From: Arctopsyche grandis
Lineage: Eukaryota > Arthropoda > Insecta > Trichoptera > Hydropsychidae
Length of the DNA: 64,000 bases
Reading direction: 5' to 3'
Assembly (NCBI RefSeq): GCF_051622035.1
Contig: NC_135358.1
Span: 23,192,501-23,256,500 of the forward strand
Part shown: positions 1-64,000 of the stretch, piece by piece
How positions within the stretch are numbered: the stretch's first letter is position 1
How the letters are laid out: every line of letters starts with the position of its first letter
Position numbers and translations under genes: made by a program
Notes under the pieces: generated by a model
Seen by the model: only the letters and a program-made list of their open reading frames with translations
Told to the model about the DNA's origin: nothing
Databases searched by the model: none

Positions 1-37
1 TGCACGAGATCGCTTTTTGCGGAATAATCACCCAACC
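1..37. mobile_element. End of a GGTTCGGTGATTA-family MITE cut by the window edge
   Basis: The first 37 bases match the right end of the element at 6,692-6,899 (shared block around ATCGCTTTTTGCG, then TAATCACC/ACC). Only this terminus is in the window. Confidence 0.6.
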
Positions 38-481
38 GTATATTGTATATTAACGCGCCATAAGTAATTATTAAGCATCGTCATACAGGTGGCTCAAAAC
101 AAGCATTTTTATCTTGACAATGATGTACACAATAAGTATAAATTTACCTGGTAAACAATTGGATTAGATTAATTTCCTCTCATCGAAGCCATAAAGCTAT
201 CGTTAACCTAAGACATCATTAATTTTCTATAGACATTATCATTATTTATTTTGAAGTCTTAAATTATCAATTCAAGATCTCATATTATAATTAGTGTAAA
301 TGATGATTGAAGCGTAGTTAGAATTAAGCTATAATTAGTAAAGAATAGCAAATTGTCATCCTTTATTAGGTAGGTATCGAAGGTTCGTACAAAATGACAG
401 AAAGCCAGTCCTGATCTTTTAGTGTATACGAGAATGATAGATTAAGAGAATCGTGTATTAGAGATAGAGATGAACATATAA

Positions 482-765
482 GAGAATAATAGATTAAGAC
501 AGAAGGTTACAAGAATAATTGTGCTTACTGAATCTAAGCACATATTGCGTATACATATGTATATTGCGTTGCTCATGAAATCGATGTACACTAATAACGT
601 ATGAATATATCTACTAGTCAATTTAATTAATTCTGAAGAAACCGCTGTACATACATACATATGTACAATGATTGCAACGCAATATATGTATATTGGTCAA
701 TATGTGCTTAGATTCAGTAAGCACGATTATTCTTGTAACCATCTGTCTTAATCTATTATTCTCTT
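482..765. repeat. Large foldback: about 95-bp imperfect inverted repeat with about 100-bp spacer
   Basis: The arm at about 482-573 is repeated in inverse orientation at about 672-765. Matching blocks include GAGAATAATAGATTAAGACAG, GGTTACAAGAATAAT, TGCTTACTGAATCTAAGCAC and ATTGCGTTGC. The arms differ at only a few positions. Open frames here on the minus strand show no protein-like composition and lie on the repeat. Likely a foldback/MITE-type element; no coding content or clear target-site duplication was seen. Confidence 0.75.
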
Positions 766-1019
766 TGCAAACATTGAGCTTGGGCCATACAGGGGCAACA
801 AGTGTGCAACATATTGAAAAATATTGGCTATGGTTATGAAAAAAAAAAATGTTGCTATCGAAATTAGAACACGTATCTGCAAACATAATATTTACTTGTT
901 GTCTGAAGTTTGATATACACAGAAGCAACACGTAAAAAGTGATTTTCCCTAAATGCCAACGTGTTTAAATATTGTGACGAGTTTCTTTCAGCAAGCTGAA
1001 ACTTATTTTGAGCCCTTAA

Positions 1020-1461
1020 CCCTTTGAGTACTGACGTTTTTTCTGTTGAAAGCCCAAAAAGTGCCAAAATTTCCAAATATAATTATTTAGAAATCCCATA
1101 GAAAACAGGTATAAAAAGTGTAGCTAATCCAAACAAACCCTAGATCACTACCATAAATAGCTACCGCCGAGGATTTCGAGTTTTGTAAAGGTGTGTTTAA
1201 ACTCTAAAATATATCTTGTAACAATATAAAATAAACAAAAGAAGTCAATATCTTGTAACAATATAAAATAAACAAAAATAAACATTGACACGGATTACAC
1301 GACCCATGTTCAATGCATTTTTTTCAATGCTACCTGGAAAGGCTTAGCGGGTAGTATTCTTGTTTATTTTTTACATACTCAAAGTACAACGCCTATCGGC
1401 GTATTTCAGGCTCGTGGACTTGTTGGCAAAACGCCGATCGGCTTGGTCAGCATTCAAAGGG
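1020..1461. mobile_element. piggyBac-type MITE (442 bp) with TTAA target site
   Basis: The element is bounded by TTAA at 1,016-1,019 and 1,462-1,465. The left end begins CCCTTTGAGTACTGACG and the right end, read inversely, begins CCCTTTGAATGCTGACC. TTAA duplication and CCCTTTG-type termini are hallmarks of piggyBac elements. It has no transposase frame, so it is non-autonomous. Inside, a 37-bp unit containing TATCTTGTAACAATATAAAA is tandemly repeated twice (from about 1,211 and 1,248). Confidence 0.82.
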
Positions 1462-1619
1462 TTAAAAAAACCAAAGATGATTTTTTAATTATTCATTTTT
1501 TTAACATATCACGTACTTACTTTTATGTAGGCACATTTCAGGTATTATTTTCTAACGCATGCGCGCTTTATGTGTTCATGCGTTGTTTTTTATTTTGTAC
1601 TTGGTTATGTACAGTGTGG

Positions 1620-1840
1620 TTTTTTTATTAGAACAGTGATGTGCGGTTGTTCTTGTGCGATATTCATGAACAACCGTCTCGTTCTCCGACGAAAGGGTCT
1701 CTTAGACTGTATTCGTTAGGGGGGTGGTGGCCTCATGTTGAGGGCTTTAAGGGTAAAATTCCTTGACCTTTAAAGCGGGCTTAGAATGTATATATGTAAA
1801 GTCATTTTCATAGCAAAAAAATGTAAATAAATAAATAAGC
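1620..1840 (+). mobile_element. Possible LINE 3' end with TAAATAAATAAATA tail
   Basis: A diverged stretch ends in a short TAAA-repeat tail at about 1,825-1,840, like the tails of the clearer LINE/SINE copies in this window. No domain can be recognised in the preceding bases, so the assignment rests on the tail alone. Confidence 0.25.
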
Positions 1841-2177
1841 GCCCAGTCTCAATCGCACAATAAATATTTCCTTGTTCTAAACCATTTTCAACTGCAACAA
1901 TTTGTTCATTATAAGCATTCTGGGGGGGTGGTATGTTGGCCCAATATTATGACAAGTTTATTTAGCTGTCATACCCCCTGGATGTATGTAATTAAAAAAA
2001 ATGGTCCGGGAACGAGGGAAAAATTACTGCGCAGGTGCAGTCGCAGAGATCCTAAGCAATTGAAGTTTTGTCTGACTTAATGTTTCTGGTTAATTTCAGA
2101 TTAATGTCGACGAGCGCAGCAACCCTGAACAGCAAGTATAGTTGGTATGGTTCCAAGCAGGTGGCGTGGTGACGTCA

Positions 2178-2457
2178 GGTTTGGGGGGGCCGCGGTCGTC
2201 GCTTCGGCACTGCATCAGCGGACGTCGACCCAACACCACACGACATGGAGCACCAGAAGAAGCAGAACCAGCAACAGCAAGATGAGACGGTCGAGGACCG
2301 GAGCGCAGCCAAGATACAGGCTGGAGTACGTGGGTACCTGGTCAGAAAGCAGCAGCGGCTCGCCAAGGAAGCCGCCACCAAGATTCAAGCTGGATTCAGG
2401 GGATTCAAGACGCGCAAGGAGATCAAGAGTGCTAGGCAAGTGCCGCAGCACGCGTGA
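2178..2457 (+). CDS. IQ-motif (calmodulin-binding) protein, probable terminal exon
   Basis: The frame encodes a Gln-rich stretch followed by two IQ motifs: AAKIQAGVRGYLVRKQ (about residues 20-35 from the Met at 2,245) and AATKIQAGFRGFKTRKE (about 44-60), then a TGA at 2,455-2,457. IQ motifs (IQxxxRGxxxR) bind calmodulin. The tandem pair in a small protein resembles the igloo/neuromodulin group, but the gene is not identified. The frame is open upstream of 2,245 to about 2,178, where GACGTCAG/GTTT could be a splice acceptor; an in-frame TGA lies just before it. The piece is therefore probably the last exon of a longer gene entering from the left, although a 70-aa product starting at 2,245 is also possible. 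A CAA/AAC-rich run follows the stop. Confidence 0.6.
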
Positions 2458-5400
2458 CAACAACAACAATAACAACAACAACAACAACAACCCATTCCAA
2501 ACACCAGAACCGACAACGCTTTCGCCGTCTCCATCGATTCGTTCGCCGCACAGTGCCATTGTTGGACATTGTATTCTTTTTTTGTCTAACAATAAGTGCG
2601 ATCCGTGATATGTGCGTGTATGTGTCTATGTATGTGCATAAAACGTCTAATTAGGAATTATTGTGCAAATTCAACTTCTAAAAGGATATTTCAAGATTAT
2701 TCTGTATTAGCGTTAGGTTTTCATCTTCATACAAAAGCAATCAGTATTTTTTTAAGATAATTGATGTTTACTGTATAGGGAGTTGATTCTCAGGGGTCGG
2801 AACTCAAAAATGGTTGAGGATCGACGATGTAGTTTGTACTTGAAAATTTTCCAAATTTTTAAATTTTATTGAGTTTTTGATTGCATTTTTTATTTTTCTG
2901 ATTATTAAGAATAACGATGAAAAAAATCTTGTTGGAGTCTCATATGATTTTATTTTTTGTAAACTACATACATATTTTTTTCCATTTTGATTTTGACTTG
3001 ATTCACTTGTGAATTGTATGGTGTAAAAAGACAATGTTGTGTATGTAAAGCAGAGATTTAAAAATGTTAAAATTCCCTATTGATATATGTATGTATGTAC
3101 ATACATATGTATATGTAATATTAAGTATTTTCTTTTAAGAATATTGGAATCCATGACTTGAGAATCTATTTTGTGGTTATACATAATTTAATTATACACT
3201 TGTTACTTATGTGGAGAATTTTATATTGAGCTGAGCGTATATAAAGTTATTTAGATAAGATATTGCACCATCTCAAAGTATTGTGCAATATCACATATTA
3301 ACGTAATTTCCAACAACTGCATGTTTCAATTTTAATTTCGCAATATTTCAATTGAGAGACTGATCCAAGGTTTCTGCACACATTGAAATTAATTCGAAAT
3401 CATACTTGTCGACGTTCCCAAAACTCTCAAATATCGATCAATATAATAAATGTTTATATTTATTTACTAAATTAAATATCTAACACAAAATATATGTAGA
3501 TCTTAACAATCTGAAAGATTATCGACACATTTATTTCTTGAATATTGTACGAGTAGTTTATTTAGGTCATTGACGAGCTCAACGTCAGTGATGATTTTCA
3601 AGCAATGCAATTCAAATATTATTTATAATATATATATTTTTAAGTGGAGAATCAGTTTTTACTTTTTCTGCTCTTCGTCTTGCATTTTTCTTTTAGCGAC
3701 TAAATAATCGAGTCGACCTTCATCTGATGGATGGATCAATCGACTGCATGTTTACACAACGTCGAGATTCATTTTTAGAAATATGTATGTTAAATTGTGT
3801 TGCGCTCGCTGGCACACTGTATTTCGGTGTTGTAGGTCACGACAATAGTTTGTAAGTTGTCGTTAAATAATAATGCACACACTATGTTGAATTTAAATAC
3901 ATATTGTATAATATTATCTCTCACTCTTGTAACTACTATAGTTAGTGGATACACAAAAAAAATGTAGTGTGAAATAAAAATAATTTTCCATATGATTACA
4001 TTTTTAATTTCCAACTTCTCTTTTTTAGAATGAGTGTTGAATTTAAACTACATTAATTATTGAAAGATTGAAACCTCCAGAATGGAGATGCAAAAAAAAA
4101 AAACGATAATTTCGATGTGACAGGAAAAACTGGGAAAATTTTCCCAACCTTGCATTCTTAATCGAGAGTAATGGAGTAAGTATTTAGATTTTATAATGCA
4201 TTGGAAACGTAATTTAAGTCAAACTACAACTTTAAAAAAACCTTCAAACAACACTATAATCTGAAATCAATTTTGAAAAAAATAATTTATCTACCCCTGA
4301 TGTAATTCAGATACGTCGCTGAAATGCGTAATAAAATACACATGTTCGTCCAGTTATTTCGAGGTCACGCATTGCATAGCCTACCTATATTTAAATTGAG
4401 CTTTACTTTTATTGCACGTCGGTCGATAAATGTGAAATTCCAAATTGAGAAGCTGCCTACGAGTGTGTATAATTTGGAGAAACACAAACATTTCACGATA
4501 GGGACTCCGGCATAGGCGACTTCAGTTGTTTCCTCGTGAGTGGAATGCAAATTCTAAAATGTTATCATCAGATGGCTCAAAAGCACTCAATCTCAAAATA
4601 AAACAAGCATTTAAATGAACGCATATTGTTCAAATAGTGCATTTGCATTGTTTAAACTAAAGTTTTTTTCGTTGTGTAGTAATAAGTAAATCCATTGTTA
4701 TCATAAAAAGTTTGACGATCGCTAGTTTAAACGTGTTTTGATCTTTTATAGGTTATGCTTCGTAAAATAAATTAAACATTTATATGCGATAAATGTCGAT
4801 CACGTTAAACTACAGGTTTACTCAGAGCATTTACAGTAAAAATTGTTTATATAATCTGACGACATAAAAGGCTGAAAAAACTATTTTCATTCATAAACGT
4901 ACGCACGCCGCTGCGGCAGATGACGTGTGCGCCAAGACTTAACACGCCAATGTTTGACCATTACTCGTACATATGTCGAAAAAAAACCATCACTTCTCTA
5001 TTTATTTTTTAAGATATATTATCAATTGATCACAACTAATACAATTAATTATATATCAATTTTAGAAAAAAAAAATCAGCTGAATACAAGGTATATATTT
5101 GTAAAATTAACGACAATTAATTAAATAAAGAGAAAATATTTTCATGTTTACGAAAGTTGGAGTATTAGAAATCATTTCATCACCAAATGATCCTATGCTA
5201 TAAGGCTATATAATACGTAACATCAAATTGCTTACTTATGCGAAAATAAGAATTAGTAAAGGATATTATGACAAAGTTGAGAATCAATACTTAAACATTA
5301 ATCAATTCGGGTTTTTACAATGTCCTCATTAATGAGTTAATTAAATTTGTCTTAAATAAATTTGAGTTAATTGTTTAAAACGATTTTTATTTACCACAGA

Positions 5401-5740
5401 ATACAAACGCTTAGAATATTGAAAAATATATAAATATATAAATATATCCGTTGTTACTATTCAGTGCCGTTTATAATTTGCACAAAAGATAGTATTAAAT
5501 TTAAATTTTTTAGATTTCAGGGTAGGTATGCTTTTGATACACTATCGCTGTTCGGCTTCAGCAAAAATGCCGTATGCATTTTGTAATCATAAAATGCATC
5601 ATGTGTGTTTTGGCACGGTAAATTGTCTTAGGTTTTGATAGAAACTGACCACGCGAAGCACCAAACACTATTAACAACTAACAGAAGCTCGAAAAATAGG
5701 AACGGTCGCAATTTTCCGTTCGATATGCTACAGGGATGTC
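2458..5740. other. 3.3 kb AT-rich stretch without a recognisable gene
   Basis: The first few hundred bases are presumably the 3' UTR of the IQ-motif gene. The rest holds TATG/TACATA simple repeats (about 3,085-3,115) and poly-A/T tracts, but no frame with protein-like composition, no RNA gene and no clear element ends. Confidence 0.6.
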
Positions 5741-6366
5741 ATTTTTTTATTTTTTTTTTATTTATTCATATACATATATTTACAGGATATAATGTTTATT
5801 TCAAAGTTGGACATGTATTCCTTATCAGATAAGAGTAGCTCTTGTGCCTGATAAGGGAGCTACGATTCTATTATAAATCCTTAAAATCTATTATAATATT
5901 TTTTATATAAAAATTACATTAAAATTTTTCAGTGCAAGTTTTTTTTGAAGAAGTGTTTAATTTTTTTTACTTGTTCTGTTTGGTTAACAATACAGCGCAA
6001 TTCAGAAGGGAGATTATTATAGTTATTTATGGCTTGGAAAATATAATGGTTTTGCATTTGTGTTGTTTTAAAATTTGGTGTAATAAATTGGTTTCCATTT
6101 CTCATTAGTTTATAAAATTCTTGATATTCTTTGTTATTTTTTTCTTTACACATTTTTATAATGGAAGCTTGCTTAAATATGTCATCGATATTTGGTACTG
6201 GAAATAGTTTAAAAAGCGATTTTGTCGAGAAAGTAGAGTTTTTTTTAAGTATTACTTTTATAATAATTTTTTGCGAAACTTTTACTGAATTTAGATTGCT
6301 TTTGTAGGATCCTCCCCAACCTATAATTCCATAGATAAGCAGAGAGTGGACAAGGGCATAATACAC
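5741..6366 (-). mobile_element. 5'-truncated LINE, C-terminal reverse-transcriptase region
   Basis: The minus-strand frame 6,366-5,929 (145 aa) carries the post-palm region of a non-LTR reverse transcriptase polyprotein: YYALVHSLLIYGIIGWGGSY near the start, then NLPSEL and a basic C-terminus KKIKHFFKKNLH. The (A/V)LVxSxLxYGIxxWG pattern is typical of CR1/jockey-type LINEs. The 3' UTR runs down to a T-rich border at about 5,741 (an A-rich tail on the element strand). The 5' part, including the catalytic YxDD, is missing, so the copy is dead. Confidence 0.8.
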
Positions 6367-6691
6367 ATTTTTTATTTATTTAACTATTTCCAGGGGAAGG
6401 GGTGGGGGTAAAAATTGGACAATGTGTGGTTGTTTGTTATAAAACTGGGGGGGATGCCAAATTAAGTCCTCGGTAGATGAGGTGTTTGTATTTGTTTTAC
6501 GCATTTTTTTATTGAGAGCCGAATTTACTTAAATAATTATATTATAAATTGTTCGATTTGAATTTATCATATCGAAGTATGTACATACATATAGTATAAT
6601 ATATCGTTTAATATGTAGTTATGGCGTGTGTATTAAGTTTGAGAGTAGTGGCGGCGCATTATTGCACAGATGTTGGAATCCTAAATTAAAG

Positions 6692-6899
6692 GGTAAACGG
6701 ATTATTGCGCAAATTGCGATCGCGCGCACGACAATCATTGCCATAAAAACCGCAAATACGAAATATTTGGCATTCGAATTCTCACAATATTTCGCGTGCA
6801 TAACTTTCGATTGATGTGAGTTTTTGTGTGCCAGATGCTCCGTGATTGAGATTTTAGTGACGTGCGCAAGATCGCTTTTTGCGTAATAATCACCGAACC
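6692..6899. mobile_element. MITE 'm' (208 bp), GGTTCGGTGATTA / GGTAAACGGATTA termini
   Basis: The left end reads GGTAAACGGATTATTGCGC; the right end read inversely is GGTTCGGTGATTATTACGC. The same interior recurs at 33,474-34,130 and 31,118-31,620, and its right end at 1-37. Element family 'a' (29,977, 33,512, 51,861) has the same terminal bases. No transposase frame is present. Superfamily is unassigned; the related 'a' copies have 8-9 bp duplications. Confidence 0.75.
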
Positions 6900-7059
6900 A
6901 AAATAGAATAATTTTTGTCATGCTTGTACGTAGCTGACATAAACCACAGAAGAGTACTTTAAATTGTTTTTTTTTTATTTATTTTTCTATTAATTTTCTC
7001 CGTTTGGGAATCCTCAAATTTCGATTTCACTTTTGAAACGAAAGCCGGATGAAAGGATG

Positions 7060-7940
7060 TTGTCGCAAGTGAGACTCGAATAGCGGGCGGATAGCGAATC
7101 GCGCAGCTAGCGAGCGGACGAGCGTTGGCCTAAACACCGTCGTTCACGATTCGAAAAAAAAAGTCGAAACGGCGTCGATAAAACGAAAAATTACCCGTTC
7201 AATTCGGATTCGATAAATTTTTGGCGGTCGGATCGAATCCGACGTGCGGTCGTCGAGATTTTGAGCGTGGATCCGATCGCAATCGGTGGCGGAAATAGCG
7301 GGGAGCGTTTTTGGAGATTTTTCGGTCCGATATATGCGGGGAGTTTCGTCGGTGTCGGTGTCGGTGTCGTCGGTGGGGTCGGGTTCGATCGAAGGCCGCG
7401 GGGAGATCGAACGAATTCGGGGGCGCCTCGCAGCCCTCGCGAAAGACGGCCCGCGGGAAGGGGAGAGACGGGAAGGGACGGGACGGGGGAGTGAGGCGAT
7501 TCGAGGAGTCGGCGCGGCGCACGTCCGCACCTCTACACCTCTACATTGTACGGTCTACACTCCTCCACACCTCTGCACCTCTGCACCCGCCCGCCACCGC
7601 TGTTGCCATTGGCGTTGGCATGGGCTGCTGCGCTTCGCCCGCAAACGCCCACATATACGTCCACAGCCGCTGCCACACCCGCACCCCTCTCCGCCTCGCG
7701 CCGCAGCCCCCACCCCCGCCTCCGCCGACCCCTCGGCACGCGTCAGCCCACTAGGATTGAGTGCGTGCGAGTGCGCGCGTGCCAGTGCTAGGCGAGTGCG
7801 TGTGCGTGTGCGTGTGCGTGTGCGTGTGCGAGCGCGAGTGCGAGTGTGAATACGCGCGCGGGGCAGAACACATCCGTCAGCGAACCGCCCCGCCCCACCC
7901 CTCCCCGCACCTCGCGTCAGAGTCGGAGTCGCCGGGTGTC

Positions 7941-7985
<45 letters not shown>

Positions 7986-8166
7986 AGTGCGGAGTCGCTC
8001 ACCGAATCGTGGTCGTCGGTCGGTCGGTCGGTCGGTCGGTCGGTCGGTCGGTCGGTCGTGGGTCGTGGGTCGTGTCGCGCCTTACGTAAGCGTAACGGCG
8101 ATGCGCCCCCGCTGAGCGGCTCCGGTCCGGCCCGCGCCCCGCGCCCCCCCGCCCGCCGCCGCCAAC
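7060..8166 (+). promoter_or_regulatory. GC-rich 5' region and 5' UTR of the B56 gene
   Basis: CpG-rich sequence starts abruptly at about 7,060 after AT-rich DNA and continues into the first coding exon. Simple repeats occur just upstream of the start codon: (GTGTGC)n at about 7,798-7,830, (GTGGTC)n at about 7,942-7,985 and (GGTC)n at about 8,015-8,055. Frames open here on both strands (up to 238 aa) are low-complexity products of base composition. The transcription start cannot be placed from sequence alone. Confidence 0.6.
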
Positions 8167-11100
8167 ATGTCGTCCGTGGACGGCCGGCAGACCATCGTCG
8201 ACCGGATAGACCCCTACTCGAAGCGCGCCTCCAAGAAGAAGACGAAGAAGTCGCAGGGCTCCTCGCGCTACCGCAACAACCAAGACGTCGAGCTGCAGCC
8301 GCTGCCTCTGCTCAAAGGTACGCCGCCGCCGCCGCTCCCGCACCCCCTCCCCCCGCTCCCCTCCCCTCCCCTCCCCTCCCCTCCCCACCATCCGAGCCCC
8401 GCCCGCCCGCCCGCCCCACTGACGTTTCCCGAAATAGCGTCCGCCTCCCCTTGCCGCAATTCGCCCCCGCGTTCTAATTATAGCCGCGCGAGGAGCGCCT
8501 CTGCCCTCGCTTCGCCCCCACCCCCGCACCTAACCTCTCCGCGCGTCACTTCGCGACTGCACAATTTTCGTGCCCCGCTCCCCTCCCCCTCGCCGCTAAT
8601 GTCACCTTCCGATGAAAAACAAATGAATATTTATTCAAATTATAAATATTTCATAACGATCAACTATTGTACAATTACACCAGGTTCCGCCTAACGGAAC
8701 TAACCCACGCGCCTTTTTTTTTTTTGACATCTGTGACAATTTCGTTTCGATCCAACTTGCTTCTAATCAATTTTGAGGTAAATATGATGATCATACTATA
8801 TCGAAATTAAATCATCGAGGCTGTTATCTTAAACGTCAATTTTTTTTGTAAAATTGTAATGCTATATATGTTCAGTTTCGGTGCAATTTTCTTATTTAAA
8901 TAATATATTGAACACGATTGTTCAATATTGAAATTATCATCTTGAGGTTTTACAAAACGGCCGGTTGGTTTTTTTTTTTTTTATGTTTAATCCTATTTAT
9001 TCTTTCACACTAGCGGTTTTCAGTATTAGTGCATGGTGAAGCTTTATTTATCATTAAAAAACTGAAATGGAACAATCTGAAAATTGACGATGACAGAAAT
9101 ACTTTTGAAAGATGGTTCTGGAAATTATAAATCAACATTTCTATAAATGAAAACCTATAGAGCTATATGTATGTTAAAATTGAGTTAAATATGTTATTTA
9201 TACCTAATTTTGATTACGTGCATTCTGTTTTATTTACTAATCTAAAGTCTGTTCTACAATTTCAGTGTTATATTGGTTGTCATCATTTAAGAAGAAACCC
9301 CAATCTAAACATCTTTATACCACACGAGAGTTGTAGAAAGATATACTGTATATTAATCTTTTAGTATTTTCAATGTTTGTTTAATATTTATTCAACATAG
9401 CTTAAACTCAGTTCTTATTGTTTCTCAAATTTTGATAATTATAGTAGCTTCAGCAAAACTGTATAATGTCTGATCTCTGTTACAACCTTTATCGAGAAAA
9501 ATTAATGTAATCCTCAAGCTTGTATTGACTGTTAGAAAATCGCTAATTGATTTTCATATTTTATTCGAATACTGACATTTTGACGAGTTGTGCAATTTCA
9601 GTATTCCTTTTCTTATGATCAGGTTGAGGGCTTGCCAAATAAAATATGTTGAAATAAAACCACAAAGCTAGAATACGTTGAATTTTTCTATTCATTATTC
9701 TGAATAATCTAAAATTAGGATTGCATCCAAACTTAATACTCTTCATATATCATTATGATCGAGTTATCTTTTTCATGATTTATTTATTCATGTTTTGGCC
9801 AACTATGTTGGGCTAAGAATATTCTCTCTCTCCAATCTATTTATTTATATAGAATCCAAAATCAATTTTCAATCCAGTATTTATTATATTATACACATGT
9901 ATAAATGTATTTTTCAAAAATGTGGATGTTTTATAGTGATGTTTAATACAAGAAACTGTGACTCATACTCACATTGATTGCTTATAACTGTGATAACAAT
10001 TTATGATATGTATTTGATACATTGATACTTGAAATTTGATCAATTATTTAAATCAGTCAATTTAATGTTAAATAATTTATACAAATCCCATCAGTCATTT
10101 CTATTTTTTTTATTATGATTTATTATGTTCTAGTCGAATATTACAATAAGCCTATATGGCTTTTACCTTTTAACTGTTTCAATAAAATTGCACTTGTTCG
10201 ATAATTGAAATCAAATCGATAAAGTTATCCAAGTGATCACAGTTATGAAATTGTCTGTATCATTCAAGTTCATTAACTTGATGATTGTGCTCCTAAACAA
10301 ATAATTTTATATTGAAATTTTTGGAGGTAACTTCAATGACTAACTAAATCATTTGAAAAAAGAAACATCAAAATATTCAAATAATCCAAATTGGAATGTC
10401 TTCGATATATCTGCGAAGTTTCATTTTGATTATATATTCACAAGATAATCCAAATCAAAGTTATCTTATTTATTTGTTATATTGCTCATCGTCATTATCA
10501 TTGCAAATATTTTTTAGAAATGTATTTATAAAATTTTCGGGACATAAGAGTCATTTTTGTTGTATAAAAAGAGTTTATTGAACAAATTTATGAATTTTTA
10601 ACATTCGTAAAATCCATATACATTCATATTATTAATCCATATACTAATGTATATTCAAACAACAATTTAGAAATATTATTCTTGATTTTTAACAAACTAC
10701 TTAATGTAATTACAAATGGATTGTCACAGTAAATGTTTCTCTATAGGCCTTGAAATAATTTACATTTAAACATATGCAAAAATCATTCGGAAGCAGTTAT
10801 TCAGAGAGCGAATAAAACAATTTTCTATCTCTTATTTTTTCGTATTTGTATCTTTTATTTCAATATTGAAAAATATAAAACGGTACAATTATCCTTTATT
10901 CAGTATTACAATGTTCATGAATATTTACCTCGTGCCATGTCTTAGAATGAAAAACTTATCCTAAAATTGTCATTATCCTATGTGCAAATAAATAAATATG
11001 ATTTCACAGTAAGCTATTGCAGATTATTTAATTAGAATGTATTATTGTATATTTTCAGATGTGTCTAGCGGTGAACAGGAAGAACTGTTTATACGCAAGC

Positions 11101-12793
11101 TTCGACAATGCTGTACTGCATTCGATTTTATGGATCCGGTGGCCGACTTAAAAGGCAAAGAAATTAAACGAGCTTCGCTAAATGAACTCGTGGAGCATAT
11201 TACTGGTGGGAGAGGAGTTCTCACTGATCCTGTTTATCCAGAAATTATTAAAATGGTTCGAACGTTCACTTAGCATATTACATACGTATGCCTTACGTTT
11301 AATCGTATATTCCTGTCTAATATTTGTATTAATTTGCAGATATCTGCGAATCTATTTCGTACGTTGCCGCCAAGTGAAAATCCCGATTTTGATCCTGAAG
11401 AAGATGATCCAACTTTAGAGGCTTCCTGGCCTCATCTTCAACTAGTCTATGAGTTCTTCCTTCGTTTTCTAGAGTCGTCTGATTTTCAACCTACCATTGG
11501 TAAAAGAGTAATCGACCAAAAATTTGTATTGCAAGTAAGTACACACCATTCGCACTTGCATGTGGTGCAAGTGACTAGGAACCAATTTTTAAACGATTTT
11601 TTTTATTGTAAAATCGCAGTTGCTAGATTTATTTGATTCTGAAGACCCGAGAGAACGCGACTTTCTCAAGACTGTTTTGCACCGTATTTACGGTAAGTTT
11701 CTGGGACTGAGAGCTTTTATTCGTAAGCAGATAAACAATATCTTCTTGCGTTTCGTGTATGAAACGGAGCATTTCAACGGTGTTGGGGAACTGCTGGAAA
11801 TTCTCGGCAGGTTGGATTTTTATGATTATTCATTGCTTTCGTTAAATTGTGTATATGCTTTTATGACGTGTGATTAAATTTATTACAATCTTCATTTCAG
11901 TATTATAAATGGATTTGCATTACCGCTGAAAACGGAACATAAACAGTTCCTCGTGAAAGTATTACTGCCATTACATAAAGTAAAATGTTTATCTTTATAC
12001 CATGCACAGCTAGCTTACTGTGTAGTTCAATTTCTCGAAAAGGATTCCACCCTCACTGAAGCAGTAGTTCGAGGTCTACTCAAATTTTGGCCAAAGACAT
12101 GCTCACAAAAAGAGGTACATAGATTTTAATGATTTCCTTATTAAATTTTGATATAATTCCTTGTTATAATAATAAAATTTTCAGGTTATGTTCCTCGGTG
12201 AAATAGAGGAAATATTAGACGTTATTGAGCCTCAACAATTTGTAAAAATTCAAGAATCTTTATTCCGACAAATATCTCGATGTGTTTCAAGTCCTCATTT
12301 TCAGGTAACATTCAAAAGCTTGAATGGGTCAATGTTAAAATTTTAATGAATGTTTTGATACAAGTGTGCAATGTGCATTGACATTACAGGTAGCCGAACG
12401 TGCCCTATATTTTTGGAATAATGAATATATTATGTCATTAATCGAAGAAAATAATCATGTGATTATGCCAATAATGTTCCCGGCACTTTATCGTATCAGC
12501 AAAGAGCATTGGAACCAAACGATTGTTGCTCTCGTTTACAATGTACTCAAAACTTTTATGGAGATGAATTCTAAACAATTCGACGAGCTCACCGCCGGAT
12601 ACAAGGCTGAACGACAGAAGTAATATTGATTACGCATTTTTGCATTTCGCCATGTAGTATTCGTTTGGAATTAGTTTTATGATACATTTTTGATTTTAGA
12701 GAGAAAAAACGTGAAAAAGAACGGGAAGATCTTTGGAAGAAATTAGGGGATATGGAAATTTCCCATAAGCGGCAGTTGGGCAGTGCTAAGTGA
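8167..12793 (+). CDS. wdb: Protein phosphatase 2A regulatory subunit B56 (B', epsilon class), widerborst orthologue
   Basis: Eight coding exons were joined: 8,167-8,317; 11,059-11,255; 11,340-11,534; 11,620-11,810; 11,901-12,114; 12,185-12,304; 12,390-12,619; 12,700-12,793. All junctions are GT-AG and keep phase, giving 463 aa, close to the family's usual length (human epsilon form about 467). The start [17 protein letters not shown] has a basic Lys/Arg tail, followed by ELQPLPLLK. The HEAT-like B56 core spans about residues 50-430, with hallmark stretches [64 protein letters not shown] and [18 protein letters not shown]. The C-terminus is a charged helix rich in [10 protein letters not shown]56 subunits select substrates (LxxIxE motifs) and localisation for the PP2A A/C core. 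In Drosophila the widerborst class acts in planar polarity, circadian and insulin signalling. The identity is very secure; the epsilon assignment comes from features such as [17 protein letters not shown] and [10 protein letters not shown]. Confidence 0.97.
8318..11058 (+). other. First intron of wdb (2.7 kb)
   Basis: The intron begins in GC-rich, CT-repeat sequence (to about 8,600) and then becomes AT-rich. Around 8,683-8,725 a stretch resembles the 3' end of the SINE family described at 32,835 (CACCAGGTTCCGCC...CGCGCC). I see no further exon or intact element. Confidence 0.6.
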
Positions 12794-12909
12794 TGCACCC
12801 CACCACTTTCCCCTGCTAGTAAGAGACACCGCCCCCTTTAAATTGCAACTCATAAACTTTCTCACAGTGCAACACTTCAATTACCATACTTTTATGAACT
12901 TTAAATAAA
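12794..12909 (+). terminator. Proximal 3' UTR and poly(A) signal of wdb
   Basis: A canonical AATAAA lies at 12,904-12,909, 110 bases after the stop. Further AATAAA hexamers occur at about 13,186 and beyond, so longer 3' UTR forms are possible. Confidence 0.5.
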
Positions 12910-13316
12910 ACAAACAACATGTTACATTTTTAATGAAAAAGAAAGAAAGTCATCTATGCGATGAGTTTTGTTGTTTTCCATTGTGATTTTAAAAAAGAAA
13001 TTGTGGTGTATCATAATGATTGTAAGTAATTTTATGTTAATAATATGCAATATATAAACAAAAAGTATAAAAAAATCATTTGAGTAGAATTGGTTGTATA
13101 AGTGGAATAAATGATAAAAATAACACTGGGGGTTATAATCATTTCTAACATTCAATATATATCTATATATATACCTATATAATGAAATAAATTTTAAAAT
13201 GTTATATTAAATACTACATTCAATCATAATTTTAGTTTATTTATTTGAATGTTAATGAATTACTTTTATCAATGCAGCATACCAGACTTTTTTATTATGA
13301 TTCATTCGAAAATTTA

Positions 13317-13408
<92 letters not shown>

Positions 13409-14570
13409 TGAAAAATAAACTGAATTTCCTTCTTTTGTTTTTCGAGAACTTTTAAAAAATTTCGGCACATTGAACACTTGAGATCCGTTTTTATAGATAA
13501 CAAATTATCAATTCTTAATCATTTGTATTGCATACATATTTTCCTCATTAGTCAAACAAAGTCCAAGACAATGTATATTGTGAATCGTTTTATTGTTTTT
13601 ATTTTTTTAAATCAAACATTTAAGTACTTTTGCTATTTATGGTGTAATAAATTCATACAGATGAAATGCAATTATAATTATTATTTTTATCTTTGTGTGT
13701 GTGTATTTGTTATATATGTAATGTTTATAATTTTGAGTGTTGATAATGTAAATGTATGATTTTTATTATTCGATAACCTTAAAAAACGTTTTTTATTTTT
13801 ATACATCAAAACATAATTGTAAGTTATCGAAGAAAGTTTTCAATGACGCACCCATCACATTCGTGGATACGAATTTTTTTAACAAATTATAATTTTCCTC
13901 AGTGTTATACATATCAAAAAAAAAAAAAAGTAATTTGCATAGGTCTAAATATTGCCATACTTAATAATGCACATTATTATTGTTAGTATACCCAATACAA
14001 TCAAAGTTAAGATTTATTTTTTAAATGTTATGCCAATGTGAGACTTTTTCTACTCAAATGTTTTATAAAATGCCCTTTTATTGCTTTTAAGATATCCTAT
14101 GATGATGTTCTCGCTGCAAACTTTTCCCCATTGTAATTTTGTAACATGCATTATGTATTGTCATTTACACCTTTTATATTATAATAAATTAATGATAACA
14201 CTACAATAAAAACATATATTGTCTTTTTGAGACTTAAAACATTAAACAAATTAAAGTATCCAAAATTCTTGAATACTAGTGTGAACAGTTGTATAGATTT
14301 TTTTTAACATGTTCGCAATACTCTACTTACAATTCATTTTCGCGTTAATCTATCTATATATCAAGGCATATAAAGTAAATAGTGAATGTGTATTAAATAT
14401 TAATTCGTATTGTTATACTTAATATTATTTATTGTTATTATTTTGAAGCTCTTGCTCTATTTATTTGTATCATTCCTGTTATTAGGAATGTAAATAGGCA
14501 ACATTCAGAACTATTATTTTTAGTTATAATTTTAACCCTTCAATGTGAACATGGCATCCGGGAGAAAAAA

Positions 14571-14658
<88 letters not shown>

Positions 14659-16460
14659 TATGTATATGTATACACGTGTATGTATTTAACGTGAAATATT
14701 AATAACTGCAATGTGGTTATTATTTTTATTAAGTAGAAAGCGCGATCAATGTGCAAAATTAATTAAATCATATTATATTGTTTAGTTTTGTTAGAAAAAA
14801 TTCATACACACACACAACACACATTACGAATAAAGGCTATGATTAAACAAAAATATAAATTTATAGTTTTATTTTGAATTGTCACGTCGTATTTTTCTTA
14901 TATTACGTATATACCGATAAAAGTACGCCGCTAAAATTAAAATGCTTTTTTTGTAATGCTCATGTTGAAGGATTAACGTGCAGAATGTGTTGTTAAAAAT
15001 TTAATGATCGATAGCTTGATCATGTGTATAGTTTTAAGTTTTCTGAAATTTGATTTTAAGATTCAATAGAGCTTATATTTATATATAACAATATATTTTC
15101 AAACTCTTTCAATATATAACTTGTATATATACTATTGTTAATTGGGCCGACCGGTTCACGCTTCATTATATTTCACGGGACTCGTTTCATTGCCAATGAG
15201 CATGATTGCCGATTTACAATTGTTTAATTTATTTTATTGAATCCCATCACAGCACTGACGATTAGTGATTTTGAATATACACTGAGAATTCAACTGAAAT
15301 GCGATGTGTTTTTTTTTATTGCCGACGTGTTGATTGTTGTATATTTCGTTTGCTTGCCGTTCACACCGTAGCTTTGCATACTTACTTGCAAATGTTGGGT
15401 TACTTAAATTTTCAATATAAAATCTATCTAATGGTCGGCAAGTAACAATTAATGTGCATGGTTTTATATGTACATACTCGTAATGATTTTTCAAACTCGT
15501 AATGACTTTTGTAGTATTAAAATGACATTTCTACCTAAACTCAGAATGAACATCTTAAACTGCTTCCGAAAACGCTGTAGATATGTGTAATGATAGACTT
15601 AAAGATGTATCCACCTAAAAATCTAGCCTAAAATTGCATTTCCAATACTTAATAATCGTGGGTTATGTTTGAAGCTCATTCAATTGAAATTTTTGTGTAA
15701 GTAAATTGTTTGTGTATATATGCTGCTTTTATTTGTCGATCATTATATAAACTCAGCACTTGGGTATTACGTATTCTTGAATTCTAATAATCATATTGAA
15801 AGAGTTGAGAGTTTCGTTCTGTTTCTATATCACTTAGCAATGAAATGTATATAAGTATATATACGTATATGTACGTAGACGTATATATATGTATATGTGA
15901 TTATTTTATCATGCTTGAATTATTGAAATATCGTCAAGCATAAATACTAACACAAATTATTACATTAATTCAATAAATTCTTTAAACTTCTTTTTTTTAT
16001 TTCATTCTTATAATAATTATAACCTACATAATACATTTTTGATTTTTTTTTATACGGATCATGTGCACGCAATTCCAAAAAGTGAAACAATTAATATAAA
16101 GCTGAATGTAACAAACTACATTAAATTACTATGTTATAATAATATATAGAACTTTTTTTTTCTCTATTTTGTATTATATTTATGTATATTACTATTACAG
16201 GTTTTTTACTTTATCTACATATGTTTAATATTATACTTGTGTCGTTGAAATCATTCGTGTAACTCAAATTTGCATATGCCGAAGTTTAGATGTATTTATT
16301 TTTGATTGATCATTTAAAATTCACGGTGATGCGAAAGTTACTATATAGACCCTTCGTTCACAGAACTTTTTGTACTATTATTACCATTGTATTAATTAAT
16401 ATTATAACGGCTATTAATCATAAAGAGCTTTCATGTAATATTGTTTGCCTCTCGTTACAG
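12910..16460. other. AT-rich stretch with two long AT microsatellites, no gene seen
   Basis: Nearly pure (AT)n tracts lie at about 13,320-13,401 and 14,574-14,652. TATG/TACG simple repeats occur near 15,845-15,900. Several frames consist of alternating Ile/Tyr from the AT repeats and are not genes. Part of this may be extended wdb 3' UTR. Confidence 0.55.
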
Positions 16461-16559
16461 TCGACTCTGCTGCTGAACGTACAGTTAGAATTAGTTCTGC
16501 ATACGTTCTGTTGCAGAATCGGTAACGAAGAGTGCGACCAGGATGAAGAGGCAGTGTAA
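16461..16559 (+). other. Candidate unassigned exon (possible alternative wdb 3' exon)
   Basis: Splice-like signals frame this stretch: CTCTCGTTACAG before 16,461, TTCTGTTGCAG before 16,517 and a strong donor GT/GTAAGT at 16,556. If wdb exon 7 (ending at 12,619 in phase 2) joined to 16,517, the frame would read IGNEECDQDEEAV and stop at 16,557-16,559, replacing the normal exon-8 tail. This is inferred from signals and phase only. Confidence 0.25.
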
Positions 16560-19500
16560 GTAGGACAGCATTAGGAAGATATCTACACGGTCAACGTGGA
16601 AGTTAATATTACAATACTGACAAATTATAAACCTATGAAGTATATGATCTACATATGTTCAAAGTTTCATCGTATGAATTAGTATATTTGTTTTTGAGAC
16701 GTATCCTCCCGATAGTCAACGTTGCAATGATTGACGTCCACGTTTTCGGTGTAAATTCTCCGTTACGTACCTGCGTGTATTTGTGTGTACTCGCTCGCAG
16801 TATACTTAAACTTGTCTCCATTATTTATGTAGGTCCTCAGTTAAAATAATTTAGATGCTCGCATTAGCTTATAAGGTTAATCAAAAAAATTATGTTTGTA
16901 ACTTACTGAGAATTGTAAATATATTTCTAGATCATGTTTTTATTTCTATATAGTGTGCAGCAATATCCTCATTATCACATTATCATAGCACTCTCGGACG
17001 GTTGCAAAAACAAACGAAGAGGTCATTTATAGATTTTGAAATCCAAAATGGCGCCTACGTTGATTTTGTTCCGATTACCGAGGCGTGTGCAAACGCACTC
17101 ATGTTTTCATTATGATTTCGTTTCGTTTTCCACGTGTAACATATGGAGTCTACGAATTAGTCGTGTCAACTGCATAGTGTGTACGTAGCAGATACAGCTT
17201 CTTCATCACAACACTTCATCGTTATCATCGCAAATCATTGAATTACCATGTTTAAAAAACACTCTTATACAACATGTCAGTGTGACCACTAATTTGAATT
17301 TTGAATATATAAGAATAGCCTATAGATCCATACATGCTGTTAGGGTTTTTTCTATAATCGGTGGTGCAACTATATTATACCTGTAGTTTAAACGTTTGTT
17401 TTTTATTTTACATACATATATTATATATAAAATAAGATGTACAGGTTTGTTACTATTGTGAAGTGGTACGTTTCAGATGGCACGTTGAATATATATATAT
17501 ATATATATATAGAAATATGTGAGAAAAATTTACATACATACATATGTATATTTATATGTGTGTGTGTATGCATACAAACATGTAGGGTTTACGAATATGT
17601 CTCATAAAATTTGTTTTCACTTCTCATAGCGATTGTGTGTCTGTAACATAACAATACAAAATATAAGAAATTCGTGGATGTATATTTGAATGAGCAAGGA
17701 TAATCATAAGTGGTGGGATTTCACAATTGGCATTCAAACATGTTGAGCGTCGCTCACTTTCATGCTTCGGAAACGTTCCCAATGTGTAGTCAACGCTTTT
17801 GAAAATCTAAATAACAATGCATACTATTTATTGAGTGTGTAGTGATTTAGTCTATTTGCTATGCGGCAGTCGCCTAAACGAGCCGATGTAGCTAGAATTA
17901 ACAAGTTCGAATTTTCATGAGTGTATATTATTGTTGCCATGTTTTCGAGTGATACTTTTTAAAGAGTTATACTTTCTATGATTTTAAATCGTTTGATACA
18001 GTAAAACTTGGATATAACAGACTTCAAATTTCACTAATAAAATGTGCAAGTTAATAGCATCCCATTAGGGAATGTGGCCATAGTCGATCATGGCCTATCT
18101 TAAATGTTGTATACATATGTCACAGCTTGTAAAGAATGTTCTGTTACATAGCTGCAGCAGTTTTTACGCGTGCCGGCTGGTCATCGGAGTCTGTTTTATT
18201 CGAGTTTTGCCGTGCATCTTGTAATTTGGTTCTAAACAGACTTACATTATATCTAGTACACAGATTTGGAAACCAAGTGTAATGCCGTCCTATCGATTTG
18301 AATATATTGACTTGTAAAATGCTGAACTTTGTACGGGCGAAAAAGTTAAGGAGCCACACAAAAGCAGTGTTTTTTTTTAAATCAATCACTGTTCTGTGAA
18401 CAACTGTATAATCATCAAATAAGACACTGCTTTTCCAGACTATGTCTATTTCCGTTTGTCAAACACGTTCAATACATTTGGCCTAATTGTAAATAGGCTT
18501 AATTTAAGCGTTCTTGTGGCAGGCACCACATACATACCAATCATTATCCGAAAAACAAATGCACGGTCGTACAATTGTGAAATCCTACCGATACATTGTA
18601 ATTAAACTGATTTTTTTTATTTCATTTAATTTTAATGCACAAACCTTAACTGTATAGCTTATTTAATGTTATAACAAAAAAAAAAAAAAACCATCAATTA
18701 ATATGTATTTTCTTGTATAGCTATTGTATAAGGTTATCATTGCTAAATTATATTATATTATTCGAGGACAAATTGTCATACATGAGAGCCTTTGTTTTGA
18801 TGTACCTTTGAAGGAAAAACCTTTCTATGATTGTCATTTTTGAATCGAGCCGAGCCTGTTAGTTACATATAAAAGCATGTGTTATCAAAAATAATATATA
18901 CCATACGTATGATTTGATTAAAATTTCACACACTACATTTTTATATGCAGCTTCGGTCTCGTCGCGAGGATTAGTCATATATAATATATACTTTGCCTAG
19001 GTAAGCTGATTATTCGACTTTTCTGCCAGCTGCAGACTAGTGACTGAGATTCCGACGTAGTCGACATGTGTCAACCATTTATCATTATTATATTTACACC
19101 GCCGCCATTTTAGTACGATGCCGTTAATGTGTATCAAATTTTATACAAAAAAAAAATAAAAAGATTAATAAATACGGGGGAACGCAGGTTCCAACGATTG
19201 CGTGATAGTGTGAACGGAATTTAATAAATGAAGCTGTTACATATATATATGAAAAAACACACAAATAGTTATCCAATTTGCCGAAGATTCAAACGTTTGT
19301 CTAACGCTTGAGGTCATTCACAATATTACTTATGTATATTTAATAATGTTATATACAGGTTGAATTTTGTAATTTATGTATGTGTGTGTGTGTGTTGCCT
19401 GGCGAGCCACCTATTGTCTCAATGCATTATTATTTTTTAATTTTTAGCATTTTGGCGAGCCAATCAAAAAAGTTTTTTTTTTTGACATGTGATGATATAT

Positions 19501-20130
19501 GTGAAAATAGCAGTGGCCCCCCAGTGCTGCAATTATACATTCTGGTTTTAAAAATAAATATATTGGTATTAAAATATTATTGTTTGTTTTTTTTAAATAT
19601 ATATATTTACGTAGAGATCGTCTTTTACATAATGCGTGCAGCTCATCAGAGTCAATATTTAATAAAAAAATGTTGGTAACATTTAAGATTGTCCAATGGA
19701 TGGGTGAAAAAAGATTACTTTGAAAGTGAGATATTTTAGCATTGACTCTTTAAAAACTAAGCTGCAGATACATATTTTATACAACGCTATTAATATTACA
19801 ATCTGTGCATTTCAAACAATCGCAAAATCGAATAGTGCACTTTTAAAAGTATACAACACTTAGAATACTTTTGTTTATGATACTAAATTTTATTTTTCAA
19901 ATTGCTTAATGAATAAAGATTATTAATTCCGTTCTGCATACTACAATTATTTGTATATTGTACATATTGGAACATTTAAGGATTTTAGTAAGAAATAGAA
20001 TATGGTGCTAAACTTTTTTATTAGTCACACTAATTCATATCAAGACGTAAAAAAAAGGACACAATTTTTTAACAATATATATAAACGACATTGCAAGTGA
20101 TCACTCACTCATTGCAATTAAAACCTAGAT
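16560..20130. other. Intergenic AT-rich stretch between wdb and Prp39
   Basis: Contents: an AT microsatellite (about 17,489-17,511), a possible Tc1/pogo-type end at 17,999 (TA followed by CAGTAAAACTTGGATATAAC), many TACATA/TATG repeats and poly-A tracts. No convincing gene or intact element. Confidence 0.5.
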
Positions 20131-20283
20131 TTTATTCAAGTGAAAAGAAAAAAACAACAATAAAAACAAATCCATAATTCGCGAGTGCTGTTAAATCATA
20201 AGATGTATTTACAAATTAACATGACGGAGGCTTACAACTAAATTAATTCTAATATGAAGAAAATTTCAAAACTATATATACAT

Positions 20284-20351
<68 letters not shown>

Positions 20352-20377
20352 AAATATATAGAAATACAACTCAATCT
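20131..20377 (-). terminator. 3' UTR of Prp39 with poly(A) signal and an (AT)n tract
   Basis: Reading on the minus strand, an (AT)n/(TATG)n microsatellite (20,276-20,345) begins about 33 bases after the stop. A canonical AATAAA follows (TTTATT on plus at 20,131-20,136). Confidence 0.5.
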
Positions 20378-23300
20378 TTAATAGTAATTTTGGTATGGCC
20401 AAGGATTGTGCTGGTAGGGATTTGGCGTCTGTTGATACTGCGTCCAAGGCTGATAAGATTGAGGATACGTTCCATTGTCATATGATTGTTGAGTGGTGGA
20501 TTGAGCTGGTGGCGGAGCGCTATAACCGTAGGCACTGGCGCTATAGTTTCCGTAGCTACCAGTGCCAACGCTTCCTGCTGCAGAAGTGCCACTTGGGGGT
20601 AAAGGTGGTTGACTGCCATCGCCTTTCTTTTTACTGTTACCACTCGGGTCACTAAAAATAAGAAATGTTAATATGTATTACGTATATAGTCGAACATACA
20701 TGAATTCAAATGTTAGGTAATGAAAGTGTTTCGGATACCTTGACATTTTGTCCTTCTTCTTTTTGTGGTATTGTTTGGAGCATGTTTGATAGGCTAAAGA
20801 AGCCGCTTGAATGTCTGGAACACTTTCGCTCATTTCTTCCAGAAGTTCTAGTTTTCTTTGAGCGAATAGCAGACGAGCTTCACTATCCACACCTTCAATT
20901 GCCATATACTCATCAACAAATGCTGAAAGAATTGATATAATATACGTATGTAAGTCAATGTCTAAAAACGAATCGAAATACAAAAAAAAATGTTTCAAGT
21001 ACTAACCGATAACTTCTGATAATTCAAAATCAGGTTTTGACATTGTGGCATCCATCATTTGTAAATAGAGACGTTGACAAATTGGATCGCGAGCAGCTGC
21101 CATTCTTAGTGCTTTAACAGCTCCTGATATATCACCTCGACTTCTAACTAAGAACCTTGCATATTTCACAGCTAGACTGGACGAAGCTGCTTTGCTCTTC
21201 GCCGATAAGATATAATGCTCGTATAACAAACAACATTTGTCAAAATCGCCTCGTCGCCTCTCCAAATTTATTCGTCTTAAAATATACATAAAATCAACTA
21301 TAATATAATATAATTTAAAAAGGATATATAAATTAAACTAATATTCTATTTATACCTATAAGCAACTTGAAGCAAATTTGGACAAGTCTTATCAAGCCTT
21401 TCAAGAATTTCAGATGAACGTCCTTGATTTCCATGTTGCTCTTCGAAGAAAGCCCATCGGAAATGAAGAACAGGCTTATCCAAATGGTGTATGGTGCATG
21501 CTCTCTCGAGTACGTCTCTCGCTTTAACAATCAACTTTGTTTTTTCTTCTTCTTCAACATCTTCACGAGTATATTGACTTTCCAAATACTGAACAAGCTG
21601 CAATTGAAAAAATATATATATTTAAAATACCCATCATCAATCAAAATATGGATGTAATAATTTTATCAGATTATTACCCTGAGCCAAAATTCTTCATATA
21701 GAGCACATGCAATCAAGCACCTCTCGTAGAGGACGAGAATACGCATTTGATCACCTTTCTGCTCCTCCCATTCCAGATATGCCTTCCAATTCTTAAGTTG
21801 GCATCTTTCCAAAGGTTTCACATGGAAGTATGGTCGTTTAATCTGCAATGTATATAAAACAAACATGCGTGAAAAAATATAATCAAATAATAATGTGCAT
21901 AATAATTCATGTAAATTTATATACTTACACCCTCTTCAAAGTTCCATCGTTGCGCAACTTGATCAATGGTATTTTTGTGAATTTTGCTTCGAATCATTAT
22001 TATGTGTTCTTTAATAGCTGTGCTCTCTTCATCAGATCTCTGCAATTATAATTGAAAATAAATATTTTGCAAAACAAAAATTAATCATCAAATAATACGA
22101 AAAATACTTACAAGATGATCGTCTGCTTCTTCTTCACCGGGTGGGATATCAGCATCAGAATCTGGCACTGTCGCATTCTTCATTTGAGTCCTGACTTCAC
22201 CACGATATTGCAAGAATTCCGTAACCGGTATACACGCGTTTGCAGAGTGAGACATAATATGTTCTTGAAAACTGAAAATTTTATATAAAAACATTCGTAA
22301 CGACTAGTGTTCAGTATTATCCTTGTCAATTTATGTATGTATATGAACTCACTTGTCAAAGTGCGTAGTATATCCGAGAGTAGGCGTAGACAACAACCTG
22401 TCATACAGTGCAGTCACATTTGGCAATGTTCCATTTTCTGATTCCCATTTGATGAACGACTCCCAAAGTCGGTCAGAACGGAACTCAAGTCCACAAGCGG
22501 CTAAGGCATCAAACAGACGTACAAATGAAAACACAAAAAATCAGATAATACCCCAACATTGTGCAAATGAATACTCACCGAGAGCCCTTTCGTACTGTTG
22601 CCGTATGTAATCGTGATCGTCAGATCGTGTGGCTTTTATGTGGTTGAGATAGTGTATCCACAAATCCACCGAGAGTGGGATGCCACGCATACCTCTCTCC
22701 AAGACCTTCAGCGCGTAACATAAAATAAAAATTAATCATGGAGCATTCGACTTGCAATGGGTGGTTTTAATTTCGGAATTCACACTTCACTATATAATAA
22801 TACATGACACTGTCAGCTTATATATACCTCAAGGACCCAAAAATATTTACAAGCACACAACTGACACATTAAATTAATATATAATGCAATACTGAAATAG
22901 GACTTTGTTGTGATCAGTTTATTTCTCCATTTTGCTCTAATCTTGCTACAGCTGTAACTAAATGTCAGTATAGAAATTGGCTCTAATATACATACATTTA
23001 ACGTAAAGTAAGATTGTATTTAATAAATTCAAGGAATTTCGATTACTCCATGCTTCAATGAATAAAAATAGTATTAAAAACATGAGTAGTATTCTATAAT
23101 TCGACAATTATTACAAAAATAAAACGTTTTAAATACTTCTCGACTTCTTAAAGTGATTACATTTACCAGGTTTACCTAACTGGTAAACCCAATGCGCCTT
23201 CCTGGCTAGTATATTTTTTTTATATTATGTAAAGTTAGGAATAAATTGTTGAATAAATGTTGATAAATTTTAAAACAAAAAATTTTCGTCATATTTAAGC

Positions 23301-26008
23301 GCTTAGGTGAATTGAGGATATGGATTGAGATAAAAATAAAAAGAAGTTTGTAATATAACATTTTTTGATAATAATTGTGTAATATATATATAAACGGACG
23401 CGATGTATGTGGGTATTTTAGGATATGAGATTTCAAAAAAACAAATTTTAGAATACCAGGAGTATAAGTTATGCATAGATCGATCGTGTCGAGGAGACGC
23501 AAGGGTAGCGGGGAAGTGGGGGGATGTGGAGCGTCTGACATGTGCTCCTGATATTGAGCGAGTTAGAATGGGTGGGGTCATTGTCAGATGCGCAGGAGCG
23601 TACATACATACCGATTCATTTATCATTTCAACGGCGCATTAATACGCGCGCGCCTATAAATTACCTTACATTATATTCAATGGGCACAACATTAGTTGTG
23701 TGTAAAAATGTAATATGTTCAGTACAACATTAGAATTCCAGATTCCACTCTAAAGTCCCATTCAGATGATTTGTATAGATACAATGAGATTGAAATAAAA
23801 AGCTAGGAATGTCAGCGGAGTGATGAAATATTTTTGTAAACATAATTATATATATGGCACTTAATATATATTGTAATTGTGTTGTGTGAGATAACACCTG
23901 TCCTTACTGGCTGACTGTGATTGCAGGAGTGGCTGCGCGCGGTGTGCCCAGCGACCAGGGATCGGCGGACTGACGCTCCGTCTCCCCGCATCTCCCTCCT
24001 TCAGCGCTACATTCTTGTTTTCCCATACCCATTCATAATAATATTACGTACTAATATCTCAATATTCACACCATATAAATTCATATAAAGTAGCACAGCC
24101 TGATTCTATACATACCAATGGGAACCGATTTGCCTACTTAAATATTATATTATGTATAAAGCCAAATATGTATGCGAAAATACGCCTCACGAATCACGAA
24201 AGTACAGGATAAAATATTACATGATATCCTTAACAATAATTACAACACATATATAATAATTGTATGACATTATTATTATTATATTTCATTATTATCCGTT
24301 GGCTTTTTTTCAACATCCGGCAGACAGTCAGCTGTAGGCAAAGACAATTGCACATCCATTTTAGACTAATTACAGGTGAAAAATCTGTTATTCATTTAAA
24401 TTTCAATATTATATTGTATATAGATATAGATATATATGTATATAAATCAATTGGAATTTTTATTATATTTTATGGAATTTATATATATGAAACTTACAAT
24501 CATGCATTCAATGTTATATAAAAGAAAGCGAAACTAAGAAACGAAACTCACCTCTAAGCACTTCTTTTTGCTTCCTTTTCGTTTTTCGTAATCTGCATAT
24601 TTTCGCCAGTATCCATAACAGTATGGATAGTGGGAGAGGAAAGCATCATAGGCTTCACGAGCTGCTTCTACATCGTTCTATTTTAACAAACATTCAATTT
24701 ATAAAAATTTCAACATTATTGACGTCAAATTCAAATGTGAAAACACTAACTTCTTGATCGACATATTGCAAAAGGTATGTCCATCCAGTGAAATCTGCAG
24801 CATCGTCATTGACAGCCTTCCAATATTTGTCTAATTCAGGTAGTGCCTTTTTCTTAGAACCCTTATCGTCCGAAGATCTTTTATCGGAAGCTTGGGGTTT
24901 TCCATCGCCATCCTACAATATAACACAAATAATCTGTATCACAGTGTATAAACGAGAAAAAGCATAATTTTAATCAATGCCAAATGACAATACTTTGCTA
25001 ACGGCTTGTTTTTTAGATGCAGTCTCGCCCTCGGATGTCGGAGATCCCGGATCATAGCCACCATCCATTGAAGCGTCAGTTTTACGCTTACGGCTATTAC
25101 TATCCGGTGTATCTTTTTTACCAGATGGCAATTCATCTTCAGATACCACCTAATGAACAAGAAAGTTTGTTACGACCTCGTTTGTTAATAAACAACATGA
25201 CTCGTTTTAGTGAAATATACCTCAGTATCGGCCGGTAAATCAGCAGGCTTCGGTCCAGGTAATTCATCATCAGATACATTTTCGGCATCCTTCACCTCAG
25301 GTTTTTCTACTACAGGTAATTCATCTTCAGAAACAACTTCAGTCTCATCTTCAACACCCTATAAATATTGTAATATTTATAGATAAACATGTTTAATAGT
25401 AATTTTTTATGTGATGATAATAATATACAATCAGATGGCCCTTGCCAGTCCACAGTTATGACTTCAGATATCATAATAGTGACGACGCAACATATTATGA
25501 CAACGGCAATATATCATCATTTTATTTAATGTAATACAGATTGTAAAAAAAAGCTATAAATAAATACCTCTTTTTCTATAGTAACTGGAGCTGTCTCCTC
25601 GACCGTATATTCGATCATATTCTCATCATTTTCTTCCACTTTTACTTCGTCATCTTTTTTTACGTCCACTTCAGCGGAATTGTATTCCAGAGATGCATTC
25701 TCAGAGTCGTTAATGTAATCAGTGGCTGAAGCGTCAGATGTTTCATAGGTGCTCAATATTTCAGCGTTGTCACTGGGAATCATGTTTCCCTCGAAGCAAG
25801 ATTTTAACACACCCTCCATTAAGCCGTTGCTCTCTTCTTCGAAACCGCGTGAAATGTGTGGTGGGGGAGAGTCGTTGGCCGGCGATTGATCACAGCTAAT
25901 TGTCGGTTCAAAATCACCGGAATCTTCTTGATCCAAAAAACTCTGAAGACCTTTCGACATCTCTTTTAAATCTTCCGTATCTTCAAATACCTTTGAAACA
26001 AAATCCAT
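20378..26008 (-). CDS. Prp39: Pre-mRNA-processing factor 39 (HAT-repeat splicing factor)
   Basis: Fourteen coding exons on the minus strand: 26,008-25,568; 25,358-25,221; 25,149-24,994; 24,912-24,751; 24,677-24,552; 22,705-22,579; 22,500-22,353; 22,271-22,112; 22,039-21,929; 21,842-21,678; 21,597-21,356; 21,275-21,007; 20,922-20,739; 20,651-20,378. They join in phase to 900 aa. An acidic N-terminal third contains repeated SEDELP/SDDELP motifs. From about residue 270 there are HAT (half-a-TPR) repeats, e.g. [49 protein letters not shown] and [13 protein letters not shown]. The tail is Gly/Ser/Tyr/Pro/Gln-rich. Prp39 is a U1 snRNP-associated scaffold needed for 5' splice-site recognition; in animals it acts as a homodimer. 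The acceptor before 22,705 (GCTGAAG) has a poor pyrimidine tract but is supported by phase and family alignment. Translation may start further upstream (see 29,364). Confidence 0.96.
22706..24551 (-). other. Large Prp39 intron with SINE tail and a GC-rich patch
   Basis: At 23,165-23,212 lies a copy of the SINE 3' region (TAAACCCAATGCGCCTTCCTGG on plus, so the element is in minus orientation). At 23,925-24,010 an isolated GC-rich patch sits in AT-rich intron. The remainder is AT-rich and featureless. Confidence 0.55.
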
Positions 26009-27719
26009 AATAACTACAATGTTACACATTCGTTTGAATTATTGATATAATGACAGATATTGTTTGATCAATATATAGGTATACATACACAATAGCCTCA
26101 CATAAACAAATGTTCAATATAATCATAGATAAGATTTGTGAATAAAGCAACAAAGTGAAGTTTAATTTGAATCGTGTCAAAAACGAGAAAACTATGAACT
26201 ACAGAACAACTAAATATATTTATTTTGATTACGTAAATGACGTCGAAAAAACATTACAGCTCAAATGAATTTTTTATCTGCTGTTAAATATAGCATAACA
26301 AATCGGTATTTTTTTTTTTAACACAAATACAGTCCGACTAAATAACAACTCTTCCACAAATACAAATATTTATATTATTGTCAGTTATCGTTAATGTGTT
26401 GAGGTTATTATTTAATAAAATAGTTTAAAATTAAATAGATTTAATCATAAAGATTCGTAACAAATCCACAGAGATAAGATAAATTTTCTGAATGAACCGA
26501 GCACTGAGCTACTTCATAAGTACCAAACTATGTACATACGTAATGCTATGGCTCTGTTATATTGATTTCGCACTTTTTACAAGCATGAATTTCACGCTCT
26601 GGAAACAATCACCATGGAAATAAAATATTTTTCACATAATCGATTAATGATGGAGCAGGGGTTAGAAGAGAATTGGACTAATTATATATTATTCATGCCA
26701 CAAAAAACGTCAATACAGGAAATTATATATGTATGTAAACCATTACCTTTATGGAATATATTAAAAATCAATTAGGTATATTCATTCACCTAACGACCAT
26801 TACAAATAAATGAATATTATTGTGGAGTCACATCCATTTTACATTTATTGTAATTTAAGTGCTGGTAGAGCTCAGAAAAAATACATACTATATATTCAGA
26901 ATTTATTCAGGACTGATTTGTAGGATACATCATTTGAATATTTCAACCTGTCTTATTTGATAAAAAAAAATGTATTGATTTTATCTCACAACACAAAAAC
27001 CAGTATGAATAGAAACCTTACATGAGACTTTTATTTCTTTAATTTTATCGGTATTAATTTTTTAATAGATTAACATTTCCATGTTCTGTATTTCGATTGG
27101 GATCAATTATTTTTATCTCTTCTATATGGACAAAATACTGGATGCATAAAAAATTCTGCCTAATTCTAAGTAATTCATTGGTTCTACATATTTCATTTTC
27201 AGTGAGAGATAACGGTGAATACCATATTTGAAGAAATGTAGCAGAAACTTGACAGGTCTCGGTTGCATATGGATATGCATACACTTACAAGATACCAAAC
27301 AAATGCACTCGGCACGTGCAACTACACCCGAATTCGCTTTGGGGGACCCCCACCGTGAAACGGTCATAGGTCATCAAACGCCAAAGGACGTGACTTCCTG
27401 TACCACTATAGTTACGCTGACCATACGTCCTTTAATTAAGAGGACAGTCCTTTATTTCACTGCTCTGTCTTTTAGATTTATTTACATATATTCTAAAATT
27501 GCCCTTTTGTAATACTAACTATCGCTAAAGATATTAACGCCGAAATATTTAAAGATGCAATTCAAAAATTTTTTCAAACCTGTATTGATTTCAGCAAGCA
27601 ACAAAAAAAAAAATATCAGAGCGAAGATTAATCAATATTTATTAAGTTTGACCCACTAAATTCGAATATGACAATGATTCTTGTTGGTTTCTTTTTGTTT
27701 ATGAGATGAGAGCGTTTAA

Positions 27720-28228
27720 CCGTTTGCTTGCGGCCGTCTTCTATGGAAGCTTTGGGCGACAAGTCTGTAGTGCGGCTGTCTTTCATAGAATTTCTGAACT
27801 TTGCACGGGATTTTGAGCCTTATGTGCGCCTATTTCAACTGTTTTAAGGTTCAAAATTGGTTGAATATATTACTGAGAGTTGAATACCATCTATTCAATT
27901 TGTTTAAAATGAATATATACCAGTCAAAATTAGTTTTTTGTGGAACCATACTGAAACCTCGTTTATGTGACGTCACGTCTGTTGAACAATGGCGACGATA
28001 CGTCTCAATTATATGAAGAATGATTATTTGACAATTAAGCCAAAACTACGAGATATATTATGTATTTTATCGTTTAAAATAATACTTTATGTGTTAATTA
28101 ACATATCTGGTTATTTGAGTAAATATTAAAATCTGTATCTAAGGTCGAAAACTCGATTGCAAAATTCGCGAAAAAGGTGGCCGCGTACAGGGTTTGTTCG
28201 CTATATATTTTTTGCCACAGGCAAAGGG
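27720..28228. mobile_element. piggyBac-type MITE (509 bp), TTAA-flanked
   Basis: TTAA at 27,716-27,719 and 28,229-28,232 flank inverse ends CCGTTTGCTTGCGGC and (inverse of right end) CCCTTTGCCTGTGGC. The CCCTTTGCCTG-type terminus is very close to classical piggyBac. No transposase frame. Different from the MITE at 1,020. Confidence 0.82.
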
Positions 28229-28633
28229 TTAAAAAAATGATTTTTTTTATGGTTTTTTGACGATTAGTCTTGTAGTATTTGTATGCAAAAAGCTAGTATT
28301 GGAATTAATAGTCGGATGGTTTTTCTTATTGATTGTGACTTTTAAATGCTTTAAAATAGTAATTGATTATTTAGCGAATTGTCAAATAGACTTCTTTTTC
28401 AATATTTTTTTCCATAAATTAATGAGCTTATTCTGATAATATTTCGCTTACTACTTTTTTATCTAAACATACTAATCAAGCGGTAAATTTTGATAATAAA
28501 TATAATTGTTTGAAATTCAAAATTTTGTATGCTTATATTTTAAATGCTATAAACTTATAAAGCATTTTTTTAAGTAATAAAATAATTCTTTGTCCTTTAT
28601 TTTCTTTAAAAAAATTTGAATGAATTATAATAA

Positions 28634-28799
28634 TCTAATACATAATTTCAAGACTTTGTATGTATGTAAGTTTTGGTTCGTAGAATCAGTGACGTTAAAT
28701 ATAATAAAAAAACAAATGAATTTAAATAAAATAAAATGTTTACCATTGATCAGCCATATTTAAGCGTTTTATATTACAAATACCGGGTAAAACCACTAA
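28634..28799 (+). mobile_element. Short Helitron-like element (166 bp)
   Basis: It starts TCTAATACATAATTTC after an A and ends CACTAA before a T, fitting the Helitron rule of 5'-TC, 3'-CTRR and insertion between A and T. Blocks GACTTTGTATGTAT and TTTAAGCG...TTTATATTA near the two ends match the larger element at 38,718-40,545. Confidence 0.6.
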
Positions 28800-29039
28800 T
28801 AATAAATAAATAAAAACAACGAAATTGTTTTACGTTCTTACAAGGTCACATTGCATTTCACGAAAGGGACGGCATGTACGTTTTACCTAAAGGTCTTCCT
28901 ACAGCAGACGGACTAGTGAAATATTTAGACGCCATTTTGATTAAACTGAAAACGAAACAGAACGTATGAAACAAATTTGACCAGTTGCTGCAAGTATTTA
29001 AGGTAGCCCGGTCGCTCTTTTGTTGTGAAACGAAACTAG

Positions 29040-29600
29040 TATGCAGCAGTGCTACTAGTTTGTAGGTTAGGTTTGCATCTGTTAGGGGGAGAATAAGAGG
29101 TTAGGCATTTTACCGGCTTGTGTTGTCCTCTCTTGGAGCGCGTGCGCGAAGGGGTGGGGGCGGGGGCGGGGGCGGGGGTGGGGGTGGGAGGCGGCACGGT
29201 CGTACTGCTTCGGCTCGATCTGGTGCGCCGAGTCACGGCCGCGGCTGCTGAAACACACGACAATCGACGATTAGCTATGCGATGCGATACGATACGATAC
29301 GATACGAGGAGTCTGACGAGGACGAGGACGAGGAGGTGGCCTCGCGCTCCCGCACTCGCTTACCGGGAGGGTCGTCCGCATCTTTGGAGGTGCGGCCCGA
29401 CATGTTGCTCGCGCTGAGGCTTCGACTTCAGCTTCGGCTTCGGCTTCGGCTTCGGCTTCACTCGGAACTTATGTCGATTGTCAACTCGCAGGCGGAAGCC
29501 CTACGCTGCTCACAATTTGCAAGTGCGTGTTCTCGATTCTAGGCCCGCTTGTCACGCGGCGTCCGCTGCCGGTCGGCACGACTGCACGAAAATTCATTTC
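29040..29600. promoter_or_regulatory. GC-rich block, probable Prp39 promoter/5' region
   Basis: An isolated CpG-rich block with several simple repeats: (GGGGGC)n near 29,155-29,190, (GATAC)n near 29,281-29,306, and (CTTCGG)n near 29,430-29,460. It lies upstream of the minus-strand Prp39 gene and contains a candidate coding exon. Confidence 0.5.
29364..29403 (-). CDS. Candidate upstream first coding exon of Prp39
   Basis: On the minus strand an ATG at 29,403 opens MSGRTSKDADDPP and ends one base into a codon at a strong donor (CCCG/GTAAGC, donor after 29,364). The first body exon has an acceptor-like TTGTAG at 26,016-26,014; joining there gives ...[11 protein letters not shown] in frame with the MDFVSK start. 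Phase agreement has a one-in-three chance of being accidental, so this is a plausible rather than proven N-terminus. Confidence 0.4.
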
Positions 29601-29976
29601 CTCGATTCACTTGTTTTGGGATTCGTGAATGGCAAGTGTGGCAACACCAAGCATGAGGTTATCTGAAATGAAACTGAACGTCTGCTAGGAAGAATGCAAT
29701 TGCATATGCATATTTCTTTTATCGTCCAGCTGTGGCTTATCGTTCGTCCGCTGCAGTCTCCTATTACATTTAGATAAAATGTAATCGCGGTATCCGTCGT
29801 GAATGCGATATGGCATTGTAAGAACTTAAAACAATATTTATTTATTTCTTTCTTAGAAACTTTGCAGTATGATTAGGATGTAATTTAATGCCAGGTTTTA
29901 AAAATGTCACTTAGTTTTGTCGTGCATAACATGACATTGATGATAATCACTCTCGTTTAAAACATGTAAATTTTCA

Positions 29977-30200
29977 GGTTCGGTGATTACTAGACAAATG
30001 TGAACCGGTCGCTCTAGATCGGTCACACGTGATCACCCGTCACACTAAAACTGGTCACACCCTAAAATCGGTTAACCAGTTTTCTCGTGACCGATTTTAG
30101 GGTGTGACCAGTTTTAATGTGACGGGTGATCACGTGTGACCGATCTAGAGCGACCAGTTGTCCTGTGACTGGTTCACATATGACTAGTAGTCCGTTTACC
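29977..30200. mobile_element. Palindromic MITE 'a', copy 1 (224 bp) with 9-bp duplication
   Basis: Starts GGTTCGGTGATTACTAG, ends CTAGTAGTCCGTTTACC, and is flanked on both sides by AAATTTTCA (29,968-29,976 and 30,201-30,209). Nearly the whole element is one inverted repeat (arms with CTCTAGATCGGTCACACGTG / its complement). Contains no frame. A 9-bp duplication would fit Mutator-like elements; copy 2 shows 8 bp. Confidence 0.88.
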
Positions 30201-31117
30201 AAATTTTCACTATCAAAAAAGAATCTACATACATACGTATATGTATTTTATACATAAATCAATAGCTTACGTGTATTTACAAGGCTCTTTTTTAGTTTTA
30301 CTTCGCTCTTTGGTTTGACACTATTTTCTACATTATTCCGCTCTTCCGTTTTTTATACAATTTTATATGAAAACAGTCTAATAGCGGATGTAAACCAATA
30401 TCTCCATCATCATTGTCATCGGATAAGATTTCGTCTCTCTCGTTTTCCAATTCACGCAGTTTTAATTATAAAATCACGGCACTATTCAATAATAACTCGT
30501 CTTTCATTAATTGAACACGTCATCAAAAATATGTTGGCGTTTTTTATATTCAATGCAAAATAACAAAATATACAAGTTAAATAATATCGACGCACGTAGT
30601 GTTTTATTTTTTAATAAAAAATGCAACGCGATACTGAAAAAAAAATGCTTTGGTCATCATTTTCGGGTCGAAATGTTTTACAGAAACGACAAAAAAATTT
30701 ATAGTAAGGTGATATGATTTCTAGTTATATTAAATCTATTTCATTCTAATATTTTTTGTTGATTCGTAAATATGAAATAATTCTCTGTAATTTTGCCGCT
30801 CTTTAAATTTTGACTGCTTATTCAATACTTGCTTGTATACAAACTGGAACTGGATTATTTTCGACAATGCTGATTTTATTAAAAATAATAAATATATGAA
30901 ATATGGGGCTGCAAAGCGTCCCGGTATTCCAAGATTGTTCCGGTTTCATGCCTCTGGTCCAGGCGTCCCGAAGGGTTCTTTTGGGACGGCCAATAACTGT
31001 TTTCAGATAAACTGTTTTCTGACCATTACACCTCTCATTGTTTAGAAATACCGAGTCTATAAAATCATGTGCAATGGCGTAATCATCAACGGTCACTTAG
31101 TGGATGTATCACGGCCA
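30201..31117. other. Gene-free stretch
   Basis: AT-rich. One minus-strand frame (31,096-30,818, 92 aa, with GRPKRTLRDAWTRGM) has LINE-like flavour but no recognisable domain. Nothing else seen. Confidence 0.4.
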
Positions 31118-31151
31118 GTTCGGTGACTATTTCGCACATGACGGTCATGAC

Positions 31152-31284
31152 TAAAGCCCGGACCCAGAGGGTGCCGCGTATTGTTCAAATGTTGTAAATG
31201 CATTGTTAATGGTTTGCCGAACCTTTTTTTCAAAGGATTTACAACAATGAAACAATTAGCGGCACTTTGGCTATCCTACCTCTA
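31152..31284. mobile_element. hAT-type MITE 'c', copy 1 (133 bp) with perfect 8-bp duplication
   Basis: Begins TAAAGCCCGGACC and ends GGCTATCCTACCTCTA. GTCATGAC lies directly on both sides (31,144-31,151; 31,285-31,292). Other copies at 52,769 and 63,106. The 8-bp duplication is the hAT signature. Confidence 0.9.
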
Positions 31285-31449
31285 GTCATGACGTCACTAA
31301 AATCTCGACCATGGAATATCTGTCACTAGAAAATTCCACCCATCGAGATTCAAAACGCGAACTATCACTACTATGACACTAACGACAATTTTAGTATTCC
31401 GTATTCGCGATTTTCGTGTGTGCAATCACGATGTGTGAAATTACCCATT

Positions 31450-31608
31450 GGCGTCGTCCACACACACACACACACGGTATCTATACCCGATATTTACGAA
31501 ATTTTACATAACCAGTTCCTAAATAGCAACCACAGGTTGCAATATGGGAACTGGAAATGGAAAATTTCGTAAATATCGGGTGTAGATACCGTGTGTGTGG
31601 ACGACGCC
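31450..31608. mobile_element. Palindromic MITE 'b', copy 1 (159 bp), ATT duplication
   Basis: Inverse ends GGCGTCGTCCACACACAC. Long arms include ACGGTATCTA...CCGATATTTACGAAATTT and its complement. Flanked by ATT (31,447-31,449; 31,609-31,611). GG-initial ends and a 3-bp duplication suggest PIF/Harbinger-like elements. Confidence 0.78.
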
Positions 31609-31728
31609 ATTCACCCATTTCGATAAAGGATAGATGACAAACAGTAAAATCTGAATATAAAAATTGTTTTCTTGTTTTGGAATTAAAAGTTTGCTTCGCT
31701 ATACATACTCAATTATAAATATCACTGT

Positions 31729-32644
31729 CAGTGGCATCGCTAGGGGTGGTGTCACCTAAAAAATGTTTTTTTTTATTAATTATTAATATTTGTTAATTGT
31801 TATGACCATAGATCGGCGGCTAAGTTGCTTTTGCCCACAAAAAATGGTTTACTATTGTCCTACAAAGCAAGAGAGCCAAAAAAGGTTGAAAATGGTAATT
31901 GGCAATAGTGAACCATTTTTTGTGGGGAAAAGCATCTTGTCCGCCGATCTCTGGTTATGACTTACAAGAGAGAAGCGCTTAAAGAGAAGTTAAGTTCACA
32001 CGTTGTTTCTGGATTACGTCTCCGTCTGATTTAATCAGTCAACCCTCTTACCTTTAAGTACATACGCTGATTTCTCAGGAAGTCGAACAAAAGCCAATTA
32101 AAAGCCAATTTACCAGACGGATTTCGCGGTAGCTCTATAAATACAGAAAACTGTAGCGTGCGGATCGAACACAGGACCGAGACATTTATTTTATTTTTTA
32201 TTTATTTAATAACTTTATATGCCAACACCAATGGCGGCTCGTCCATATGGGCAGTGGGGTTGCAGTCCTCCCAATACAGTACAAATGCATGTTATTTTTG
32301 TCGTCCACATGGGCTGCGGGTTTGCAGACCTCTCAGTATAGTACATATGCATGTTATTTTTATTTTCTTTTGATCACCGGTATGGGCAACGAGCTACTAC
32401 AACCCGATTAATCTCTGCAGCCTCCCCCTCCACTATGAATTCTTACGAGCCGCTACTGGCCAACACCCATGCGCTGATATTTTATCGGGTACAACACTAG
32501 TATATACAGAAACGGCAACGAAGCGTGTAGCCACTTGAGGATCGTCATACAACGAATCTGTTGAATTAGCGTTTTTCAATTAAAACAACTTGGTGTCACC
32601 CGGTGTAGACCGCACTCCTGCACGGACCTAGCGACGTCACCGTG
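31729..32644. mobile_element. CAGTGGC-ended DNA element (about 916 bp) with internal repeats
   Basis: Left end CAGTGGCATCGCTAGGGG and inverse right end CACGGTGACGTCGCTAGG are imperfect inverted repeats. Flanking 8-mers agree poorly, so the duplication has decayed or the ends are misplaced. Contains the MITE at 31,807-31,953 and a two-fold tandem repeat (about 32,240-32,360) holding ATGTTATTTTTGTCGTCCA / ATGTTATTTTTATTTTC. CAGTGGC termini occur widely among hAT-like elements. Confidence 0.5.
31807..31953. mobile_element. Palindromic MITE (147 bp) with perfect 8-bp duplication
   Basis: Inverse ends CATAGATCGGCGG / CAGAGATCGGCGG. Inner arms include CACAAAAAATGGTT and AACCATTTTTTGTG. GTTATGAC flanks both sides (31,799-31,806; 31,954-31,961). 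hAT-type duplication; no coding frame. Confidence 0.88.
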
Positions 32645-32834
32645 AATGTTGTAAGTATTATAAATCTCCAACTTCACCGTTATTCTCACTAACACTGTGG
32701 ATGTGGTCAAACTCATCAAGAGTTGCTAAACTATTATTTTTTTTTCATAAGACGTAAAGGCTACGGCGTCTAAATCTCTTGTAAAATGTAAATAATCCGA
32801 GTAAAATATAAAATATATATGGTCCTGCAAGCAA

Positions 32835-33425
32835 ACCAGCAGAATATACTAGTGGTTGCATATACTGCTTTGAACAGAATGGTCACGGGTTCAAATCCCA
32901 CTGGTTTCTGCTGGTCAGACCTTGGATTTGTGACTTCAGGTCGATCGTTTAGTATTATAGTTGCCAATTTATCTGATTTTCATTGAAACGGTTCCAACAA
33001 ATTGGCAACCTTACCCATTTTCTCGCAAAATCTCGAGTTTTCAGCAATTTCGAATTTCGCTGAATTGTATAAAATGTTGCAAATTTACAAATTTGACCAT
33101 AAATGTGTGTGGATGTGAATTGATATGTATTTACTGAATTTTCGATGAATCATTTAAAATGCTGCAAATTTATAAATTTGACCATAAATGTGTGTGGATG
33201 TGAATTGATATGTATTTACTGAATTTTCGATGAATCATTTAAAATGCTGCAAATTTATAAATTTGTTCATAGATACTCTGTGGATAATAATTTGATATGT
33301 ATTCATGTACTTTGTAAAATACTAATAATATTTGAATCAAATATACAATGTTTCTAGTCAGGAAGGTGCATTGGGGTTTCACCTGTTAAGCTTTCCTTGT
33401 ATAAATTAAAGATAAAATAAATCAT
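32835..33425 (+). mobile_element. tRNA-derived SINE with internal 85-bp tandem repeat
   Basis: A tRNA-like head spans 32,835-32,915: ACCAGCAGAA pairs perfectly with TTCTGCTGGT across the head, an A-box-like TAGTGGTTGCAT follows, and a B box GGGTTCAAATCCC lies at 32,888-32,900. The 3' region contains AGGAAGGTGCATTGGGGTTT and an A/T-rich tail (about 33,360-33,425). The same 3' region recurs inverted at 23,165 and 57,603. Between head and tail an 85-bp unit repeats about 2.5 times (33,066-33,290). Not a functional tRNA. Confidence 0.7.
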
Positions 33426-33497
33426 TAAATACGATTTCAGATGGTATATGCAGGGGATTATAATTGAAATTAAGGTAATTGGATTATTACTCACATT

Positions 33498-33980
33498 GGC
33501 GCCGTCCACACGGTTCGGTGATTACTAGTCAAATGTAAACCGGTCACAGGACAACCGGTGAGGTCTAGATCGGTCACACGTGATCACCCGTCACACTAAC
33601 ACTGGTCACGAGAAAACTGGTCACACCCGAAAACTGGTCACCAGAAGACTGGTCACACCCGAAAATTTGTCCCGAAAAAATTGGTCACACCCAAAAATTA
33701 AAAATTGGTCGAATTTTCGGGTGTGACCAGTTTTCTCGTGACTAGTTTTAGTGTGACGGGTGATCACGTGAGACCGATCTAGAGCGACCGGTTGTCCTGT
33801 GACCGGTTCACATGTGACTAGTAGTCCGTTTACCGTCCACACACAATATATCAACTAACGATATCTACTAGGTCTAGTAAATACCGCGAATCGAACGTAT
33901 GAGAGCATTGCGTTCGAACGCACTGTATTTTCTAGATTCAGTAAATATTGTTAGTTGATATCTTGTGTGTGGACGGCCCC
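33498..33980. mobile_element. MITE 'b-prime', interrupted by MITE 'a'
   Basis: Ends GGCGCCGTCCACAC and (inverse) GGGGCCGTCCACAC; flanks ATT/ATT (33,495-33,497; 33,981-33,983). Arms CAACTAACGATATC and GATATC-side complement GTTAGTTGATATC. Without the 'a' insertion and its duplication it is about 152 bp. Confidence 0.75.
33512..33834. mobile_element. Palindromic MITE 'a', copy 2 (323 bp), inside MITE 'b-prime'
   Basis: GGTTCGGTGATTACTAGTC to GTAGTCCGTTTACC, flanked by GTCCACAC (33,504-33,511; 33,835-33,842), which is sequence of the host MITE. About 100 bp longer than copy 1 because the centre holds several short repeats of ACTGGTCACACCCGAAAA. Confidence 0.88.
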
Positions 33981-34229
33981 ATTGCGATGATCACAAAGAC
34001 AATTTTTGCTATAAAAACCACGAATGCGGAATATTTGCCACTCGAGTTTTCGTTTGTATGATGGACTTTTCGGCTGCCAGATGTTCCGTCATAGAGATTT
34101 TAGTGACTTTTGAGGGGGCGCTTTGTGACCAACGAAATTAAATGTGTCGACGTACACGCAGGGAATATATTTTTAGGCAGTGTGCACGCGATGGAAAAAG
34201 TAGGTAATTGGCAAGTGGCAGATGGCGAT

Positions 34230-34700
34230 GGCAACCCCGCAGTGTCGCTTTCTCGCGGGCGGCGCGAGCGGCTGCGGCCGTCGCCTCCCGCACTCTAGCG
34301 CTCTCGCTTTCGTTCTCGTTCTCGCTCTCGCTCTCGCTCTCACTCTCACTCTTCGGCCCTCCGCCCCCGAGCCGCGGCCCCCCCCCGGCCCCCTGCCCCT
34401 CGGCCCCTCCGTTGACACGCGTCGTCGTGCCATTGCGCCATTTCACCGTTCATCGTTCGTCGTTCGTCGTTCACCGTTCACCGTTCACCGTCTCGCTGTC
34501 CTACATTGCATTGCATTGCGTCGAGTTGCCTCGGCTGGGTGGGAAACGCCCCTCGGAGTGCGCCCCCGGCCCCCCGCCCCCGCCCCCGCCCCCGCCCCAC
34601 TCTCGGATCGCTCTTCATTCAGGTATCGCCATCTTTTCGACACCTTCACCTTCACCTCACCTCACCTCACCTCACCTCTCCTCACCTCCATACACTCCCA
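34230..34700 (+). promoter_or_regulatory. GC-rich 5' region of ARID4
   Basis: GC-rich block with (TCTCGC)n/(TCTCAC)n at about 34,300-34,355, CCCGCC repeats near 34,570-34,600 and CACCT repeats near 34,650-34,680. TTCAG/GTATCG near 34,622 is a plausible donor of a non-coding first exon. Frames open here (up to 191 aa) are compositional. Confidence 0.5.
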
Positions 34701-35153
34701 TAAACACAACACTGTTCCAATTTTATTCCCATATTTATATTTTCAATTTTCAATTAAAATATAATTCATTTGTCTTATTATAGTGTGTCAATAAAAATAT
34801 TTATTTATATTTGTTGTATCGATTGGTTTTTCTCTTTTGAATTTTATATTTTGTTTCAATGCCATTTCTGCTATTTGCACAATATAATATAATAAAAAAA
34901 GACACGTATCGAAAATTTTTCACATTCCTGTACGTACATATATATACATCTTGTGCAATATCGTTTGGTCATACGATTCGAGCAAATGTCTAAAAATCAT
35001 CAAAAGTGACCCGCGTTGAATGTTCTTTGTGTTCGATCGAAAATGACAGATTCAGACGGTGCAATATTTTGACTATATTTTCTTATCTGTTGCAGGATCA
35101 TCATTCATGAGGGTTTTTACAGAGTATAAACGCAGATTATAAAATAATCAGCT

Positions 35154-38100
35154 ATGGTGAGTGAAAATTATTTCAATAATAAAAACTATAGTGTGCACGA
35201 TATAACACCTGTTACTGAGTACACACACACACATATTGCATTTGTCTTTAAAATGTTTGCTACTCGTTTTTTTCGCAGCAAGCTGATGATCCACCGTTTT
35301 TGCCTGTCGGTACTGACGTCAGCGCAAAATACAAAGGAGCATTTTGCGAAGCTAAAATCAAGAAAGTAGTCAAGAATATTAAATGCAAGGTATTTATGTT
35401 GACTTTATTTTTTTACGTAGTTCATATTTTATTTGTTTATTCAGGTCACCGTATTGTAAAAACAATGAACTGTATTTATTCTACAAATAATTCACGCTAT
35501 AAATGTCGAATCTTTGTTACCATTTGTCAAAACTACCCACAGTCGAATTTTTTAAATCGTATATATTTTTTGTTTACACTTTAATTTTCTTAATGTTCTT
35601 AAAATATACTTGGCATTTTATTAATCCAAAATTCACTTCTCTCTTAATCGAAATACACAAAATTTTAGATGTATTTAATTTTAGCATTCTCTTTACTAAC
35701 CAGTAAAGAGAATGCTAAACTTAAAATATGCCGGTAACCAAAAGGGAAGTATGAAAATGCTTCAAAAATTGACTCAATTCACTCTGGTCTTGTTTGTACA
35801 TTAGTATGATTATTAAAGAAATCCCAATGCTTCAATATAATATTAGTGGATTTTATATATGTAGAATACGGTAGCATGGACGTGTAGAGGGGATTCCGAG
35901 ATTGGACTGAAATATGCAGCTATTTAGTGGTAGTTTTTTTTTCTTGACTTGTTGGCCTGCCAGCTCTGAATGAATACACAGACTTAAACTGCTTAATACA
36001 TATACCCATCGGGTACTCTCCGCACAGAAAGATCATTGCGAGACCTTGGTTGTTGTATATGACTTTATACAACAACCAAGTTTATACGCTGAGGCCTTTT
36101 TGGTGATCAGCAGTAGAAAATCTCTATGTTACATTACATTTTGCCCATTGATAGATCAACGGGTGGTTTTGAAAATGAATCGATGATGATGAAAGGATTA
36201 TTGACATGTAAGGTGGCTGTTAAATAATTGATTTCTCCAGGTCACCCACAAGGTAAAATTTTAAAGCAAACAATATATTATATTCAGGACCAATGAGAGG
36301 GGGGGGGGGGAGAGAACCGGGGTAAAGTTCCAGGGCCTGGACTACTCAAGGGGCCCCATGTCTGGACGTATGGCTGGCCGATATTGATTTTTTTTATTAT
36401 TCCCTATGTATTTATTTAATGCTAAATGTTTATTATTTTTCAATCCACACTCTCTTTGTGTCCGTGTGATATCGTATTTTTTATATCATATTTTCTTATT
36501 CAATTATTTAAAAAAATAATAACAGTCTTCCAATTAAAAATACCATTTGTATGAGTATTTGAATTTGATGCGTTGAATAAAAAAAAAATCAAAAGCAGCA
36601 ATAAACATCTAAATTTAGAAATAATATGCATAGACTTGATGCAATCGTGAAAATGTGTACGTTCATTATTTATTCATGATAAACATCAATATTAGCATTT
36701 ACGGACATATACTATTATATTGCATTCTGAGAAAATTTGACTGTCAGTTTAAGCATACAAATGCACTTTGATATTTCCATTCTTTTGGAAATATCAAAGG
36801 GAAAGAAAACATAAATTAATTTAATTATTCATTGTTTATTTTTTACAGGTTTCATTTAAAGGTGTAGGTACTGGTTCTGTAACCGTTTTAGACGATGCAG
36901 TAAAAGGCACACTACGTGTAGGAAATACTGTTGAAGTAAAATTAGAGTCAAAGAAGGAAACATTGGAGGCTATCATTACAAAAATCCAAGATTGCAGCCA
37001 ATACACAGTTGGTTAGTGCAAACTTTCTTACTTTCTTATTTATGTAATAATTATAAGCGAACTAATTGTACATTATTTTCACCGTGCAACATGTAGTATT
37101 CGATGATGGCGATATTACTACACTCCGAAGAAGTGCATTGTGTCTCAAGAGTGGACGACATTTTGCTGAAAGTGAAACGCTCGATCAACTTCCGCTCACC
37201 CATCCAGAACACTTCGGAAATCCTGTTATAGGTTCTTCAGGAAGAAGAGGCAGACGAACTAATAGAGCACAGTAAATATTTGTTTGTTCGTCAGAAAGAA
37301 TTTTCATTACTTTGCGTGTATATTTAACTGTTATTATTTTCGTCAGGTCTGACGATAGCGACAGTGAGGCGTCAGAATGGGCTGGAGGATCTGGTGGACT
37401 GAGCACCGGACCCGGAAGTACGATAACCGAGCGCGAACCTCACGCAGGTCGTGTTGTATTAGTACAGTGTTCCACCGGAGACAAAAAAAGGGCGCATCAT
37501 TCGCATCAGTGGTTTCCAGGTCTTGTCGTCGCCCCCAATGCTCAAGATACTGTTAAAATAAAAGTGAAAGATGACTATTTAGTCCGATCATTCAAAGATG
37601 GAAGATAGTGAGTTTTTTTCAATTTTGTCTCGTATTAGGATACTTTTTTTACGTATTGATACACATAAATAATTTCCTTTTCTTTTTTAGCTATACAGTC
37701 CCTAAAAAAGAGGCAAGAGAATTCCGAAGGAACAATGCATCGTCTGAGTGGATTGGAGTCGATGCTGCTATTTTATATCTCGACAAGGGCGTTTTGCCAG
37801 CTCATTGGGATCGTGATATACTATTCGGTCAAGAATCTCAATCACAATCGGATGAAATGGATTCCGAAGATGTGAGTGTATATTTTTATTCTAGGTGTGA
37901 AATTTTTCTAGCTATTTCTAGTTTTATTGGGTCCTTTTTTATAATGAAATATTTAATACTATATTTTATATACGTATATTTTTTTTAGGTTATAATATCG
38001 CGTAATGAACTCATTTTACATTATTTATTATTTTTATGTCGCACATAAATTCCAGGTAGATTGTGATAATTTTTTATTTAATTTCAGAGCATGGATGATG

Positions 38101-40544
38101 AACCACACGAGGAGAAAGATCATTTTGTAGCTCAATTGTATAAATTTATGGATGATAGAGGAACTCCTTTAAATCTCCAACCTACTATCGCTAATAAAGA
38201 TATAGATCTATATCGTCTATTTAATGTAAGTTGTTTTAATATTTACAGTTTTTTTTCAAAATATTTGTTTTTAACTTTAACATGGGAATGTTATTTACAG
38301 GTAGTACAAAAACTAGGTGGTTATAACAGAGTGACAAATCAAAATCAATGGAGGAAGATTTCGTTGAGGTTGGGCTTTGTTCCTGCTACTTCTAGTGTTA
38401 CAAATTCGTGTAGACAAGCTTATAAAAAGTAAAGATATTTATTCATTCCAATTCATTCAATGTGACATGTTGTAATTATATTGAGATCTTACTTATACGT
38501 ATTTTTGTTTTTAGATTTTTACATAGTTTTGAAGATTTCTATCGTAAACTTGGGGTTACACTTCTGTCACATCCTAGAAGTGGTAGAACGACAGGTCGAA
38601 GTCTTATTAGAGATAAAGATAAAATGCATAGTAGTTCAACACCAAAGTCTGCCAGTCCAGCTCCACCGACTGCAACAGTTTCTAGTGAAGTAAATAAAAA
38701 AAAAAAAAAAATATATATCTAATCTATAATTTGGAAAGAGACTTTGTATGTATCCTTGGTCGTCGTCTTCTTCGTCGTCTTCTTCGTCGTCCGTAGATCG
38801 GTGACGTCATCGAACACGTGATTCGTTTTTTTTTTTTTCGATCCATGGGCGCCGATTTGTTTTTTTCGATTCAATGGATTCACCCCCGCGGGGGCGCAAG
38901 GCGAGTAGTTTCATGGGGCCCCGCCAGGGGCGCCACAAGGGGCGCAGCCCCGTGGGGCCCCGAAGGGGGCCCGGGGGGCCCAGCCTCATGGGGCGCAGCC
39001 CCATGGGGCTCAAAAGGGGGCGCCACGAGGGGCGCAGCCCCGTGGGGCCCCGGGGGGGCCCAGCCTCATGGGGCGCAGCCCTATGGGGCTCAAAAGGGGG
39101 CGCCACAAGGGGCGCAGCCCCGTGGGGCCCCGAAAGGGGCCCGGGGGGCCCAGCCTCATGGGGCGCAGCCCCATGGGGCTCAAAAGGGGGCGCCACGAGG
39201 GGCGCAGCCCCGTGGGGCCCCGGGGGGGCCCAGCCTCATGGGGCGCAGCCCCATGGGGCTCAAAAGGGGGCGCCACAAGGGGCGCAGCCCCGTGGGGCCC
39301 CGTGGGGCCCCGAAAGGGGCCCGGGGGGCCCAGCCTCATGGGGCGCAGCCCCATGGGGCTCAAAAGGGGGCGCCACAAGGGACGCAGCCCCGTGGGGCCC
39401 CGAAGGGGGCCCGGGGGGCCCAGCCTCATGGGGCGCAGCCCCATGGGGCTCAAAAGGGGGCGCCACGAGGGGCGCAGCCCCGTGGGGCCCCGGGGGGGCC
39501 CAGCCTCATGGGGCGCAGCCCCATGGGGCTCAAAAGGGGGCGCCACATGGGGCGCAGCCCCGTGGGGTCCCGAAGGGGGCCCGGGGGGCCCAGCCTCATG
39601 GGGCGCAGCCCCATGGGGCTCAAAAGGGGGTGCCACAAGGGGCGCAGCCCCGTGGGGCCCCGAATGGGGGCCCGGGGGGCCCAGCCTCATGGGGCGCAGC
39701 CCCATGGGGCTCAAAAGGGGGCGCCACAAGGGGCGCAGCCCCGTGGGGCCCCGAAGGGGGCCCGGGGGGCCCAGCCTCATGGGGCGCAAGCCCTAATAGG
39801 CATTAACTAAGGGGGGCGAAGCCCTAGACGGCAATTAATCATGGGGGCGCGGAGGGGCGAAGCCCTAAAAGGCAACTGATCATGGGGGCGAAGCCTTAGA
39901 CGGCATTTAATCATGGGGGCGCGGAGGGGCGAAGCCCTAAAAGGCATTAACTAAGGGGGGCGAAGCCCTAAACGGCAATTAATCTTGGGGGCGCGGGGGG
40001 CGAAGCCCTAAAAGGCATTAACTAGGGGGGGCGAAGCCCTAGACGGCATTTAATCATGGGGGTGCGGAGGGGCGAAGCCCTAAAAGGCATTAACTAAGGG
40101 GGGCGAAGCCCGAAACGGCAATTAATCTTGGGGGCGCGGGGGGCGAAGCCCTAAAAGGCATTAACTAAGGGGGGCGAAGCCCTAGACGGCTTTGAATCAT
40201 GGGGGCGCGGAGGGGCGAAGCCCTAAAAGGCAACTGATCATGGGGGCGAAGCCCTAAACGGCAATTGCTCATGGGGCGTGGAGGGGCGAAGCCCTAGAAG
40301 GCAAAGGCTCAGGGGGGTGCCGAGGGCGAAGCCCTAGAAGGCAAAAAAAAAAATTAGATTTTTTTTTTGATTTTTTTTTTTTATTTTTTTTTTGATTTTT
40401 TTTTTTTTATTTTTAATTTTTTTTTAATTTTTTTTTTAAATTTTTTAATTTTTTTTTAATTTTTTTTTTTTTTAATTAAATTAGCTTAGTCATGTTTAAG
40501 CGGTTTATATTATAAACACTGAGCGAAGCCGGGTAATACAGCTA

Positions 40545-40616
<72 letters not shown>

Positions 40617-43600
40617 ATTGTATATTTTGTAATCTAAAATGTTTTTTTTTTATTGAAGGAAAAAATATTGGAAACGAGCAAACCGGCTGTAGTTAAAGGT
40701 AAAGATAAAGATAGTGAAAAGGATGCTAAAAGTAAAGATAAAGACAATGAAAAGGATGTTAAAAGTAAAGAAAAAGATTCCAAATGTAAAGACTTGGAAG
40801 TAAAAGAAAAAGAAATAAAACCTCTTCCGAAAGAGAAAGATATAAAAGAGAAAGATATAAAGGAGAAAGATACAAAAGAGAAAGATAAAGATGTTAAAGA
40901 ACCTAAAAATGGCGAAAAAGAAAAGGATATTAAAGGTAAAGAAAAGGCAAAGGATACCAAAGAGAAGGATATTAAAGAGAAAGATACTAAAGACAAATCA
41001 AAGGACAAAGAATCTTTGAAAGTGAAACAGAAAGAAGTAAAATTAAAAACTGAAAGTGTTGTAAACAGCAGTGAAGAGGATAGTGGGGATAATCAACCCT
41101 TAGCACCTTTATCCCTGTAAATATTATTTATTTACTGAAATTATTCATTTATTTTTAAACCTATATTGATCATATTATAACTAATTCTAATATTTATAGT
41201 AAAACTGAACCAGTAATAATAGAAAAACCAGTTGAAAAAATTAAGGTACAAGATACACCTAAATCAAAATTATTCAAAAGTGCTTCCGGTACGATTGATG
41301 TAAAAAAATCTGAGAAAGGATCTGGGAAGAAAATAGCGCATAGACGAAATTCACTACCAAGATGTGCTCCCAGTAGTAAATCTGATCAAACTCCAGCTAA
41401 AAGTGATTATTTTTTATATTTTCTTTTCATCTTTTGAAATATTTATTTATTAAATTATATCTCATTTGTGTTTGTTGTATATCTTTTAGTCGAAGCTAGA
41501 TGTAAATCATCATCGAGTGATTCATCAACCACAAATAAAAAACAGTCATTGGAAATAGATAAAGGCAAAGATAAAGACTCTTCTGGATCATCATCTACAG
41601 TAAAAAAACAAACGTCTTCCAGTGATAAAAATGACAGTGATAGCTCTAGTAGGGGTAGTAAAAATGGAAAAACACCTTCTAGAAGAAATTTAGTCACTCC
41701 AAATGATATCACTCCACCGCAGACTCCAAACAATTCAAACTCCCAAATACAACCAAGTAAAAAGCCAAGGAAACGAAAATTAACTGAGTAAGAAATAATT
41801 TGGATCTACATATAAAGATTTATCATTTCTTAGGCTCGATTTTTGATATTATCTTTTTTCTCAGGTCTCTAGATGCTTCCCAAATCATCTCTGCCGATGT
41901 TGGCGATAAATTGAAAGTTTATTATGGTCCGACTCATTCTGAATCCAAGGTCACTTATGAAGCTAAAGTTATCGAAATTACAGGCAAAGGTCCTGATGCA
42001 ATGCTTAGAGTTCACTATACAGGTTGGAATACCAGATACGATGAGTGGATTAAGCCTTCGAGAATTGCTGATAATCTTTCACAACATTCTAAAAGCAAAC
42101 ACAAAGACAAGGTGATTATTATATGATATTTTAAAATTTCAAAGTTTTATTTTTATTTTTTTGTAAGCTTTGTTGTAAAATTTTAGGGGAAAAAAAGTAC
42201 TTCGAACAACAGTGGGCCACCAGAGAGTTCCGCTGGAAAGAAATCGCGTAGTCAATCATCGAATTTACCATCGACTCCCCTTTCTACCAAGCCACATACT
42301 AGAAATCGTGGTGGTTCTAATAATACAACTCCAACTACACAACCTTCAACTGGTAAGAGTTTAATGTATTTCTCTTATAGTTTAAGCCTAACTAAATAAT
42401 TAGACCATACTAGTACCAAAATGGTGCAGCTTCGACATGACGATTTAAATTTTTTTTCTTGTCTTGATATTACGTTGTGATACATGTATGTACATACATA
42501 TACATACATACAAATCACGAATTTTGAGAAAAATTAAGAAGTCGCTCAAAGTCAAATGGTTTTGGTGTGTGACCTGCTTTACGATTGCTGTGTTGTGCAT
42601 TATAATATGGCTTTTGTGATTTTTAGATGCATCTGTTCAGTCCGAGTCTGATAGTGATTCTGAATCAGATTCTAGCAGTCAGACTAAAAAAATAATAGAA
42701 GATAAAGTTCCACCCACTGAAAAAGGTATTATATTGTACATACTATGTATATTTATTTTGCGTATCATATTTCCACTAACTATTTTTCATTGATCTGGCT
42801 TTTAGTTATTCGCGATACTTCTCCAGTGACTGAAAAAGTGTCTGATAGTGTGAAAGAAAAAATTGTGAAAACTCCCAAGTTGACAAAAACCCCACAAGTG
42901 AAACGTTCAGCTGAAAGTTCTCAAGCTAGAGTTAAGAGAACTCGATTAAAACAGGATGGGAATCAAAGCCCACGAGGTATTTTCGTTTATTGGTGATATC
43001 AAATAATTTGGTCTGGCTATTAATTATATTTTGAGTTTTTAGGAAGGGATTTTGATCTTAATGAAATAAGGTCAGAATTAAAAGGACTTGATTCTCCCAT
43101 GAAGCAAGCAGGCAAAGATGCTGCAAAAACTGAGTCGCCCAATCAAGCTCCCAGAGAAGAAATAAAGGTGGCTTTTAAACACGATAAGACTCCTGAAAAA
43201 GTTGCAGAAGATATTTATGAATTCAAAGAACCTGAGCCTTTTGAATTCGAAGCTAGGAAATCAGAAGAAAAGAAGAAAAGGATGCCACCACATCGTATAT
43301 TTGACGATATTCCTCCTTTAAAATTGAGTCCGAATGCTTCACCTGACAAACCCTTAACTTTGGAAGCTGAGAAAGAACCACCGAAATCTCATTATGATGG
43401 AGTTTTCGATAAATTATCTGCGGAAGCTGTTGAAGAAAAGGTAACAGAAATTACATTATTTGGTGATTTTGAAAATAATAGAATGATTATGCAAGAGGAG
43501 GATTCACAAGGCCCATTATTCACTTACCAACAGACTGAGCTGTTTTCTGACAAGTCGTATATGCCGATGTTCAAAAACTTTACGCCATCTAAAAATCAAG

Positions 43601-46600
43601 AAACTTATTCAAAGAAGGATGCCCAGAATAAAATGAGAGATATTGACGATGACTTTACAAACCCCTCTAAAGGCGAACAGTCATCAGATGAAGATCCAAT
43701 TGATGCCGCCATTCAGAGAGTTAATGCTCATTCTATGTCGGATGATAGTAACGATGGCGATTTATTAATTAAAACTCCAGCAACTCCAACAGCTCCAACT
43801 GGAGGTCTCTTATCCTCATTTACTACTGAACCGACTGTTGAAATTACTAATACTAATATTATTATTGAAAAAAGTGAAGTTGTTGCAGATACTAAGTTAG
43901 TAATGCTAAAATTAAAACCAGAAATTCTAAACATTCCTGCAAATGTATTAGAAACAGTAGTTTCAAAGAAAGAACAATCGCTTGAAAATCAAAACACATC
44001 AAAAACCACCTCAGCAATGGATGTGTCTGAGCCAATCGATTCCAAGAAAGATACTGACAATGTAACTTCTTTTGCTGATGTCATAATGCCTGAACCGCCT
44101 GTTGGTTTCTTGATACATAAAGAAGGTCCTTCCATTGCTGAAAAAGTCTTGCGTGCTATCAGCAGCGCTAAACAAGCAGCTACATCTCCCGATTTCAAAG
44201 AACCACCCAAAGTGGAAACTACGAACACAAAAAGTTCTGCTTCTCCCAAATCTCCAGAACCAATTGAAACGATTATTGAAGAGAAAAACGTTGCTTCAGA
44301 AACTCTGTCTCCAAAGCCTGAGATTTTTAAAGTTGATGTTCCGGTGAAGGAAACACCGATTTCTGCGATTGTTGAAACTTTCATAAAGTCAGATTCCAAA
44401 CCACCAAAATGTGAATTGACACCACTTGTTGTGTCTAAGAAAGAAACGATAGAACGAAGGAAAAGTGTAGCAGAACCGGCGTTGTGTGGAAAAAGTAATA
44501 AAGTTCTCAGTGAGACGATTCAAAAATTGTCCAGTCAGATCAGTCAACCAACGCCAGCTTTGCCACTGTCTGAATACCAAACAGATGATAGAAGTGATTC
44601 AACTGATAGTGACGATTCAGATAGCAGGTATTTATTTTATCTATTTTGGGTTTAACTATTTTGGATTTAACTTGTGAAGTATTGTAATTAACAGTTTTTT
44701 TTATTTATTTCAGGCTTATCATCGATAAGTTAAGTGAGGAAGAATCGCAGAGTTGTTTATCTGAAAGCAATGTCTCCCAACCAGTTAAAGTGCAAGTGGA
44801 AAAAGTTCCTGTTCCTCATTGGAGCAAAGCTGAACCTCTTCCCGATGTCGATTTAGAAAAGGCTTCATGTGTGACTGAATCCAATATAACGACAAAAGAT
44901 TGTGCTACTAAACAATTGGAAGAAGATAGCAATATATCGTTACTTCTTTGCGAAGAAACCATACCTGGTAGTCCTGCGCCAGATAATCTAGGCGAAGCCG
45001 TAAAGGTCCCGAAACCTAGATTAACGCGTAATTTAGAAATGCCATTTGTTTCGGCACCTAGCTTAAATGTGGATCAAGCTCCCAAAGAACATTTAGTTCA
45101 TAAAGGTAAGATTAAATTTACACAATATGTAAATTCCAGAGAGATATTTTTTTTATAATATCATATTTTATTACTATTCTGATATTTTTTCACTGAATGT
45201 GTTATTAATTTAAATTTTCATATAATTATATACTGTGATTCTCATTTGTTATGTAGATATTCCAAGAGAGAGAGATCCTCCTAGAGAGCATAGAGATGGA
45301 GGACCATTAATGAGAAATGAAAGAGATTGTATGGCCAATAACAATACTGCAGATACGGTTTTAGATAACACGCCTCCCATTACACCAGATAGCAGTGAAG
45401 GAAACATTTCTCCTTCAAGGTACAATTACACATATATGTACATATATAAATTGTTTATTTATTATTCTGTAATATAATTAACTGAATCAGCGGTTCCCAA
45501 ACCTTTTTTGACTTGTGTGCTTAGTGGTTGCCTATTTTCATAAATCGCATCTCTCATCCAAAAAAGTTTTTTATTCAATTTTATTGATACATTGCAAATA
45601 GGGTTGGCAATACTGGTATTACCGAAAACAGGGATTCCGGTATTTTAGCCAATTTTTAGATATCGAAATACCGATATTTCGGCATTAAAACTTAGGCAAA
45701 TTTGAATTTAACTATAATTGATTTCAATTATGCACAAATATCCCACCAAGATTGAGCGATTCTTGCATTGATGATCTGGCCTTTTTAAGGTCATATTTTA
45801 ATTCAAAGAATCAATAAATCTAAGGTATTTGTAAAAATTGAAATTATATGCTTATGATCTATTTTTCCCCCTTTAAAATCTCTTCAATATTATTAATTTG
45901 TAAGGAGCCTAGAATTTAGGTTGACGTAAATAAAAAAAATCCTCCTACCGCAGATTGAACTGCTAGGCAACTCTTTGGATTTTGACATAAATTTTTTTTA
46001 GCGTAAAATGATATAAATATATTTTTTATTCTAAATTTATTATGAAACTGATGTTAAATTATTCCACAAGTATCACAATTCCATTACCCGTTTTTTTGTA
46101 ATACCGGCTTTGATATTTACAATACCGGTTTTAGTATTTATAATATGGAAATACCAGTGTTGATATTTTGTCCGTTATTGCAAAGAAATTAACAGAATTT
46201 CGTTAGTTCAATTATTTTATTCTGTTGTTTTTTTTACCACATTTAGTAATATGGTAACTGTCTTCAATATGTCCTTGTAACTTGTTGGCTAACAACATAT
46301 AGGAAGTCATATTTAATTTATCTTTATTTTGACCTATTTTTACCTAAAACCAGAATTTTTATTTTTATCTATGTATTTATTTATTTTTATTTATTTTATT
46401 AATTGAAAAATCAACAGACAGGATGTACAGAGATAGGTATAAAAAACACAAAAAGTAAATAAATAATATATGTAACACCCGAGTCCAATAATAGATTTTT
46501 ACAAAAATGAAAAAGATAAATATAAGGAAAACAAATTAAAAAGTAAAGAATAAAGGCATGACAAAATATGTAGTACATTGCATAATTAAACTATAGTATT

Positions 46601-49600
46601 AAAATATTTGGAAAAGGTTATAAGATAGAATATAAGAAGAAATTGAAATTTACAAATATAAAAAACAAATGAAAAAGGTAAATACAAAATAAACAAATGA
46701 AATGGAAAGGAATGAAAGCTATAATATGATTAAATAGCACATTACATAACTAAACTAAAGTATAAAAATAATGGAAATATTGGAAAAATAGAATAGAAGA
46801 AAAAATGAATCAATCGGTCAAGATTCTCTTGATGTTAGACCTGAATTGATGTAGGGAAATACCAAACAGATCAACCTCATTCAGCTCTCCGTTAAACATA
46901 CGATAAACGCGCTGCAGATAAAAATATTTTTGGGAATTAGTATTGAAAGGATCAAGTGAAAAGAGTGTAACGCGTCTAGGGTATCGAACTGGGATTCTGA
47001 AATTAACCTTATTCAGTAAATCAGAACAATCAAGGAAACCATTTATGAGCTTAAAGAAGAATATAGCATCAGAATGTCGTCGCCTGACAGAAAGATTGTT
47101 AAAAGAAAGGATTTTTAAAATGTCGGAAACAGTAGAATGGGTATAGGTAGGAAAAAGGTAGCGTAAGGATTTAATAAATTTAAGTTGAACTTTCTCAATA
47201 CAATTAATATGGGATAAATAAAAAGGTGACCAGATAATTGAGGCAAATTCAAGGTGAGACCTTACAAAGGAAAAATAAAGTAATTTTAGTACATAAGGAT
47301 CATTAAAGGGTTTTGTTGAGCGGAGTAGGAATCCAAGAGATTTAAATGCTTTGTTGGTAATAAAAGAAATATGTTCAGAGAAATCTAGTTTATTATTGAG
47401 TATTACACCAAGATCCTTAATAGAAGATGACGTGTTAAGGATTGAATGATTTAATTGATATTGATTAGTAATAATTGACTTATTTCTAGTGAAATTTAAA
47501 ATAGAGCATTTTTCTAGATTAATAAAAAGATCTATATTATTATCTATATTAATAAAAAGATGTATATTATTCTAATGTGTTGTTTTAGGGAAGGATCCAT
47601 GCTTTCATTTTTCGGCGCTTTCCGACCCACTTTAGACTAGGGTTTAAAACAGTTTTCATCTTCTATATGCGAAAATCTATATTTTAAGTATTTCCTCTTT
47701 TTCCCACACCCAAGATCTGAGGACTGTCCTTTTAATGTTTTGCTCCAAAATGCTAATCATATTTTGAAAATTTTCCACGTTGTATCTCACCTCTTTTGCT
47801 ATTTCAGTTTTCAACTACTGATCCATATCCATGCGTGTGAAAAAAATACGTATAGCTTGAGAGGTTTATAAAAGAATGTCAGAATGAATATTTTATTATA
47901 CTTTTCCACTTTGAAAGTTAGAAAAATTAAAGCTTAATTATTAACCGGCAATTGAAAACTGATGGCGAATATATTCAAATTGTATCGTTTAAGAAATTGT
48001 TTGAATTTCTGTTTAAGATAAACTTAAACAATTACATATATCGTGACAGTTTCATATGTTTTAATCATAACCATAATGGAAAATTTCTATTAAAGGAGTA
48101 AATATAGGATGCCGTCTCCTTCAACATTTAGGCCAAAATAAATAATTGTCTGTTCGCGGAAAGGTAGGCCTTAAATGTTGGTAGCAATATTTTGATTACT
48201 GCGTATCTTTCAACGTTAATATGTCTCTTTGCGTCATTCCAACATTTGTGTGCCCTTAAACAACCCTTTGCATACTATTGAGAGTACGTGTACTCTGGTT
48301 GGGAACCGCTGATTTAAATTATGTATTTCTTATATAAAATGTAATTTCAGAGATCAACAATTATCTGATGTTGAAAATCAGTGTGATATGAAATTAATCG
48401 AAGATGATTGTAGAATAGCGGCATCATCTAAAAAATCTAATGAAATTGAAAAAAGTAGTTCAGGTATGTTTTTATAATGTGTGTGAATACAATGTTTATC
48501 AGTAATTGTATTGTTAACGTGAATGCGCCATTATCAGGTAATATTATACGTACGAGTGCACCGAACAGTCCTGGAGCAGGTCCACGGAGAGGTCGTCGTC
48601 CTCGAGGTTGTCGTCTAAGTGATAGTGAGGATCAAATTACAGTTTCCTCATATTCGCATTCAAATCCACACAGACAGACAAAGTACAATTTTTATTCAGA
48701 AATTGGTATGTATGATTTATTGGAATGTATTTTCGGATCTACATATTAAATATACGTATATAATTATCGTTGTGATTATATTTTTAAGCAGATCCTATGT
48801 TGGACGGAGCTGCTCGAATAGCTTTGATCACATCACGGCTATCGGAGTTAAGGAAAGTGTATCATAGTTTAAAAGTAGAACTTGCTACAATAGACAGAAG
48901 AAGAAAAAAAATTCGACGGAAAGAAAGAGAAGGTATTGAGTTAATTGTTGTCATTGAATATTTAATTTTTTTTACAGTTTTGTATGATTATTATGGCTTA
49001 ATTTATTAACTGTGAATAATGTAAGTTAATTAAAATGGAAATTGTAAACGATTTACAGAGCAATCTTTATGGTAAAAGTATCCTTATTACAGAATTTAAT
49101 TTATGACAAACGGAGCACAGTTGATTTGTAAAAAATGTAATTTTTTGATTCTTTAAAGTTTATCTTTTATTTTTCAGCTTAAAGTTTGCAGTCTTATGTG
49201 ACGAAGCCACACACAAACATTGTGTTTACATATTACTTTTGATATAAAAATTTGCAATTCATTGCTGTATTTATGTATATTACTGTGAAATTGCAGAACT
49301 GATTATAAGTAGTGTATAAAACTTTATGTTGATATACTTTTACATGTTATCATATGGAGAGGTTTTTAAAATAATGTTGACAATCGTCTTTTTCATTATT
49401 ATGCAGAATATATGTTTTCGTTAATTTTACATAAAATTTTAAAAACATCTCTCACTCTAAGTGTGTATTATATAAGTTATTTTTCTGCATAAAATTGATA
49501 GAGGCTGATCCCACGACCACGTTTTATATATTCAGTATATGATAATCATTTTCATCTTAAAAGTTGTTACACACATGGTTTGGGAATTAGTCTCGATATT

Positions 49601-50056
49601 CTGTCATCCGCAATCGGGTTATTATTTTGTCACGATTGCTAATGGCGCAAATTTAAGATGGTTCCTTAAAATAGGTCTGCTCTGCTTCATTGCGGCATTG
49701 AACTGATGACCGAACACAACACTAAGCCAAAACTTGAAAAAATCCATTATCCCGTGCAAACGGGAGTGGTGTGGTGATAAGTATGTATTCAAAATACCGT
49801 TTGATTTTGATTTTTTTGCATCTTAGCACCATTGTTTATAGTAATACTTTTGGAGATGTTGAATTTTAGAAGATTGTCTCTTAACATCTGACGTCAAAAA
49901 CAAAAAAAAAACCTAGATAGAAAACTAATACATTTCATAAATGAAACAAAACAAAAAAAAAAAATTTAAAAAATCAATAAAATAACTTAACGTGAAAAAT
50001 TTATCTCGTTTCTTGTTGTTTCAGCTGTAAAAGCAGCCAAGGCAGCGTGTTCGTGA
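35154..50056 (+). CDS. ARID4: ARID4 (RBBP1 / hat-trick) chromatin protein
   Basis: Twenty-three coding exons: 35,154-35,156; 35,279-35,389; 36,849-37,011; 37,097-37,271; 37,347-37,607; 37,691-37,871; 38,088-38,225; 38,301-38,428; 38,515-38,689; 40,659-41,116; 41,200-41,402; 41,490-41,787; 41,865-42,111; 42,187-42,352; 42,627-42,725; 42,806-42,976; 43,043-44,627; 44,714-45,105; 45,257-45,419; 48,351-48,463; 48,538-48,705; 48,792-48,932; 50,025-50,056. All phases agree (5,571 nt, 1,856 aa). Modules in order: Tudor-like [19 protein letters not shown] (about 10-30) and a second Tudor-like region (about 39-120); RBB1NT/PWWP-like region (about 175-265); ARID (about 302-400; [33 protein letters not shown]); Lys/Asp/Glu-rich linker; chromo barrel (about 770-835; [18 protein letters not shown]); long Ser/Glu/Pro-rich region; C-terminal coiled coil [24 protein letters not shown]4 proteins bind Rb and Sin3-HDAC complexes and read histone marks. 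The start codon is the last codon of its exon. Confidence 0.96.
35390..36848 (+). other. ARID4 intron with three perfect short hairpins
   Basis: Besides AT-rich sequence and a G-run at about 36,299-36,312, three perfect inverted repeats occur: TTTAGCATTCTCTTTACT at 35,680-35,697 with its complement at 35,702-35,719; CTTGGTTGTTGTATA at 36,045-36,059 and 36,066-36,080; CTTTGATATTTCC at 36,766-36,778 and 36,787-36,799. Confidence 0.8.
38900..39790. repeat. GC-rich minisatellite, about 10 units of 80-100 bp
   Basis: The anchor CAGCCTCATGGGGC recurs at 38,981, 39,061, 39,151, 39,231, 39,331, 39,421, 39,501, 39,591, 39,682 and 39,772, i.e. steps of 80, 90, 80, 100, 90, 80, 90, 91, 90. Long and short units differ by roughly 10-bp blocks of GGGGCCC-like sequence. 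Because units lack stops, frames up to 330 aa (plus) and 259 aa (minus) are open, but these are repeats, not genes. Confidence 0.93.
39790..40340. repeat. Second tandem array, GGGGCGAAGCCCTA units
   Basis: Units of about 35-40 bp built on GGGGCGAAGCCCTA followed by AAAGGCATTAACTA, GACGGCAATTAATCATG or AAAGGCAACTGATCATG. The core GGGCGAAGCCC is self-complementary around GAA. The Helitron-like 3' end has GAGCGAAGCCGGG, very similar to this core. Confidence 0.9.
40547..40608. repeat. (AT)n microsatellite
   Basis: About 60 bp of nearly pure AT dinucleotides between the Helitron-like end and ARID4 exon 10. Similar tracts lie at 13,320-13,401, 14,574-14,652 and 20,298-20,344. Confidence 0.95.
45599..46175. 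mobile_element. Possible DNA element with CAATACTGGTATTACC-type ends, nested in the hAT element
   Basis: Left GGGTTGGCAATACTGGTATT and, inverted on the right, CAACACTGGTATTTCC, with further ACCGG/CCGGT pairs between them. hAT elements with GGTATTACCGG-like ends are known. Boundaries are approximate. Confidence 0.4.
46380..47575 (-). mobile_element. 5'-truncated LINE, C-terminal reverse-transcriptase region, nested in the hAT element
   Basis: The minus strand is open from about 47,575 to a stop at 46,812-46,810. It reads [19 protein letters not shown], then [20 protein letters not shown] (the LGVxxDxxLxFxxH motif after the RT palm), [15 protein letters not shown] and [17 protein letters not shown] before the end. 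The catalytic YxDD region is missing. A TTTATT-rich border near 46,380 corresponds to its tail. Long enough and intact enough to suggest a fairly recent insertion. Confidence 0.85.
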
Positions 50057-50760
50057 TGAAGAAATTAATTGTGATGAAAGAACGCTACTGTTTACCTGTA
50101 TTCTCGATTGTGAAGAAGTCGAAGGACATTATTTTAGTGCTGATTTCTTTTGAGCAATATTGTAGTGCAGTCATTTTATTTAAATTTGTAAATTTTGTTT
50201 TCGTTTGTTCATTTATTTAGGTTTGAAAGATTTGTGGTTGTGTTGTAAAAAAAAGATATGATCTATGTTTTCTTGCAATAATTTATAAATAAATATATAC
50301 CTAGTTCATAGGTAGGTAGCTGTAGGATATCATAATTCTAATAAATCAGTTGAACCTGTTTGCATCTGTGATACGGGTTTTGTTTGTTTGTTTTCAAAAT
50401 AAATGAAATAAATTTGTATTAAAATCAATTTTAAATATATTTCTAGTTTTTAATGTGACGATCTACGAATAGCTTATAATTTGAATTAACATTCTTAGTT
50501 ACTTAATAATAAATGATATATGAAATCAATCTATATTTTGCGTTATATTTTATATATATGGAAATAGACTCATGATATTTTGAATCCTTGCAAATGTCTA
50601 TGTTAATATGTTTTATAGAAAATATTTTGTAACAAACTTTGTAACTCCATTGTAAACTTTGAATTAAGTAAATGAATTTGTAAAGATAAAAAATACAAAC
50701 ACAAATATTGAGAAAGATAAATATATTATTTACAATAAATTCACTATGTTGTACAGTTGT
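50057..50760 (+). terminator. ARID4 3' UTR region
   Basis: AT-rich sequence with AATAAA hexamers at about 50,287, 50,340, 50,398, 50,405, 50,508 and 50,736. Which is used cannot be told from sequence. Confidence 0.5.
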
Positions 50761-50799
50761 CTTTTATTTTTAATATTAGTATAATTATTTATTATATTT

Positions 50800-50997
50800 T
50801 TATGTAACAAATTTCTTCCGCAAGAATTCGCCAAGTGTATCAAGAATTACATTTTTATTGTAGCCTAAACTGAAAATTTCCCAAAACGTTAGACGACCCT
50901 GTCTACGAGAAAAATCAATATTAAAGAATTTACGAAAATTTTTAACTTGAAATAAAACAAAAGAAACGTGTTTAGTTTTATCAGTTGTTTCTTGCAT
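50800..50997 (-). CDS. Small unassigned frame (65 aa)
   Basis: Minus-strand frame with non-repetitive, protein-like composition (KHVSFVLFQVKNFRKFFNID, GRLTFWEIFSLGYNKN, LGEFLRKKFVT). An in-frame stop directly precedes the Met, and AATAAA-like sequence follows the stop on the minus strand. I recognise no family. It may be a small gene, a last exon, a transposon piece or chance. Confidence 0.2.
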   Translation of the reverse strand: MQETTDKTKHVSFVLFQVKNFRKFFNIDFSRRQGRLTFWEIFSLGYNKNVILDTLGEFLRKKFVT

Positions 50998-51422
50998 TTA
51001 TAATTAGATATTATTTCACCAGAATAATTACCGCGATTTAGACAAAATCATTTTCTTCATCCCCACCCCTTCAGTTTGATTAGACGTTTTTGTGATTGAT
51101 GGATAGGGTGTACCTAGAACCGAGATTTTAACTGTGGGGTTGGCTGGTGAATGGGGAAATCATAAAGCGTACTGGTACGTTCGAATCATCCATCAAGTCA
51201 CCATTGTACATGGGAAGACTCGCATTAAGTGCTCTACAATGTGGTGCTACGAGGTGAAAACAAGATCTGGACGTGTTGTAAGTATGGTGTTTACGATTTC
51301 CGATGAAATTTTCCTTATCACCGATTACATGCGATGTAATTAATATCAATAGGGAAAAATTGAAATAATAGGGGTTTATTGAATCGCGAAAATCGCGATA
51401 GATTGTCAGATATTTGAAACTA

Positions 51423-51505
51423 CAGTACACTCTCGATTATCCGGGCTAATGTTGGGAAGGAACGGCACGGATAAATGAAAAACACGGATAATCAAAATAA
51501 TAAAA
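51423..51505. mobile_element. Tc1/pogo-type terminal fragment
   Basis: TA followed by CAGTACACTCTCGATTATCC with GGATAATC further in resembles pogo/Tigger ends (CAGTxxACxCTCxxTTATCC). Only one end seen. Confidence 0.4.
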
Positions 51506-51632
51506 TTTTGACTTGGTTTTGAATATAATATCATATTTACAACACAAATTTTTGTTTCATGATTTTTAATACTCATTATTTGTTAGGAAAAATGCTCATA
51601 GTTAAGCAGATATGTATGTATGTGGCCGTTAT

Positions 51633-51783
51633 GGCGTCGTCCACACACACGGTATCTACAACCGATATTTAAGAAATTTTCCATATCCAGTTCCCATATT
51701 GCAACTTGTGGCTGCTATTTAGGAACTGATTCTGGAAAATTTCGTAAATATCGGGTGTAGATACCGTGTGTGTGGACGACGCC
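51633..51783. mobile_element. Palindromic MITE 'b', copy 2 (151 bp)
   Basis: Same ends (GGCGTCGTCCACACACAC both ways) and interior as 31,450-31,608. The centre, ATTGCAACTTGTGGCTG, is inverted relative to copy 1. No clear duplication. Confidence 0.85.
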
Positions 51784-51860
51784 AATAGTTAGTACTAGTG
51801 TTGCCAAAATATTAAAAAAATGTAGACGAGTATAAAGATGTTTTATTAATTATATAACAC

Positions 51861-52026
51861 GGTTCGGTGATTATTAGTCAAATGTGAACCGGTCACAGGA
51901 CAACCGGTCGCTCTAGATCGGTCACACGTGATCACCCGTCACACTAAAACTGGTCACACCCGAAAATTAGTCACGAAAAAACTGGTCACACCCAAAAATT
52001 CGACCAATTTTTAATTTTTGATTATA
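51861..52026. mobile_element. MITE 'a', copy 3, one arm only
   Basis: GGTTCGGTGATTATTAGTC and the following arm match copies 1 and 2 up to the centre (ACTGGTCACACCC repeats); the second arm is absent. Confidence 0.8.
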
Positions 52027-52325
52027 CCATATGAGTATAGTTGCATCCAAATCTTCGTATGTTGACATTTTCATACTTTTTCGTTTCGAAGGACCTGCAG
52101 AGCTATCACAATCTCTCGAATTATATACCTCCAACAGTTTGAGCACCATCTCCATCACCAGTTGATTATTTGTATTCTAAAACTGAAATGAGTCTATTTC
52201 TAATAGTAATAATTAGTAATGAACGGGTGCGTCATTTAAAATATCTGGGAAAAGTTGGCATTTTACGTTGAAACATGAAGATAACAAAAAGATACATTTA
52301 ATATGCACCGTATATATGTTTGTGT

Positions 52326-52703
52326 GGCATTTTGGCGTTCAATATCCAAGTTTCACATACATACTATGGAACGTTCTATGCTCGGCATAGCGAGAAAGGA
52401 CAGGAAGTGGAACACGTTGGTGAGAAGTATGACAAGGGTAGCGGATATAGTTGATAGAGTAAAGAGACTGAAATGGCAATGGGCGGGCCACGTGGCTAGA
52501 AAAATGGACGAAAGGTGGACAAAAGAAGTGCTTGAATGGTACCCGAGATAATGCAAAAGGGTAAAAGGAAGACCACGGGGAAGATGGGTAGATGAAATTA
52601 GGAAAATATGTGGGGTGAGATGGATGAGAGTTGCGCAAAACATAGACGAGTGGAAGCGTGTTGGAGAGACCTTCATCCAGAAGTGGATGGTGAATGGCTG
52701 TAG
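52326..52703 (+). mobile_element. RTE-type LINE C-terminal fragment
   Basis: Translation gives MERSMLGIARKDRKWNTLV, RVKRLKWQWAGHVARKMDER, then a TAA at 52,549-52,551, then VKGRPRGRWVDEIRK and MRVAQNIDEWKRVGETFIQ. LKWxWAGHVAR...GRPxxRWxDEI is the C-terminal signature of RTE retrotransposons in insects. The in-frame stop and truncation make it inactive. It ends in a GATGATGAT-type tail as RTE copies do. Confidence 0.85.
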
Positions 52704-52768
52704 ATGATGATATATGTTTAATACTATGAAGAATTTAAACATTTATAATAAATAGCTAGGGTTATAAT

Positions 52769-52901
52769 TAGAGGTAGGACCGGAAGCGTGCCGTCTATTG
52801 TTCGATTGTTGTAAATGCTTTGTAAAAAAGGTTCGGCAAACCATTAACAATGCATTTACAACATTTGAACAATGGACGGCCCCCTCAGGGTCCGGGCTTT
52901 A
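52769..52901. mobile_element. hAT-type MITE 'c', copy 2 (133 bp) with perfect 8-bp duplication
   Basis: Inverse orientation to copy 1 (TAGAGGTAGGACC to GGTCCGGGCTTTA). GTTATAAT flanks both sides (52,761-52,768; 52,902-52,909). Confidence 0.9.
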
Positions 52902-53045
52902 GTTATAATATCGAATCATAGTATAGAAACAGAAAATGCTTGTAAATATGTAATTATCCAAAGTTGATAGAAATATGTTGCTTTGCATGTATTTTCTCAA
53001 ATGCTCTTATAAAATTCTACACAAGACTGGCTAAAATTATACTTA

Positions 53046-53224
53046 AGGTCTGACCGCACTATACGGCCGTCGACTGCTGCATTACGACACAACAAGGCAA
53101 AGTTGATACAAAAGGCAACTCTGTCGCGTGACGCGTAGTGCGTTATATCTTATACAATTTCATACAAACAATATTTGGCCGCACGCTGCCGTTCGTGTCG
53201 CAGACGCATAGTGCGGTCAGACCT
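53046..53224. mobile_element. MITE with TTA duplication (179 bp), PIF/Harbinger-like
   Basis: Perfect inverse ends AGGTCTGACCGCACTAT, flanked by TTA at 53,043-53,045 and 53,225-53,227. The 3-bp TTA duplication is characteristic of PIF/Harbinger. Confidence 0.82.
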
Positions 53225-53263
53225 TTAGTGATTAGCAAACATTTTTAAGTTTCAACATTTAGT

Positions 53264-53345
53264 TTGCATTTTATCAAAGAAAAGTCGTTTATCACTGTTT
53301 ATCAAAGAAAAGTCGTTTATCACTGTTTATCAAAGAAAATTCGAT
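53264..53345. repeat. 28-bp tandem repeat, nearly 3 copies
   Basis: TATCAAAGAAAAGTCGTTTA plus ATCACTGT repeats from 53,272, 53,300 and 53,328 with a step of 28. Confidence 0.92.
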
Positions 53346-53770
53346 CGGCAGGTGCATTTTTTCTTGGTAAACAGAGACAATATTCAACTAATTTGCCAAT
53401 ATTTGTAGGAGACATCATTTTCACCGAATAATTTCATCATTTTCACCGATAAGACATAATGTTGAACATTTTCACCGAACTTTAAATATTTCGATCCATC
53501 TTTATTACAAAAAGTGTACTGGTTTTATTTCACGACTTACCGGGACAGATACCAGTACTGTATTGGTAAAATCAGTACGAATGGTCACCTTATCATACAC
53601 GGTTTTACTTTAAGTGCTAAAAGTCAAAAGCTATCTCCAAATAGATCCAAATAGAATTTTTAAATCGAAATACCAAATTTTTGGTTTCGCAACACAGTAG
53701 TTAAGATGTAGGTACATAATATAATTTTCTTAATTAAACTTATATATTTTAAATTTTCTTCTTTCGAACC

Positions 53771-54339
53771 TTACTGTTCGAAATGCAAAATCATGCATTT
53801 CATCAGCAAAATCATTTTGGCTGCTTTTTTGTGCTCAATTGTAAGCAAAGATAGTTCATTGAGTTTGGTTTGACCGATGGAATTTATTTTGCAATCTTTA
53901 ATTATTTTTAATTTATTGAATGTTCTTTCTACATTAGCCACAGTTACCGGAAGAGTAAAAAAATAACATGAATGTGGTATATACTTCTGAAAAATCACTC
54001 TCCAAACAACTGTACTTGGTAATAAGTAATTCTTACATTGCCTTATGGTTATTGTTTCAGAGAGATCTTTCTTTATTTATAAAAGTACATGTGTAAATTG
54101 AGATTCGAATTGATCTGAGAAAATTTCTGGATATTTTTTTCTGAGATTCAAACAATGGTCTAAAATATCTTTTTCCTGCATATTTTTCCTAGGTTCAAGA
54201 AAACTGAAATAGTTTTTCACTACCTGCATTCCCGCAAAACGTGTCTTAATTTGAACAGTTATTTTGTCGATTTATGGCCCTCTATCTCCGTGGGCCCGTA
54301 AGCATTGCTTACCCCCGCTACATAGTAGTTACGCCACTG
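53771..54339 (-). mobile_element. hAT transposase remnant (dimerisation domain) and terminus
   Basis: The minus-strand frame 53,998-53,771 reads LPVTVANVERTFNKLKIIKD, then KLNELSLLTIEHKKA. LPVTxAxxERxFSxLKxIK is the hAT C-terminal dimerisation motif. A CAGTGGCGTAACTACTATG end lies at 54,339 (minus strand), only about 340 bp away, so the element is internally deleted. The frame stops shortly after the conserved block. Confidence 0.75.
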
Positions 54340-54520
54340 GTTGCTATATGTAATTCCTATTTCCCCTGATTTTTAAAACATTTCAAACCAGACATTAACG
54401 CATACATAGAAGACAGAGATTGGAAGATGGAGGTAACGATTGAGAATACTTAAACTTATGCTTAATAGTTTGTGCACGAACAAACTACATAGTTTGTTTG
54501 TCAATTTGCTTTTTTGTGTA

Positions 54521-54610
54521 GAGCAAGGCTTGCCAAACTTTTTCTGCAATAGAACACTTCGCAAACCCGGAAATTTTAACGGAACACCTTGCTTATTTTT
54601 TAGGTTGGGT
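54521..54610. mobile_element. Possible hAT terminal fragment
   Basis: GAGCAAGGCTTGCCAAACTT resembles the CAGxGxTTxCCAAAC hAT end seen at 45,488. No partner end found. Confidence 0.35.
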
Positions 54611-54911
54611 AATTCCTACTACTAAAAATTTAAAAAAATGTTATTAAAACAAATTATTTATTTAGTAATTATTTTTAAATGTAGAACTATAATATAATAT
54701 AAACATAAAAATATGAATAAATAAAGCACTTAATGACTTCGAAGATTTTGAGTCCTTGAATTGCATATCTTTTTGATATTAGGCACAATATTGGTAAGTT
54801 GCATTTTAATATTTGGTATGTCATCGAGCCTATTCCTGCACTTTGACTTCGTTGCAGAATTGTATTTTTTTATCAAAAGATGCATTTTTTCTCTTGTATT
54901 AAAGTTATTTA

Positions 54912-55144
<233 letters not shown>

Positions 55145-55199
55145 GATATTAATAGCATATTAAAAATAATTTCTTTAATGCCATAATTGATTAAGGGAG

Positions 55200-55337
55200 A
55201 AGTCTAATACGTTTGTATGGACAAGGCGCTGGGGTCCAGCCCTTTTAATATTTGGATATCCTCCCACGGACGCCTTCGAAATCAAAGGGATGCCCGCATG
55301 CACCGCATACCCCCGCGTCATAGTATTTACGCCACTG
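55200..55337. mobile_element. hAT-like terminal fragment, CAGTGGCGTAA end
   Basis: Inverse of the right border reads CAGTGGCGTAAATACTATGA then GCGGGGG, closely related to the terminus at 54,339. The other end is not recognised. Confidence 0.5.
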
Positions 55338-56770
55338 TGTACACTTAGACTGTTACATATACATTTACACATGGATGTATGTATATGTAAACTAGGTCAT
55401 TTACCTTTTCTTTCTCTTTATACTTAAAACTACAATTTAAAAAGTTAAGCAATATGAGCTTTAACATTGAAATAAATTCAAAACATTTTAACATTATTAA
55501 ATTAGAAGCTGGTTTTGTTTTCTTTTGCCAACATATTCATATTATAGAAATTTGGTTTCGATTTCAGATTTATATTACATATATATATAAAGCAACTTGT
55601 TACTTACTATTGTTGAGATCGTATTTTACGAAAACACCGATGATCAAGCAAATCTTTCAATGTAAAGAGGAGTGCAATAAATTACGCTGCGTTGAATCTA
55701 GAAGTGCAATTTTGCAAGGCGTCATCGCATCGTCGCGAAAAATGCAAGTAACACCGGAAACAAACAAGTAACCCCTCTAGGAAAATTGCATTTTTATTAT
55801 CAAAGACCCTCAGATTGCATCTCAGCGTCGACGATAATATAAAAGGAAACGATCGTCATCGTAATCGCTCATTTCACTTTTTGAGGGTGAGATATATTAC
55901 AATATATTATTAGAAACTTCAAACTTAGCTTATAAAACGCGATATTTTGATTTCAGCAAAAAAAAAAGAAAACTTCGAAGTATAAAAAATGTATGCAATC
56001 ACTCATCGTTGTGGATATCTTCTCCATCTCTATATATTTCTCTACGGTTTGGCAATCACTGAACTGAATAATCTACGGCTATCGTCGGTCTCTCTTCCCG
56101 GAAAATGTCACAAGTATGCCTGCTCACTTTTCTGTTAAGAATATGTCAAACTTTTCCCCCCACGCACACAATATATGTACATACATATGTATACGAATGT
56201 ACATCGGTACGAGTATGGGACGTTTTGATTTATTCTAATAAAGATTATGTATAAATATGTAGGTATGAGATACTAAATCTCAAACGCTATAATCGAATAT
56301 TTTTTCTATAAACATACCAATGTTCATATATGTATATTCTGTGGCGTTATGTTATTTAAAAAGTTTGATGCTTGTTGCTCGTTCTATTACATGAATGTTT
56401 GAATAAAATAAAATGGTTTTTGAAAAATACATATGTACATCTACTACATCCAGCTTTTTTTTTTAAATAATAGCACAACGCAATGTTTATCTGATTGTCG
56501 ATTTAAATATGCGAATAATTCAACGAAAATTGAGACGTTAGAATGTATTCTGATTTTTCTCGAGTAATAGTAGGGATCAAGCACCAGCGGGTGAAGATAT
56601 GCGTTGTATGTATGTATTCTTTCGAATTGCAAGGAACGCACCCCTTTCTTACAGATTTCGATAAAAGCTTCAACCCCACTTGTACCTGTATTTTGGCCGC
56701 ACTGATCCCGCGGGAAAACTGAAAATGTCCTTTCAGGTTTTCCTGGATAAAGGCTCGATCGTATCGTTTT
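55338..56770. other. Stretch without recognisable features
   Basis: AT-rich with TACATA repeats. A 128-aa minus frame at 56,830-56,444 overlaps the SINE head at 56,775 and has no domain, so it is not called. Confidence 0.45.
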
Positions 56771-56774
56771 ATTT

Positions 56775-56870
56775 ATACGGCCGGGAATTGAACTGGCAAT
56801 GTCGAGGCAGCAATCTCGACACCCGCACATCTAATACCACGAATTTAAAGCCTACGCCGTAATAGATAGG
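56775..56870 (-). mobile_element. tRNA-derived SINE head (second family)
   Basis: On the minus strand TACGGC pairs with GCCGTA, with an A-box-like TTCGTGGTATTAGATGTGCGG (in two parts TTCGTGGTATTAG / ATGTGCGG) and a B box CAGTTCAATTCCC between. Not a canonical tRNA. The tail continues towards lower coordinates and is diverged. Confidence 0.5.
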
Positions 56871-57209
56871 CACCTGGACGAAAGAAAACCTGAAATGTTT
56901 CAGGTAGAAACTCTGCCTGTTAAAAAAATGCATTAAAACTTTAATCAAGACCCCGGAACATACTTAAAAATTAGAAAATATACATATCTGTAGTTGAATG
57001 AAAAATATAATATTAAATTCATGTAAATGGACAAAAAATTGTTACGATCTGAAAATAGAGCTTGGAACATGTTACGGACGCCTTTTTCTCAAAGTGACAT
57101 TCCGAAGCCGTATTTGAAAGGAAATTTATATTGTAATAGTAATTGACATTGCATGCAAATTCGAAGCACCCTTGATTTTTTTAAATATTTAATGTTATAT
57201 ATGTATATA

Positions 57210-57534
57210 CATACATATATAAAAATCATTTTTGTCTGTTTGTCTGTCACGTATCCGTTCCTATACCATTCAACCGATTGCGATGAAACTTACAAGAGTT
57301 ATTGTGTGCATGTCTACGATGGTTTCTGTAAAAAAAATCGCCCAAAAACGGGAAAAACGCGGATCAGTGGCATTGCAACGCAATACTTTCAAATGTTATC
57401 CCGTCTCCACCTGCGTTGTTAAGGTTAAATAAACAATCAATTGAATAATTATAAATAAAACGGGAATCGGAAAGAGAACGAGAACGGGAACGGGAATTGC
57501 ATGTAGCATTGCAACGCATGCCGAGTTCAGCTAG
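57210..57534 (+). mobile_element. Possible Helitron-like element
   Basis: TTTGTCTGTTTGTCTGTCACG and ACCATTCAACCGATTGCGATG are of a type that follows the 5' end of widespread insect non-autonomous elements. The end GCCGAGTTCAG-CTAG before T (57,531-57,534) parallels the 40,545 end. The left boundary is not fixed. Confidence 0.4.
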
Positions 57535-57584
57535 TTCGTTATAAAAACTGAGTGAAAATATGTTCATGTGTATATGTACATATT

Positions 57585-57652
57585 TTTATTTATTTATTTA
57601 ATTTACACCAAGAAGGCCTAACAGGTAAACCCAATGCGCCTTCCTGGCCAAA
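57585..57652 (-). mobile_element. SINE 3' end with TTTATTTATTTA tail
   Basis: On plus: TTTATTTATTTATTT, then CACCAAGAAGGCCTAACAGG, then AACCCAATGCGCCTTCCTGG. This is the inverse of the 3' end of the SINE at 32,835-33,425. Confidence 0.65.
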
Positions 57653-59173
57653 TATGTATGTATGTATGCACATATGAGTATATGCGGTGTTAAGATTAAT
57701 GTTTATGTCGTGAAATTACATATGCATGGTAAATTCGGTTGTCTCGCGCAAAACCGATTCGGATACGTTTCATTTCCCGCGAATAATTTTCACAATGTTG
57801 TTAAGGTAGCGAATATGCAATACATGAGCGCAACTGAAATGTGTAATTATTATTGTGAAGGATTTAACAAGTGAGTGATACTAAAGTCTCTCTGATTGTG
57901 GAAATTGGAGAAATGATTCTATAGTTTAAATTCATGTGTATTTATTTTCAACATTAACAAAAGTGTAGGTAATTTGGTGACAAGAACATTGCATTATATC
58001 GTTTGGGTCATAATTATCGAATTTTGTAGAATGTAAAAATTGACGAAATTTTATTATTATTTTTTTAAATCATTTTCAATGTACCATTTAATCCTGGAAA
58101 TTAATTAAAATTTGTCTTATATCCGTCTATAAAATCAACACACAATCAATTAAGTTTCTAATTAAAGTAAACCGTCTAAAGATATGAACCTTTTAAGACA
58201 CTTTCTTGAAGGATGTTAACTGTTAAAAAAATTGATTATATCAAGTTATTAATTGTAGTTTTTTTGTTGTATTTATTCAATTTATTAAAAATAAAAATAA
58301 GTCATAATTTAAATGGTAATATTGGCCGAATATTTAAAACGGGTTGAAAGTAATCAATACGCATTTAATTAAATGTGCTTCAAACGGAATAAGCTGAAAG
58401 TGACAGTTTTCCTGAAAAGTATGTTAAATTTTCATACTAAAATGTAATTTTACTTGTAAGATTGTGTAGTATTTCTTCATTAATCTGTTACATTTTCATT
58501 ATATAAGTAGGCTAAATGAATACAAGATTGAACTAGACGTTAAAGTAAACGATGCGCGGTATATTTTTGGCTATCGTTAAATCAGGATTACGATCCTTTC
58601 GCTTCCTAACACTTCCTCAGATTTATTATTATATTATTCGAGTCGGAAAGTTTCGTTTTAAACCCTTTCTGTGCGGCTGCGTTCATGTTTACCCATAACG
58701 TAGAATTTGCGCAATCAAGTCGAATCGCGGCACGGATTACACGCCATAATGAGTAGCAGCGGATATAAAAGCTTCGACGCCATAATTAAAGCTCCGGAAG
58801 TGTACAAAAGACGCCAAAACCAAATAGAGAGCTTTAATTTTCTCGGAAAAATCATCGAGCGTGACTCTCGGTCAATTAATTAACATCTATATTATACATA
58901 AAACCTTAGGTTGGTACTCGTTAAGTTCACTCACTACATAAATGGGCTAGGCCCCTAGCCGCTAGGGGATATCATCATACTCGAATTATAATAGAATGGT
59001 GCTCGTGATAAACAATTTATTTTAATGTTGTTGCATTCTACTTTAAGGCTTTTGACACAATGTAAAGTAATAGTTTAATTTTATGGTCACAAACAAAGAA
59101 AACAAAAAAATGAAATTTATTAAATAATGAATTATATGCGATATATGAGCTTGGATGATATTTATAATGTGGA
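57653..59173. other. Stretch without recognisable gene
   Basis: AT-rich. ACCCTTTCTGTGCGGCTGCG near 58,670 resembles a piggyBac-type end next to TTTTAA, but no partner was found. Nothing else supported. Confidence 0.45.
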
Positions 59174-59494
59174 TATGTCACAGTGAAATTATATTTCAAG
59201 TAAAAATATATTTTCACTGACGTTTCAGTGAAATCATAATCAGTTACATTTTCAGGGTTGGTTTTATTAATTTAAGATTAGATTGTTAGGGTTGGTCTTA
59301 TTTAAGGGTTAGCATAGGTTAGGTTAAGTAAGGGTTGGCCCGATTAATTTAAGATTGGGTTGTTAGGGTTAAATTTATAGAGTTAAACGGTGTAAATCCA
59401 TTGTTTGATACATTTTCACTGCTTGAATTGGTGAAAATGTATTTTCACTAGTGAAAATATATTTTCACTTGAAATATGCTTGCACTGTAACATA
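59174..59494. mobile_element. Terminal-inverted-repeat element (321 bp)
   Basis: Left TATGTCACAGTGAAATTATA and inverse right TATGTTACAGTGCAAGCATA continue into a shared TTTCAAGT, then AAATATATTTTCACT, giving arms of about 45 bp. The interior has repeated GGGTTGGT/AGGGTTAG motifs and more TTTTCAC blocks. No frame. Confidence 0.78.
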
Positions 59495-59592
59495 CTCTGT
59501 AAATAGTGGACAAGTTTATGTTTGGAATAATGAGAAATGATTAAAAAGCGAATATGCGAAAGATAAGGCCTAGCCGAAGTGATGAATGTACA

Positions 59593-60194
59593 TATGTTAC
59601 AGTTGCAGTGTATATTTCAGACTCCAGTTGTGAAACATTTTGACTAGTTGGAATATATTCCATCTAACTTGGTACCGTTATAGTTTAAGTTTTTTTTCAG
59701 TTGTAATATATTTTGACTAGTTGGAATATATGTACATATTCCGTCTAACCGACATAAGTTAATTCATATGGCGAATTACATTCCAATTGGTCAAAATATA
59801 TTATAACTGAAAATACAGTTCAACTATAAGTTGTTACCAGTTGAGATGAAGGGGTTAAGTTTTCGTGAAAATGTTACTCGACTTTAAATTGAGTTGGAAA
59901 GTTACATTTTTGTTTTTAACACATTCTTAGAGTTATCGTAATACGGTATTCATTACCTTTTCGTAATACTTAACAAATATTAACACATTATTGAATTCCA
60001 AAGCATTCGTAAAAACACCACAGTTGTCAAAATTCAACCGTTATAATATTAAAACTGACGCACATTTTTGAAAGTGTATTTGCGATTGTACATACATAGA
60101 TACATATATAATTTACTAGTTGAATTGTATTCGAATGACCTAAAACGCCAGTTGGAATATATTACAACTGAAAATACACTTCGGCTGTAACATA
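59593..60194. mobile_element. Related terminal-inverted-repeat element (602 bp)
   Basis: TATGTTACAGTTGCAGTGTA and inverse right TATGTTACAGCCGAAGTGTA share the first ten bases with the element at 59,174. Subterminal AGTTGGAATATATT-type blocks recur several times in both orientations. No frame. Confidence 0.72.
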
Positions 60195-61586
60195 TACATA
60201 TGTATATACATACATACCTACATGCCTACGTAGTTATGCAAATGGATATCAGAGGGGCTAAGAAAGCTTTTGTATGATATCCAAGAGGATGTACATAGAC
60301 TCTTAATGTGCGCGCGCAGAATACGGGAGGAAAAGCCTGTTCCTCTTGTTGCTGTTGTACCCTGCTCGCGCAAATTAAGTGAGTATGTACATGAGTATGT
60401 ACCGTTTACCATGCACCCTTTATTTTGATCTTTCGACTTAAGATATTTCGATTTTCGATCTTTGCCTTCCGATATTTGTGTTTTCTGTAATTTAAAATTC
60501 TGGCTCGTCACGTAGACCCGTACAAACATATCGAATATTTACATAGTACATCGAATATTTTATATATTGTTTATGATTGCTATTTGTATTGTGTGTCCTT
60601 TCTATTCTTTGGGATGTTATCGAGGAAATATATTTTTTTATAGTCTGGCTTTTCCGTATGAGTAACGTTTAAGTAATTTTTTTCTCGCCCTCACTTTTGT
60701 TGTTACGTACAAAGTGCTCGAAAGACCCTTCGAAGTTAAGTCGAATATTTACTTAAGCTCGGCTTAAATCTATTGTATCGAATGACTGAGGAAAAAAAAG
60801 GGCTCAATGCGAGGTTCTTGCGGGCGTGCGTTAGGGAGTGTGTGTGTGTGTGTGTCTGAATTTAGCCCTCTCGTGTAGTTTTTCGTTTAATGTCCACAGG
60901 GAGGGAAAAAAGGTTGTAATGGAGCAAACGATCCAACTTTGCCTTCAATTTGGACTTGTGATTTGATTTTTCCTTGCCTATTTTTTCTAGATAAATTATA
61001 TGCGGCTGTTGTAATTATTAATAATTTATTGGAATTTGTTTTAATTTTTCTCGTAATTTTGTTATTCTTTTTTTTAAATAATATTAAACAATAATGCGCC
61101 TTTGTTGTTTTTTTTATTTATAGAAAATTTCATTTTTCACGCAATAATATTCTTTTGTTTTTTTTACAGAAATTTTATTTGTTACATCGAGAAAGTTAGC
61201 ACTATGCATGTATGTATGTATATGTAAATATATTATGCAAACTGAATCGATTGAAGAACTTTGAACTTGTGAGAAGCCACGCTAGATATCCGTGATCATC
61301 AAATCTACATATATGTACGTAAATTTTGGAAACTGATAGCTTTTTGTTAAAGTATGTATGGTTGTCCGATTTATTTATAATAGCAAATACTTTTTTCTAG
61401 AAACCGAACGCACGAAGACAGTTGATGACTCTTTAGAGGTAGTCTACATTAAGCAAAAGAAAATGTTTCGGCAGATTGGTGAAATGTATGGATATATATA
61501 TGCCTAAGGAAATTCAATTTAGGAATGAAATCTTCGTTTGATAAAACACAATTTAGGTATGAATAACTAATTCATCAGTGTATAGA
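60195..61586. other. Stretch without recognisable gene
   Basis: AT-rich with a (GT)n tract near 60,838-60,856. The 103-aa minus frame at 60,529-60,218 has no recognisable domain. Confidence 0.45.
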
Positions 61587-61588
61587 TA

Positions 61589-62903
61589 CAGCTGTGGACA
61601 AATGTATTAACCACTAAAAATAGTTATGACCGAAAATAATCGGGTATTAGAAACAGCCACATCGGGTATTAGTAACAGCATTGCATCTTACTAGCAATTC
61701 CTCTATTGTTTAATCAAGGTTTCTCTTCTTTGGTTACTTATTATTTAAAAAAATACGAAATTGTTGATTTTACGCTAATTAGTGTTTCGAGAGAAGTGGT
61801 TGCGTCACGTTGTCTTATCGTCCCTTTTTTTTGATTTGGTGAAGGGAACAAATCTCAAATCATTTTAATATATTTTCAAGGGTCGAAATAAATAAAAAAA
61901 ACTCCAAACAACTTAAATTATGTGCGGTCCAAACGACATGTAAATGATACAGTGAGATTGGTTCTATATAAAAATTATGAAAAACGGGAAGAATATCGAA
62001 GAGAGTACGGTGTTACGATCTTATTATAACGACCACGTCTTTCAAAATCCCAAAAGCGAACCTTCTGAGACAGTTGGAGAAGTGAAAAAGGAATGATCTT
62101 GGGGTTGCATTTCAGAGTGACCTATTTGGGGAGTGGGGTTGCATTTCTGAGGCTGCTGTACAATGCTCTAGTTAGGAGTATCTTGGAATACTCCTCTATG
62201 ATCTGGAGTCCTTTAACCAAATCTCTATCTATCAAACTCGAACTTATCCAAAGACAATTTCTTCGGCTGCTTTATAAGGAGCAATATGGGATTTTCCCAT
62301 ATTTATTTCCTTTAAAATTCGTCATGGGTATGGTCGGCTATAGTTCTCTTGAACACAGGAGGAGTGTTGCCCTCATCAAGTTCTTGTTTTCCATATTTAG
62401 AGGTTTTATCTCCTGTCCGTCTATCCTGGCTGAGTTGGGCCTTCATGCTCCGGAGAGTTTGATATTGACCCGCCATCGCCCCTTTTTTCACACTCCTCTA
62501 GCTAGAACTGTGGCTTATAGCAATTCTCCCATTCCTCGTGGCCTCCGTTTCTTAAATTCACTGGATTGTGCTATTGACATTTGTCACATCTCTCGTCATT
62601 TTCTGCACCACTTCCTAGGCTACGGAGTTCGCGACCAATTAGAACTGTTGAGTTAGTTTGATCAGTTAAGAATTTTTAAGAATTTTTATGTCATGTTTAT
62701 TTATTTTTCTTTTCTTCTATTCATGTCTTTTTACTTGTATTTCATGTAGTTTTTTCCTTTTTGGAGCAATCTGTTAGACGAGTGTGCTAGATTAATTTAT
62801 GTATAATAAAATAAAAAAAAATTAAGATTTTCTTCATAAGACGTCTTATGGAAGCTCAAAACCATTGTTTACAAGTGGCCTAATACATTTGTCCACCACT
62901 GTG
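61589..62903. mobile_element. Decayed Tc1/mariner element interrupted by a LINE
   Basis: TA at 61,587-61,588 and 62,904-62,905. Ends CAGCTGTGGACAAATGTATT and, inverse, CACAGTGGTGGACAAATGTA are Tc1-like. The interior before 62,094 shows a degenerate DNA-binding-region trace (RPRLSKSQKRT) split by stops and frameshifts. The LINE at 62,094-62,823 divides it. Confidence 0.65.
62094..62823 (+). mobile_element. 5'-truncated LINE, C-terminal reverse-transcriptase region
   Basis: The frame to 62,656 (about 187 aa) reads YNALVRSILEYSSMIWSPLT, KLELIQRQFLRLLYKE, then LGLHAPESLILTRHRPFF, and ends FLGYGVRDQLELLS. This is the thumb/C-terminal part of a jockey/R1/CR1-like LINE. A 3' UTR and A-rich tail follow (AAAATAAAAAAAAATT). 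5' truncated and inactive. Confidence 0.82.
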
Positions 62904-63105
62904 TATCTCAATATTATGACAATGGTATTATATATTGGGTGTGTCAAACTAATTATAGCCGGGTACTTTGAATAGAACAAATTGACCTTGGGCAATCAAT
63001 TTATACGATTCTATGAATTAATCTTGTGTTGACAAGAAAGGTTCGCAAGTAACCCTAAAATTAGAAAAAAAATACATATTATAATCTTCAATGTTTTATG
63101 ATAAC

Positions 63106-63239
63106 TAAAGCCCGGACCCTGAGGGGGCTGTATATTATTCAAATGTTGTAAATGCATTGTTAAAGGTTTGCCGTACCGTTTTTTACAAAGGATTTACAAC
63201 AATTGAACAATAAACGGCACGCTTCCGGTCCTACCTCTA
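63106..63239. mobile_element. hAT-type MITE 'c', copy 3 (134 bp) with perfect 8-bp duplication
   Basis: TAAAGCCCGGACC to CCTACCTCTA; ATGATAAC on both sides (63,098-63,105; 63,240-63,247). Confidence 0.9.
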
Positions 63240-63247
63240 ATGATAAC

Positions 63248-64000
63248 TGTCATGGTGTGAAATTAAAAAAAAAAATTTAAATAGGTTCGAAACCCAAATG
63301 CAATACGTCAAGGGCTACATATGTATGGTGTGCGGACCGAAAGTTTGACATGCCATTGCTATGTATGTAAATATACATATGTATGCATACCTACATATAT
63401 AATACATATATGATCGATTTTAGTCGAAACAATCGTGTCAATGTACGCAATTTTCTAGGAAATTAATTCGAAACCAAAACGGAAACCAGAATTGCCACTA
63501 CATAGGCTATACCCGGGTATTGTACACGGTCTCGGGATCAGACGAGTACGGACACAATGGGGTCCATCTGGTTGCATTATCCTTCCGGTCCGGTGTTCGT
63601 TAATTATTAACGGGCACTTGTGCGGGCGCTCTGCCCCCTCAACTCTTCGGAACTTCTATACCTCCGCATCAAACCCATCCTCATTATGTGTATTATATGT
63701 ACGTATATATCCAAACCCAGTATTAGTATGTAGTCGTATCGGTGACGTGTGCGATTTAAAAACAAAATACATTCAGTTTTTTAGAGCTAACGTGACTAAT
63801 GTTATCTGTGCCGCGGGTTCGTACTTAAAATTGTTACATCAGCAGGTGTGAACAATGCTCACGTTACCCGTTGTACGTACATACATATGTACAATGTACA
63901 TACATACTATGTAGTATGTATGCTTACGATGTGGAGAACTTTTTGATCAAAGTGGACTATTTCCTTTGAACGATTTTACGAATGCTAATTAGATGTCAGG
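63248..64000. other. Right edge, no recognisable gene
   Basis: TACATA/TATGTA repeats (63,360-63,410; 63,878-63,922) and a 119-aa plus frame (63,492-63,851) of ordinary composition without a recognisable domain. Confidence 0.4.

Follow-up and report, generated by a model that had tools for sequence, protein, structure and literature searches.

Evidence for three nested MITE insertions within 676 bp of the Arctopsyche grandis genome

The Locus and Its Features

In Arctopsyche grandis, the window (the whole 64,000-nucleotide stretch of DNA that was analysed, C4:23192501-23256500 of the 475.7 Mb genome) contains at 33466-34141 a compact nest of three short repeats, in which an element m is split by an element b' and b' is itself split by an element a. 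The features of this nest, together with further copies of a and m in the window, are given below in window coordinates, with the strand where one applies.

33466..33473: left copy of the target-site duplication (TSD) of m, GAAATTAA, 8 bp; its partner lies at 34134-34141
33474-34133: m as a whole, 174 bp without b' and one ATT
33474..33497, + strand: left piece of m, GGTAATTGGATTATTACTCACATT; gap-free at the junction when compared with uninterrupted m copies
33495..33497: left ATT of the b' TSD, which is also m sequence; supported by the duplications of the b' family
33498-33980: b' as a whole, 152 bp without a and one duplication
33498..33511, + strand: left piece of b', terminal inverted repeat GGCGCCGTCCACAC
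33504..33511: left copy of the a TSD, GTCCACAC, within the terminal repeat of b'
33512..33834, + strand: element a, taken as a fold-back MITE, 323 bp, with ends GGTTCGGTGATTACTAG and CTAGTAGTCCGTTTACC; supported by 28 genomic loci examined for ends and by the hairpin
33835..33842: right copy of the a TSD, GTCCACAC
33835..33980, + strand: right piece of b', terminating in GTGTGTGGACGGCCCC; supported by genome copies and alignment
33981..33983: right ATT of the b' TSD
33984..34133, + strand: right piece of m, terminating in GTGACCAAC, 12 bp before the family consensus end GATCACCGAACC
34134..34141: right copy of the m TSD, GAAATTAA
6692..6899, + strand: relative of m in which the end motifs GGTAAACGGATTA and TAATCACCGAACC recur; similarity of 69% across 171 columns
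29977..30200, + strand: second copy of a, full; a 9-bp duplication, AAATTTTCA, was identified by eye
51861..52021, + strand: third copy of a, partial, with the right end missing

Just upstream of the nest lies a tandem array with 2.9 copies of an 85-bp unit (33055-33303), and directly downstream follows a G+C-rich stretch with simple repeats (34240-34700), possibly near a gene start. A second G+C-rich region, a repeated array in which several frames are open, is found at 38909-39800. Open reading frames (ORFs) at 46810-47571, 62069-62656 and 5929-6375 resemble the ends of reverse transcriptases from non-LTR retrotransposons; in six window ORFs, these three included, Pfam returned no match.

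An initial annotation of this DNA had described three MITEs nested inside one another, a description that is borne out by the coordinates, the duplications and the family ends. It had counted two levels as proven by duplications, and both of these, ATT for b' and GTCCACAC for a, stand; the count was too low, the third level being the GAAATTAA pair around m, which had been missed. Of the span then assigned to m, 33474..34130, the start is retained and the end is moved to 34133.

How often such pairs arise by chance was determined within the window. For the distance that separates the two GTCCACAC copies, 8 of 63,661 positions carry identical 8-mers, and for that between the GAAATTAA copies, 3 of 63,324 do; for the ATT distance, 1,415 of 63,511 positions carry identical 3-mers. 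Since the latter corresponds to 2.2% of the window positions, the ATT pair is weak when taken singly and leans on the b' family data. The positions of the duplications are, moreover, constrained, in that they abut family ends set by other copies and are not freely chosen.

Elements a and b'

Element a is a nearly full palindrome, with inverted arms (40 and 70 nt) that contain repeated sub-units. Folded as DNA, it yields a hairpin of -131.4 kcal/mol (z -22 against 100 shuffles). Arms and hairpin agree with the earlier description of a as a palindromic MITE, yet a is not the only palindrome of the nest, given that b' is palindromic as well, with 52-nt arms that are 87% complementary. In its near-full palindromy and repeated arm sub-units, a is presumably comparable to the fold-back elements or fold-back MITEs.

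For the analysis of its ends, 28 a loci were used, comprising the window (L001) and the best-scoring of 2,853 whole-block candidates, which is not a random sample; the end types scored were GGTTCGGTGATTACTAG and GGTAAACGGACTACTAG. According to the rule of the script, the flanking duplication is exact over 8 bp at 14 loci and over 9 bp at three, contains one mismatch at four, and is absent from seven. Among these seven, L006 gains an exact 8-bp pair, GCGGTCAG, when an alternative nearby right end, which itself carries one mismatch, is used.

The b' family, with the end motif GGSGCCGTCCACAC, is smaller. All 29 first-look candidates of the b' search were scored, and 14 distinct insertions were read in L029-L059, with nine partial matches left out. 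L035-L039 constitute one insertion together with L032; L046-L050, L052, L053 and L055-L058 are reverse-strand matches, and L051 falls within L059. In a tally made by eye, identical ATT or AAT pairs flank 9 of the 14 insertions (the focal copy, L030, L031, L032, L040, L041, L043, L045 and L059) and identical TAT or ATA pairs another two (L033 and L034); the pair is imperfect (AAT/ATT) in L042 and not determinable in L044 and L054. Twelve of the 14 insertions are free of a.

Two b' relatives with ends GGCGTCGTCCACACACAC are also present in the window, at 31450-31608 (flanked by ATT/ATT) and at 51633-51783 (flanked by TAT/AAT). An m-like sequence at 31282-31418 adjoins the former. This copy was considered as a further b-type element within m and not counted, as the alignment stops short of crossing the junction.

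When a and one copy of GTCCACAC are removed, the two pieces of b' join without a gap at the junction. In an alignment of 12 copies (with L054 left out of the tree), 3.9% of the 152 sites in the rejoined focal b' depart from the leave-one-out consensus (K2P 0.041).

The GTCCACAC pair could in principle also have originated from recombination between the terminal repeats of two b-type elements and not from an insertion of a. Indeed, GTCCACAC is found four times in the window and always at b-family ends (31456, 33504, 33835 and 51639), and at L012, a truncated b-family end lies flush against an a that has no duplication. However, the second GTCCACAC of the nest begins exactly at the end of a, with no GGCGCC ahead of it, exact duplications of 8-9 bp occur at 17 of the 28 a loci, and b' is restored without a gap once a and one copy are left out. 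On the grounds of the a-locus duplications and the b' alignment, recombination was rejected as a very improbable origin of the pair; insertion of a into the terminal repeat of b' is the reading followed below.

Element m

The family consensus of m is 186 bp long (GGTAATTGGATTATTAGTCACATTGCGATGG ... GTGACCAATGATCACCGAACC). The focal m falls short of its last 12 bp, with the duplication directly after the cut. We read the missing 12 bp as a later small deletion, and the m duplication hinges on that reading.

Since only the part of m to the right of b' was used as the query, the left side of m serves as an independent check. The best 40 of 1,355 candidates were scored and 30 loci were fetched; leaving out the window (L061) as well as L070, L071, L072 and L082, which share their flanks with L069 on C2, 25 distinct loci result. 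Their duplications are, by the rule of the script, exact over 8 bp in four cases and over 9 bp in six, with one mismatch in eight and none found in seven. In 21 of the 25 distinct copies, the site of b' is unoccupied and m is uninterrupted there; as for the other four, the stretch is absent from L064, L081 and L089, and L068 is without a proper left end. Several copies of m and b' in C2:26.07-26.24 Mb and C2:37.24-37.75 Mb have common flanks, and these regions are probably duplicated segments.

The initial annotation had stated that removal of the inserts restores a continuous m like the copy at 6,692. The continuity holds; as a model for the restored element, the 6692..6899 relative is a poor match and L009 a better one (81% across 191 columns with 25 gaps). 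At the flanks of the 6692..6899 relative, no matching 8-9 bp duplication was seen.

Judged from these features, and with coding capacity assessed from ORF lists, a, b' and m all qualify as MITEs: they are short and non-coding, possess terminal inverted repeats and TSDs of near-fixed length, and recur in repeated copies.

Occurrence of the Nest as a Block

A further explanation holds that the block is a composite mobile unit, i.e., a chimeric MITE transposing in one piece; the initial annotation had named the occurrence of the block as a single unit at many sites as the finding that would speak against nesting. The contiguity of the three pieces within one outer 8-bp duplication agrees with such a unit. 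The whole 657-bp block was used as a query, and the best 40 of the 2,853 first-look candidates were scored, giving 93 matches. Among these best 40, only the window itself is matched over positions 1-657, and a full second copy of the block would be expected among the top-ranked candidates. The single other match that reaches beyond a and takes in 30 bases of b' (query 39-391) is L012 (C10:21816524-21816893), where the truncated b-family end and the missing duplication constitute an arrangement different from that of the nest. At the other loci read in the genome, a, b' and m each occur apart with their own ends and duplications, and empty sites exist among paralogous copies. A composite unit, rejected on the whole-block search with its best 40 candidates scored, is even less probable than recombination between b-type ends.

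Least probable of all is an assembly artefact joining unrelated repeats: abundant families such as a and m can mislead assemblers, but every junction coincides with a family end and an exact duplication, and the contig is chromosome-sized (37.1 Mb).

Order and Age of the Insertions

The nest almost certainly consists of three MITEs that arrived in the order m, b', a through three separate cut-and-paste insertions. An element that splits another arrives after the element it splits, which gives this order, the same as that put forward in the initial annotation; it follows from the logic of nesting together with the three duplications, and divergence is silent on it. On this reading, m inserted first, at GAAATTAA; b' then entered m at ATT (m bases 22-24), and a was the last to insert, at GTCCACAC within the left terminal repeat of b'.

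The distances of the focal copies to their consensus sequences are 0.060 for m, 0.041 for b' and 0.097 for a, and the terminal branches are 0.062 for m, 0.051 for a and 0.037 for b'. For a, 24 copies were used (the focal one, one other in the window, and 22 from among the 27 other loci). Ranked by divergence, the three elements do not come out in the order of nesting. Divergence lends no support to b' being older than a, nor is it a clear contradiction, because the a family is heterogeneous. Furthermore, the arms of a may exchange sequence, which would make the element a poor clock. For cut-and-paste elements in general, dating by nested insertion is described as less informative in the available excerpt of PMC4016481.

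Affinities of the Three Families

Elements a and m have asymmetric ends in common, with GGTTCGGTGAT on one side and GGTAAAC or GGTAATT on the other; a ends in GGTTCGG/GGTAAAC and m in GGTTCGG/GGTAATT. In matching orientation, 17 of 21 and 16 of 21 end positions are identical between a and m; the swapped pairing gives 14 and 11.

Merlin elements are characterised, in the part of PMC8101967 that was available, by terminal GG, duplications of 8 or 9 bp and terminal repeats of 24-462 bp; the 8-9 bp Merlin duplications are also given in the accessible text of PMC4482050. Duplications of 8 or 9 bp were found for both a (14 and 3 of 28 loci) and m (4 and 6 of 25), and both have terminal 5'-GG. With regard to the terminal repeats, a has the 40- and 70-nt arms given above, and the repeat of m seems to be short and imperfect. 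Long imperfect terminal repeats with internal tandem repeats may be a further likeness of a to Merlin (DDE_Tnp_IS1595) in the same portion of PMC8101967.

The common ends, the terminal GG and the 8-9 bp duplications make Merlin-like the most likely label, and going by these sequence traits, a and m are probably Merlin-like; their mobilisation is most likely owed to related transposases, probably Merlin-type enzymes.

Merlin-domain matches are found 41 times in the genome, and one ORF at L091 contains a Merlin domain according to Pfam (1.3e-14). At the 10 of these 41 domain loci that were read, with ~1.5 kb flanks, no a/m ends spanning a Merlin transposase were seen. Relatives of m adjoin the Merlin domain in L097 and L098. 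In a Merlin-derived repeat at L094, the end TGGTAAAAGTTGG has only its first bases in common with the GGTAAAC end. A repeat family with a C-terminal piece of a Merlin transposase, present in several copies between inverted arms, was observed at L094, L095, L096, L098, L099 and L100. At two loci read out of 60 MULE transposase matches, no a/m ends were found around the transposase. The a end (25 letters) has no exact match in viral contigs.

Element b' is a member of another family, one of low copy number. The Pangu group of PHIS (PIF/Harbinger-ISL2EU-Spy) elements has, according to the available portion of PMC4482050, 3-bp ANT duplications and ends starting with GG, and b' resembles this group in both its 3-bp ANT duplication and its GG start. 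Among the 11 identical b' pairs, nine are ATT or AAT and two are TAT or ATA, which are not ANT; the remaining 3 of the 14 insertions have imperfect or non-determinable pairs. Because the ANT duplication and the GG start fit the Pangu group, the balance tips slightly towards a Pangu-like assignment of b'. A transposase partner for b' was not encountered, and in the 1.8 kb stretch with b' ends at L059, the ORF list contains no ORF >148 aa.

All three families may already carry names in Repbase or Dfam. A literature search with the end letters of a and m gave no transposon-titled paper among the matches listed, as judged by titles.

Other Interrupted Copies and Possible Target Preference

Interrupted b' elements are found beyond the focal locus, in 4 of the 14 distinct insertions in total: the focal copy and L042 are interrupted by a, while L043 and L059 are interrupted by a 365-bp palindromic repeat family. 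At L042 (C13:15548353; 1028-1607), a lies inside b' at a site that differs from the focal one and is flanked by a 9-bp duplication, CTAGTAAAT. The same b' also holds a 162-bp insert, which starts with GGGCCGGGCC and is flanked by TAA; presumably, it resembles a PIF/Harbinger-type MITE. With both inserts taken out, this b' matches the consensus at 97.4% across all 152 bases, with no gap.

At L043, b' is split by a palindromic insert of 365 bp (1137-1501) with AACTAAC on both sides. This repeat recurs in L100:1950-2327 and inside the stretch at L059 (1513-1907; 85% over 395 columns). The latter locus (C4:33276000; 1013-2814) harbours 1.8 kb with b' ends and ATT pairs within a relative of m, whose joined flanks align across the junction (66 columns, 86%). 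Element b' lies in m or a relative of it in 2 of the 14 insertions, the focal one and L059, the former having been picked because it is nested.

Several elements lie close to one another without being nested. At L033:1646-1945, an a with an exact duplication, GATAAACC, starts 11 bases past the end of b', and at L026, a lies ~25 bases from a b relative. In L006 and L010, a lies ~10-20 bases from an m end; here, the query held both a and m sequence, so that such places were favoured. L033, L042, L043 and L059, on the other hand, derive from the query with b' only and are free of this bias.

When the focal copy is left out, a is located in or within 20 bp of b' in 2 of 13 insertions, against ~0.12 expected from the density of a, taken from either the flanks or the window (Poisson P ~0.007), a value that is a lead only, as the cut-off for proximity was set after the cases had been seen and the numbers are small. 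That b' MITEs are favoured landing sites, with MITE ends or hairpins attracting insertion, is accordingly an unlikely though not fanciful explanation of these cases; if true, the attraction of insertions by b' would be a testable target preference.

Significance of the Nest

Nested insertions are well known, e.g., a Tourist-like MITE within rice MULEs, as related in the available section of PMC3903597. That case and the present nest are alike in that one element has inserted into another; by comparison with what this section relates, the present nest differs in being made of three MITEs and in spanning 676 bp with the outer duplications counted. For the silkworm, a survey lists MITE families with duplications of 2-9 bp in the part of PMC2997013 available.

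The nest is an ordinary MITE-into-MITE insertion and a clean case of a common event. While the general view of how transposons work is unaltered, ends and duplications are now defined for three families. The nest constitutes a stratigraphy of three transpositions in less than 700 bp, which helps to order the MITE families of this genome.
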